From contig JAGCWE010000022.1 of the NCBI GenBank assembly GCA_017962005.1, forward strand, positions 1 through 40,469: a stretch of DNA of 40,469 nucleotides, read 5' to 3'. This document shows positions 1 to 40,469 of the stretch, in pieces. The first letter of the stretch is position 1, and every line of letters starts with the position of its first letter. A program made the translations under genes and the position numbers. This stretch comes from Paludibacteraceae bacterium (lineage in GTDB: Bacteria > Bacteroidota > Bacteroidia > Bacteroidales > Paludibacteraceae). The notes beneath the pieces are model-generated. The model did not search any database. It had not been told where the DNA came from and saw only the letters and a list, made by a program, of their open reading frames with translations.

Positions 1-2307
1 CAGTATGGTCTGCGGCTCATCAGAGCGGACAAAACGGAAGGCTCTTTCAACTGAAATAGGCTGTCCTATCTTGTCCTCTACCCAGACGACTTCATTTGTG
101 CCGGGCATATAGTCCTTGTACTCCCACGTGATGGGCAGTCCCTTGCTCTCATAGTAAGGGCGTTTCATCTGGTCAATGTACCAGTCGGTCTGCAAGTATG
201 AGAGGTTGCAGACGCGCAGGTCGGTGCCCTCGCCTTCCACCTCCTGGTTGTACCAGAGTGGGAAAGTGTCGTTGTCACCGTTGGAGAAGATGATGCCCTG
301 CGTCTCGCACGAACGGACGGCGTTGGCGCCAAAATCGCGGCAGGTGTAGCGGTTGCTGCGGTCATGGTCATCCCAGTTCTGCGATGCCATCTGCGCAGGA
401 ATTATAAGGGTAACAAGAACGGTTAGCGCGGCAACGCAGGTTCTCGCGTTCTCACTTTGCGCATATTTCGCCAGTTCTTCGTACAAAGCAATAACCCCTA
501 ATCCTATCCAGATGCAGAAGGCATAGAACGAGCCTGCGTATGCATAGTCACGCTCACGCGGCTGATAGGGTGTCTGGTTTAGATAGACTACGATAGCCAA
601 TCCAGTGAGGAAGAAGAGCAGGAAGGTAATAGTGAAGTTCATCGCTCCCTTTTGCTTCTTACGCAGCTGCCAGATGATACCGATGATACCGAGCAGAAGA
701 GGCAGCATGTAATAAACGTTGTGTCCCTTGTTCTCACGCAGTTCGGTTGGCAGGGCATTTTGGTCACCGAGCATAGCGGTGTCAATGAACGATATGCCAG
801 TCAACCAATTGCCCTTATGCAGCTCACCGTAGCCTTGCAAGTCGTTCTGACGACCGGAGAAGTTCCACATAAAGTACCGCCAGTACATATAGTTGACCTG
901 ATAGCGGAAGAAGAAACGGAGATTCTCACCGAAAGTTGGGCAATAGTCGGATTTCTGCTGTCCGCAGTAATCGTATTTGACCTTTCTTCCCTTGATTTCC
1001 GCCCACTCTTTGTACGCGCGGACGTGATTGCCTTGTGAGGAGTACATACGCGGGAAAGGCATACAGAACTGGTCCATAAACTTGTAGGATGTCTTGTATC
1101 CCGTAACGACATAGTGATCTTTCTCACCTTCCGCCTTGGGTGCAGGGGCGTACTGGGGGTGTCCTGTCTTTTCAACAGGAATGCACATATTGCCCTCTAT
1201 CCGCAGTTCAACAGGCGCATTGTATGTCTGTCCGTAGAAGAGCGGACGGTCGCCGTACTGCTCGCGGTTGAGATAGTACTTGAGCGAGAAGACGTTGTCG
1301 GGCGAGTTTTGGTCCATAGGCGTGTCTGCCGAAGAACGGATGACAATGGCAGCATAGGAGGAATAACCTACCAGAATGACCGCCAGCATAATAAGGGCTG
1401 TGTTGCACCAACGCCACAATTGGGACGAATCCTTCTCCTCCTGACGGTTCAGCATCCTGTATGTGAACCAAATACCGGCAACAAGCAGGACGAGGGTTAG
1501 GATAAGATAGACAAACAGACCCGTGTTGAACGGACATCCGAGTGTATTGACAAAGAATAGTTCAAACCATCCCGCCACAGTTGGCACACCTGGTATAATA
1601 CCGTACAGTATGACCGCCAGAATCACAACGGAGACAAGGAAAGCAGTAATCGCTCCTCCCCACGAAAATGTATAGCGGCGGAAATAATAAACTAACACAA
1701 TAGCAGGTATGGTAAGGAGGTTGAGCAGGTGCACACCGATGCTGACTCCCATGAGGTACATAATGAGTATGAGCCAGCGGTCGGAGCCTTCCTCATCGGC
1801 TTGTTCGTCCCACTTGAGGATAAGCCAGAATACAAGGGCGGTGAAAAGTGATGACGAAGCATATACCTCTCCTTCAACGGCTGAGAACCAGAATGTGTCA
1901 GAGAAAGTATAAGCGAGCGCGCCAACTACTCCCGCTCCAAGGACGGCAAGGGCTTTGGCAGTGGTGTCGGTATCTACCAGTTTGCGCGCTAAAGCGGTAA
2001 TGGTCCAGAAGAGGAAAAGTATTGTGAAAGCAGAGGCGAGTGCCGAAAGGGCATTGACGCACATCGCCACATGCGATGCATCGGATGCGAAAAGCGAGAA
2101 GAAATGCCCCATCAACATAAAGAAAGGTGCTCCTGGGGGGTGTCCGACATCAAGTTTGTAAGCACTGGAAATGAACTCACCGCAGTCCCAGAAAGAAGCG
2201 GTGGGCTCCATAGTGAGCAGATACGTAGCGGCGGCAACGGCGAAAACCAGCCAGCCTCCCAGCGTATTCCAAAGTTTGAAGTTTTTCATATTGTTGTTAT
2301 TCGTCAT
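1..2307 (-). CDS. DUF2723 / TMEM260-like GT-C membrane glycosyltransferase (3' end outside window)
   Basis: The minus-strand frame is open from ATG at 2307 to base 1, giving the first 769 residues; the C-terminus lies outside. The N-terminus has a membrane segment followed by TMEPTASFWDCGEFISSAYK and then GHPPGAP, the hallmark of the DUF2723 family (TMEM260-like, GT-C fold), in which the acidic residues after the first helix lie near the active site. Many further hydrophobic segments follow in about the first 500 residues, then a more soluble portion. Human TMEM260 is a protein O-mannosyltransferase, so transfer of a lipid-linked sugar to exported proteins is a reasonable inference, but donor and acceptor are not visible here. 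A second in-frame ATG at 2289 is an alternative start; neither has a Shine-Dalgarno. It is divergent from the polysaccharide operon across a 203 bp spacer. Confidence 0.85.
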   Translation of the reverse strand, partial: MTNNNNMKNFKLWNTLGGWLVFAVAAATYLLTMEPTASFWDCGEFISSAYKLDVGHPPGAPFFMLMGHFFSLFASDASHVAMCVNALSALASAFTILFLFWTITALARKLVDTDTTAKALAVLGAGVVGALAYTFSDTFWFSAVEGEVYASSSLFTALVFWLILKWDEQADEEGSDRWLILIMYLMGVSIGVHLLNLLTIPAIVLVYYFRRYTFSWGGAITAFLVSVVILAVILYGIIPGVPTVAGWFELFFVNTLGCPFNTGLFVYLILTLVLLVAGIWFTYRMLNRQEEKDSSQLWRWCNTALIMLAVILVGYSSYAAIVIRSSADTPMDQNSPDNVFSLKYYLNREQYGDRPLFYGQTYNAPVELRIEGNMCIPVEKTGHPQYAPAPKAEGEKDHYVVTGYKTSYKFMDQFCMPFPRMYSSQGNHVRAYKEWAEIKGRKVKYDYCGQQKSDYCPTFGENLRFFFRYQVNYMYWRYFMWNFSGRQNDLQGYGELHKGNWLTGISFIDTAMLGDQNALPTELRENKGHNVYYMLPLLLGIIGIIWQLRKKQKGAMNFTITFLLFFLTGLAIVVYLNQTPYQPRERDYAYAGSFYAFCIWIGLGVIALYEELAKYAQSENARTCVAALTVLVTLIIPAQMASQNWDDHDRSNRYTCRDFGANAVRSCETQGIIFSNGDNDTFPLWYNQEVEGEGTDLRVCNLSYLQTDWYIDQMKRPYYESKGLPITWEYKDYMPGTNEVVWVEDKIGQPISVERAFRFVRSDEPQTIL

Positions 2308-2342
2308 ATTTCAACAAAAAAATGGGCATACCAATGAGCGTG

Positions 2343-2377
2343 CAAAAATACATTAACATATTCAAACGCGAAACAAA
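2343..2377 (-). promoter_or_regulatory. candidate promoter of the DUF2723 gene
   Basis: On the minus strand TATTTTTG (2350-2343) fits the Bacteroidetes -7 box TAnnTTTG. A TTTG (2377-2374) lies 23 bp upstream, slightly beyond the usual 19-21 bp. It would start transcription close to the ATG at 2307. Confidence 0.35.
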
Positions 2378-2439
2378 GGGGCGGAATACGTGCGAAAATG
2401 TTTGAATAAATCATATTTTTCCGAATAATCATCCTATTT

Positions 2440-2471
2440 TTTGCAAAGATATACGGAATTGCGTATCTTTG
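2440..2471 (+). promoter_or_regulatory. consensus Bacteroidetes promoter of the polysaccharide operon
   Basis: TTTG at 2440-2443 and TATCTTTG at 2464-2471 are separated by exactly 20 bp, matching the primary sigma factor consensus of the phylum. The start point should be near 2478, giving a leader of about 33 nt. The -7 box lies in one arm of a perfect 9-bp inverted repeat (2443-2451 and 2464-2472), so an operator role is possible. There is no room for a long regulatory leader or a UpxY-type antiterminator gene. Confidence 0.8.
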
Positions 2472-2510
2472 CGCGCTTTATATCGATAAAACAAAAAACA
2501 CGCAAATAAT

Positions 2511-3815
2511 ATGCAAAAAACTGACTTGAGTAACAGAACAATAGCAGTAGTAGGACTAGGATATGTTGGATTGCCACTGGCTATTGAGTATGGTAAGAAA
2601 TACCGAGTAATTGGTTTTGACATCTATGAACCCCGCGTGCAAGAGCTGCTGTCAGGCCGTGACCATACGATGGAGGCGGATCTGAAGGGTCTGCGCACCG
2701 CCCGCGACCTGTACGAAAAGACCAAAACCATCGGTCTGACGCTGACAAGCGACACACGCGAGTTGGAAGCGGTGAACACATATATTGTAACCGTCCCCAC
2801 TCCGATTGACCGCTTCAACAATCCAGACTTGACCCCTTTGTTGAAAGCGTCCGCCACGATAGGCAAGACGTTGCGCAAGGGAGATATAGTCATCTACGAG
2901 AGCACCGTCTATCCGGGTTGCACAGAAGAGGATTGCGTACCCGTATTGGAGCGAGAAAGCGGACTGAAATTCAATGAGGATTTCTTCTGCGGCTACAGTC
3001 CCGAGCGCATCAATCCGGGTGACAAGGTGAACACGCTGACCAAGATAAAGAAGATTACTTCGGGTTCGACACCAGAGGTGGCGGACATTGTAGACGCACT
3101 TTATAACTCGATATTGGAGAACGGAACGCATCGTGCGCCGAACATGAAAGTGGCGGAAGCGGCGAAGGCGGTGGAGAACAGCCAGAGGGACGTGAATATA
3201 TCGTTTATGAACGAACTGGCACTAATCTGCGACCGCGTAGGAATTGATACGAACGACGTGATAGAAGCAGCAGGGACGAAGTGGAACTTCCTGAAGTACC
3301 GTCCGGGATTGGTGGGCGGCCACTGCATCTCAGTGGATCCCTATTACCTCGCCCACAAAGCAAAGGCCTTGGGGTATGATCCGCAGGTAATCCTGTCTGG
3401 TCGCGCGGTGAACAACTCAATAGCAAAGTTCATCGCAGACAAGGTGTTGAAACTGATGATACAGAAAGACCATAAAATCAAGGGAGCAAACATCCTGATA
3501 CTCGGTGTGACGTTCAAAGAGAACTGCCCCGACTGCCGCAATACGAAAGTGGTTGATATAGCAGACGAATTGGAGGAGTTCGGCTGCAAGGTGGATATCT
3601 ACGACCCGTGGGCGTCACCGGAAGTGGTAAAGCACGAATACGGCAGGGGGTTGATTAACTCGATTGATGAAACGAAACGTTACGCCGCCGTGATAGCGTG
3701 CGTGAGTCACGATCAGTTCAAGACATTCGATTTCAAGAAATATAAAGAACAGAACGCCGTTATCTACGACGTGAAGAACTTTGTGAACCGCTCGCTGGTG
3801 GACGGTAGATTATAA
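2511..3815 (+). CDS. UDP-N-acetylhexosamine 6-dehydrogenase (WbpA/WbpO/TviB type)
   Basis: 434-residue NAD-dependent nucleotide-sugar dehydrogenase that oxidises C6 of a UDP-N-acetylhexosamine to the uronic acid in two steps. The Rossmann motif GLGYVGLP is at residues 15-22. The catalytic cysteine is Cys272 in [12 protein letters not shown], whose spacing and context are typical of the WbpA/WbpO/TviB branch rather than UDP-glucose dehydrogenase. The C-terminal UDP-binding domain contains [14 protein letters not shown]. It is the first gene of the operon and lies 4 bp from the next, which encodes the UDP-glucose counterpart. The exact substrate (UDP-GlcNAc, UDP-GalNAc or UDP-ManNAc) cannot be decided from sequence by eye. 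Length is normal for the family. Confidence 0.9.
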
Positions 3816-3819
3816 GCGT

Positions 3820-5082
3820 ATGAAGAAGATAGCAGTAGCAGGAACGGGATATGTAGGGTTGTCGCTAGCGACGCTGCTGGCGCAACATAACAAAGTGGTG
3901 GCAGTGGACATTGTCCCCGAACGGGTGGACAAGATCAACCGCCGTGAACCGACCATACAGGATGAGTATATTGAGCGCTATCTGGCAGGAACGGATGCGG
4001 AAGGTCATCCTGTATCGTTGAATCTGACCGCAACGTTGGACAGCGAAAAGGCGTATGCCGAAGCCGAATGGGTTGTAATAGCCACTCCGACCAATTATGA
4101 TGCACAAAAGAACTATTTTGACACACGTGCCGTTGAGTCAGTGATTGAACAAGTGATACGTGTCAATCCGAACGCGATGATGGTTATCAAATCGACCATT
4201 CCCGTCGGTTTCACGGAGACCATCCGTAAGCAGACAGGCAGCGGAAACATTCTGTTCGCGCCGGAGTTCCTGCGTGAGAGCAAGGCGTTGTACGACAATC
4301 TGTACCCTTCTCGAATCATCGTAGGTACCGACCTCCAGGACAACCGTCTGACACGAGCCGCGCGGGAGTTCGCCGGCATGCTGCAGGAGGGCGCAATAGC
4401 CAAAGACATCCCCACCCTCTATATGGGCTTCACAGAGGCGGAAGCCGTCAAACTGTTCGCTAACACGTATCTGGCTCTGCGGGTAAGTTACTTCAACGAA
4501 CTGGACACATACGCGGAGATGAAGGGGCTGAACACACAACAGATTATTGATGGCGTGTGTCTGGATCCGCGCATCGGCCAGCACTACAACAACCCTTCCT
4601 TCGGTTACGGCGGTTACTGCCTTCCGAAAGACACCAAGCAGCTGCTCGCCAACTATGCGGACGTGCCGGAGAACCTGATTGAGGCGATAGTGGAAAGCAA
4701 CCGCACGCGCAAGGATTTCATAGCCGACCGTGTGCTTGCCAAGGCGGGCTATTATTCCTATTCGGAAGACAACAGTTGGAACAAAGGGCAGGAAAAAGAA
4801 TGCGTCATCGGCGTGTATCGACTGACAATGAAGTCCAATTCGGACAATTTCCGCCAATCATCCATACAAGGCATCATGAAACGCATCAAAGCAAAAGGCG
4901 CAAAAGTGATTGTCTATGAGCCCACCCTACCCGATGGGACAACTTTCTTCGGCAGTCTCGTTGTTAATGACCTGGAGACGTTCAAACGCCAGTCGCACGC
5001 CATCATAGCGAACCGTTACGAGAAGAGCCTGGATTCAGTGAAGGATAAAGTTTATACCCGCGACATCTTCGGTCGCGACTAA
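3820..5082 (+). CDS. ugd: UDP-glucose 6-dehydrogenase
   Basis: 420-residue enzyme converting UDP-glucose to UDP-glucuronate with two NAD+. The N-terminal dinucleotide fold has GTGYVGLS at residues 8-15; the catalytic cysteine is Cys267 in [15 protein letters not shown], the signature that separates this branch from the HexNAc dehydrogenase encoded just upstream. The C-terminal domain includes [18 protein letters not shown], as in the short bacterial Ugd enzymes. Its presence together with the preceding gene implies an acidic polymer with glucuronate and an N-acetylhexosaminuronate, or epimers of these (inference). The start ATG follows the previous stop by 4 bp. Confidence 0.93.
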
Positions 5083-5092
5083 ACTTAGGGAT

Positions 5093-6505
5093 TTGGCGCA
5101 AGGTGTGGAACATATCGGCAAAGAAGATGTGGCGTGGTCATACGCCGCCACTTTCTTTTGGGTCGGGTCGGGGCTGATACTGTTCCCGTTCATTCTCAAC
5201 AAGATGCCCGCCGAAACAGTGGGTATCTGGAATATCTTCCAGACCATCACGGTGATGGTTGCCATTCTGGATTTCGGTTTCCAGCCGTCGTTTGCCCGCA
5301 ATTTGAGTTACATATTCAGCGGTGTGAAAAGCCTTCGGAAAGAGGGTGTCGCGGCATTGGAGAATGCAAGAAACGGAAAGGAGAAAGACATTGAGGATAA
5401 GTCCGTAGTGGATTACGGTCTGCTGCAAGGCACGCTGGTGGCGATGCAATGGCTGTTCCGCATCATCTCGCTGACAGCGTTCTTACTGCTTGCCACAGCG
5501 GGTACGGCATATTTCCTTTATATCCTCGGCAAGTACAGTGGCGACCGCACAGACGCGATTGCGGGTTGGATACTCCTGATTATTCTGAACTGCTACGACC
5601 TGTACACGCTGTACTACGATGCACTACTGAAAGGCAAGGGATATGTGCGCCGCAGCCAGCAGATAATGATACTGAGCCAGGCGGTATATGTTCTTCTGGC
5701 TATCGGTCTTATCTACGCGGGGCTTGGTTTGAGCGCGATTGTGGCATCGCGTATTGTTTCCATCGTTATCCGTCGTACGCTGTCACGCCGCATATTTTTC
5801 ACCCGCGAGATGCGCGAAGCGTTACGCGGTGTGGAGGCACACGACTCCAAGGAGATTATGCACGCCATCTATCCGAATGCCGTGAAAATCGGGCTGACGC
5901 AGCTGGGCAGTCTGGCGGTAAACAAGTCGGCAATGCTGATCGGAGCCGCTTTCCTAACGTTGGAAGAGGTTGCAAGTTATGGCATAACATTGCAACTGCT
6001 TGAGATACTGTGCAACTGTTCCACCGTACCTTACCGTGCCTTCTCTCCAAAACTGGCACAATGCCGCGCGAAGAAGGATATGGCAGGGCTGCGTCACTAC
6101 TACATAATCTGTGAGGCTATCCTGTTGGGAATATGGATAATTGGCGGAAGCGCCTCTGTGCTTTTCGGAGACTATGCATTGCGCCTGATCAACAGTCAGA
6201 CGTTCTTCCTCCCCACTGCGATGTTTGCCGTGATGGTGGGTTTTCACATGCTGGAGGACAATCAGGTGATGGCAAGCGGATTCATCATGTCCGACAATCG
6301 GATTCCGTTCTTTATTACCTCGCTGTTGAGCGGTGCGGCCACGGTGTTACTGTTGTGGCTGTTCCTTGATGTGCTGGGATGGGGCGTATGGGGTATGATT
6401 CTCGCTCCAGGCATTGCCCAGTTGGCTTACCAGGACTGGAAATGGCCGGGCGTGATACTCAAAGAGCTGTTTGTCGGGCACAAACAAGGCGAAACTAACG
6501 TATAG
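5093..6505 (+). CDS. Wzx-like polysaccharide flippase, copy 1
   Basis: 470-residue polytopic inner-membrane protein of the MOP/Wzx type that would flip undecaprenyl-linked repeat units to the periplasm. About a dozen hydrophobic segments are spread over the whole length. LDFGFQPSFARNLSYIFSG near residues 62-80 is shared with the next gene. The start is taken as TTG at 5093, preceded by TTAGGGAT, because the first residues (AQGVEHIGKEDVAWSY) then align with the start of the paralogue (SKGIEDIGKTDVVWSY); no in-frame ATG lies closer. It carries a short charged insertion around residues 85-105 (ENARNGKEKDIED) lacking in the paralogue. The gene ends in two consecutive TAG codons. Confidence 0.85.
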   Translation: MAQGVEHIGKEDVAWSYAATFFWVGSGLILFPFILNKMPAETVGIWNIFQTITVMVAILDFGFQPSFARNLSYIFSGVKSLRKEGVAALENARNGKEKDIEDKSVVDYGLLQGTLVAMQWLFRIISLTAFLLLATAGTAYFLYILGKYSGDRTDAIAGWILLIILNCYDLYTLYYDALLKGKGYVRRSQQIMILSQAVYVLLAIGLIYAGLGLSAIVASRIVSIVIRRTLSRRIFFTREMREALRGVEAHDSKEIMHAIYPNAVKIGLTQLGSLAVNKSAMLIGAAFLTLEEVASYGITLQLLEILCNCSTVPYRAFSPKLAQCRAKKDMAGLRHYYIICEAILLGIWIIGGSASVLFGDYALRLINSQTFFLPTAMFAVMVGFHMLEDNQVMASGFIMSDNRIPFFITSLLSGAATVLLLWLFLDVLGWGVWGMILAPGIAQLAYQDWKWPGVILKELFVGHKQGETNV

Positions 6506-6511
6506 TAGTAG

Positions 6512-7867
6512 ATGTCCAAAGGCATTGAAGACATAGGAAAAACCGATGTGGTGTGGTCGTATCTGGCAACCGTCTTTCTGATTGGTGCGGGGGTTATCCT
6601 GCTGCCTTTCATCCTCAACAAGATGCCTGCGGAAGCGGTAGGGATATGGAACATCTTCACCGTCATCATCATGCTGGTCAATATACTCGATTTCGGATTC
6701 AGTCCGTCGTTCGCAAGGAATCTGAGTTACATTTTCTCTGGAGCGAAGGAACTGCAGAAGGAGGGTGTCCGTCAGGTCAGCGACGGGGAGGTGGACTACG
6801 GCCTGCTGAAAGGCACACTGACTGCGATGCGGCGTTTCTATCTTTGGATAGCTATCGCGTGTTTCGGTCTGCTGGCTACTGCCGGAACGGCATACTTTGC
6901 GTATATACTTCGTAAATACACCGGCGATAAGACGGATGCAATGATAGCGTGGCTGCTGCTGATAGCCATCAACTGCTACAATCTCTATACGTTGTACTAT
7001 GACGCGCTGCTGTTGGGCAAGGGTTACATCAAACGCAACCAGCAGATTATCATAGTAGCACAAGGAACGTATCTGATTCTTGCCATCGGTCTCATATATG
7101 CAGGGTTGGGCTTGAGCGCCATAGTGGGTGCACAACTGGTTGCCACCGTGGTAAGACGCATTTTGGCGTACCGCACTTTCTTCACCCGGGAGATGCGGGC
7201 ATCTTTAAAGGAGGCACAGGAGCAGGATGCAAGGGAGATTCTGCGAGTTATCTATCCGAATGCGGTCAAAGTTGGTCTGACGCAGTTGGGGGCGTTCGCC
7301 ATCAACAAGTCGGCGGTGCTGATCGGTTCGGTGTACCTGAGTCTGGAAGCGGTGGCGTGCTACGGCATCACGCTCCAGGTGATGGACGTACTGACACGTT
7401 GCGCCACCGTTCCATACCGGTCGTTTATTCCCAAACTGGCCCAAGCGCGCGCAGAGAACGACATAGAACAGCTCCGACGATACTACAAAATCAGTGCTTT
7501 CTGCATTCTGGGTACGTACATAGCGGGCAGTCTGGTATGGATTGGTTTCGGTGATGTGGCTCTCCAGCTGATTCACAGCGAAACAAGTTTTGTACCGTTG
7601 GCGATGCTGGTGGCAATACTGGTCATCCGTTACCTTGAGGACAACCATGCCATGTCGGCGGGTTTCATAATGGCAGACAACAAGATACCGTTCTTCATCC
7701 CGTCGCTTGTTAGCGGGGCGGTAACACTGGTGCTGTTGTTCGTCTTCCTCGGACCGCTTCATTCGGGCATGTGGGGACTGATACTGGCGGGCGGCATCGC
7801 ACAGGCGGCATATCAAAACTGGAAATGGCCCACAATGGTTATACGTGAGCTTTGGAGCGGAAGATGA
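6512..7867 (+). CDS. Wzx-like polysaccharide flippase, copy 2
   Basis: 451-residue paralogue of the preceding gene; by eye well over half the residues match from end to end, including LDFGFSPSFARNLSYIFSG, LYTLYYDALL, FFTREMRA, IYPNAVKVGLTQLGAFAINKSA and the C-terminal YQNWKWP. It is therefore a tandem duplication that has diverged, with no frame damage in either copy. Role as for copy 1: export of lipid-linked repeat units. Two intact flippases in one locus are unusual, since most Wzy-dependent clusters carry one; specialisation for two different units is possible but not shown. It overlaps the next gene at the stop codon. Confidence 0.85.
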   Translation: MSKGIEDIGKTDVVWSYLATVFLIGAGVILLPFILNKMPAEAVGIWNIFTVIIMLVNILDFGFSPSFARNLSYIFSGAKELQKEGVRQVSDGEVDYGLLKGTLTAMRRFYLWIAIACFGLLATAGTAYFAYILRKYTGDKTDAMIAWLLLIAINCYNLYTLYYDALLLGKGYIKRNQQIIIVAQGTYLILAIGLIYAGLGLSAIVGAQLVATVVRRILAYRTFFTREMRASLKEAQEQDAREILRVIYPNAVKVGLTQLGAFAINKSAVLIGSVYLSLEAVACYGITLQVMDVLTRCATVPYRSFIPKLAQARAENDIEQLRRYYKISAFCILGTYIAGSLVWIGFGDVALQLIHSETSFVPLAMLVAILVIRYLEDNHAMSAGFIMADNKIPFFIPSLVSGAVTLVLLFVFLGPLHSGMWGLILAGGIAQAAYQNWKWPTMVIRELWSGR

Positions 7868-9126
7868 TGAGTACGGCATGGAACATATTGATTCTTTGCG
7901 TTTATTTGGTAGAAGTAATCCTGCTTGCACAAGCGGATCGCCAATTATGGGGCACGCTCTTCACTCCGCTTAATGCTTTGTCATTGCCATTCACTGCAAT
8001 TTTGTTTCTTACATTATGTATGCCATCCTCCTTGGGATTTGTACCATTTTACTATCCCTGTCTTCTGATATGGATGGGCGGATTGGCTCTGATGGCTATC
8101 CCCAGTTGGCTGTTAGGATATGTTTCTTATAAAAAGCACGGAGCAGCGCAATACAACTTCAATTCAATAGAGAACGAACGCATATTACTGATTGTCACCT
8201 TTCTTCTCATCGTTCCATTTGTCTTTCGCCTGCGGGAAATGACAGCCACATCGTTAGAATCATTCGGTTCAGATGAGTTCGGTGAGCAGTTCGCCATTTA
8301 CGGATTCTTCGGACACCTGCTGATTTTTCTCAGTGCGTGCTCCATTCTTTGTTTCTCTTGTATCCGGAAGGGGAATCGGTTATTTCCCATCGCCGCTATT
8401 GTTCTAGTAGCCGCATTGGCTTTTGTCAATCAAGTGAAGAGCTGGGTCATCATCCCTCTTCTGGCAGGCTTGTGGCTATGTCTTATGACGAACCGAATAC
8501 GACTGAGCATCAAACTGATCATTCTGGTATTTATCGGCGGACTTTTTCTGTTTGTGGCGAGTTATCTGGTCATATTCATCTTGGGTGCAGGCGCTGAATA
8601 TAATGCCAATATGGGAGAGTACATCGGTCAACATGCGCTTCACTATCTGTGCAGCGGAATATTGGGTTTGAGTGAGGACATACGCCAGGGAATATTGGAA
8701 ACCGCTGATCCTGACAAGTTATTCGCTCCTTTTATCAATCTCGCGCATTTCTTTACTGGCGAAGAATATATCGTTCCGACCAATCCAGAGTATTTAACAA
8801 TCAACACAATAACAGCACGAGATGACAATGTTCGCACGTTTTTCGGCACAATATATGTCAACTGCTCTCCGTGTTTGTTTGGGCTGATTGTCGTTTTATG
8901 GAGCTTTTTCTTGTACACCATCCGTATTCTGTCGCTGCGTACCCGCTCGATGTATTTTGCAGCAATGGACGCATGGTTTTGTTCATTATTATGCATGGGG
9001 TGGTTCGAGTATTATTTCTTTCACGTCACAACCTACGAAATCCCAATATTTCTTTGTCTTATCTATATAATTCACAAGCTGTCTGCATCCAAACAAAATG
9101 GTAACGATTGTATTGCTCAATTATAA
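7864..9126 (+). CDS. polytopic membrane protein, probable repeat-unit polymerase (Wzy-like)
   Basis: 420-residue hydrophobic protein with roughly ten to twelve membrane segments and a larger hydrophilic stretch between about residues 240 and 320, the architecture expected of O-unit polymerases. Sequence in this class is poorly conserved, so the call rests on topology, operon position between flippases and glycosyltransferases, and the lack of any other polymerase candidate. The start ATG at 7864 overlaps the flippase stop (ATGA arrangement); an in-frame TTG at 7852 and a second ATG at 7867 are alternatives. The base composition is more AT-rich than that of the dehydrogenase genes, as is common for polymerases. 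Confidence 0.65.
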   Translation: MMSTAWNILILCVYLVEVILLAQADRQLWGTLFTPLNALSLPFTAILFLTLCMPSSLGFVPFYYPCLLIWMGGLALMAIPSWLLGYVSYKKHGAAQYNFNSIENERILLIVTFLLIVPFVFRLREMTATSLESFGSDEFGEQFAIYGFFGHLLIFLSACSILCFSCIRKGNRLFPIAAIVLVAALAFVNQVKSWVIIPLLAGLWLCLMTNRIRLSIKLIILVFIGGLFLFVASYLVIFILGAGAEYNANMGEYIGQHALHYLCSGILGLSEDIRQGILETADPDKLFAPFINLAHFFTGEEYIVPTNPEYLTINTITARDDNVRTFFGTIYVNCSPCLFGLIVVLWSFFLYTIRILSLRTRSMYFAAMDAWFCSLLCMGWFEYYFFHVTTYEIPIFLCLIYIIHKLSASKQNGNDCIAQL

Positions 9127-10039
9127 TGGCTGGCGTGACACAACGGAGTGTCTTGAGTCGCTGCTAAAGCAGACGACCGTGGAATGGCGTGCCATCGTGG
9201 CAGACAACGGGTCAGAAGACGATTCGTTAGTACAATTGGAACGCTGGACAACGGACCGGAAAGCCGACAAGACGGTACGTATACTGCTACTGGGGGAGAA
9301 CTACGGATTTGCAAAAGGCAATAACAAGGCTATAGAAGCCATACGTAACGAGCAGACGGACTATTACTGGATTCTGAATAACGATACCGTAGTCGAGCCT
9401 GATTGTCTGGAAAAGATGGTGCGCTATATGGATACACATCCGGATATAACCGCCCTGACACCAGCTATATGCCTGTACGACCAGCGCGATTGTCTGTGGA
9501 ACGCCGGAGGCAGATTGGTCTTTGGCGGACGGAGATATTACGGTTCGTTACAGCCATATTCTACAATCAAAGGGATAAGTGTGCTGCCTATTACATTCAT
9601 CACCGGATGTGCCCTATTGGTAAGGAAAGAATCAGTAACACATAAAGCACTCTTCACAGAACGTTTTTTCTTCGGAGAAGAGGATTTCGACTTTTCACTT
9701 CGTATGCAGGCAGAAGGCAGGAAGATGGTATGCCTGCACGATGCCGTCATCTATCACAAAGTAAGCGCTACCATTGGTCAGGAATGGAATTACAACAAAC
9801 TGTTCATCCACACGATGAATCGTGCCATCAATCTCAAATCGCACTACTCCCCATTGAAGTATACGCTTTGGAGATTGCTCTATTTTCCTTACACCCGCTG
9901 GCGTTTCCTGACCGGATTGAACAGGAAGGAGCAAAATCGTTTTATGGAGCTTTTACGGCAGGAATGTGCCGCAAATGAGGGAGTAAGTAAAAGCCTATAC
10001 GAGAAATACATTCACTTCCGTTTCAGGGATGATGCATAA
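9098..10039 (+). CDS. GT2 family glycosyltransferase (rhamnosyltransferase-like)
   Basis: 313-residue cytoplasmic GT-A enzyme. The N-terminus VTIVLLNYNGWRDTTECL is the nucleotide-sugar fold of GT2; the metal-binding region is WILNNDTVVEPDCL near residues 90-103; FFGEEDFDFSLRMQ near residue 190 supplies the acidic catalytic region. The overall pattern (NYNGW, NNDT, GEEDFD) resembles bacterial rhamnosyltransferase-type GT2 proteins, but the donor is uncertain. The start overlaps the polymerase gene by 29 bp, implying translational coupling. It should add one sugar to the lipid-linked repeat unit. Confidence 0.88.
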   Translation: MVTIVLLNYNGWRDTTECLESLLKQTTVEWRAIVADNGSEDDSLVQLERWTTDRKADKTVRILLLGENYGFAKGNNKAIEAIRNEQTDYYWILNNDTVVEPDCLEKMVRYMDTHPDITALTPAICLYDQRDCLWNAGGRLVFGGRRYYGSLQPYSTIKGISVLPITFITGCALLVRKESVTHKALFTERFFFGEEDFDFSLRMQAEGRKMVCLHDAVIYHKVSATIGQEWNYNKLFIHTMNRAINLKSHYSPLKYTLWRLLYFPYTRWRFLTGLNRKEQNRFMELLRQECAANEGVSKSLYEKYIHFRFRDDA

Positions 10040-10895
10040 AATGGTCATATTGTTACGCAGTATGTACGGCTATCTGATTAAGTGGCTGTACGATCTGAAG
10101 CTGCTTCGCATTCCTACACTGGGGGAGCGTGAGCAATCGGATGTGATTGTGTCACTCACGAGTTACGGGCGTCGTGTAAAACGGGGAGTGGTGTGTTACA
10201 GTGTTTATTCCATTCTGCGTCAGACACTGCAACCCAAACGTATCATTCTTTGGCTCAGCGAGACAGAATGGAACGACACAAATCTGCCGGAAAGCGTGGC
10301 GGCATTATGCGACAAGGGCGTGGAGATACGTTACTGCGAAGATTGGAATTCCTATAAGAAACTGCTGCCTACCTTACAACTCTGTCCGGACGATACCGTC
10401 ATCACGACAGACGATGACCTGATCTATCCTAAAGAACTCATTTCCGAATTATCAAGGGCACATTCCCTATACCCTCAAGCGATAGTAGCGCCATATATGT
10501 ATGTTCCCATCCGCGATGACAAGGGATATGCCCCATATCTCTCCTGGCCTTTTGACACACCCGACACGCCTGTAACCGAAGATTTTATTATGGGCGGTAC
10601 CGGTTGTCTGTATCCTCCCCACAGTTTGAGGGAAGAGATGTTGGACTACACACTTGCCCTGCAATATGCCCCCCTTGCCGATGACGTATGGTTTTGGGCT
10701 GCGGGGATTGCAAACGGCACAAAAAAATACCGGACGAACTGGTGCTATCCTATGCTGTCGTTTGATGCGATTTACCAGTACCTGCACCGTGGCAGCGCGC
10801 TACAGCACAGCAATGTGAAAGGGAACGTGCTGACGAATGATATGCAGATTGCCGCCACAATGAAATACATAAAAGAGCGATATGGAGTTGGTTAG
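10029..10895 (+). CDS. putative GT-A fold glycosyltransferase
   Basis: 288-residue protein starting at ATG 10029, overlapping the preceding gene by 11 bp. After a short hydrophobic N-terminus it has SDVIVSLTSYGRRV and SVYSILRQTLQPKRIILW, a GT-A-like nucleotide-binding start, followed by DDTVITTDDDLIYPKELI, where the DDD motif probably binds metal and nucleotide-sugar. MGGTGCLYPP and LADDVWFWAAGI further on resemble the acceptor and catalytic region of related capsule glycosyltransferases. It differs enough from classical GT2 that donor and linkage cannot be predicted. It lies between two clear GT2 genes and is almost certainly part of the same pathway. Confidence 0.7.
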   Translation: MMHKMVILLRSMYGYLIKWLYDLKLLRIPTLGEREQSDVIVSLTSYGRRVKRGVVCYSVYSILRQTLQPKRIILWLSETEWNDTNLPESVAALCDKGVEIRYCEDWNSYKKLLPTLQLCPDDTVITTDDDLIYPKELISELSRAHSLYPQAIVAPYMYVPIRDDKGYAPYLSWPFDTPDTPVTEDFIMGGTGCLYPPHSLREEMLDYTLALQYAPLADDVWFWAAGIANGTKKYRTNWCYPMLSFDAIYQYLHRGSALQHSNVKGNVLTNDMQIAATMKYIKERYGVG

Positions 10896-11622
10896 TATCA
10901 TCATGCCTGCATACAACTGCGGACGGTTTATCGCCGAGTCCATACGCAGCGTTCTGTCGCAGACTTACACTCAATGGGAATTGCTCATTGCAGATGATTG
11001 TTCGACAGACAATACAGCGGATGTCGTTGCTTCTTTCAATGACCAGCGCATACATTATCTGCGCAACAACAAAAATATAGGAGCAGCGGAGACCCGCAAT
11101 GAGGCACTTCGGATAGCAAAGGGGCGCTATATCGCATTCCTGGACGCAGACGACCTTTGGATGCCGACCAAATTAGATCACCAGATTGCCTTTATGCAAA
11201 AGTATGGTTATGCTTTTACTTTTACCGACTATCAAATCATTAACGAAGACGGCTCTCTGACAGGGAAAACACTAAAAATGCCTTCCTCCCTGACTTACCG
11301 GCAGTACTGCTGCAACACAGCAATCGGTTGTCTGACTGTGGTGACAGACAGAAAGCAAACTGGAGATTTCCTCATGCCTGACATCAGAAGCAGCCACGAT
11401 ATGGCGTTATGGTTACAGATAATGAAACGCGGTTTTACAGCATATTCCCTTCCTGAATGTCTAGGTTCCTACCGGCTTGTATCAACTTCCAATACGGCAA
11501 AAAAATGGAAAGCCGCCAAAGACGTTTGGCGTGTGTATCGCAAGCTGGAAGGAATAGATGTCATCAATGCTTCATTCTGCTTTTGCAGTTATGCCTGGCA
11601 TGCCATATTAAAACGACTATGA
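10882..11622 (+). CDS. GT2 family glycosyltransferase
   Basis: 246-residue GT-A enzyme. ELVSIIMPAYNCGRFIAESI begins the nucleotide-sugar fold, LLIADDCSTDNT follows, and FLDADDLWMPTKL near residue 90 is the DxD metal site. AETRNEALRIAKGRYIAFLD is typical of capsule GT2 proteins of the WcaA/EpsE type. The start overlaps the upstream gene by 14 bp, and the stop overlaps the next gene as ATGA. It should transfer one sugar to the lipid-linked intermediate on the cytoplasmic face; the donor is unknown. Confidence 0.9.
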   Translation: MELVSIIMPAYNCGRFIAESIRSVLSQTYTQWELLIADDCSTDNTADVVASFNDQRIHYLRNNKNIGAAETRNEALRIAKGRYIAFLDADDLWMPTKLDHQIAFMQKYGYAFTFTDYQIINEDGSLTGKTLKMPSSLTYRQYCCNTAIGCLTVVTDRKQTGDFLMPDIRSSHDMALWLQIMKRGFTAYSLPECLGSYRLVSTSNTAKKWKAAKDVWRVYRKLEGIDVINASFCFCSYAWHAILKRL

Positions 11623-12410
11623 ACGAACAATACCGTCTATATAAGCACGCATGGATATACGATGAAGCGCCCCATACGGAGCAGGTCTTATCCGATGAGC
11701 AAATGCGGTCACTGCTGCACAAAGGCGGATGGATGGTGCGTAACACTTATGATTTCGACACACCCAATCACACGGCCTTCTGGTATGTAATCAAAGACTG
11801 TTTCGGCGGAATGGAGGAACTGAGCACCAAAACACGCAACCAGGTACGGCGCGGTATGGCACATTATACCGTGCAGCAGATATCAAAAGAGGAGATGCTG
11901 GCAAAAGGCTATCCCATATACTGCGCAGCGACTGCATCCTACAAAACAACCGCAACGACACCGACACTAACGGAATACCAACGCCGGATCACGGAAACCG
12001 ACAACGATATCGAATATTGGGGGGCTTACAACCATAACAATGACCTGGTCGCCTTTTCGATTAACAAGACGGGAGCAGACTATTGCAACTATCAGACCCT
12101 CAAATCCATACCGACGGACATGAAGAACTATGTCTATTATGCGCTGATATATACGATGAACAGGCATTATCTTCAGGAACGCCGAATGGGATATGTGTTG
12201 GACGGGGCACGAAGTGTTACGGAACATTCCAACATACAACCATTTCTGGAAGAGAAATTCAATTTTCGGAAAGCATACTGTCATTTGCGTATTAGTTATA
12301 TTTGGTGGTTTGGGATCATAGTGAAGTGTCTGTATCCTTTTGGCAGAATTATCAAGATACCACAAATCCGGGCTGTGCTGTCAATGCACGGTATGCAGAA
12401 TCAAGAATGA
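11619..12410 (+). CDS. putative FemAB/GNAT-fold acyl- or aminoacyltransferase
   Basis: 263-residue protein. The ATG at 11619 overlaps the glycosyltransferase stop, so it is preferred to longer in-frame extensions that would run through the upstream gene. STKTRNQVRRGMAHYTVQQI around residues 75-95 resembles the segment of FemAB-like and related GNAT-fold proteins that precedes the acceptor pocket. VAFSINKTGADYCNYQTLKS and the C-terminal LDGARSVTEHSNIQPFLEEK are consistent with a GNAT-like core; a hydrophobic stretch lies near the end (ISYIWWFGIIVKCLYPFG). A plausible role is adding an acyl or aminoacyl group to a sugar of the repeat unit, perhaps to the amino group made by the aminotransferase further on. 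This is inference from context; the family call is moderate. Confidence 0.55.
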   Translation: MNEQYRLYKHAWIYDEAPHTEQVLSDEQMRSLLHKGGWMVRNTYDFDTPNHTAFWYVIKDCFGGMEELSTKTRNQVRRGMAHYTVQQISKEEMLAKGYPIYCAATASYKTTATTPTLTEYQRRITETDNDIEYWGAYNHNNDLVAFSINKTGADYCNYQTLKSIPTDMKNYVYYALIYTMNRHYLQERRMGYVLDGARSVTEHSNIQPFLEEKFNFRKAYCHLRISYIWWFGIIVKCLYPFGRIIKIPQIRAVLSMHGMQNQE

Positions 12411-13021
12411 AAGCGCTCAAATACATATTCGACCGTATGACGGCATTGACGGGCATACTGTGTCTGTGGCCGGTGCTGCTCATTGTGGCCATTCTCATCC
12501 GTGTGAAGATGCCCGGCGAACCGGTTCTCTTCACCCAGCAGCGCGTAGGCAAGGACGGACGGCTGTTCACCATGTACAAGTTCCGCACGATGACCACCGA
12601 CCATCACGGCTCATCGGTTTCCGTTGCAGGCGAGAGCCGTATCACACCGCTGGGCGGCATCCTGCGACGCTACAAACTGGACGAACTGCCCGAACTATGG
12701 AACGTGCTCATAGGTGACATGTCGTTCGTAGGACCGCGGCCGGACGTCCCAGGCTACGCCGACCGACTGACCGGCGAAGACCGACAGATACTGCAACTCC
12801 GACCCGGCATCACCGGTCCCGCCTCACTCAAATACCGCAACGAGGAAGAACTGCTGGCAACAGTAGATGACCCCATAGCATACAACGACAACACAATCTA
12901 TCCCGACAAAGTGCGGCTGAACAAATACTACCTGACCCACTACTCGTTTGCCAAAGACCTGCAGATGATTGTCTGCACCGTTCTCGGCAGACACATGACA
13001 TACAACAACGAAACGATATAA
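12407..13021 (+). CDS. initiating phosphoglycosyltransferase (PglC-like)
   Basis: 204-residue monotopic sugar-phosphate transferase that loads the first sugar 1-phosphate onto undecaprenyl phosphate. One N-terminal hydrophobic segment (residues 12-32) is followed by RVGKDGRLFTMYKFRTM, then RRYKLDELPELWNVLIGDMS with the catalytic Asp-Glu pair, FVGPRPDVPGY and LRPGITGPASL, all diagnostic of the bacterial sugar transferase family. The length fits the small PglC class, not the large WbaP class. PglC enzymes prefer UDP-diacetamido-trideoxyhexoses, which suits the adjacent PglE-like and PglF-like genes. The start ATG at 12407 overlaps the upstream stop (ATGA). Confidence 0.92.
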   Translation: MKALKYIFDRMTALTGILCLWPVLLIVAILIRVKMPGEPVLFTQQRVGKDGRLFTMYKFRTMTTDHHGSSVSVAGESRITPLGGILRRYKLDELPELWNVLIGDMSFVGPRPDVPGYADRLTGEDRQILQLRPGITGPASLKYRNEEELLATVDDPIAYNDNTIYPDKVRLNKYYLTHYSFAKDLQMIVCTVLGRHMTYNNETI

Positions 13022-13035
13022 ACGACAGACACATT

Positions 13036-14283
13036 ATGGCATCCAAACGCATCTATCTATGCCTTGCGCACATGAGCGGCAACGAGCAGAAATATATCCA
13101 AGAGGCATTCTACACCAACTGGGTTGTTCCTTTGGGACCGAATGTGGACGGATTCGAGCAAGACCTGCAACTGTTTGCCGGTGAAAACAAGCATGTGGTG
13201 GCTCTCTCATCCGGCACAGCGGCCGTTCATCTGGCACTGGTGGCTTGCGGTGTCGGCCCGGGCGATGAAGTGTGCGTGCAGTCGTTCACCTTCTGCGCCA
13301 GTTCGCACCCCATAACATACGTCGGCGCAACCCCTGTCTTTATTGACTCCGAGCGTGATTCATGGAACATGGACCCCGCCCTGCTTGAACAAGCCATCCT
13401 TGACCGCAAGGCACAAACGGGACGTTATCCCAAAGCCATCATCCCCGTTGCCCTGTACGGTATGCCCTACCGCATCGAAGAGATTATAGCCATCGGTGAC
13501 CGGTACGACATTCCTGTCATTGAAGACGCGGCGGAAGGTCTGGGAAGCCGTTACAAGGGTCAGGTGTTAGGCACCTTCGGCAGATACGGTGTCCTGTCGT
13601 TCAACGGCAACAAGATGATTACCACATCGGGCGGCGGCGCGCTCATCTGTCCGGACGAAGAGGCGAAGCGGAAGATTATGTGGTATGCCACGCAAGCGCG
13701 CGAAGCATACGCGTACTACCAGCACGAAGCCATCGGATACAACTACCGGATGAGCAATATCTGCGCTGGAATAGGACGCGGACAGATGACCGTGCTGAAC
13801 GACCATATCCGCCACCACCAACACATAGCACGTCTCTACCAAGAGGCATTCGCCCATATTGACGGCATCACTTTCCACGCCGTTCCATCACCGGATTACG
13901 AGTCCAACTACTGGCTCAGCACCATTGAACTGGACGAAAGCCTGAAAGTGGCGAATCAGGAGGAAGCCTACTCCATCGCCATTCAAGGCGCTGTGGGCGG
14001 CGCTGCAGGCGTAACCCGCCAAAGCCAGACAATCCGGACCGAGTGCCAGCCCAATGACAACGTGGAAGCCCTGCGCATAGCTCTGGACAAAGCAGGGATT
14101 GAGTCGCGCCCCCTGTGGAAACCCATGCACAAGCAACCTGTCTATCGTAACGCACCCGCCTACACCAACGGCGTGAGCGAGAGCATCTTCCTGCGCGGAT
14201 TGTGCCTGCCAAGCGGTCCGATGGTCAGTGATGAAGACGCAGCATATATCATTCAGTCCATACAACAATCCATTATCCGATAA
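13036..14283 (+). CDS. DegT/DnrJ/EryC1/StrS sugar aminotransferase (PglE-like)
   Basis: 415-residue PLP-dependent fold-type I enzyme that aminates a UDP-4-keto-6-deoxyhexosamine, with glutamate as usual donor. The Schiff-base lysine is Lys193 in SFNGNKMITTSGGG. Other family marks are ALSSGTAAVHLAL (residues 56-68), EDAAEGLGSRYKG before the lysine and the late RPLWKPMHKQPVY. A stretch around residues 310-340 (AVGGAAGVTRQSQT) looks like a small insertion. Next to a 4,6-dehydratase and a PglC-like transferase it matches the PglF-PglE-PglC logic of bacillosamine-type sugars, though no PglD acetyltransferase is recognised; the acyltransferase at 11619 might fill that role (speculative). Confidence 0.9.
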   Translation: MASKRIYLCLAHMSGNEQKYIQEAFYTNWVVPLGPNVDGFEQDLQLFAGENKHVVALSSGTAAVHLALVACGVGPGDEVCVQSFTFCASSHPITYVGATPVFIDSERDSWNMDPALLEQAILDRKAQTGRYPKAIIPVALYGMPYRIEEIIAIGDRYDIPVIEDAAEGLGSRYKGQVLGTFGRYGVLSFNGNKMITTSGGGALICPDEEAKRKIMWYATQAREAYAYYQHEAIGYNYRMSNICAGIGRGQMTVLNDHIRHHQHIARLYQEAFAHIDGITFHAVPSPDYESNYWLSTIELDESLKVANQEEAYSIAIQGAVGGAAGVTRQSQTIRTECQPNDNVEALRIALDKAGIESRPLWKPMHKQPVYRNAPAYTNGVSESIFLRGLCLPSGPMVSDEDAAYIIQSIQQSIIR

Positions 14284-14289
14284 CAAGCT

Positions 14290-16227
14290 ATGACCAACCA
14301 CGAAAAATCAGATATCTTCTCACACTTCTCCAGTTTCGGCTATCTGCCCCACTGGGCGGTGCTGCTAATGGACGCGTTTCTATGCACCCTCGCATTCCTC
14401 TTTGCGTACGCCATCGGCAACCACCTCTTCCTGTTCGATACGGGAAGTCTGCAACTTGAATTGTGGCAGCAGACGATAATTGTGCTTGGAGTCCAACTCA
14501 TCTGCTTCTGGATTTATCACACCTACTCGGGCATTATCCGCTACTCCACCTTCCAAGACGTAATCAAGATTCTGCTCAGCCTCCTGACAAGTTCCGCTCT
14601 GCTCATCGTACTGAACCTGATTATCCGCACCCACTTGGATACATACATGTTCCTTACGACAGTGCTGTTCATCTATATGCTCATCGCATTTCTGATGCTG
14701 TTCTGCCTGCGTGTGGGTGTCAAGACGCTGTACGAGGTGCTGACACAGAACGTCGGCAACAAGCGCAAGGTGTTCATCTACGGCACAAAGTCAGCCGGAC
14801 TGGCAATCGCCAAGATGCTGCGCAGTTCGGGAGCCGAATCACCATACATACCCGTCGGATTCATCGTGGACAGCCGGGACTCTGCATCATACAGCCTGCA
14901 AGGCCTGCGCGTCTATCCCATCAACGACAGACTGTTTGACACCATGAAGCGGAAAGATGTACACGACATCATCGTATCGCCGACCAAGATGAAGCAGATC
15001 AGTCCCGCCAAGGACCTGAAGGTTTTTCTCCGACATGACATCAATATCCTCACCACCCCCTTCTTCACCGAATGGGACAAGGACACCAACGAGCCTCCGA
15101 AGATAGGCAATATAGAATCCATCCGCATGGAAGACCTGCTTGAGCGTCCGACCATCAAGATTGACACAGAAAACGTGGTGGCGGTACTCAAGGACAAGGT
15201 GGTGATGATTACCGGTGCCGCAGGCAGTATCGGTCAGGAAATAGTCCGTCAGGTGCTCTCGTTCCATCCCCAAGCCGTCATTCTTGTGGAGCAGGCTGAA
15301 TCGCCACTGCATGACCTGCGTATGGATTTGACCGAACAGTATCCCGACGCCACCATCATCCCCATCATAGGCGATGTGCGCAACCACGAACGGATGGAGC
15401 ATGTCTTCATCGACTACAGACCCGATATCGTATTCCATGCCGCCGCCTACAAGCATGTGCCGCTAATGGAGGAGTTTCCCAATGAAGCGGTGCGCGCAAA
15501 CGTACTCGGCACGAAGAACATCGCAGACTTGAGCGTCAAATATGACGTCCAGCGGTTTGTGATGATTTCGACAGACAAGGCAGTCAATCCGACCAACGTC
15601 ATGGGTGCATCGAAGCGCATTGCCGAGATTTATGTTCAATCGCTATACAAGAAACTCTCCGCCGTCAATCCGTCCTGCACGCGCTTTATCACAACGCGGT
15701 TAGGCAATGTGCTCGGGTAGAACGGCTCGGTCATTCCCTATTTCAAAAAGCAGATTGCGCATGGCGGACCAGTAACAGTGACACATCCTGATATCATCCG
15801 TTTCTTCATGACCATCCCGGAAGCCTGCACACTCGTGGTGGAAGCCGCCACCCTGGGCAACGGAGGTGAGATTTTCATCTTCGACATGGGGCATCAGGTG
15901 AAGATTCTGGACTTGGCCAAGAACATGATCCGTCTGGCGGGCTACCGTCCAGACGTGGATATCCCCATTGTGTTCACAGGTCTGCGGCCTGGTGAGAAAC
16001 TCTACGAGGAGGTACTCAACCGCAAGGAGATAACCCTTCCCACCGAAAACGAGAAAATAAAAATTGCCCGCGTACGAGAGGAGGATTATGACAAAGTGAG
16101 TCCCGCCATTGACCTTCTGATTGAAACCGCCCGTAAAGAATCGCCGATGCAGACTGTAGCACTGATGAAACAGATAGTGCCGGAATACAAGCCAAGGAAC
16201 TCCATCTACGAACAACTGGACCGATAA
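14290..16227 (+). pseudogene. UDP-GlcNAc 4,6-dehydratase (WbpM/PglF/CapD-like) interrupted by in-frame TAG
   Basis: The frame from ATG 14290 to the stop at 16225-16227 would encode 645 residues typical of membrane-anchored WbpM/PglF dehydratases: four membrane helices (residues 15-140), a CoA-binding-like region, then the SDR domain with MITGAAGSIGQE near residue 305, HAAAYKHVPLMEEFP, and the catalytic STDKAVNPTNVMGASKR near residue 427. At 15718-15720 a TAG interrupts RLGNVLG-stop-NGSVIPYFKKQ, exactly where the family has Ser (GNVLGSNGS). The downstream part (IIRFFMTIPEA, GLRPGEKLYEE) is intact to the natural end. A single C-to-A change (TCG to TAG) explains it. The 476-residue product keeps the NAD site and active site but lacks the C-terminal substrate region. 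Either a recent nonsense allele or an assembly error; other genes here end in TAG, so recoding is unlikely. Confidence 0.88.
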
Positions 16228-16230
16228 CGT

Positions 16231-17376
16231 ATGAGTTTCCTGTACTACATAGCAGCTTTTCTTGTGTCGTTCCTGCTTTTCCCCTTTGTGCTAAAAGCAG
16301 CCCGCAAGTACAACCTTGTTGACCTTCCTGACCCCCGCAAACTGCAGACCAATCCAGTACCAAGCATGGGAGGAATCGTTGTGGCAACGGGTGTATTTGT
16401 CCCGCTTCTGGCAGCAGGAAGCGAAGGTGTAACGGCAAGCGAACGACTCATAATGGCCGCCATGCTCCTGCTCGGCTTTGCGGATGACGTAAAAAACCTG
16501 TCCGCGACGCTTCGGTTCGTTGTAGAGATGATTCTTGTCTATCTACTACTGACGATGAACTATACGGAGCCTCTCATTGAATATGACGGGCTGTACCGAA
16601 TCTTACTGACTGCGCTGTTCACCATAGCGGGTGTCGGTATCATCAACGCCGTCAACATGATAGACGGCATCGACGGTCTGTCATCGGGCTTCGGCATTAT
16701 GGCAAGCGCCATCTTCGCGTACATCTTCTTCCGAACGGGCGATACGGGGCATGCGTTCCTGTCCTGCCTGTGCGCCGCAGCACTCGTTCCCTTCTACCTG
16801 CATAACGTGTTCGGAAAGACAAGCAAGATGTACATCGGTGACGGCGGCAGCCTCTTCATTGGGACCATTCTGGTCATCAACACATTCGCTCTTCTGTTTG
16901 GCACACAACCGTCCACAACTGCCCTGCCGTCGACGCTACAGGGCGAATCCTTCATTATCCGCGTCACTATCAGCCTCGCCATTCTCTGCGTTCCTGTTTT
17001 CGACACGCTGCGGGTGATGTTCGACCGCATAGTGCGCGGCATTCATCCTTTTCATGCAGACAAGCGGCATCTGCACCACCGTTTCATCGAACTGGGTTTC
17101 TCCCATTTCGGCGCATCGGCGTGCATCATTACCACCAATCTGCTGATTGTATGCGTGTGGTACATCAGTTACCATCTGCACTTCCCTGCCTATGCGCAAA
17201 TGCTGATTGTGCTTGTATCGGGCGTGCTGTCCACATCGGGATTCTATTACGGCTCGCAATGGTGCGAACGGCGCCAAAACGGAATACACCGTTTTCTATG
17301 CCGCACGGGCAAATCCTCCCAATTGGAACAGACATCCATCTGGATGCGAATGCAGCGATTTCTTGATATCAACTGA
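16231..17376 (+). CDS. WecA/TagO-type polyprenyl-phosphate HexNAc-1-phosphate transferase
   Basis: 381-residue polytopic enzyme of the MraY/WecA superfamily that transfers a HexNAc 1-phosphate from UDP to undecaprenyl phosphate. About ten membrane segments are visible. The cytoplasmic motifs are present in order: GFADDVKNLS (aspartate pair near residue 85), NAVNMIDGIDGLSSG, MYIGDGGSLFIG and HPFHADKRHLHHR, the last being the histidine-rich loop of the WecA/TagO branch. The C-terminal tail after the last helix is basic. It is the last gene of the operon and starts 3 bp after the dehydratase stop. Together with the PglC-like gene it gives this locus two different initiating enzymes. Confidence 0.92.
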   Translation: MSFLYYIAAFLVSFLLFPFVLKAARKYNLVDLPDPRKLQTNPVPSMGGIVVATGVFVPLLAAGSEGVTASERLIMAAMLLLGFADDVKNLSATLRFVVEMILVYLLLTMNYTEPLIEYDGLYRILLTALFTIAGVGIINAVNMIDGIDGLSSGFGIMASAIFAYIFFRTGDTGHAFLSCLCAAALVPFYLHNVFGKTSKMYIGDGGSLFIGTILVINTFALLFGTQPSTTALPSTLQGESFIIRVTISLAILCVPVFDTLRVMFDRIVRGIHPFHADKRHLHHRFIELGFSHFGASACIITTNLLIVCVWYISYHLHFPAYAQMLIVLVSGVLSTSGFYYGSQWCERRQNGIHRFLCRTGKSSQLEQTSIWMRMQRFLDIN

Positions 17377-17427
17377 TTACAGTCCGTTACTGTCACATTA
17401 ACCGTCATCCGCTTTATTTCGTTTGCG

Positions 17428-17457
17428 GGTGCAAAGATACGATAGCGGGGATTGGCA
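17428..17457 (+). repeat. 30-bp direct repeat, copy 1
   Basis: Perfectly identical to 17532-17561, 104 bp apart. It contains CAAAGATACG, which on the minus strand is a Bacteroidetes -7 box (TATCTTTG), but no matching -33 box is placed correctly. Confidence 0.9.
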
Positions 17458-17463
17458 GTTTTC

Positions 17464-17493
17464 CGTTGCTTTACGTTGCTTACCGTTGCTTGT
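17464..17493 (+). repeat. three tandem 10-bp repeats
   Basis: CGTTGCTT occurs at 17464, 17474 and 17484 with an exact 10-bp period, between the two copies of the 30-bp direct repeat. Confidence 0.75.
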
Positions 17494-17531
17494 CAATAAT
17501 GTTCAATAAATCCCGTTTCTAACCGTTTCAC

Positions 17532-17561
17532 GGTGCAAAGATACGATAGCGGGGATTGGCA
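17532..17561 (+). repeat. 30-bp direct repeat, copy 2
   Basis: Second perfect copy of 17428-17457; the flanking bases differ on both sides, so the identity stops at 30 bp. Confidence 0.9.
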
Positions 17562-17619
17562 TTGTCCCATTCTGGCACTATCTGGCACTCTTGGGCTACC
17601 ATAGTTTATACCCTTTACA

Positions 17620-17672
17620 TATCTATAGAGGCATACAGACACCGAAATCTATCAGTCGCGGTCGGCAAAAAT
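17620..17672 (+). repeat. diverged ~50-bp intergenic repeat, copy A
   Basis: Aligns imperfectly with 17860-17911: both have TATAGAGG, an AC/AG-rich stretch, AAATCTATCA followed by C or G, TCGC, then an A-rich end. A third AAATCTATCAC occurs near 17706. Confidence 0.45.
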
Positions 17673-17859
17673 ATACCCCCTCTATAATATAGCAAAAAAA
17701 CAGGCCAAATCTATCACCTAAAAAGCAACTTTTTTTCAAAAAAATGCATTTTCTTTATAAGTGACAGATTCCCTTATCTATTTCAGAGTCGAGAAAAGAG
17801 GCTTTGATTATTCGCTCAGTGGAAACAGATGGGATTCGCGTGCTCTACACGCCTTCATT

Positions 17860-17911
17860 ATATATAGAGGAGCTAAAGAGGAAAAATCTATCACTCGCAG
17901 GGCAATAAAAT
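17860..17911 (+). repeat. diverged ~50-bp intergenic repeat, copy B
   Basis: Counterpart of 17620-17672 in the same orientation, with several mismatches and small indels. Function unknown; it could be an old dispersed element. Confidence 0.45.
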
Positions 17912-17914
17912 CAC

Positions 17915-17958
17915 GAAAATAATCAATATCACTCCGCTTCGCTCTGTCGATTATTTTC
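17915..17958. repeat. 10-bp inverted repeat
   Basis: GAAAATAATC (17915-17924) and GATTATTTTC (17949-17958) are perfect complements with a 24-nt loop. It lies downstream of the minus-strand R-M cassette and could be a transcription end signal, but no T-run follows on either strand. Confidence 0.5.
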
Positions 17959-18034
17959 TGTGGGGACTCCGATTTTCTTAATGTAGATGATGGTGAGTGT
18001 GGTGATACTATCCCGGTACAATCACTTGGCGGTC

Positions 18035-18463
18035 TTATTTTAGCGCTTCGATCAAACCCTCCAAACTAATGCAGACTTTGGTAAACAGTTTGTACATCAG
18101 TTCCGGCTCAAAACTATCTTTGTCAGGAATAAGCACAAATACCTTCTTGCCCTGACCAGCAAACCACCCCGCTTCTGTGTGGGCAGACCTGCCGCAAGGC
18201 AACACAAGCACGCAAGCATCGCAAGCAGTCATCGCTTCAATGTCATTCTTGAACTGCCGTTCTGCAAGCGGGTGCGTGAGGTTAGCTTGATATTCAGCAG
18301 GCGACCAGTCCGCACAAGCAGCATCTACATCCGTCCAATGAAATCCTGGGGCACCAGATGGCGGATTACGAAAGTCGTACACATCATGCCCTGCCGCTCT
18401 TAAAGCAGAAACAACTTCGGAATAATATGTATTCCTCCAAGAGGAAGCGACGTAGATGTGCAT
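18035..18463 (-). CDS. nucleoside 2-deoxyribosyltransferase-like protein
   Basis: 142-residue single-domain protein. The start HIYVASSWRNTYYSEVVSAL resembles the first strand-helix of the nucleoside deoxyribosyltransferase fold, and SAHTEAGWFAGQGKKVFVLI contains the glutamate (in HTEAG) that acts as nucleophile in this family, followed by the typical strand. ACDACVLVLPCGRSAH precedes it. Family members move deoxyribose between bases or hydrolyse N-glycosidic bonds, and relatives are frequent in phages and defence islands. It follows the methyltransferase by 13 bp on the same strand and is probably co-transcribed; a link with modified nucleotides or defence is inferred from position only. Confidence 0.7.
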   Translation of the reverse strand: MHIYVASSWRNTYYSEVVSALRAAGHDVYDFRNPPSGAPGFHWTDVDAACADWSPAEYQANLTHPLAERQFKNDIEAMTACDACVLVLPCGRSAHTEAGWFAGQGKKVFVLIPDKDSFEPELMYKLFTKVCISLEGLIEALK

Positions 18464-18476
18464 GCCTAATTTAAAG

Positions 18477-20231
18477 TTACATTGACAAAATTGCTCTTAG
18501 ATTCGTATCTGTAAATGTGTGCCAAATCATTAATTTGACAGGCTTATAGTCTTCGAACAACTGCTTGACATACTTTATCTCGAACACTAAACGGAAATCG
18601 TTCTCGTCAGCCATTTCCTCGAACTCATGTTTTGTACCAACACGTGCAACCTCAATCAAGTACAGGTCACGAATGCCCTTTCCTTTCGTGTATGGCATAA
18701 AGTAATAGAGTTTGTTCAGCTTTACCGTCGAAGGGAACTTTTTGCCTGTAAAGTAAGCCTTTGCGCGATGATGGGTATATGGCTCAAGATACTTATCAGG
18801 CACGAGACTTACCAACACGCTCTTTGAGTCATCAAGATCCCTGTTGTCAATGAGTTTCTTGCGAGCGAGTGTATTACTAATAATGCTAACACCTTTAGGA
18901 TACTGCTCATGCAGGTCGAACATATCCAGTTCAAAGAGTTGCGGGGGCAGCATTTCATGCCCAACGCGTACCGCTTCTTCGTATTGGCTATCTTCAGGAT
19001 GCCGCGCATCAATCTCATTGAAGAGACGAATCAACGAACGCCCAATAGCAAAAGCAAGATTCACAGGCACGGCATTACCTATCTGCTTATATTGGTCATT
19101 TATGTTGCCCTCAAACTCCCAATAATCAGGGAATGTTTGAATGCGTGCATATTCACGAACAGTCAAAGGACGTGTCTCTGTAGGGTGACAACGCTCTGTT
19201 TGTTTCTGAGCAGGAGCACAAGTTAATGTTAAAGACGGCTCATCCATAGACAGACGACGAGCCATTCCAGTCTTACCTCCTCCAAGATAGAAACTTCCCC
19301 CCATATACTCTTTCTGCTTTTCAATTGGCAGGTCACGCCAATCACCACCCTCCGGCACCAATGACATCACACGGGCTTTTTTTGCAGGATAGAGTTGTCC
19401 TTGTGATTCCGGCACATCTTTATCGAAGAGTTCACCAGAGAAAAATGCATCACGCAGCGTCATCACTCGCCGATAAGGGTCAGGCCACTTGAAGCGAAAG
19501 CCTTGCTCATAGATGTCATTGCGTATTGCCACAAGAATCAGTCGCTCTCGCTTTTGAGGAACTTGATACATGATTGCTTTCAGCACACGCGGCTCAACTA
19601 ATGTATAACCAAGTTCTGCAATAGCATTACGAATAACATCAAGTGTCTTTCCTTCTTCATGTGACAGCAATCCTTTCACATTTTCACCCATGAACACTTT
19701 GGGTTGAATTTCACGCACGGCACGAGCCAACTCAAAGAACAAGGTACCACGAGTATCATTCAAACCGCCCTTTTTTCCGGCATATGAAAATGCCTGACAG
19801 GGGAAACCTCCTGAAAGAAAGTCAACCTTACCACGAAGGGGAGTGAAATCCACCTGATGAATGTCTCCTTCAAGTACATTCCATTCGGGGTGGTTTCGCC
19901 TTAATGTCTGACAGGCCATTGCATCCATTTCATTCAACAGTACATGACGGAAACCTGCCAAATGCATACCAAGTGCCAAGCCTCCAGCACCAGCAAAAAG
20001 TTCTACGGATGTAAAGTCACGAAGTGGCGCAACATGGAATTCCTCATCCCAGTTGGAGTCAAGCATCATGCGCACCGGTTCCACATCGGTTAGTTCCTCC
20101 ATGTAGAATCCCTCTTTGCCTTTTTCGTTCCTGTGATAAGGATATATGCCGCTCTCCCCCCACTTCTGTGCAGTAGCGAGTGATGTTCCCGTGAGGTCGG
20201 CTAAGTTTGTTACAGATAAAAATGTATACAT
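18477..20231 (-). CDS. DNA (cytosine-5) methyltransferase of an Eco47II-type R-M system
   Basis: 584-residue C5 methyltransferase. Residues 1-50 (SVTNLADLTGTSLATAQKWG) look like a helix-turn-helix, as in C5 enzymes that repress their own operon. The catalytic motifs follow: I FAGAGGLALGM (about residue 79), IV GGFPCQAFSYAGK with the nucleophilic cysteine, VI GENVKG, VIII QKRERLILVAIR, IX REYARIQTFPDYW and X QIGNAVPVNLAFAIG. About 150 residues after motif X form an extra C-terminal domain of unknown role. Paired with an Eco47II-like endonuclease it should methylate within GGNCC (inference from that family). The gene starts 2 bp after the endonuclease stop, so both are translated from one message. 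Confidence 0.92.
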   Translation of the reverse strand: MYTFLSVTNLADLTGTSLATAQKWGESGIYPYHRNEKGKEGFYMEELTDVEPVRMMLDSNWDEEFHVAPLRDFTSVELFAGAGGLALGMHLAGFRHVLLNEMDAMACQTLRRNHPEWNVLEGDIHQVDFTPLRGKVDFLSGGFPCQAFSYAGKKGGLNDTRGTLFFELARAVREIQPKVFMGENVKGLLSHEEGKTLDVIRNAIAELGYTLVEPRVLKAIMYQVPQKRERLILVAIRNDIYEQGFRFKWPDPYRRVMTLRDAFFSGELFDKDVPESQGQLYPAKKARVMSLVPEGGDWRDLPIEKQKEYMGGSFYLGGGKTGMARRLSMDEPSLTLTCAPAQKQTERCHPTETRPLTVREYARIQTFPDYWEFEGNINDQYKQIGNAVPVNLAFAIGRSLIRLFNEIDARHPEDSQYEEAVRVGHEMLPPQLFELDMFDLHEQYPKGVSIISNTLARKKLIDNRDLDDSKSVLVSLVPDKYLEPYTHHRAKAYFTGKKFPSTVKLNKLYYFMPYTKGKGIRDLYLIEVARVGTKHEFEEMADENDFRLVFEIKYVKQLFEDYKPVKLMIWHTFTDTNLRAILSM

Positions 20232-20233
20232 CT

Positions 20234-20971
20234 CTAAAAATTGTCAAACCCTTCGTATGTTTTGAACGCAAGGAGATACAAACTCTTCATAATATCCGGT
20301 GATATTGCAGCCAACTCTGCAAAAACGGTATTCTGATTTGTAGAATTACCTAATTCTTTAATAACATCATCCAATATTGATGGGAGAGCTTTACACAGTT
20401 TTGCAAAAGCCAATGAATCATCAAACACTATTTCATAGAACTTATCCATTGATACGCGTCGAATATGCTCATTTTCAAACCTTTCTTTATCGACAGTCGC
20501 TATCCAAGTTTTATCTTGAGAGCGAGTCGCGATGGCCTCAACAAGCATACAAGTAGCTTTGCTGTCACGGATAATTTTGTTCTGCATCTTCATATACGTC
20601 TTTTGAGATGCCGCAGAATTCATGGTGTTGTGCTTGTTCTTCATTTCCACATAAATGTGTTTGTCTTCATTAACGACATCGAATCCTTCTGTGGGAACAG
20701 ACCAACCGTTACCTGCATAACGGAATAAATTCTGATGAAAGTATCCTATATGATTGTTGTTTGACTTATCCATCTGGCGAATACATTCAGAAGCAACAAC
20801 TTCTTCCATTGTCCTTCCATATACTTTCGCATCAAATGTTAATTTAATAGGATCAACAATATTCTTATTAAACTCCTTTAAATCTATATTTGCGCTATAT
20901 CGTTGTACTGTCTCTTTTACGTGTTTGAAAATGTCTTCATCTGAAATGAAGCCCAAATTGTACTTTTTCAT
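20234..20971 (-). CDS. Eco47II family type II restriction endonuclease
   Basis: 245-residue protein recognised as the Eco47II family from LGFISDEDIFKHVKETV at the start, DLKEFNKNIVDPIKLTFDAK, NNHIGYFHQNLFRYAGNGW and MNSAASQKTYMKMQNKII. The likely PD-(D/E)xK site is GFDVVNEDKHIYVEMKNKHN (Asp, then Glu-x-Lys). Eco47II cuts GGNCC, so that specificity is predicted. It is the first gene of the cassette; promoter elements must lie in the spacer upstream. Composition is clearly more AT-rich than the flanking metabolic genes, which together with the bordering repeats suggests horizontal acquisition. No damage to the frame is seen, so the system is probably active. Confidence 0.9.
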   Translation of the reverse strand: MKKYNLGFISDEDIFKHVKETVQRYSANIDLKEFNKNIVDPIKLTFDAKVYGRTMEEVVASECIRQMDKSNNNHIGYFHQNLFRYAGNGWSVPTEGFDVVNEDKHIYVEMKNKHNTMNSAASQKTYMKMQNKIIRDSKATCMLVEAIATRSQDKTWIATVDKERFENEHIRRVSMDKFYEIVFDDSLAFAKLCKALPSILDDVIKELGNSTNQNTVFAELAAISPDIMKSLYLLAFKTYEGFDNF

Positions 20972-21037
20972 ATTATTACTTTTTAAATATTTCTCCTAAT
21001 CTTTAAGGCGATACCCAGCAGGTGCTACAGGCTGACC

Positions 21038-21070
21038 ATAGCAACCACACGCAGGGGGAGGCGTTGCTAT
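21038..21070. repeat. 8-bp inverted repeat (possible hairpin)
   Basis: ATAGCAAC (21038-21045) and GTTGCTAT (21063-21070) are perfect complements around a 17-nt G-rich loop. It lies in the leader region of the endonuclease gene and could be a weak terminator or operator; no T-run adjoins it. Confidence 0.45.
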
Positions 21071-21149
21071 AGTTCTTTCGGCACTCGTTATCTTGGTTGT
21101 TTGTGGTTTATATGTTCTTAATTCTTTCCTGTTCTTTTGCTTGCTTATC

Positions 21150-21204
21150 GGTAGCGCAAGGGTTGAGCAAGGGTAGCGCAAAGGTAGCGCAAAGGTAGCG
21201 GATG
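21150..21204 (+). repeat. five tandem 11-bp repeats (GGTAGCGCAAA type)
   Basis: Five consecutive 11-bp units: GGTAGCGCAAG, GGTTGAGCAAG, GGTAGCGCAAA, GGTAGCGCAAA and GGTAGCGGATG. It ends 117 bp before the long 11-bp array. The complement of the last unit, CATCCGCTACC, shares eight bases with CATCCGCTCGG units of that array, so the two may be related in inverted orientation. Confidence 0.85.
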
Positions 21205-21222
21205 CCGGCCAATTTGCCGCCA

Positions 21223-21252
21223 CAAAGATACGGAAAAAAATACGTCTGCAAA
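21223..21252 (-). promoter_or_regulatory. weak candidate promoter toward the R-M cassette
   Basis: On the minus strand TATCTTTG (21230-21223) fits the -7 box and TTTG (21252-21249) lies 18 bp upstream, one base short of the usual range. Transcription would cross the five-unit 11-bp repeat and give a leader of about 240 nt before the endonuclease start. Confidence 0.4.
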
Positions 21253-21320
21253 ATTATTTGTGTGCCGCGACAATCATCCACCTCACACCATGCCCGCTTT
21301 TTCTATCCGTACGGGGTGCC

Positions 21321-21683
21321 TATTCCTACACTATCCTTTCAATATTTATTCGCTATCGCTTCTGCATCCGTTCTGTCCCCCTACAGTATCGCTTCGGTAT
21401 CCCATCGGCATCCATTCGGTATCCGTTCGATATCGTTTTGGTATCCGTTCGATATCGTTTCGGCATCCGCTCGGTATCGCTTCGGTATCCCATCGGCATC
21501 CGCTCGGTATTCATTCGGTTTTCATTCGGAAACGCTGCGGTATCCGTTCGGCAAGGGTTCGGCATCCGTTCGGAATTACTATAGTATTCCTATAGTATCC
21601 CTAAAGTATTCCTATAGTATTCCAGCAGTATTCCAACAGTATTCCTATAGTATCCTTATTGTATCCCTATAGTGTTCTGCCTA
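21321..21683 (+). repeat. 33-unit 11-bp tandem array in perfect register
   Basis: From 21321 to 21683 the sequence divides into 33 consecutive 11-bp units without one insertion or deletion. Units 1-23 follow roughly TATCCGTTCGG, with CATCCGCTCGG and TATCGCTTCGG variants; units 24-32 shift to TATTCCTATAG. Each type has a central dyad (CCGTTCGG or CTATAG), so a symmetrical element recurs every helical turn. An off-phase copy, TATCCGTACGG, sits at 21304-21314. The array ends at the stop codon of the minus-strand oxidoreductase gene. All three plus frames are open through part of it because the period is not a multiple of three; no protein is claimed. Confidence 0.93.
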
Positions 21684-24590
21684 CGATTCGGGCGAGGGGA
21701 GAGATGAGGAGGACGGATGGCGGAGGAGGCGGAAAAGAATGTCTATCGGATGAAATGCCGTGACGCCCGTGCCGTCCTTTATCTGCGTGCGGCAGGATAT
21801 GCCCGGAGCCGCCACAAAAACAGGGCGCTCCACCGTATTGCCCTCCACCGCCTTGCGCACAGCAGGGAAAAGAACCATCTCGCCGATGGCAATGGAAGTC
21901 CTGTAATGCGCCTTCTCATAGCCGAACGAGCCCGCCATTCCGCAGCAGCCCGACGGGATGACATGCACATCGGCATTGGCAGGCAAAGACAAGAGCGCCG
22001 CCGTCTGCTCCACCCCGACAAGCGCCTTCTGATGGCAGTGCCCGTGCAGCCATATCTCCGCAGGCATATCGGAGAACGCATCCTTGGTAATGCGCCCCTC
22101 CCTCACCTCGCGCATCAGGAACTCGTCATAGAGCAGGCTGTTCGTGCCCAATGCCTCCGCTTGCTCCCTCAGTCCGGGACTGACCAGACGCGGGTACTCG
22201 TCGCGGAACGTGAGAATGCACGAGGGTTCGATGCCTACAAGCGGCGTGTCGGGCGTGACAAGGCCTGCAAGCAGGCGGACGTTCCTCTCCGCAAGCCGTC
22301 CGGCACGGCGCAGGCACCCCTTGGATATGGCAGCCCGTCCGCTTTCCATGTGCGGCGGGATGATGACGTTATAGCCCAGACGGTTGAGCAGGGCGATGAA
22401 CGTGCGCGCCAATGCGGGTTCCTGATAGCGCGTGAACTCGTCGAGGAAGAAATACACCGACCGCTTTGCTGCCAGACCGCCTGCGCTGTCAGACCGCTTT
22501 GCCGCCAGACCGCCTGCGCTGTCAGATATCATCGGGATATTCCTCTCTTCAGCAAACCCTATCATCTTTTTCAGCCACGCGGAGGTGAGGCGGTTGCCCG
22601 CAAAGAAGTTGTAGAGACGCGGCACAAGCGAACCGATACGCTGGACGTCGGCATTGCGCGCCACGAGCCACGTGCGCAGCGGCGTACCCTCGCGGTCGTA
22701 CAGCGACTGCAGGACCTCGGCACGCAGGCGGGTCATATCCACGCCCGAAGGGCACTCGCGCCTGCACGCCTTGCACGCCAGACAAGTGGAGAGCACCTCC
22801 TTCAAATCGCTTGCGTCCACCGGTCCGTGCTCCAAGAACTCGCGCATGATGTTGGCGCGGGCGCGTGTGGTGTGCAGTTCGTCGCGGCTGACCTTGTAGG
22901 CAGGACACATCGTTCCGCCGATGAGTGAAGACTTGCGGCAGTCACCCGCGCCGTTGCACCTCTCCACGCGGCAGAGCAGGTCGTCGCCCGTCCACGAACG
23001 GAGTGCGCGCAGGTAGTCGTCCATCCTGGGCGTGTCCACAATCTTATGCGGGTTGAAGATGTTGTCCGGATCCCAGCAGCGTTTCACCTGCCGCATCAGC
23101 TCGTAGGTCGATTCGCCGTACTGCAAGGGAATGAACTCCCCGCGCAGGCGTCCGTCGCCATGCTCGCCGCTGATGGTCCCGCGGTGCTTCCGCACAAGCA
23201 GGGTGGTCTCGCGCGCTATCTCGCGGAAGAGCCGTCTGCCCTCCTCTGTCTTGAGATTGAGGACAGGGCGCAAGTGCAGTTCGCCGGTGCTGATATGTCC
23301 GTAGAAGACGCATGATGTATTGAGCCGCCGGAGCATGTCGCGGAAATCGCGCATGTATGCCGGGAGCCGCGCGGCAGACACCGCCGTGTCCTCGATGACC
23401 CCTGTGGGCTTGGCATCGCCCTCCATGCCGTTGAGTATGCCCAATCCCGCCTTGCGGAGGTTCCAGACCTTCGCCACGTCGTCGCCATAGACGCGCGTGC
23501 AGAGGGTGACGAGACCGCTTTGCAGCAGTTCATCCTCCAGCCTCTCCGCCTGCCTGTCCACCGCCTCACGTGTGTCCGCGCGCAGCTCGGCGATAAGCAG
23601 CGCGGCAGGGTCGCCCGTGACGAAGAAGCGCTCCACATTGGTGTTCGCCTTGCTCAGTTGCAGGATGTCATCGTCCATCAGTTCGACGGCTGCGGGGCTG
23701 TGCCGGAGTGCAATGAGGTTCGCCTCGAACGCGGCGTCAAGGGTCGTGCAGTGGGCGCAGACGACCATGACCTCCTTTGGCGGCAATGGGTCGAGCGACA
23801 CCTTGATGCGGGTGAGAAAAGCCAGCGTGCCCTCGCTGCCCGCAATCAGGCGGCAGAGGTTGATGGTCCTGTCCTCCAAAGGACGGCTATCGTCGCAGAG
23901 GTCCGCAATCACCTCGTCGATGGCGTAGCCGCAACTGCGCCGCGCGAGGTCCCTGTCGGGATAGGTCTCTTCGATGAGCGTGCGGGTCTGCGGGTCGAGG
24001 GCGAAACCTATCAACTGCGCATAGACACGCCCGATGAGCGTAGCCTGCGGCTCCAGCCAGAACCTTGCGCCGAAACGTTGTTCCAATTGCGCAACGCTGT
24101 ATTCGGCGAAACGCTCCGCCGTGCCGTCGGACAAGATGCCTTCCGCCTCAATAAGATGCCTGCGCGTGCTGCCGTAGATGAGCGAATGCGTGCCGCAGGA
24201 GTTGTTGCCGACCATCCCTCCGATGCAGCAGCGGTTGGACGTGGATGTCTCGGGGCTGAAGAAAAGCCCGCAGGGACGGCAGGCGATGTTCAGTTCGTCG
24301 CGCACTACACCGGGTTCGACCCACGCGTAACGCTCCTCCCTGTTGATTTCGAGGATGCGGTTCATGCAGCGGCTGATGTCCGCCACGATGCCGCTGCCGA
24401 CCACCTGTCCGGCAATGGATGTGCCGCCCGCACGAGGGATAAGGCTCGTTCCGAACCTGCGTGCCTCGGCTATGAGCGCACGTATGTCCTCCGCACCGGC
24501 CGGATACGCCACGCCGTAGGGCAGCTCGCGATAAACGCTCGCGTCGGTGGCATACGCCACCTTGTGGATGTTGTCGGTCAGGATGGTCAT
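21681..24590 (-). CDS. FAD-linked oxidase / Fe-S oxidoreductase fusion (D-lactate or D-2-hydroxyacid dehydrogenase-like)
   Basis: 969-residue two-part enzyme. The N-terminal half is an FAD-binding-4 domain (PRAGGTSIAGQVVGSG at residues 52-67, then GNNSCGTHSLIYGS) with its FAD-oxidase C domain (SGEHGDGRLRGEFIP). The second half is a glycolate oxidase/heterodisulfide reductase-like Fe-S module: CNGAGDCRKS and later MCPAYK, CLACKACRRECPSGVDMTRL near residue 605, and the CCG-type motif SGCCGMAGSFGYEK near residue 880. It should oxidise a D-2-hydroxyacid such as D-lactate and pass electrons via the clusters to the respiratory chain; the substrate is unproven. Residues about 690-711 contain an in-frame 11-residue duplication. 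The gene follows the binding-protein gene by 12 bp. Its stop abuts the 11-bp array. Confidence 0.88.
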   Translation of the reverse strand: MTILTDNIHKVAYATDASVYRELPYGVAYPAGAEDIRALIAEARRFGTSLIPRAGGTSIAGQVVGSGIVADISRCMNRILEINREERYAWVEPGVVRDELNIACRPCGLFFSPETSTSNRCCIGGMVGNNSCGTHSLIYGSTRRHLIEAEGILSDGTAERFAEYSVAQLEQRFGARFWLEPQATLIGRVYAQLIGFALDPQTRTLIEETYPDRDLARRSCGYAIDEVIADLCDDSRPLEDRTINLCRLIAGSEGTLAFLTRIKVSLDPLPPKEVMVVCAHCTTLDAAFEANLIALRHSPAAVELMDDDILQLSKANTNVERFFVTGDPAALLIAELRADTREAVDRQAERLEDELLQSGLVTLCTRVYGDDVAKVWNLRKAGLGILNGMEGDAKPTGVIEDTAVSAARLPAYMRDFRDMLRRLNTSCVFYGHISTGELHLRPVLNLKTEEGRRLFREIARETTLLVRKHRGTISGEHGDGRLRGEFIPLQYGESTYELMRQVKRCWDPDNIFNPHKIVDTPRMDDYLRALRSWTGDDLLCRVERCNGAGDCRKSSLIGGTMCPAYKVSRDELHTTRARANIMREFLEHGPVDASDLKEVLSTCLACKACRRECPSGVDMTRLRAEVLQSLYDREGTPLRTWLVARNADVQRIGSLVPRLYNFFAGNRLTSAWLKKMIGFAEERNIPMISDSAGGLAAKRSDSAGGLAAKRSVYFFLDEFTRYQEPALARTFIALLNRLGYNVIIPPHMESGRAAISKGCLRRAGRLAERNVRLLAGLVTPDTPLVGIEPSCILTFRDEYPRLVSPGLREQAEALGTNSLLYDEFLMREVREGRITKDAFSDMPAEIWLHGHCHQKALVGVEQTAALLSLPANADVHVIPSGCCGMAGSFGYEKAHYRTSIAIGEMVLFPAVRKAVEGNTVERPVFVAAPGISCRTQIKDGTGVTAFHPIDILFRLLRHPSSSSLPSPES
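22459..22524 (-). repeat. 33-bp in-frame tandem duplication inside the FAD/Fe-S oxidoreductase
   Basis: Two 33-bp copies (22459-22491 and 22492-22524) differ at one base and encode SDSAGGLAAKR twice, just before the SVYFFLDEFTRY segment of the C-terminal half. The frame is maintained. Confidence 0.9.
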
Positions 24591-24602
24591 ACTTGGTTCT
24601 AT

Positions 24603-25739
24603 CTACTGCAACCGCTCGATGAAGACCGGCTCCCACGCCAGGCTGTCGGGATAAAGGACGGAAACAATGTCGCCGAGAATCTCATCGGGATGCACCACGC
24701 CGCGCTCCCAGAAGTCCTTCGCACCGGACGGCTTGGAACGACGCATCAGATGATACACCCGCCCCGTCCGATAGGCCCTGAACATGGTATGCTGCCTGTC
24801 AATCCGCGCCAGTTCGCCCCGCGAACGGACGTTCACGCCTATCCAAACATCCGCTTCGGCGAAATCGGTCATCGCCTGCTCCAGCGTCAGCGGGATGCTG
24901 CCATCGTGCATCGTATCTTCGTACTTGTACGCCGCCCCCGCATCGTGGAACAGACGCCCCATAAAGGTGTTGCCCGCCGGGACATACCACGTGCCGCGGA
25001 AATCCTGACCGCTCATAATGGAGGGCTTGTTTTCCGCGCCCCATTGTGCCACCTGCCCGCGCAATGTCTCATATTTGTCGCTCACGGCATCAAACACGCT
25101 GTCCGCAACCGCCTCCCTGTCAAGGAACGCACCCACCAGACGCACCCATTCGGCACGCGCCAACGGGTGCTGCTCCATCCACTCGTTGATATACAGCACA
25201 GGCACACCCATCTTCTCCAACCGAGCGGACGTGGCGTCGCCCTGCGCATACGTCGAGACAAACATCATGTCCGGACGCGCCGAGACGACTCGCTCCACAT
25301 CGGGCGCCATCGCATCGCCGAGATTGAGCGTACCCTCCGCCAGTCCCTTCGCAGCACTCAGGTCGGTATAGACCAGTTCGGGATTGCACACCCCTATCAG
25401 TCCGCCTATCGCGTCAAGCGCATCAAGAAAGCCCACGTGCGTGCAGGAGGTCACGCCTATCCGCCGCAACGGCACACGCACCACCGTCCTTCCCCGCATA
25501 CGGGCAGACTCATCCGCATCCATCGCGTCGCAGGTTAGGTAGTAACGTGCCATCTCAGCACCCCTCTCCCACGGCGAATAGACAACCGCGACCCTGTAAC
25601 GAGCCGAATCATAGAGCGAAAAACCTGTCGCATACCGATTGCCCTCACGCAAATCAATGTTGGCAGACCGCCTCGCGCAGCCTGCCAACATGATTAACGA
25701 AAGAACAATCAGGACAAGCCTTGATTGTGAACAGCGCAT
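24603..25739 (-). CDS. periplasmic binding lipoprotein (BtuF/FepB/heme-type ABC substrate-binding fold)
   Basis: 378-residue lipoprotein. With ATG 25739 as start (a TTG six bases earlier is less likely) the signal peptide is MRCSQSRLVLIVLSLIMLAG with acylated Cys21. The mature part has two lobes of the class III binding-protein fold: RRIGVTSCTHVGFLDALDA and LNLGDAMAPDVERVVSARPD in lobe one, a helix around residues 190-240, and WIGVNVRSRGELARIDRQ and FRAYRTGRVYHL in lobe two. Such proteins bind cobalamin, siderophores or heme for an ABC importer, but no permease or ATPase gene is adjacent. It sits between kbl and the oxidoreductase with gaps of 14 and 12 bp, so it is probably in the same transcript. 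Confidence 0.8.
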   Translation of the reverse strand: MRCSQSRLVLIVLSLIMLAGCARRSANIDLREGNRYATGFSLYDSARYRVAVVYSPWERGAEMARYYLTCDAMDADESARMRGRTVVRVPLRRIGVTSCTHVGFLDALDAIGGLIGVCNPELVYTDLSAAKGLAEGTLNLGDAMAPDVERVVSARPDMMFVSTYAQGDATSARLEKMGVPVLYINEWMEQHPLARAEWVRLVGAFLDREAVADSVFDAVSDKYETLRGQVAQWGAENKPSIMSGQDFRGTWYVPAGNTFMGRLFHDAGAAYKYEDTMHDGSIPLTLEQAMTDFAEADVWIGVNVRSRGELARIDRQHTMFRAYRTGRVYHLMRRSKPSGAKDFWERGVVHPDEILGDIVSVLYPDSLAWEPVFIERLQ

Positions 25740-25753
25740 TGTCAAATCGTCAA

Positions 25754-26953
25754 TTATTTGAGTACACCCAACTGTTTGCCCACCTTGACGAATGCGGCTA
25801 TACCTTTGTCTAACTGTTCGCGGGTATGGGCGGCGGACAGTTGGACGCGGATACGTGCCTGACCTTGCGGTACAACGGGGTAGTAGAAGCCGGTCACGTA
25901 GATGCCTTCCTCTTGCAGGGCGGCGGCGAACTCTTGGCTCAGACGGGCGTCATACAGCATCACGGCGCAGATGGCGGATTGGGTCGGCTTGATGTCGAAT
26001 CCGGCTGCCGTCATCTTCTCCACGAAGTAGTTGGTGTTGTCGTGCAATGTGTCTTGCAGTTTGTTGTCGCGTGTGAGCAGCTCGAACGTCTTCAGGGCGG
26101 CAGCGGCTACCATTGGAGGTATGGAGTTCGAGAACAGATAAGGACGGCTGCGTTGGCGCAGGAGGTCAATAATCTCTTTCTTACCGGTCGTGAAGCCGCC
26201 TACCGAACCGCCGAAGGCTTTGCCTAACGTACCGGTCAGCACCTCTATCTTGCCGCGGAGGTTGTATTGCTCGGTCACGCCGTGACCCGTCTTGCCTACA
26301 ACGCCTGCCGAGTGGCTCTCGTCAACCATTACCATTGCGTTGTACTTCTTGGCAAGTTCATAAATCTTGTCAAGCGGGCATACATTGCCGTCCATTGAGA
26401 ACACGCCGTCGGTAGCGATGATGCGGAAGCGTTGTGCCTGTGCGGCTTGCAACTGTTTCTCAAGGTCTTCCATATCGCCGTTGGCGTAGCGGTAACGGAC
26501 TGCTTTGCACAGACGCACGCCGTCTATGATTGAAGCGTGGTTCAGAGCGTCTGAGATGATAGCGTCTTCTGCTGTGAACAGAGGCTCGAACAGACCGCCG
26601 TTGGCATCGAAGCAAGCGGCATAAAGAATAGTGTCTTCCGTTCCGAAGAAGTCCGATATGGCTTTCTCCAACATCTTGTGCGTATCTTGCGTACCGCAGA
26701 TGAAGCGCACCGATGCCATACCGTAGCCGCGCTCGTCCATACGGGCTTTCGCTGCGGCTATCAACTCCTTGTTGTCCGCCAGACCGAGGTAGTTGTTGGC
26801 GCAGAAATTGATTACGTCCACGGGACCGTTCTCACCTTTCACCTGAATGGCTGATGATTGCGGAGTGATAATCACGCGCTCGTTCTTGTACAAACCGTCA
26901 TCTTTGATTTGTTGCAGAGTAGCCTGCAAATGCTTCTGAAAATCTTGATACAT
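25754..26953 (-). CDS. kbl: glycine C-acetyltransferase (2-amino-3-ketobutyrate CoA ligase)
   Basis: 399-residue PLP enzyme of the alpha-oxoamine synthase family, which splits 2-amino-3-ketobutyrate with CoA into glycine and acetyl-CoA (threonine degradation). Visible marks are INFCANNYLGLADN near residue 49, the cofactor-binding VDESHSAGVVGKTGHG, and the Schiff-base lysine in LTGTLGKAFGGSVGGF. Length and order match Kbl throughout, including the start YQDFQKHLQATLQQIKDDGL. Threonine dehydrogenase, its usual partner, is not nearby. It is the first gene of a three-gene minus-strand transcript behind a consensus promoter. Confidence 0.95.
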   Translation of the reverse strand: MYQDFQKHLQATLQQIKDDGLYKNERVIITPQSSAIQVKGENGPVDVINFCANNYLGLADNKELIAAAKARMDERGYGMASVRFICGTQDTHKMLEKAISDFFGTEDTILYAACFDANGGLFEPLFTAEDAIISDALNHASIIDGVRLCKAVRYRYANGDMEDLEKQLQAAQAQRFRIIATDGVFSMDGNVCPLDKIYELAKKYNAMVMVDESHSAGVVGKTGHGVTEQYNLRGKIEVLTGTLGKAFGGSVGGFTTGKKEIIDLLRQRSRPYLFSNSIPPMVAAAALKTFELLTRDNKLQDTLHDNTNYFVEKMTAAGFDIKPTQSAICAVMLYDARLSQEFAAALQEEGIYVTGFYYPVVPQGQARIRVQLSAAHTREQLDKGIAAFVKVGKQLGVLK

Positions 26954-27001
26954 AATCGTATATTTTTATGGTTCGTTGATTATTCCTCTGTTTTAGCGTG
27001 G

Positions 27002-27033
27002 CAAAGTTACTGCAACTCGGCGTACCGTGCAAA
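27002..27033 (-). promoter_or_regulatory. consensus Bacteroidetes promoter of kbl
   Basis: On the minus strand TTTG (27033-27030) and TAACTTTG (27009-27002) are 20 bp apart. The predicted start is near 26995, giving a leader of about 42 nt before the ATG at 26953. Confidence 0.8.
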
Positions 27034-27120
27034 ACTTTTTTACATTTTCTTTCATTTACCATCCCACTGAGTGCTGCCAACAGACGGAACATCATTACCG
27101 CCGTTTTTTCTTCCATCGCA

Positions 27121-27135
27121 TCGGAATAATTCCGA
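27121..27135. repeat. 15-bp palindrome between the lipoprotein gene and kbl promoter
   Basis: TCGGAATAATTCCGA is perfectly symmetrical about the central A. It is flanked by two direct copies of GCCGTTTTT(T)CTTC (27100-27113 and 27147-27159). It could be an operator or part of the end of the lipoprotein transcript. Confidence 0.5.
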
Positions 27136-27163
27136 CAATGACTCTGCCGTTTTTCTTCAAAAA

Positions 27164-28168
27164 CTAAAGTTCTGACACTAATCGGACAGAACGTCCGTAG
27201 TGGCGCCCATCGCTTGATAACGGGTCGATAGAACTATTGGCAAAAAATAGGTAATAGGCTCCGTAGCCGCCTTTGGCGGTAGAAGACCAATAACCGCCAG
27301 AGACACCGACAATATAGATTGTAGAGCCATAATAGATAGGATAACTTAAGCGGAAACCCGCACAAGGAAGGAAGACTGCTCCCGCATTTTCCATCCCCCC
27401 CCACTGCTCCGTGCTGTAAATGTTCGAGGTTGCCACCTGCCACGGCTCATACATATCGCCCGTACCGTTCATTCCCGCCGTAAAAGAGCAAGCAACCGGC
27501 TTTTTCCAATCGTCTGACAGAATCACAACGCCAGTTATGCCGTTCACCTTCGCCGCACCATACTTATTGGCGGCATCCTTGCGTGTAAATAAAAGGTAAT
27601 ACCACTCGTCATTTGTCAATGTCCTCCATGTCCTCGGAGCATCCTCGCCTATCTGATTGCATCCCCAGTCATAATTGGCACTTTCTCCCGTCAGATTCGT
27701 GTCGGGCTGATTCGTGGAAGGACCGAATCCGTATGGGTTATATGCTACATTTAAATTAGTGGGGAGAATGGACCACGGGTTATAATTGACAGCATAAGGG
27801 TCGTCTTCCGTATTGTCCCAACCGCTTGTCGCCCATCCGAACAAGTCGATCCATCCATCGTAACTACTGCTTATTTGTCTGTTGTCGCCGTCTGTTACGG
27901 TTCCGCCTATATAGCATAAGTTTCTATCATCGGTCTGACAGTAACCCATACCGACAATATCCCACTGGTGTTCTGCGAAACGCCACGTGTCGGTACTCGC
28001 GCGGTACTGCAGATTGCCCCGGGAAAATCGCACTTTTGTGGTTGCACTCACAGAGAATATACCATTGAGCATATTGTCACTCGACCTAATGGCAGGCTCT
28101 TCCTGCTGGCAACCGATAAGGCATACCGCCATTACCAGTGCGGAAAAAATCAAAAATCCTTTCATCAT
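27164..28168 (-). CDS. lipoprotein with FISUMP-like domain
   Basis: 334-residue exported lipoprotein. The signal MMKGFLIFSALVMAVCLIG ends at acylated Cys20, followed by QQEEP. The mature chain begins with a beta-rich module (FSVSATTKVRFSRGNLQYRA), then aromatic-rich repeats (LFGWATSGWDN, YNPWSILP), TWRTLTNDEWYYLLFTRKDA, and a C-terminal GGYWSSTAKGGYGAYYLFF and RHYGRSVRLV. That ending is typical of the Fibrobacter succinogenes major paralogous domain common in gut Bacteroidales surface lipoproteins. Function is unknown; surface exposure is likely. The gene follows the SDR gene by 18 bp on the same strand and may be co-transcribed. Confidence 0.75.
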   Translation of the reverse strand: MMKGFLIFSALVMAVCLIGCQQEEPAIRSSDNMLNGIFSVSATTKVRFSRGNLQYRASTDTWRFAEHQWDIVGMGYCQTDDRNLCYIGGTVTDGDNRQISSSYDGWIDLFGWATSGWDNTEDDPYAVNYNPWSILPTNLNVAYNPYGFGPSTNQPDTNLTGESANYDWGCNQIGEDAPRTWRTLTNDEWYYLLFTRKDAANKYGAAKVNGITGVVILSDDWKKPVACSFTAGMNGTGDMYEPWQVATSNIYSTEQWGGMENAGAVFLPCAGFRLSYPIYYGSTIYIVGVSGGYWSSTAKGGYGAYYLFFANSSIDPLSSDGRHYGRSVRLVSEL

Positions 28169-28186
28169 CAGAATGACACTTGATTG

Positions 28187-28966
28187 TTATTTCTGGTACT
28201 TTCCTACCCTGCGGTAAACGGCGTTCATCAGCGAATCCGGCGTATGCCGCAGCAGCGGTGTCGCGAGCCAATTCAGGAAACCCGGTGTGTCCGCCTTCCT
28301 GCCTTTGAACAAGTCCTTCAAGGCACGGCGGACCAACTTCTCCGGCGGGATACTGACGGTCAGTGCCACCGCTAATCTGCGCAATCGCGGCGACAAACCG
28401 AATAATGCTGTATCTACTGCCCCGGGAGCCATCACGGTCACCTGAACGCCCTTCGGACGAAGTTCGTAGTACAGCGACTTGGAGAAATTGTAGATAAACG
28501 CTTTGGTAGCATTGTAGGTCTGGATGCCCGGCATAGCCATCCACGCGGACATGGACGACATATTGAGTATATATCCGCTGCCCCGTTGTGCCATCTGCTC
28601 GCCGTAAAGGCGGCATATCTTGGCTACGGTCACCACGTGCAGGTTGAGCATCAACTCGATGCGTGCCATCGGAGTCTCTACATATGGATTGTAGAAGAAA
28701 ACTCCCGCATCGTTAATGACAATATCTGGCTTCATACCCTCCGATTCGGTATAAGCAAACAGTTCTTCGGCAGAATTCGTCTTGCTCAGGTCCGCGTAAT
28801 GTACCGTTGCTTTTACACCGTATTGCTGTGCAATATCCTGCGCCGTCTGCTCCAGTTCCGCCTGCTGATTGCTGACCAGCAGCAAATCACAACTGTAATC
28901 ACACGCCAACTGACGGGCATACTCTTTGCCGATGCCGCTTGACGCTCCTGTCACCAATGCCAACAT
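28187..28966 (-). CDS. SDR family oxidoreductase
   Basis: 259-residue classical short-chain dehydrogenase. The cofactor motif TGASSGIGKEYARQL is at residues 6-20; VINDAGVF follows near residue 84 (NDAG instead of the usual NNAG); the catalytic residues are Ser in NMSSMSAW and Tyr-x3-Lys in TYNATKAF. VTVMAPGAVDT is the usual PG motif after the active site. The C-terminal region (FKGRKADTPGFLNWLATPLL) is helical and may contact membranes or substrate, as in SDRs of lipid metabolism. The substrate cannot be named. Confidence 0.88.
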   Translation of the reverse strand: MLALVTGASSGIGKEYARQLACDYSCDLLLVSNQQAELEQTAQDIAQQYGVKATVHYADLSKTNSAEELFAYTESEGMKPDIVINDAGVFFYNPYVETPMARIELMLNLHVVTVAKICRLYGEQMAQRGSGYILNMSSMSAWMAMPGIQTYNATKAFIYNFSKSLYYELRPKGVQVTVMAPGAVDTALFGLSPRLRRLAVALTVSIPPEKLVRRALKDLFKGRKADTPGFLNWLATPLLRHTPDSLMNAVYRRVGKYQK

Positions 28967-28994
28967 TCTTGTTTGTGTCTTCTATTTGTCGCGG

Positions 28995-29002
28995 CAAAGA
29001 TA
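28995..29002 (-). promoter_or_regulatory. -7 box of the SDR gene promoter
   Basis: TATCTTTG on the minus strand, 29 bases before the ATG at 28966. No TTTG is found at the expected upstream distance, so only half of the consensus is present. Confidence 0.5.
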
Positions 29003-29147
29003 CAACCTTTTTCCAATTCGGATTGCGCTATTGAGGTATTTTTGCGCATAATCCTATCCCACTTCGGTCATTCAGCATGACTATCAGAACATTACTGCCT
29101 GTCAAGGTCTTTTGCTGGTCGGAAACAGACATAAAAACGAATTTTCA

Positions 29148-29179
29148 TTTGCCTGTATGGCTTTTCTGCCGTACATTTG
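29148..29179 (+). promoter_or_regulatory. consensus promoter of the DUF349 gene
   Basis: TTTG (29148-29151), 20 bp spacer, TACATTTG (29172-29179). The predicted start near 29186 lies just before ATG 29208 and excludes longer in-frame starts upstream. Confidence 0.8.
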
Positions 29180-29207
29180 CGCGATTTTTACGAACCAATA
29201 TCCTACT

Positions 29208-30704
29208 ATGGAAAACGAAAAGCAATCCCTCGTAGAGGAACTGAAAGGTCTGCTGGAGCAGAATGTGAGTGATGTAAAGGAACAAGTGGAGCAGGTGAAG
29301 AGCCGTTTCTACCGCGTGTATCATCAAGAGTTGGAAGAGGCCAAGAAGGCGGCCGAAGAGGCTGCCGCAAAGGTGGGCGAGACGCTCACGGAATGGGTGC
29401 CCCCCATTGACGAGGCGGAGCAGCAACTGCGCGAACTGCTCAACCAATACAAGCAGAAACGTCAGGAGATGGCGAAGCAAGCCGAGGAAGAGATGGCGCA
29501 GAACCTTCTTCGCAAGGAAAATATATTGAGCCAGATGAAAGAGATGGCTCTTGCCGAATCGGCGGACGTGATGAGCAATCTGCAGAAGATGCGCGACCTG
29601 CAGGCGGAATGGAAGACCATCGGTGCCGTTCCTCCCCAGAAGTCGCAGGAGATATGGAAGCAGTACCAGCTCTATCAGGAGCAGTTCTACGATCTGGTGA
29701 AAATCAATATTGAGCTGCGCGACCTTGATTTCAAGAAGAACCTTGAGGCGAAGACGCTCCTTTGCGAGGCGGCGGAGAAACTGCAGGAGAACGAGAACAT
29801 CGTTGAAGCGGGCCGTGCTTTGCAGCAGTTGCATAACGAGTGGGCGGAAATCGGCCCGGTGGCGCGCGAACTGCGCGAAGACCTCTGGAACCGTTTCAAG
29901 GCGGCCAGCACCGTCATCAACAAGCGTCATCAGGCGTATTTTGACAAGCTTCACGAGCAGGAGCAGCAGAACCTCGAGAAGAAACAGGCTCTCATCGGGC
30001 AACTCAAAGCCATTGACCTGTCGCAGATAACCACTGCCAAGCAGTGGAACGAGGCGCAACAGACCGTCCAGGCCATTCAGGACGAATGGCGCAAGATTGG
30101 TTTCGCCCCCAAGAAGCACAACCAGACCGTTTACGAGGAATACCGCAATCTGTGCAACGCCTTCTACAAGGCGCGCACCGCGTTCTTCAAGGAGCGCCGC
30201 GACGAACTCAACGATAACCTGAAAGCCAAGCGTTCGCTCATCGACCGGGCCACCGAGTTGCTCAACAGCGAGCAGTGGCAGGAGAACGCCGAAGCGATGC
30301 GCAATCTGCAGAAGGAATGGAGGACCATCGGACCGGTTATTCACAAACTCTCCGACGAGTTGTGGCAGCAGTTCACCGCCGTTTGCGACCAGTTCTTCGA
30401 GAAGAAACGCGGCGCCGACAAGACCAGCCGTGACGAGCGCGAGAAGGCACGCACCGACAAGACGATGCAGTCCGGCGACCGCGGCAAGCTGATGCGCCTC
30501 TACGAGAACCTCCAGCAGGAAATCAAGACGGCGGAGAACAACATCCTCTTTTTCACCGGCAAGTCCAAGAGTGGCAACCGCATCGTGGAGGACATGCAGA
30601 AGAAGATCGACCAGCAGAAGCAGCAACTCAAGGAGATTGAGGCGAAAATCAGCGCCATGGACAACGGCGAGGCAGCCGACAACAGCGAAACCGAAACCGT
30701 CTGA
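29208..30704 (+). CDS. DUF349 domain-containing coiled-coil protein
   Basis: 498-residue, highly charged, almost entirely helical protein. After an N-terminal coiled coil rich in Glu, Lys and Ala (residues 1-110) there are at least four DUF349 units, each with a Trp-x-x-Ile-Gly core: LQAEWKTIGAVPPQKSQEIW, LHNEWAEIGPVARELREDLW, IQDEWRKIGFAPKKHNQTVY and LQKEWRTIGPVIHKLSDELW. A final coiled coil contains NILFFTGKSKSGNRIVEDMQ. The family is widespread in Bacteroidetes, but its function is not established. ATG 29208 is chosen because the promoter ends just upstream. It ends 5 bp before ftsE, so the two are probably co-transcribed. Confidence 0.9.
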   Translation: MENEKQSLVEELKGLLEQNVSDVKEQVEQVKSRFYRVYHQELEEAKKAAEEAAAKVGETLTEWVPPIDEAEQQLRELLNQYKQKRQEMAKQAEEEMAQNLLRKENILSQMKEMALAESADVMSNLQKMRDLQAEWKTIGAVPPQKSQEIWKQYQLYQEQFYDLVKINIELRDLDFKKNLEAKTLLCEAAEKLQENENIVEAGRALQQLHNEWAEIGPVARELREDLWNRFKAASTVINKRHQAYFDKLHEQEQQNLEKKQALIGQLKAIDLSQITTAKQWNEAQQTVQAIQDEWRKIGFAPKKHNQTVYEEYRNLCNAFYKARTAFFKERRDELNDNLKAKRSLIDRATELLNSEQWQENAEAMRNLQKEWRTIGPVIHKLSDELWQQFTAVCDQFFEKKRGADKTSRDEREKARTDKTMQSGDRGKLMRLYENLQQEIKTAENNILFFTGKSKSGNRIVEDMQKKIDQQKQQLKEIEAKISAMDNGEAADNSETETV

Positions 30705-30709
30705 ACGGT

Positions 30710-31381
30710 ATGGAGATTCTCAGTTACAAGGACGTGGAGATCCGCCGTCACGAGCAGATAGTGCTTGACCGCGTGAATATGTCCATCCAGTCGGGCGAGA
30801 TGGTGTATCTGTCCGGCCGTGTTGGTTCGGGCAAATCCACGCTCTTGAAGTCGCTCTACGCCGAGGTGCCTTTGTACAGTGGCAGGGGCATGTTCGTCGG
30901 TTACGACCTGAACGCCATCCGCACGCGCGACATTCCGATGCTGCGCCGCAAGATTGGCATTGTGTTTCAGGACTTCCAGTTGTTGTCCGACCGCACGGTG
31001 GAGGACAACCTGCTCTTCGTCCTGAAGGCGACGGGCTGGAAGGACCGGCAGGTGATGCGCGCGCACGTGCAGGACACGCTCACGCAGGTGGGCATGGGCG
31101 ACAAGGCGTACAAGATGCCATACCAGCTTTCCGGCGGCGAACAGCAGCGCATTGTCATTGCCCGTGCGTTGCTCAACTCGCCCGAGGTCATTCTTGCGGA
31201 CGAGCCGACGGGCAATCTGGACTTTGACACCGGCAAGGAGATTATGGAACTCCTCTACGGCATCCGTCAGGCGGGAATGACCGTCATCATGTCCACACAC
31301 AACCGTTCGTGGCTCGAGCTCTTCCCGGGGCGTCAGTTCATGTTCGAGGGCGGCCGCGTGAGCGAAAAGGCGGAGGAATAG
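30710..31381 (+). CDS. ftsE: FtsE-like ABC transporter ATP-binding protein
   Basis: 223-residue ATPase of the FtsE/LolD/MacB group. Walker A is GRVGSGKST near residue 37, the Q-loop is [16 protein letters not shown], the signature is [15 protein letters not shown] and Walker B is [12 protein letters not shown], followed by the switch histidine in MSTHNRS. Short length, and the sequence around the Q-loop, point to FtsE, which pairs with FtsX at the division site to regulate wall hydrolases. No ftsX gene adjoins, so a different permease partner cannot be excluded. It converges on recQ with 3 bp between the stops. Confidence 0.85.
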
Positions 31382-31384
31382 ACT

Positions 31385-33097
31385 TTATTTGCCGTTATTG
31401 GTCATACATACATCGCAGTGTCCGCACTGCGGTGTATTTTCTTCTCCGAAGTACTGAAGCAGGAACTGTTGCCGGCACGTTGTGCGTTGTTCGGCGTATG
31501 CCAGCATTGTTTTCAGGCGGTGCACGTAGCGCTCCAGTCTGTCCTCGTAGTAGGCTTTCGGTATATAGACGTCCCGTTGCCGGTCTTGCCTGAAGCCGAA
31601 CAGGCACGCGCGTGTACGCGGGATATAGGTCAGTATCTGCCTTGCGGCGAGTTGGGCAAGTGTCTGATGCATGCTTTGGGTCATCTCTTCGCGGATATAC
31701 TGCAGGTCAGTGAACACGCCCGGATAGGAGCGCATAAGTTTGGTAATCATAGCCTTCTGTTCCGTCGAGAGGGAATAATCGCGGAGTTCATAGGCGGGCA
31801 CCAGCAGTTGCACGCGCGGCTGGGTCTCATGTTCTTCTTGAAACAGTATGTACCCTGCCATGTCCAGCAGATGCAGGGCGGAATAGGTCGGGAGCAGGGG
31901 TAGCCGCATCTTCCGGCACACGTCGTCCACATGCAGCGCGAACGAGTGTCCGAACCCGCTTTCCAGTCCCACCACCAGATAGTCGCATACCTTGTTATAT
32001 ACCTCTGCCACGAACTCTTTCTCGGGGAAGTTGTCGTACCGCCGCTTTTTCATCTTCGTGCGGTCGTCTTTCGAGTACAGCAGCACGGCGTATGCGGTCT
32101 TGCCGTCGCGGCCTGCCCGGCCTGCTTCTTGCGAGTAGGCTTCGAGGCTGTCGGGCAGGTCATAGTGGATCACTGTGCGCACGTCGGGCTTGTCTATGCC
32201 CATCCCAAAGGCGTTGGTGCACACCATCACGCTTTGGCTCTGCTGCCATTTTTTCTGTTTCTCTTCGCGCACGTGCGGCTCCAGGCCGGCATGGTAGTAG
32301 TCGGCATGAAGCATTTCGGCGAGTTCTTGTGCCCGCTTGCGGTTGCGTACATATACGATGGCGGAGCCTTTCACGCGGGCGAGTATGTGTTTCAGTTGTT
32401 CGTCCTTGGTGGGCAGCGACGCGTCGTCTTTGGCGGACGGGCGGTCGGAGCGGCAGTATCGGACTATGTACCGCAGGTTGTCCCGCGTGAACGACTGTTG
32501 CACGACGTTGTTTTCCTTGAACCGCAGTTGGTGTTGTATGTCTGCTGCCACCTCGGGGGTGGCGGTGGCGGTCAGGGCGAGGACGGGGATGTGTCCGGTT
32601 GTCTCTTCCAGTTTCTCGCGCAGTTCGCCTATGCGCAGGTACGACGGGCGGAAGTCGTAGCCCCATTGGCTGATGCAGTGGGCCTCGTCCACGGCGATGA
32701 GCCGTATCGGCAGGTAGGTCAGGCGGCGTTGGAAGGCTTCGCTTTCCAGCCGTTCGGGGGACACGTACAGGAAGCGGTAGGGGCCGTACTGGCAGTTGTC
32801 GAGGGCGGTCTGCTGTGCCGTGCGTGTCATGCCTGTATAGATGGCGGCGGCGCGGATGCCGCGGCGAAGCAGGTGTTCCACTTGGTCTTTCATCAGGGCT
32901 ATCAGCGGAGTCACCACGAGGCACAGCCCTTCTTCATGGACGAGGGTCGGCACTTGGAAGCAGATGCTTTTCCCGCCGCCTGTAGGCAGCAGGGCGAGCG
33001 TGTCCTTGCCGTCCAGCACCGAGCGGATGATGTCTTCCTGCAGAGGGCGGAAGGCGGCGTATTGGAAATAGGTATGTAGTGCTTCCTCAGGGGTCAT
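31385..33097 (-). CDS. recQ: ATP-dependent DNA helicase RecQ
   Basis: 570-residue superfamily 2 helicase unwinding DNA 3' to 5' in recombination and repair. Motif 0 is FRPLQEDIIRSVLDGKD, motif I LLPTGGGKSICFQVP, motif II VDEAHCISQWGYDFRPSY (DEAH with the RecQ aromatic loop), motif III ALTATATPEV, motif V NAFGMGIDKPDVR and motif VI YSQEAGRAGRDG. The zinc-binding subdomain is reduced to CRQQFLLQYFGE and CGHCDVC at the extreme C-terminus, and no HRDC domain follows. This is the shorter RecQ form found beside full-length RecQ in many Bacteroidetes. Confidence 0.94.
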   Translation of the reverse strand: MTPEEALHTYFQYAAFRPLQEDIIRSVLDGKDTLALLPTGGGKSICFQVPTLVHEEGLCLVVTPLIALMKDQVEHLLRRGIRAAAIYTGMTRTAQQTALDNCQYGPYRFLYVSPERLESEAFQRRLTYLPIRLIAVDEAHCISQWGYDFRPSYLRIGELREKLEETTGHIPVLALTATATPEVAADIQHQLRFKENNVVQQSFTRDNLRYIVRYCRSDRPSAKDDASLPTKDEQLKHILARVKGSAIVYVRNRKRAQELAEMLHADYYHAGLEPHVREEKQKKWQQSQSVMVCTNAFGMGIDKPDVRTVIHYDLPDSLEAYSQEAGRAGRDGKTAYAVLLYSKDDRTKMKKRRYDNFPEKEFVAEVYNKVCDYLVVGLESGFGHSFALHVDDVCRKMRLPLLPTYSALHLLDMAGYILFQEEHETQPRVQLLVPAYELRDYSLSTEQKAMITKLMRSYPGVFTDLQYIREEMTQSMHQTLAQLAARQILTYIPRTRACLFGFRQDRQRDVYIPKAYYEDRLERYVHRLKTMLAYAEQRTTCRQQFLLQYFGEENTPQCGHCDVCMTNNGK

Positions 33098-33159
33098 CGG
33101 TTCAGCATGTTAGCGCCTGCAAAGTTGCGGCGACTTTTTCATATATGCAACACTTGCCG

Positions 33160-33167
33160 TATCTTTG
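33160..33167 (+). promoter_or_regulatory. -7 box of the lipoprotein gene at 33200
   Basis: TATCTTTG, 32 bases before the ATG. At the -33 position there is a T-rich stretch (33135-33139) rather than a true TTTG. Confidence 0.55.
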
Positions 33168-33199
33168 CACGCTGTTGTCGGACATAATTGCAATTTAAT

Positions 33200-34027
33200 A
33201 TGTATAGGAATTTGATGTTTGTTCTCATCGCCTGTCTGGCGGTGTCGTGCAGTGGCAGGGAGCCGTTGGTGGAGGTGGGCAGCCGTTGGACGGACGGCAT
33301 GTCGGGCTATGAGGTCGTGTCTGCCACGGCGGATTCGGTCTTTATGGAGAGTTGCACGGACTACGACGAGGGCGTGGTGGTTATCGCGCGCGGTGACGGC
33401 GGTTGGATGGTGGACGGTGCCGGCGGCTTTGGTTTCCATCGCAGTCCGGTAAGGCGGCAGGTCATGGCGGGCAGGGATTTGCTGGTGGCGTCGTATCCTG
33501 CCGATGCCGACGGCTATTACGACGATGGCGTACAGCGTGCGGGCAGGCCCATGCAGGTGTTCGAGCGCTTCGATGGCAACGTGGCGGTCTGTGCGCTCAT
33601 GGCGGTGCGCCGCTTCCTGGCGGGTGTCTATACCGACACGGAGGACACTTCGCGCGTATGGACGTTCTACCCCGACGGCACGGTCAGCATGGCGTCGGGC
33701 ATGGCTCCCCTGCCCTATCGGGTCGGCTCGTCGTATCGTGGGCTGACCAATGTCGTGCAGATGCCGGACGGTGAGGAGTGGGAGTTTGTGCTTGACGGCG
33801 GCTATCTCTATATCTCTCCCGCAGAGCGTGACGGCGAGACGCGGCGCATGGGGTACACGCCCGACCTCGGTTGGTTGCGCGAGTGCCTTTTCTGTCCGGC
33901 GGTGCAGAGTTTCCTGACGCTTGAATGGAGGGACGCCCTGCAGAGGCTGGCGGAGGAGGACGGCGATGCGTTTGCGCGCCTGAACGCCTGTGTCATTGCC
34001 GCCTCGCGCAGCGAGGGCAGTCTGTAG
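33200..34027 (+). CDS. hypothetical lipoprotein
   Basis: 275-residue protein. With ATG 33200 the signal peptide MYRNLMFVLIACLAVS ends at acylated Cys17, followed by SGREPLVEVG. A TTG 12 bases upstream is possible but unneeded. The mature part is rich in beta-prone stretches and small residues (GWMVDGAGGFGFHRSPV, VWTFYPDGTVSMASG, VLDGGYLYISPAERDG), with a helical C-terminus containing FLTLEWRDALQRLAEEDGDA. No known family was recognised. It converges on the TonB-dependent receptor gene (3 bp between stops). Confidence 0.75.
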   Translation: MYRNLMFVLIACLAVSCSGREPLVEVGSRWTDGMSGYEVVSATADSVFMESCTDYDEGVVVIARGDGGWMVDGAGGFGFHRSPVRRQVMAGRDLLVASYPADADGYYDDGVQRAGRPMQVFERFDGNVAVCALMAVRRFLAGVYTDTEDTSRVWTFYPDGTVSMASGMAPLPYRVGSSYRGLTNVVQMPDGEEWEFVLDGGYLYISPAERDGETRRMGYTPDLGWLRECLFCPAVQSFLTLEWRDALQRLAEEDGDAFARLNACVIAASRSEGSL

Positions 34028-34030
34028 GCT

Positions 34031-36091
34031 TTACAGCGTGGCGCGGAGGGTTATTTTCGCCCATGCGCCCGGCTGCAGGATGCCACCGTAGTCGTAGTAG
34101 TGCCGGTTGGTCATGTTCGTGCATTCGGCGCTCACCCGCAGGTAGCTGTTCTGCCAGTACACTGCCCCGTCCAGCAGCCACACCGGTCTGTAGTCTTGCA
34201 CGTTCCCGTCCGCGTCGTTGTATTGTCCCTCGCGTTTCTGGAAGCGCACGGTCCACGATGCGCCCAGGCCTTTGTATATGCCGTGTTCCACGCGCAGGGT
34301 CAGTTTGTGGCTCAGGTAGTCCAGGTAGCGTGACCCGCTTTCCTTGAGGTTCATGTCCAGCCATGTGTACGCATAGTCGGCGGCTATGCACCGCAGCCAC
34401 TCGTTCAGGCGGTATGCCACCGACACTTCGGTGCCTGTCGCGTTGGCTTGCTGTTGGTTGGAGGCGTGGTATGGGCGTCTGGTGTCTTCCGGTGTATATA
34501 CCCAGTCTATGATGTTGCGTCCCCAGCGGTAGTACCAGTCGGCGGCGTATGTCAGCGTGCCCTGTGCGAACGCCTCTTCTCCCTTGCACCCTGCCGACAG
34601 CAGCCATGCCGTTTCGGGTTGCAGGGCGCGGTTGCCCAGTTGGTTGCCCGCGTCGTAGTAGAGGTCGGTGAACGTCGGCAGCCGCAGCGAACGGTTGGCG
34701 TTGGCATAGACGTGGTGGTTGTGTGCGAACTCGTAGCCGATGTTTGCCCCGCCGCCTGTATGGTGTCCGTATTGTGTGTTGTAGGTGCCGTTCACGCCTG
34801 CCGATGCGGACAGTCCCGCGTAGTGGAATGTCTGTTCCGCGTAGTAGGTGGCGTGCAGGCGGTTTGCGCCCCGCACGAGGTCGGGAAGGAGCGGACGGAT
34901 GCTGTCGCCTATGTTGGTGGACTGTATGTTCTCGTTGCGTATGCCTGCCCCGAAGGAGGTCGTGCCGATGCGCGAGGCGTAGTGTGCGGAGAGGGAGGCG
35001 GATGCCGTCTGCGCGAAGTGGCGGTTCCCGTACTGCTGTTGTCCGCGGTGCCACTCGTAGCGGTCGTGGTTCGCGCGGTACGAGGCGGAGGCTTCTGTCC
35101 GCCATGCCCCTGTGCGGTGGATGTGGCGGACGGAGGCGAAGGCGGTGCGCGTGGCGTCGAACTGGTCTTGCGACCCGAAGCCGTACCCCATACCCAGACC
35201 GGCGTCTTTCCATTGTGCGCCGGTCTGCACGTCCAGTCCCCGCCACCGCACTTGTGCATAGACATCGGCTTTCCGGTAGTCGCTGTTGCGGAGTGCTGTG
35301 GTCTCTTTCTCCGAGGGCGAGGGGGCGTGGTAGCCCTCCGAACGGCTGTAGCAGCCCCCGGCGTTGATGTGCGTGTCGCCGGCCTGCACGCTGGCTGCCG
35401 CTTCGGGTTGGACCAGGCCGTTCATGCCGGCGCTCAGTTTCATCGTCACCTCCTGCGTGTGCCGTGTCACGATGTTCACTGCGCCCGAGAACGCCCCCGA
35501 CAGGCTCGCCGATGTGCCTTGAAGCACCTCTATGCGCTCTATCAGTTCCACCGGAACGGGCAGGTTCAGCGTGTAATGCCCGGTCTGCGCGTCGTTGAGG
35601 GCGACGCCGTTCAGCAGCACCAGCACTTGGTCGAACGTGCCGCCGCGCATACTGAGGTCTTCTTGCACCCCGCTTGCCCCGCGTGTGCGCACGTCGATGC
35701 CGGGCAGGTAGCGCAGTATGTCGGCCACCGACTGCACCGGCAGCGCGGCTATCTCGGCGCGTGACACCTGTGTTATCAGGCGGTATGACTCCGAATGGAC
35801 TTCGGCTTTGTGGGAGACTACCTGCACCTCCTGAAGTTGGAGTTGCCGGTTGGCTGCGGCGGGCGGGTCGTCTGCCGCGTTGTCGTCCGCTTCGGCGGGG
35901 CACGCGCCAGCGATGAGGAGGGCGGCCGACAGGGCGATGCTCTTGCCCTGCTTGAGCATCTCGAGGTCGGTCATGTAGCCCGCTATGCGCCCTATCGTCA
36001 CCTCGCGGTGGAGCGAGAGGAACGCCGCGTATGCCTTGTGGCAGAAGCGGCGGAAGCGGAACGGACGGTTGGATGGATAGTGTCTGAACAT
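34031..36091 (-). CDS. TonB-dependent outer-membrane receptor (BtuB-like)
   Basis: 686-residue receptor. The first 50 residues (RRFCHKAYAAFLSLHREVTI and so on) precede a late signal-like segment ending in AEA near residue 68; such long N-termini are common in Bacteroidetes receptors, so the start at 36091 is kept. The plug domain follows: SVADILRYLPGIDVRTRG, VQEDLSMRGGTFDQVLVLLN and IERIEVLQGTSASLSGAFSG, then a 22-strand barrel with alternating aromatic residues to the C-terminus. The plug resembles BtuB/CirA-type receptors rather than SusC, and no SusD is adjacent. Cobalamin or iron-chelate uptake is likely; no riboswitch was identified upstream. Confidence 0.88.
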   Translation of the reverse strand: MFRHYPSNRPFRFRRFCHKAYAAFLSLHREVTIGRIAGYMTDLEMLKQGKSIALSAALLIAGACPAEADDNAADDPPAAANRQLQLQEVQVVSHKAEVHSESYRLITQVSRAEIAALPVQSVADILRYLPGIDVRTRGASGVQEDLSMRGGTFDQVLVLLNGVALNDAQTGHYTLNLPVPVELIERIEVLQGTSASLSGAFSGAVNIVTRHTQEVTMKLSAGMNGLVQPEAAASVQAGDTHINAGGCYSRSEGYHAPSPSEKETTALRNSDYRKADVYAQVRWRGLDVQTGAQWKDAGLGMGYGFGSQDQFDATRTAFASVRHIHRTGAWRTEASASYRANHDRYEWHRGQQQYGNRHFAQTASASLSAHYASRIGTTSFGAGIRNENIQSTNIGDSIRPLLPDLVRGANRLHATYYAEQTFHYAGLSASAGVNGTYNTQYGHHTGGGANIGYEFAHNHHVYANANRSLRLPTFTDLYYDAGNQLGNRALQPETAWLLSAGCKGEEAFAQGTLTYAADWYYRWGRNIIDWVYTPEDTRRPYHASNQQQANATGTEVSVAYRLNEWLRCIAADYAYTWLDMNLKESGSRYLDYLSHKLTLRVEHGIYKGLGASWTVRFQKREGQYNDADGNVQDYRPVWLLDGAVYWQNSYLRVSAECTNMTNRHYYDYGGILQPGAWAKITLRATL

Positions 36092-36122
36092 CGTCTTTAG
36101 GATACGGTTCTCTTTCGGCGCG

Positions 36123-36153
36123 CAAAGATACGGCTTTTCGGCTGTATTGCGAA
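36123..36153 (-). promoter_or_regulatory. probable promoter of the TonB-dependent receptor
   Basis: TATCTTTG on the minus strand (36130-36123), with TTCG (36153-36150) 19 bp upstream as a near match to TTTG. The leader would be about 25 nt, too short for a riboswitch. Confidence 0.6.
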
Positions 36154-36177
36154 TTTTTCTGCACCTTCTCGTGAAAA

Positions 36178-36211
36178 TTTGTGGCGGTATGGGATTTTCG
36201 TTGTAGTTTTG
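36178..36211 (+). promoter_or_regulatory. candidate promoter of maf
   Basis: TTTG (36178-36181) and TAGTTTTG (36204-36211) with a 22 bp spacer, just outside the usual range. It ends 17 bp before ATG 36229. Confidence 0.5.
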
Positions 36212-36228
36212 CGGGCGTTACGCTAATT

Positions 36229-36831
36229 ATGAATGGTATGCACATTGTTCGTGGTTCACAGAGTCCCCGCCGCCGCGAGTTGTTGGCGGGTTTGGATATT
36301 CCTTTCGACTGTGTCGTTATTGATGCGGACGAGTCCTTTCCGGCGGGCTTGCAGGGAGGCGGTATTCCCGCGTTCATCTCGCGTGCGAAGGCGCAGGCGT
36401 ACCTCGGCCGGCTGCGGGATGACGACCTGCTTATTACCGCGGACACCATTGTCTGGCTGCCTCCGTGCGATGGCGGGAACGAGGGGCTGATGTTGGGCAA
36501 GCCCAAGGATGACGCCGATGCCTGCAGGATGCTTCGCCTGCTGAGCGGAAGGACGCATCAGGTCTTCACGGGCGTGACCTTTGCATCGGCGGACACAATG
36601 GAGACCGTTGTGGACGCGACCGATGTGACGTTCCGCGCCTTGGACGATGCCGAAATCAGCCGCTACGTCACCCGTTACCGCCCGTTGGACAAGGCGGGGG
36701 CGTATGGCGTGCAGGAATGGATTGGCTACATCGGCGTGACCGCCATCCGGGGTTCCTATTTCAATGTGATGGGCTTGCCCGTCGAGCGCGTCTATGAGTT
36801 TCTGCGCGCGAAAGGCGCGTGGGAGCGGTAG
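36229..36831 (+). CDS. maf: Maf-like nucleoside triphosphate pyrophosphatase
   Basis: 200-residue cytoplasmic house-cleaning pyrophosphatase that hydrolyses dTTP/UTP or modified nucleotides to monophosphates. The family start motif is GSQSPRRRELLAGLD, the catalytic aspartate lies in LITADTIVWL, and LGKPKDDADACRMLRLLSGR with THQVFTGVTF follow. DKAGAYGVQEWIGYIGVTAI and GSYFNVMGLPVERVYEFL are the conserved end. ATG 36229 is preferred because the -7 box ends shortly before; ATG 36238 is an alternative. The final codons overlap the first copy of a 22-bp repeat that runs past the stop, so the C-terminal GAWER may have been altered by it. Confidence 0.9.
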   Translation: MNGMHIVRGSQSPRRRELLAGLDIPFDCVVIDADESFPAGLQGGGIPAFISRAKAQAYLGRLRDDDLLITADTIVWLPPCDGGNEGLMLGKPKDDADACRMLRLLSGRTHQVFTGVTFASADTMETVVDATDVTFRALDDAEISRYVTRYRPLDKAGAYGVQEWIGYIGVTAIRGSYFNVMGLPVERVYEFLRAKGAWER

Positions 36832-36861
36832 CGCGGATACGTGGGAGCAGTAGCGCGGATT
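36818..36861 (+). repeat. two tandem 22-bp repeats at the end of maf
   Basis: Units 36818-36839 and 36840-36861 differ at two positions and each can be read as two 11-mers (CGTGGGAGCGG + TAGCGCGGATA). Degenerate 11-bp spacing seems to continue to about 36900 (CACGTAGGAGTAGTATG). TAGCGC followed by GGAT recalls the repeats at 21150-21204. Confidence 0.75.
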
Positions 36862-36886
36862 TATGCATGAGGACACGTAGGAGTAG

Positions 36887-37396
36887 TATGATTTTAGTAG
36901 GTTGTTCCTCGACTGGAACGCGACCAAGCTGTACGAGGAGCAAGTGGAGAAAGGCAAGGACGCGAAAGGACCGGACACCAACCCGACCCGCGAGGGCTAC
37001 GTCTTCACCGGCTGGGAGCCTGACATCAAGAACATCACCGCCGACCGCACCGTGATAGCGCAGTACGAGAAGTCGAAAGTCTATTTCACGGTCACCTACC
37101 TCGACTGGAACGCCACCAAGCTGTATGAGGAGAAAGTGGAGGAAGGTCACGATGCCAAGGGACCGGAGACCAACCCGACCCGGGACGGCTATGTCTTCAC
37201 CGGCTGGGAACCCGACCTGAAGAACATCACCGCCGACCACACCGTCATCGCCCAGTATGAGAAGCAAGGCGCGACGGGTCTGGATGACCTGCCGGGCGCA
37301 GAAAGCGGAACAGCCCGCAAGTTCCTCCGCAACGGCGTGCTCTACATCGAGCGCGGCGGGAAGACGTACACGGTTCAGGGCACCGTACTCAACTGA
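36887..37396 (+). pseudogene. 3' fragment of a surface protein with InlB B (Listeria-Bacteroides) repeats
   Basis: The frame opens after TAG at 36884 and has no ATG; it reads straight into a repeat and so lacks any signal peptide or start. Two 64-residue InlB B-type repeats are present (LDWNATKLYEE, NPTREGYVFTGWEPD, TVIAQYEK and their second copies), with a 192-bp DNA period. A linker GATGLDDLPGAESGT leads to a C-terminal RKFLRNGVLYIERGGKTYT that resembles the sorting-type tail common at the ends of Bacteroidales surface proteins. ATG 36888 is in another frame. It is best read as the tail of a larger adhesin-like gene left after deletion, perhaps at the adjacent 22-bp repeats. Confidence 0.7.
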
Positions 37397-37434
37397 ACCT
37401 CGCCATACAGCACATCACGCTATACAGCGCACTG

Positions 37435-37468
37435 AGAGAGAAGGCATCCTGAGCGATGCCTTCTCTCT
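37435..37468 (+). terminator. strong hairpin terminator
   Basis: AGAGAGAAGGCATC (37435-37448) pairs perfectly with GATGCCTTCTCTCT (37455-37468) around a 6-nt loop. It lies 38 bp after the fragment's stop. No long T-run follows, which is common in Bacteroidetes terminators. Confidence 0.75.
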
Positions 37469-37513
37469 TGGATATGTGTCTGTTCCCGAAATAGTGGTGT
37501 AAGCCATATTTTT

Positions 37514-37545
37514 TTTGTTTTTACGGGGCGTTTGCCGTAACTTTG
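37514..37545 (+). promoter_or_regulatory. consensus promoter of lptD
   Basis: TTTG (37514-37517), 20 bp, TAACTTTG (37538-37545). The predicted start is near 37552, giving a leader of only about 13 nt before ATG 37565. Confidence 0.8.
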
Positions 37546-37564
37546 CGCGCTATTTATAGTGTGT

Positions 37565-40288
37565 ATGCGCATAGGCAAACGAATCTTGCTGTTCTGTCTC
37601 TCGGTCATGGCGGTCGCCGTGTCCGCGCAGAACGTGTCTTCTGCTGATTCATTGAGGCGGAATGACACGATCCGCAAGCCAAACAGTAAGATTACCTCTC
37701 CCATCCGCTACACTGCCAACGACTCGGTCGTGCTCACCGGCGACGGCATCGCCACCCTCCACGGCAGCGGCAAGGTGAACTACGAGAAGATGGAACTGAC
37801 CTCCGCTTACATACGCTTCCGCACGGACAGCAACCTCGTCTTTGCCGCGGGCGTGATGGACACGGCGGAGAACGAGGTGAAGGGCAAGCCTGTCTTCAAG
37901 GACGGCAACGACAGTTACGAGAGCGACGAGATAACCTACAACATGCGCACGGGCAAAGGCTTCATCCGCAATGTCGTGACGCAGCAGGGAGAGGGCTATA
38001 TCGTGGCGGACAAGACCAAGCGCGCCGACAGCGAGACGATGATGATGGCGGGCGGCAAATACACTACCTGCAGCCAGCACGAGCAGCCCCACTTCTACCT
38101 CAAGATGACCAAGGCGAAGGTCAAGCCCGGCGACTATATAGCCACCGGTCCGGCATATATGGTGGTGGGCGATGTGCCTGTACCGCTTGCCATTCCCTTC
38201 GGCTATTTCCCCTTCACCAACAAGTATGCCAGCGGGCTTATCATGCCCACCTTCGGCGACGACTACTCGCGCGGACTCTATCTGCGCGGACTCGGTTACT
38301 ACTTCGCCATCAACGACTATATGGACTTTGAGGTGACGGGCGACATCTACACCAAGGGCACATGGGCGGTCTATGCCGCGTCCCACTACGTCAAGCGCTA
38401 CCGCTTCCGGGGCGACATACGCTTCAACTACCGCTCGGACAAGACCAGCGAGAAGGGGATGCCCGATTATTCGGAAAGCACCAACATGCAGCTTGTCTGG
38501 AGCCACCAGCAGGACGCCAAGGCGAATCCCTACAACAACTTCTCGGCGAGCGTCAATTTCTCCACCAGCGGCTACAACCGGAGCAACATCAACTCCTACT
38601 ACAACGGCGCGCTCAACTCCGAGAACGTCAAGTCCAGCAGTGTGAACTACACGCAGCGTTTCCCCGAAAGCCCGTGGAGCGTGTCCATGAGCGCGCTGCT
38701 CAGCCAGCAGACCAAGGACTCCACTCTGACAGCCACTCTGCCCGACGTGAGCGTGTCCATGAGTTCCGTCTATCCCTTCAAGCGCAAGAAGCGCGTCGGG
38801 AAGGAGAAATGGTACGAGAAAATCAAACTCTCCTATTCGGGCAACACGAAGATATCGGTCTCGCACATCAAGGAGAACCAGTTTTTCCATTCGGACTTCA
38901 TGCGCGACTGGCAGACGGGCTTCCGGCACAGCATCCCCATCAGTGCCTCGTGGACTGTATGGAAGTACCTCAACATCACGCCGTCCATCAACCTGACCGA
39001 CCGCATGTACTTCTCCCGCATCAACCAGAGTTGGAACGAGGAGACCCAGGCGTTGCAGCGTGACACCACCGTCGGCTTCTACAACGTGTTCGACTTCAAC
39101 GCCTCGCTCAGTTTCTCAACCAAACTGTACGGCTTCTTCATCCCGTCCCGCAAGCTGTTCGGCGACAAGGTGGACCGCTTCCGCCACGTCTTCACGCCCA
39201 CCGTCAGCGTCAACTACCGTCCCGACTTCGGAGACAAGTTCTGGGGCTACTACGGCACATACAATCAGGCGCTTTACACCGACTCCGTGGATGCCGCGAC
39301 GGGGCTGCGTATGCCGAGGCTGGACGAACTGGGGCAGCCGATGTACCTCACGCAGACCTATTCGCGCTACTCCAACGGCATGTACGGCAATGCCCCGAAC
39401 GGGATGCAGGGCAACGTGCATTTCTCCTTGCAGAACAACATCGAGGTCAAGATACGCAACGACAAGGACACCACCGACAAGAACCCCTACAAGGTCTATA
39501 GCATCATCGACAACCTCGGCATATCCGGCGGATACAACTTCGCCGCCGACTCGATGAACTGGGAGAACTTCTCGGTGCAGTTGCGCCTGAAGATTCCCGT
39601 CATCGACTACACCGTCAACCTGAGCGGGCAGTTCGACCCCTACATGTACCAGCTCAACCCTGCCGGACAGCCCGTCCGCACCAACAAGCAGTACTGGAGC
39701 AACGGGCGGTTCCCGCACTTCCTCGGCACGAACTTCAACCTCAGTTACACCTTCACGGGCGAGAAGATCCGCAAGTGGTTCACGCCGAAAGAAAAAAGGA
39801 ATGACTCAGAAGAAGAGGAAGGCATAGACCCCGTAACGACCAATGAAGACGGCAGTATCAACCACGGTAAAAACGCTTCTCCCAAAAAAAGCGAGGTGGA
39901 CGACGGCTACGTCAAGACCGAGATACCGTGGTCGCTGACAGTCAATTACGGCATCCATTACACCCAGGTCGGCGGCTTCGACTACGAGCGGATGTACCCC
40001 AAGATGGGCATTGTCCAGACCATGGGCATATCCGGCACCATCGCCCTCGGAAAGGGATGGAAAGCCACGGCGACCACCAACATCGACATTGCCGCAAAGA
40101 AGATATCATACACCAACTTCACCGTCAGCCGCGACCTCCACTGCTGGAACATGTCGGCCAGCTTCGTGCCTTTCGGTCCCTACAAGAGTTACACGTTCCA
40201 CATCGGCGTGAACGCGTCCATGCTCAAGGACCTCAAGTACGACAAGAGTTCCAACGACAACACCAACCGCAGGGTGACGTGGTGGTAA
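37565..40288 (+). CDS. lptD: LPS assembly outer-membrane protein LptD (Bacteroidetes type)
   Basis: 907-residue outer-membrane protein. ATG 37565 gives the signal peptide MRIGKRILLFCLSVMAVAVSA; a GTG six bases earlier is less likely. The N-terminal part is an OstA/LptA-like beta-jellyroll (VVLTGDGIATLHGSGKVNYE, FKDGNDSYESDEITYNMRTG, GKYTTCSQHEQPHFYL) that accepts LPS from the periplasmic bridge. IPFGYFPFTNKYASGLIMPTF leads into a long barrel with alternating aromatic residues, ending in VTWW. A low-complexity acidic loop (KRNDSEEEEGIDPV) lies near residue 745. LptD inserts LPS into the outer leaflet with LptE. It is the only copy here and is upstream of leuS. Confidence 0.9.
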   Translation: MRIGKRILLFCLSVMAVAVSAQNVSSADSLRRNDTIRKPNSKITSPIRYTANDSVVLTGDGIATLHGSGKVNYEKMELTSAYIRFRTDSNLVFAAGVMDTAENEVKGKPVFKDGNDSYESDEITYNMRTGKGFIRNVVTQQGEGYIVADKTKRADSETMMMAGGKYTTCSQHEQPHFYLKMTKAKVKPGDYIATGPAYMVVGDVPVPLAIPFGYFPFTNKYASGLIMPTFGDDYSRGLYLRGLGYYFAINDYMDFEVTGDIYTKGTWAVYAASHYVKRYRFRGDIRFNYRSDKTSEKGMPDYSESTNMQLVWSHQQDAKANPYNNFSASVNFSTSGYNRSNINSYYNGALNSENVKSSSVNYTQRFPESPWSVSMSALLSQQTKDSTLTATLPDVSVSMSSVYPFKRKKRVGKEKWYEKIKLSYSGNTKISVSHIKENQFFHSDFMRDWQTGFRHSIPISASWTVWKYLNITPSINLTDRMYFSRINQSWNEETQALQRDTTVGFYNVFDFNASLSFSTKLYGFFIPSRKLFGDKVDRFRHVFTPTVSVNYRPDFGDKFWGYYGTYNQALYTDSVDAATGLRMPRLDELGQPMYLTQTYSRYSNGMYGNAPNGMQGNVHFSLQNNIEVKIRNDKDTTDKNPYKVYSIIDNLGISGGYNFAADSMNWENFSVQLRLKIPVIDYTVNLSGQFDPYMYQLNPAGQPVRTNKQYWSNGRFPHFLGTNFNLSYTFTGEKIRKWFTPKEKRNDSEEEEGIDPVTTNEDGSINHGKNASPKKSEVDDGYVKTEIPWSLTVNYGIHYTQVGGFDYERMYPKMGIVQTMGISGTIALGKGWKATATTNIDIAAKKISYTNFTVSRDLHCWNMSASFVPFGPYKSYTFHIGVNASMLKDLKYDKSSNDNTNRRVTWW

Positions 40289-40314
40289 AGCGAATCTAAT
40301 CAAAACACAACATA

Positions 40315-40469
40315 ATGGAATACAATTTTCAGGCCATCGAGAAGAAATGGCAGCAGGAATGGGACAAGCAGAAAGCCTATGAAGTGAAGAACCCGGAAGG
40401 CACGGCGCAGCGCAAGGAGCCGTACTATGTGCTGGACATGTTCCCCTACCCGAGCGGCGCGGGGCTGCA
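40315..40469 (+). CDS. leuS: leucyl-tRNA synthetase (5' end only)
   Basis: Starts at ATG 40315 and runs off the window after 51 codons. The sequence [20 protein letters not shown] and [15 protein letters not shown] is the N-terminus of LeuS; the HIGH motif would follow immediately beyond the edge. It begins 26 bp after the lptD stop and could be co-transcribed with it. Confidence 0.95.

Follow-up and report, generated by a model that had tools for sequence, protein, structure and literature searches.

An array of 32 in-phase 11-bp units and the prevalence of 11-bp intergenic tandem arrays around a Paludibacteraceae genome

The window analyzed here, a 40,469-nt stretch from the genome of a gut-type Paludibacteraceae bacterium (G000), contains an array of 32 in-phase units of 11 bp downstream of an oxidase gene (Table 1). 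The reading that we favor, with rather more confidence than doubt, is that this main array belongs to a set of intergenic minisatellites that is specific to the lineage and expands by whole units, with a strong preference for a unit of 11 bp. This reading is built on what can be observed directly, namely the array itself, related arrays, a preference for one length, and differences in unit number among dispersed copies. Text searches of open-access papers returned no description of 11-bp arrays from this lineage.

The main array and its surroundings

Identity at lag 11 within the main array is 0.683, compared with 0.268 ± 0.025 (maximum 0.35) in 2000 dinucleotide shuffles, such that the autocorrelation proposed earlier as a check speaks for the repeat. 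A scan of the whole window at periods 6 to 39 peaks at 21381 for periods 11, 22 and 33 (0.73, 0.70 and 0.69, respectively), with every other period at or below 0.43. Head-to-tail units whose in-register identity exceeds chance are characteristic of a minisatellite, or long-unit tandem repeat, and the main array consists of such units.

The original prediction described 33 in-phase units without a register slip, ending on a stop codon. Thirty-two of these units are exact in phase, with no indels, but the 33rd, TGTTCTGCCTA (21673–21683), which overlaps the 3' end of the neighboring gene, fits the consensus poorly. The stop codon (21681–21683, minus strand) belongs to that gene, which encodes an FAD-linked oxidase, and lies 9 nt past the last unit. 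No slip is seen inside the array; at its left edge, however, the unit TATCCGTACGG, 10/11 identical to a left-class unit, precedes the first in-phase unit by 17 bp (11 + 6, leaving a 6-nt spacer) and is therefore out of register, so the main array is not entirely slip-free.

The two diverged unit classes expected from that prediction are present, with TATCCGTTCGG-like units on the left and TATTCCTATAG-like units on the right. Their common degenerate consensus is TATYCNTWYRG, in which the best-kept columns are A at position 2 (30/32), T at position 3 (29/32) and G at position 11 (27/32), and position 6 is almost free. The classes form blocks, as the distance between adjacent units over the whole main array is 3.48 vs. 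4.44 when units are permuted (p = 0.0004). Within the left class alone, the likeness of neighbors does not exceed chance (3.82 vs. 3.90, p = 0.38), so that no sign of recent local duplication is seen in that class. The small dyad that had been attributed to every unit could not be upheld: CCGTTCGG is exact in 2 of the 32 units and CTATAG occurs in 5, and any 3+3 dyad with a 0–2 nt center is found in 10 of 32, compared with 20 ± 7% in letter-shuffled units. With dyads in this minority of units and two unit classes, the array lacks a uniform binding motif per unit.

Table 1 Features at the array locus, with positions in the window
Feature	Position	Strand	Basis
Main array, 32 in-phase 11-bp units	21321..21672	+	Unit table and shuffles
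Out-of-register unit TATCCGTACGG	21304..21314	+	Sequence
Second 11-bp array, GGTAGCGCAAA x 4.6	21150..21200	-	Tandem Repeats Finder
FAD-linked oxidase with iron-sulphur domain	21681..24590	-	ORF and Pfam
Eco47II-type restriction endonuclease, first gene across the gap	20234..20971	-	PF09553, E 1.4e-82
C5 cytosine methyltransferase, endonuclease partner	18477..20231	-	PF00145, E 1.1e-82

A gap of 710 bp separates the oxidase from the restriction endonuclease and its methyltransferase, all encoded on the same strand. On the minus strand, the second array in this gap reads TACCTTTGCGC, TACCCTTGCTC, AACCCTTGCGC and then TACCGATAAGC, the last of which also occurs in the sister species G011. Between the two arrays lies a possible promoter of the restriction-modification operon, picked out by eye (21223–21253, minus strand; TTTG ... 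TATCTTTG). Among 16 window proteins scanned with Pfam, one of them a spurious ORF through the array, no partition or replication-initiator family was found. The window has no tRNA, nothing in it reaches the gathering score of an Rfam family, and a structured RNA was rejected, with fold z-scores of −1.71 as RNA and −1.96 as DNA. Two other tandem repeats of the window are a 33-bp near-perfect duplication within the oxidase gene (22459–22526; 2.1 copies, 97%), in frame by length, and a 192-bp repeat of 1.9 copies within a small ORF (36907–37264), which we presume to resemble cell-wall InlB-type repeats.

Related arrays and the preference for an 11-bp period

Is the main array an isolated case? 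Elsewhere in the window's genome, the array DNA matches five more short stretches. One of these, on contig C15, shares a 46-bp stretch at 93% and combines the same three unit classes, TATCCCTATAG, GGTAGCGCAAG and TATCCGTTCGG, in another order. In L002 (1–1140), this C15 composite adjoins a gene for what we take to be a leucine-rich-repeat protein of the BspA type. Counting the window's own genome, 8 of 61 genomes match the main array at E 0.001.

To quantify arrays by period, a detector that gives every period equal treatment was applied to 2.02 Mb (194 kb non-coding) from the window's genome and from its genus and close relatives. Gene calling in this census was crude, taking the longest ORF, and as a result the main array was scored as coding and lies outside the counts. 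Among the resulting stretches, a non-random sample in which all G011 contigs included, contigs C5, C15, C27 and C109 of G000, and the stretches of G009, G013, G015, G018 and G019 were picked by an earlier search match, period 11 accounts for 50 of 100 intergenic tandem arrays. Periods 9, 10, 12 and 13 have 0, 1, 1 and 0 arrays, whereas periods 7, 8 and 16 have 22, 9 and 5. The period-11 arrays fall into 19 word families, compared with 12 at period 7, 5 at period 8 and 3 at period 16. In G011, 34 of the 48 arrays found in 400 kb are of period 11, and G000 has 7 among 16 in 273 kb; at least one such array is present in 8 of the 11 genomes from which 40 kb or more was sampled. One word family, AGACCGCTGCGCTGAC-like, forms 16-bp tandem arrays in two genus members (L156, 1–80 and 6970–7033; L146, 8507–8590).

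Other Bacteroidales have period 11 in 2 of 15 arrays in 0.93 Mb (p = 0.011 vs. the 50 of 100), one of the two, in G053, having been fetched for its own match. Because G011 contributes 28 of the 50 arrays, the comparison without it becomes 22/61 vs. 2/15 (p = 0.12). The enrichment of 11-bp arrays in other genomes, which had been named as a check, is therefore positive inside the genus, mainly through G011. In genome-wide autocorrelation, lag 11 is striking in G011 only, at 9.6 robust SD above the median; in G000 it stands at 1.7, lower than lag 21.

The G011 genome further shows that the register extends beyond single arrays. Lag 11 is still raised there when detected arrays are masked (0.285 vs. 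0.265), and the 11-bp register bridges differing words up to ~250 bp, beyond which it is lost. At lags of 60–110, 150 recurrences of 7-mers fall on multiples of 11, compared with 12–37 for each other residue, and at lags of 110–250 the corresponding numbers are 74 and 22–48. At loci L260 and L272, words change, and even turn round, without loss of register.

The position of the main array itself is not conserved. We located 17 relatives through the oxidase (69–75% identical), labelled Bacteroidales or Paludibacteraceae and many of them from ruminants; these loci (L026–L042) may overlap the genus genomes of the census. None of the 17 has an array within 700 bp downstream of the orthologous oxidase gene, and their best lag-11 stretches (0.39–0.58) do not exceed lags 10 and 13 (0.36–0.58), compared with 0.91 in the window. 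A comparison of orthologous gaps within the sampled stretches comprises 16 region comparisons only, in which the sole array-bearing gap is counted from both sides and its partner has no array.

Period-11 arrays occupy divergent gaps in 19 of 46 cases, a weak excess, and convergent gaps in 8 of 46. In 19 co-directional cases the C-rich strand is coding in 10 and the G-rich strand in 9, an absence of strand bias toward genes. The unenriched convergent gaps led us to reject a terminator, the 10 vs. 9 split a transcribed element of fixed orientation, and inspection by eye of the main-array units, which have no A-tracts, curvature by phased A-tracts.

Do the words of these arrays share an origin? 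Among 26 family representatives, mutual likeness is 5.87 vs. 5.70 ± 0.04 for letter-shuffled words and information is 5.56 vs. 5.04 ± 0.19 (best shuffle 5.65), values that would lend at most weak support to one common ancestral word behind the families. A pattern of three phased copies of the core GTATYC at a spacing of 11 matches 4 of 247 Bacteroidales genomes with 122 matches (6 in G000, 5 in G053, 80 in G094 and 31 in G126), and at a spacing of 10 it matches none of the 247. The same pattern written backwards, as a control, matches 4 genomes at a spacing of 11 (16 matches) and 4 at a spacing of 10 (215 matches, 188 of them in G241). GTATYC was therefore rejected as a special core common to the families, as the backwards control matches as many genomes at a spacing of 11. 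Lineages elsewhere in Bacteroidales have 10- or 11-bp arrays of other words, and the 10-bp arrays of G241 together with the 11-bp arrays of G094 and G126 indicate that unit lengths near one helical turn recur. The G241 arrays read CYTATGARYT, and many of the 188 pattern matches are paired, the two partners inverted toward each other at a distance of some tens of bases. In viral contigs, the GTATYC pattern gives 44 stretches at a spacing of 10, 95 at 11, at least 120 at 12 and 12 at 13; with multiples of 3 set aside, a spacing of 11 thus ranks first, though it is not unique. At 80 loci examined from those 95 stretches, most matches are true tandem copies, 76 of 125 having identical spacers.

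Unit number, register and the forces that may act on them

The behavior of whole units is most apparent in G011, where the AATCACCCACT element occurs in five dispersed copies that carry 3, 6, 7, 9 and 3 whole units. Conserved sequence borders these units for ~50 bp on the left and over a shorter length on the right. Since the unit number varies from 3 to 9 between like flanks, whole units are gained and lost. A sixth G011 array (L124) has other flanks and was excluded from this comparison. In addition, the two copies of a 201-bp element that is 96.5% identical have 4 vs. 2 units in their second array. Whole-unit copy-number variation, as expected of a minisatellite, is in this way present among dispersed copies in a sister species.

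This gain and loss of whole units, the scatter of arrays without conserved position and the lack of strand preference argue for minisatellite turnover. Copies of short 11-bp units would be added and removed as whole units, with slippage or unequal recombination as the probable process, and substitutions would then make them diverge, such that their wording turns over as the 11-bp register stays. Words also occur elsewhere in intergenic DNA of the genome, partly within larger dispersed repeats. Passages of PMC4060949 state that mismatch repair handles loops of 1–3 bp well and longer ones poorly, and slippage of long units would fit this property. On this reading, the array would have no function tied to its particular site. 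Against the minisatellite reading stand the near-absence of indels and the sharp length preference, both of which go beyond what plain slippage predicts, as well as the chance-level likeness of left-class neighbors and the large share of G011 in the census.

A fundamental question is then whether the spacing is under selection, as had been proposed. Spacing is indeed kept better than sequence (50 arrays vs. 2 at periods 9, 10, 12 and 13 together, and rare slips), whereas selection itself belongs to an alternative hypothesis, in which the register is selected because the units are helically phased sites. A nucleoid protein or regulator would bind them on one face of the DNA with a loose demand on sequence, for example upstream of promoters, and we consider this possible but tentative. 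Unit length is fixed while words vary, as this hypothesis would have it, the register of G011 continues across different words, and at L260 and L272 even inverted words stay in register. The main array, moreover, ends ~50 bp upstream of the candidate promoter. Slips are also rarer at period 11, where 1 indel accompanies 195 substitutions in the 50 arrays; the ratios are 6/129 at period 7, 6/57 at period 8 and 1/20 at period 16, or 13 per 206 pooled (Fisher p = 0.0019; p = 0.02 vs. period 7 alone). In two genomes of other families, period 11 has 1 indel with 97 substitutions, and periods 8, 10, 16 and 22 have 3 with 6, 1 with 2, 8 with 10 and 22 with 17, respectively. However, period 7 in these genomes has 0 with 37, in arrays of G126, and the slip contrast of 11 vs. 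7 is therefore not repeated there. Homopolymers make up a larger fraction of bases in the 7-bp arrays (0.118 vs. 0.006), and their GC content is lower, properties that may make indels more frequent in them. At the indel rate of the other periods, the main array would have a chance of 0.07 of showing no indel. The absence of arrays from the 17 orthologous places, the lack of strand preference and the weakness of the excess in divergent gaps argue against phased sites as well, as do the loss of register past 250 bp in G011 and the lack of a conserved dyad. By simple arithmetic, a unit of 11 bp compared with a turn of 10.5 would accumulate ~1.5 turns of drift across 32 units.

An extension of this hypothesis, which we think unlikely, is that intergenic DNA of the genus forms a lattice of one helical turn, as it would, by independent origin, in other Bacteroidales lineages that have arrays of 10 or 11 bp. 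Words would be free to change in such a lattice, whereas its register would be under selection because an abundant DNA-binding protein coats the gaps turn by turn. If this were true, the array would be a sequence-tolerant structural element and not a repeat relic.

Mobile elements and known repeat systems

Transposition offers another explanation, in which MITE-like mobile elements carry the arrays along as they spread, comparable to the BrickBuilt minisatellite of Porphyromonas gingivalis. Several G011 array families do lie inside larger dispersed repeats of up to ~200–260 bp, some of them inverted, and some of these families share conserved flanks among copies; G056 likewise has a nearly identical 10-bp-period sequence at ~20 places. 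The window's own family (TATCC), however, has little in common beyond the array; for L107 14870 and L124 14386, the shared flank in the listed G011 pairs does not exceed 21 bp, one longer match excepted. Contigs C107 and C15 share the array only, and other places in the window's genome match the main array only inside it, without the conserved flanks of a MITE. Many unrelated word families would, in addition, all need one 11-bp unit, and we judge this explanation improbable. Passages of PMC4596501 describe BrickBuilt as alike in its Bacteroidales host and in having tandem repeats inside dispersed intergenic elements, but with 23-nt units and terminal inverted repeats, whereas the main array lacks shared flanks.

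The iteron or centromere-like partition site suggested in the original prediction is very improbable, its unit length being that of the R1 parC repeats but the evidence against it comprising the scatter of many different words over many genomic places, the lack of a partition or initiator family among the 16 scanned proteins, dyads that are not general, and 0 of 17 arrays at the orthologous place. Passages of PMC9426499 describe 11-bp direct repeats, as here, in R1 parC and other ParR-bound centromeres, and report that ParR of R1 requires at least two of them; unlike those centromeres, the present arrays are dispersed and sequence-diverse, and the scanned proteins include no par genes. A further known periodicity, the ~11-bp helical periodicity of bacterial genomes, is in the passages of PMC4132750 a weak A/T dinucleotide signal of mostly coding DNA, whereas here whole words repeat in intergenic DNA.

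For the minisatellite reading, the closest known counterparts are intergenic long-unit simple repeats, among which are the cyanobacterial STRR heptamers. The kind is thus already known, and the variant here is that one length is dominant across many words. The prokaryotic repeats of this kind treated in passages of PMC4060949 have units of 4–11 bp and are likewise short tandem, intergenic, lineage-specific and present in many copies per genome; repeats with 6–11-bp units are strongly over-represented in the intergenic DNA of some archaea. Those passages name other genomes for the 6–11-bp excess and single out neither 11 bp nor this lineage, whereas here 11 bp dominates with unrelated words.

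Sequence is the usual basis for describing tandem repeats, and here many unrelated words have one length in genomes that are dense in such arrays, G011 above all. A length of about one helical turn is measured out either by the process that generates the repeats or by something that binds them. The question raised for these genomes is what fixes the unit at 11 bp, the step size of the making or the need of a binder.
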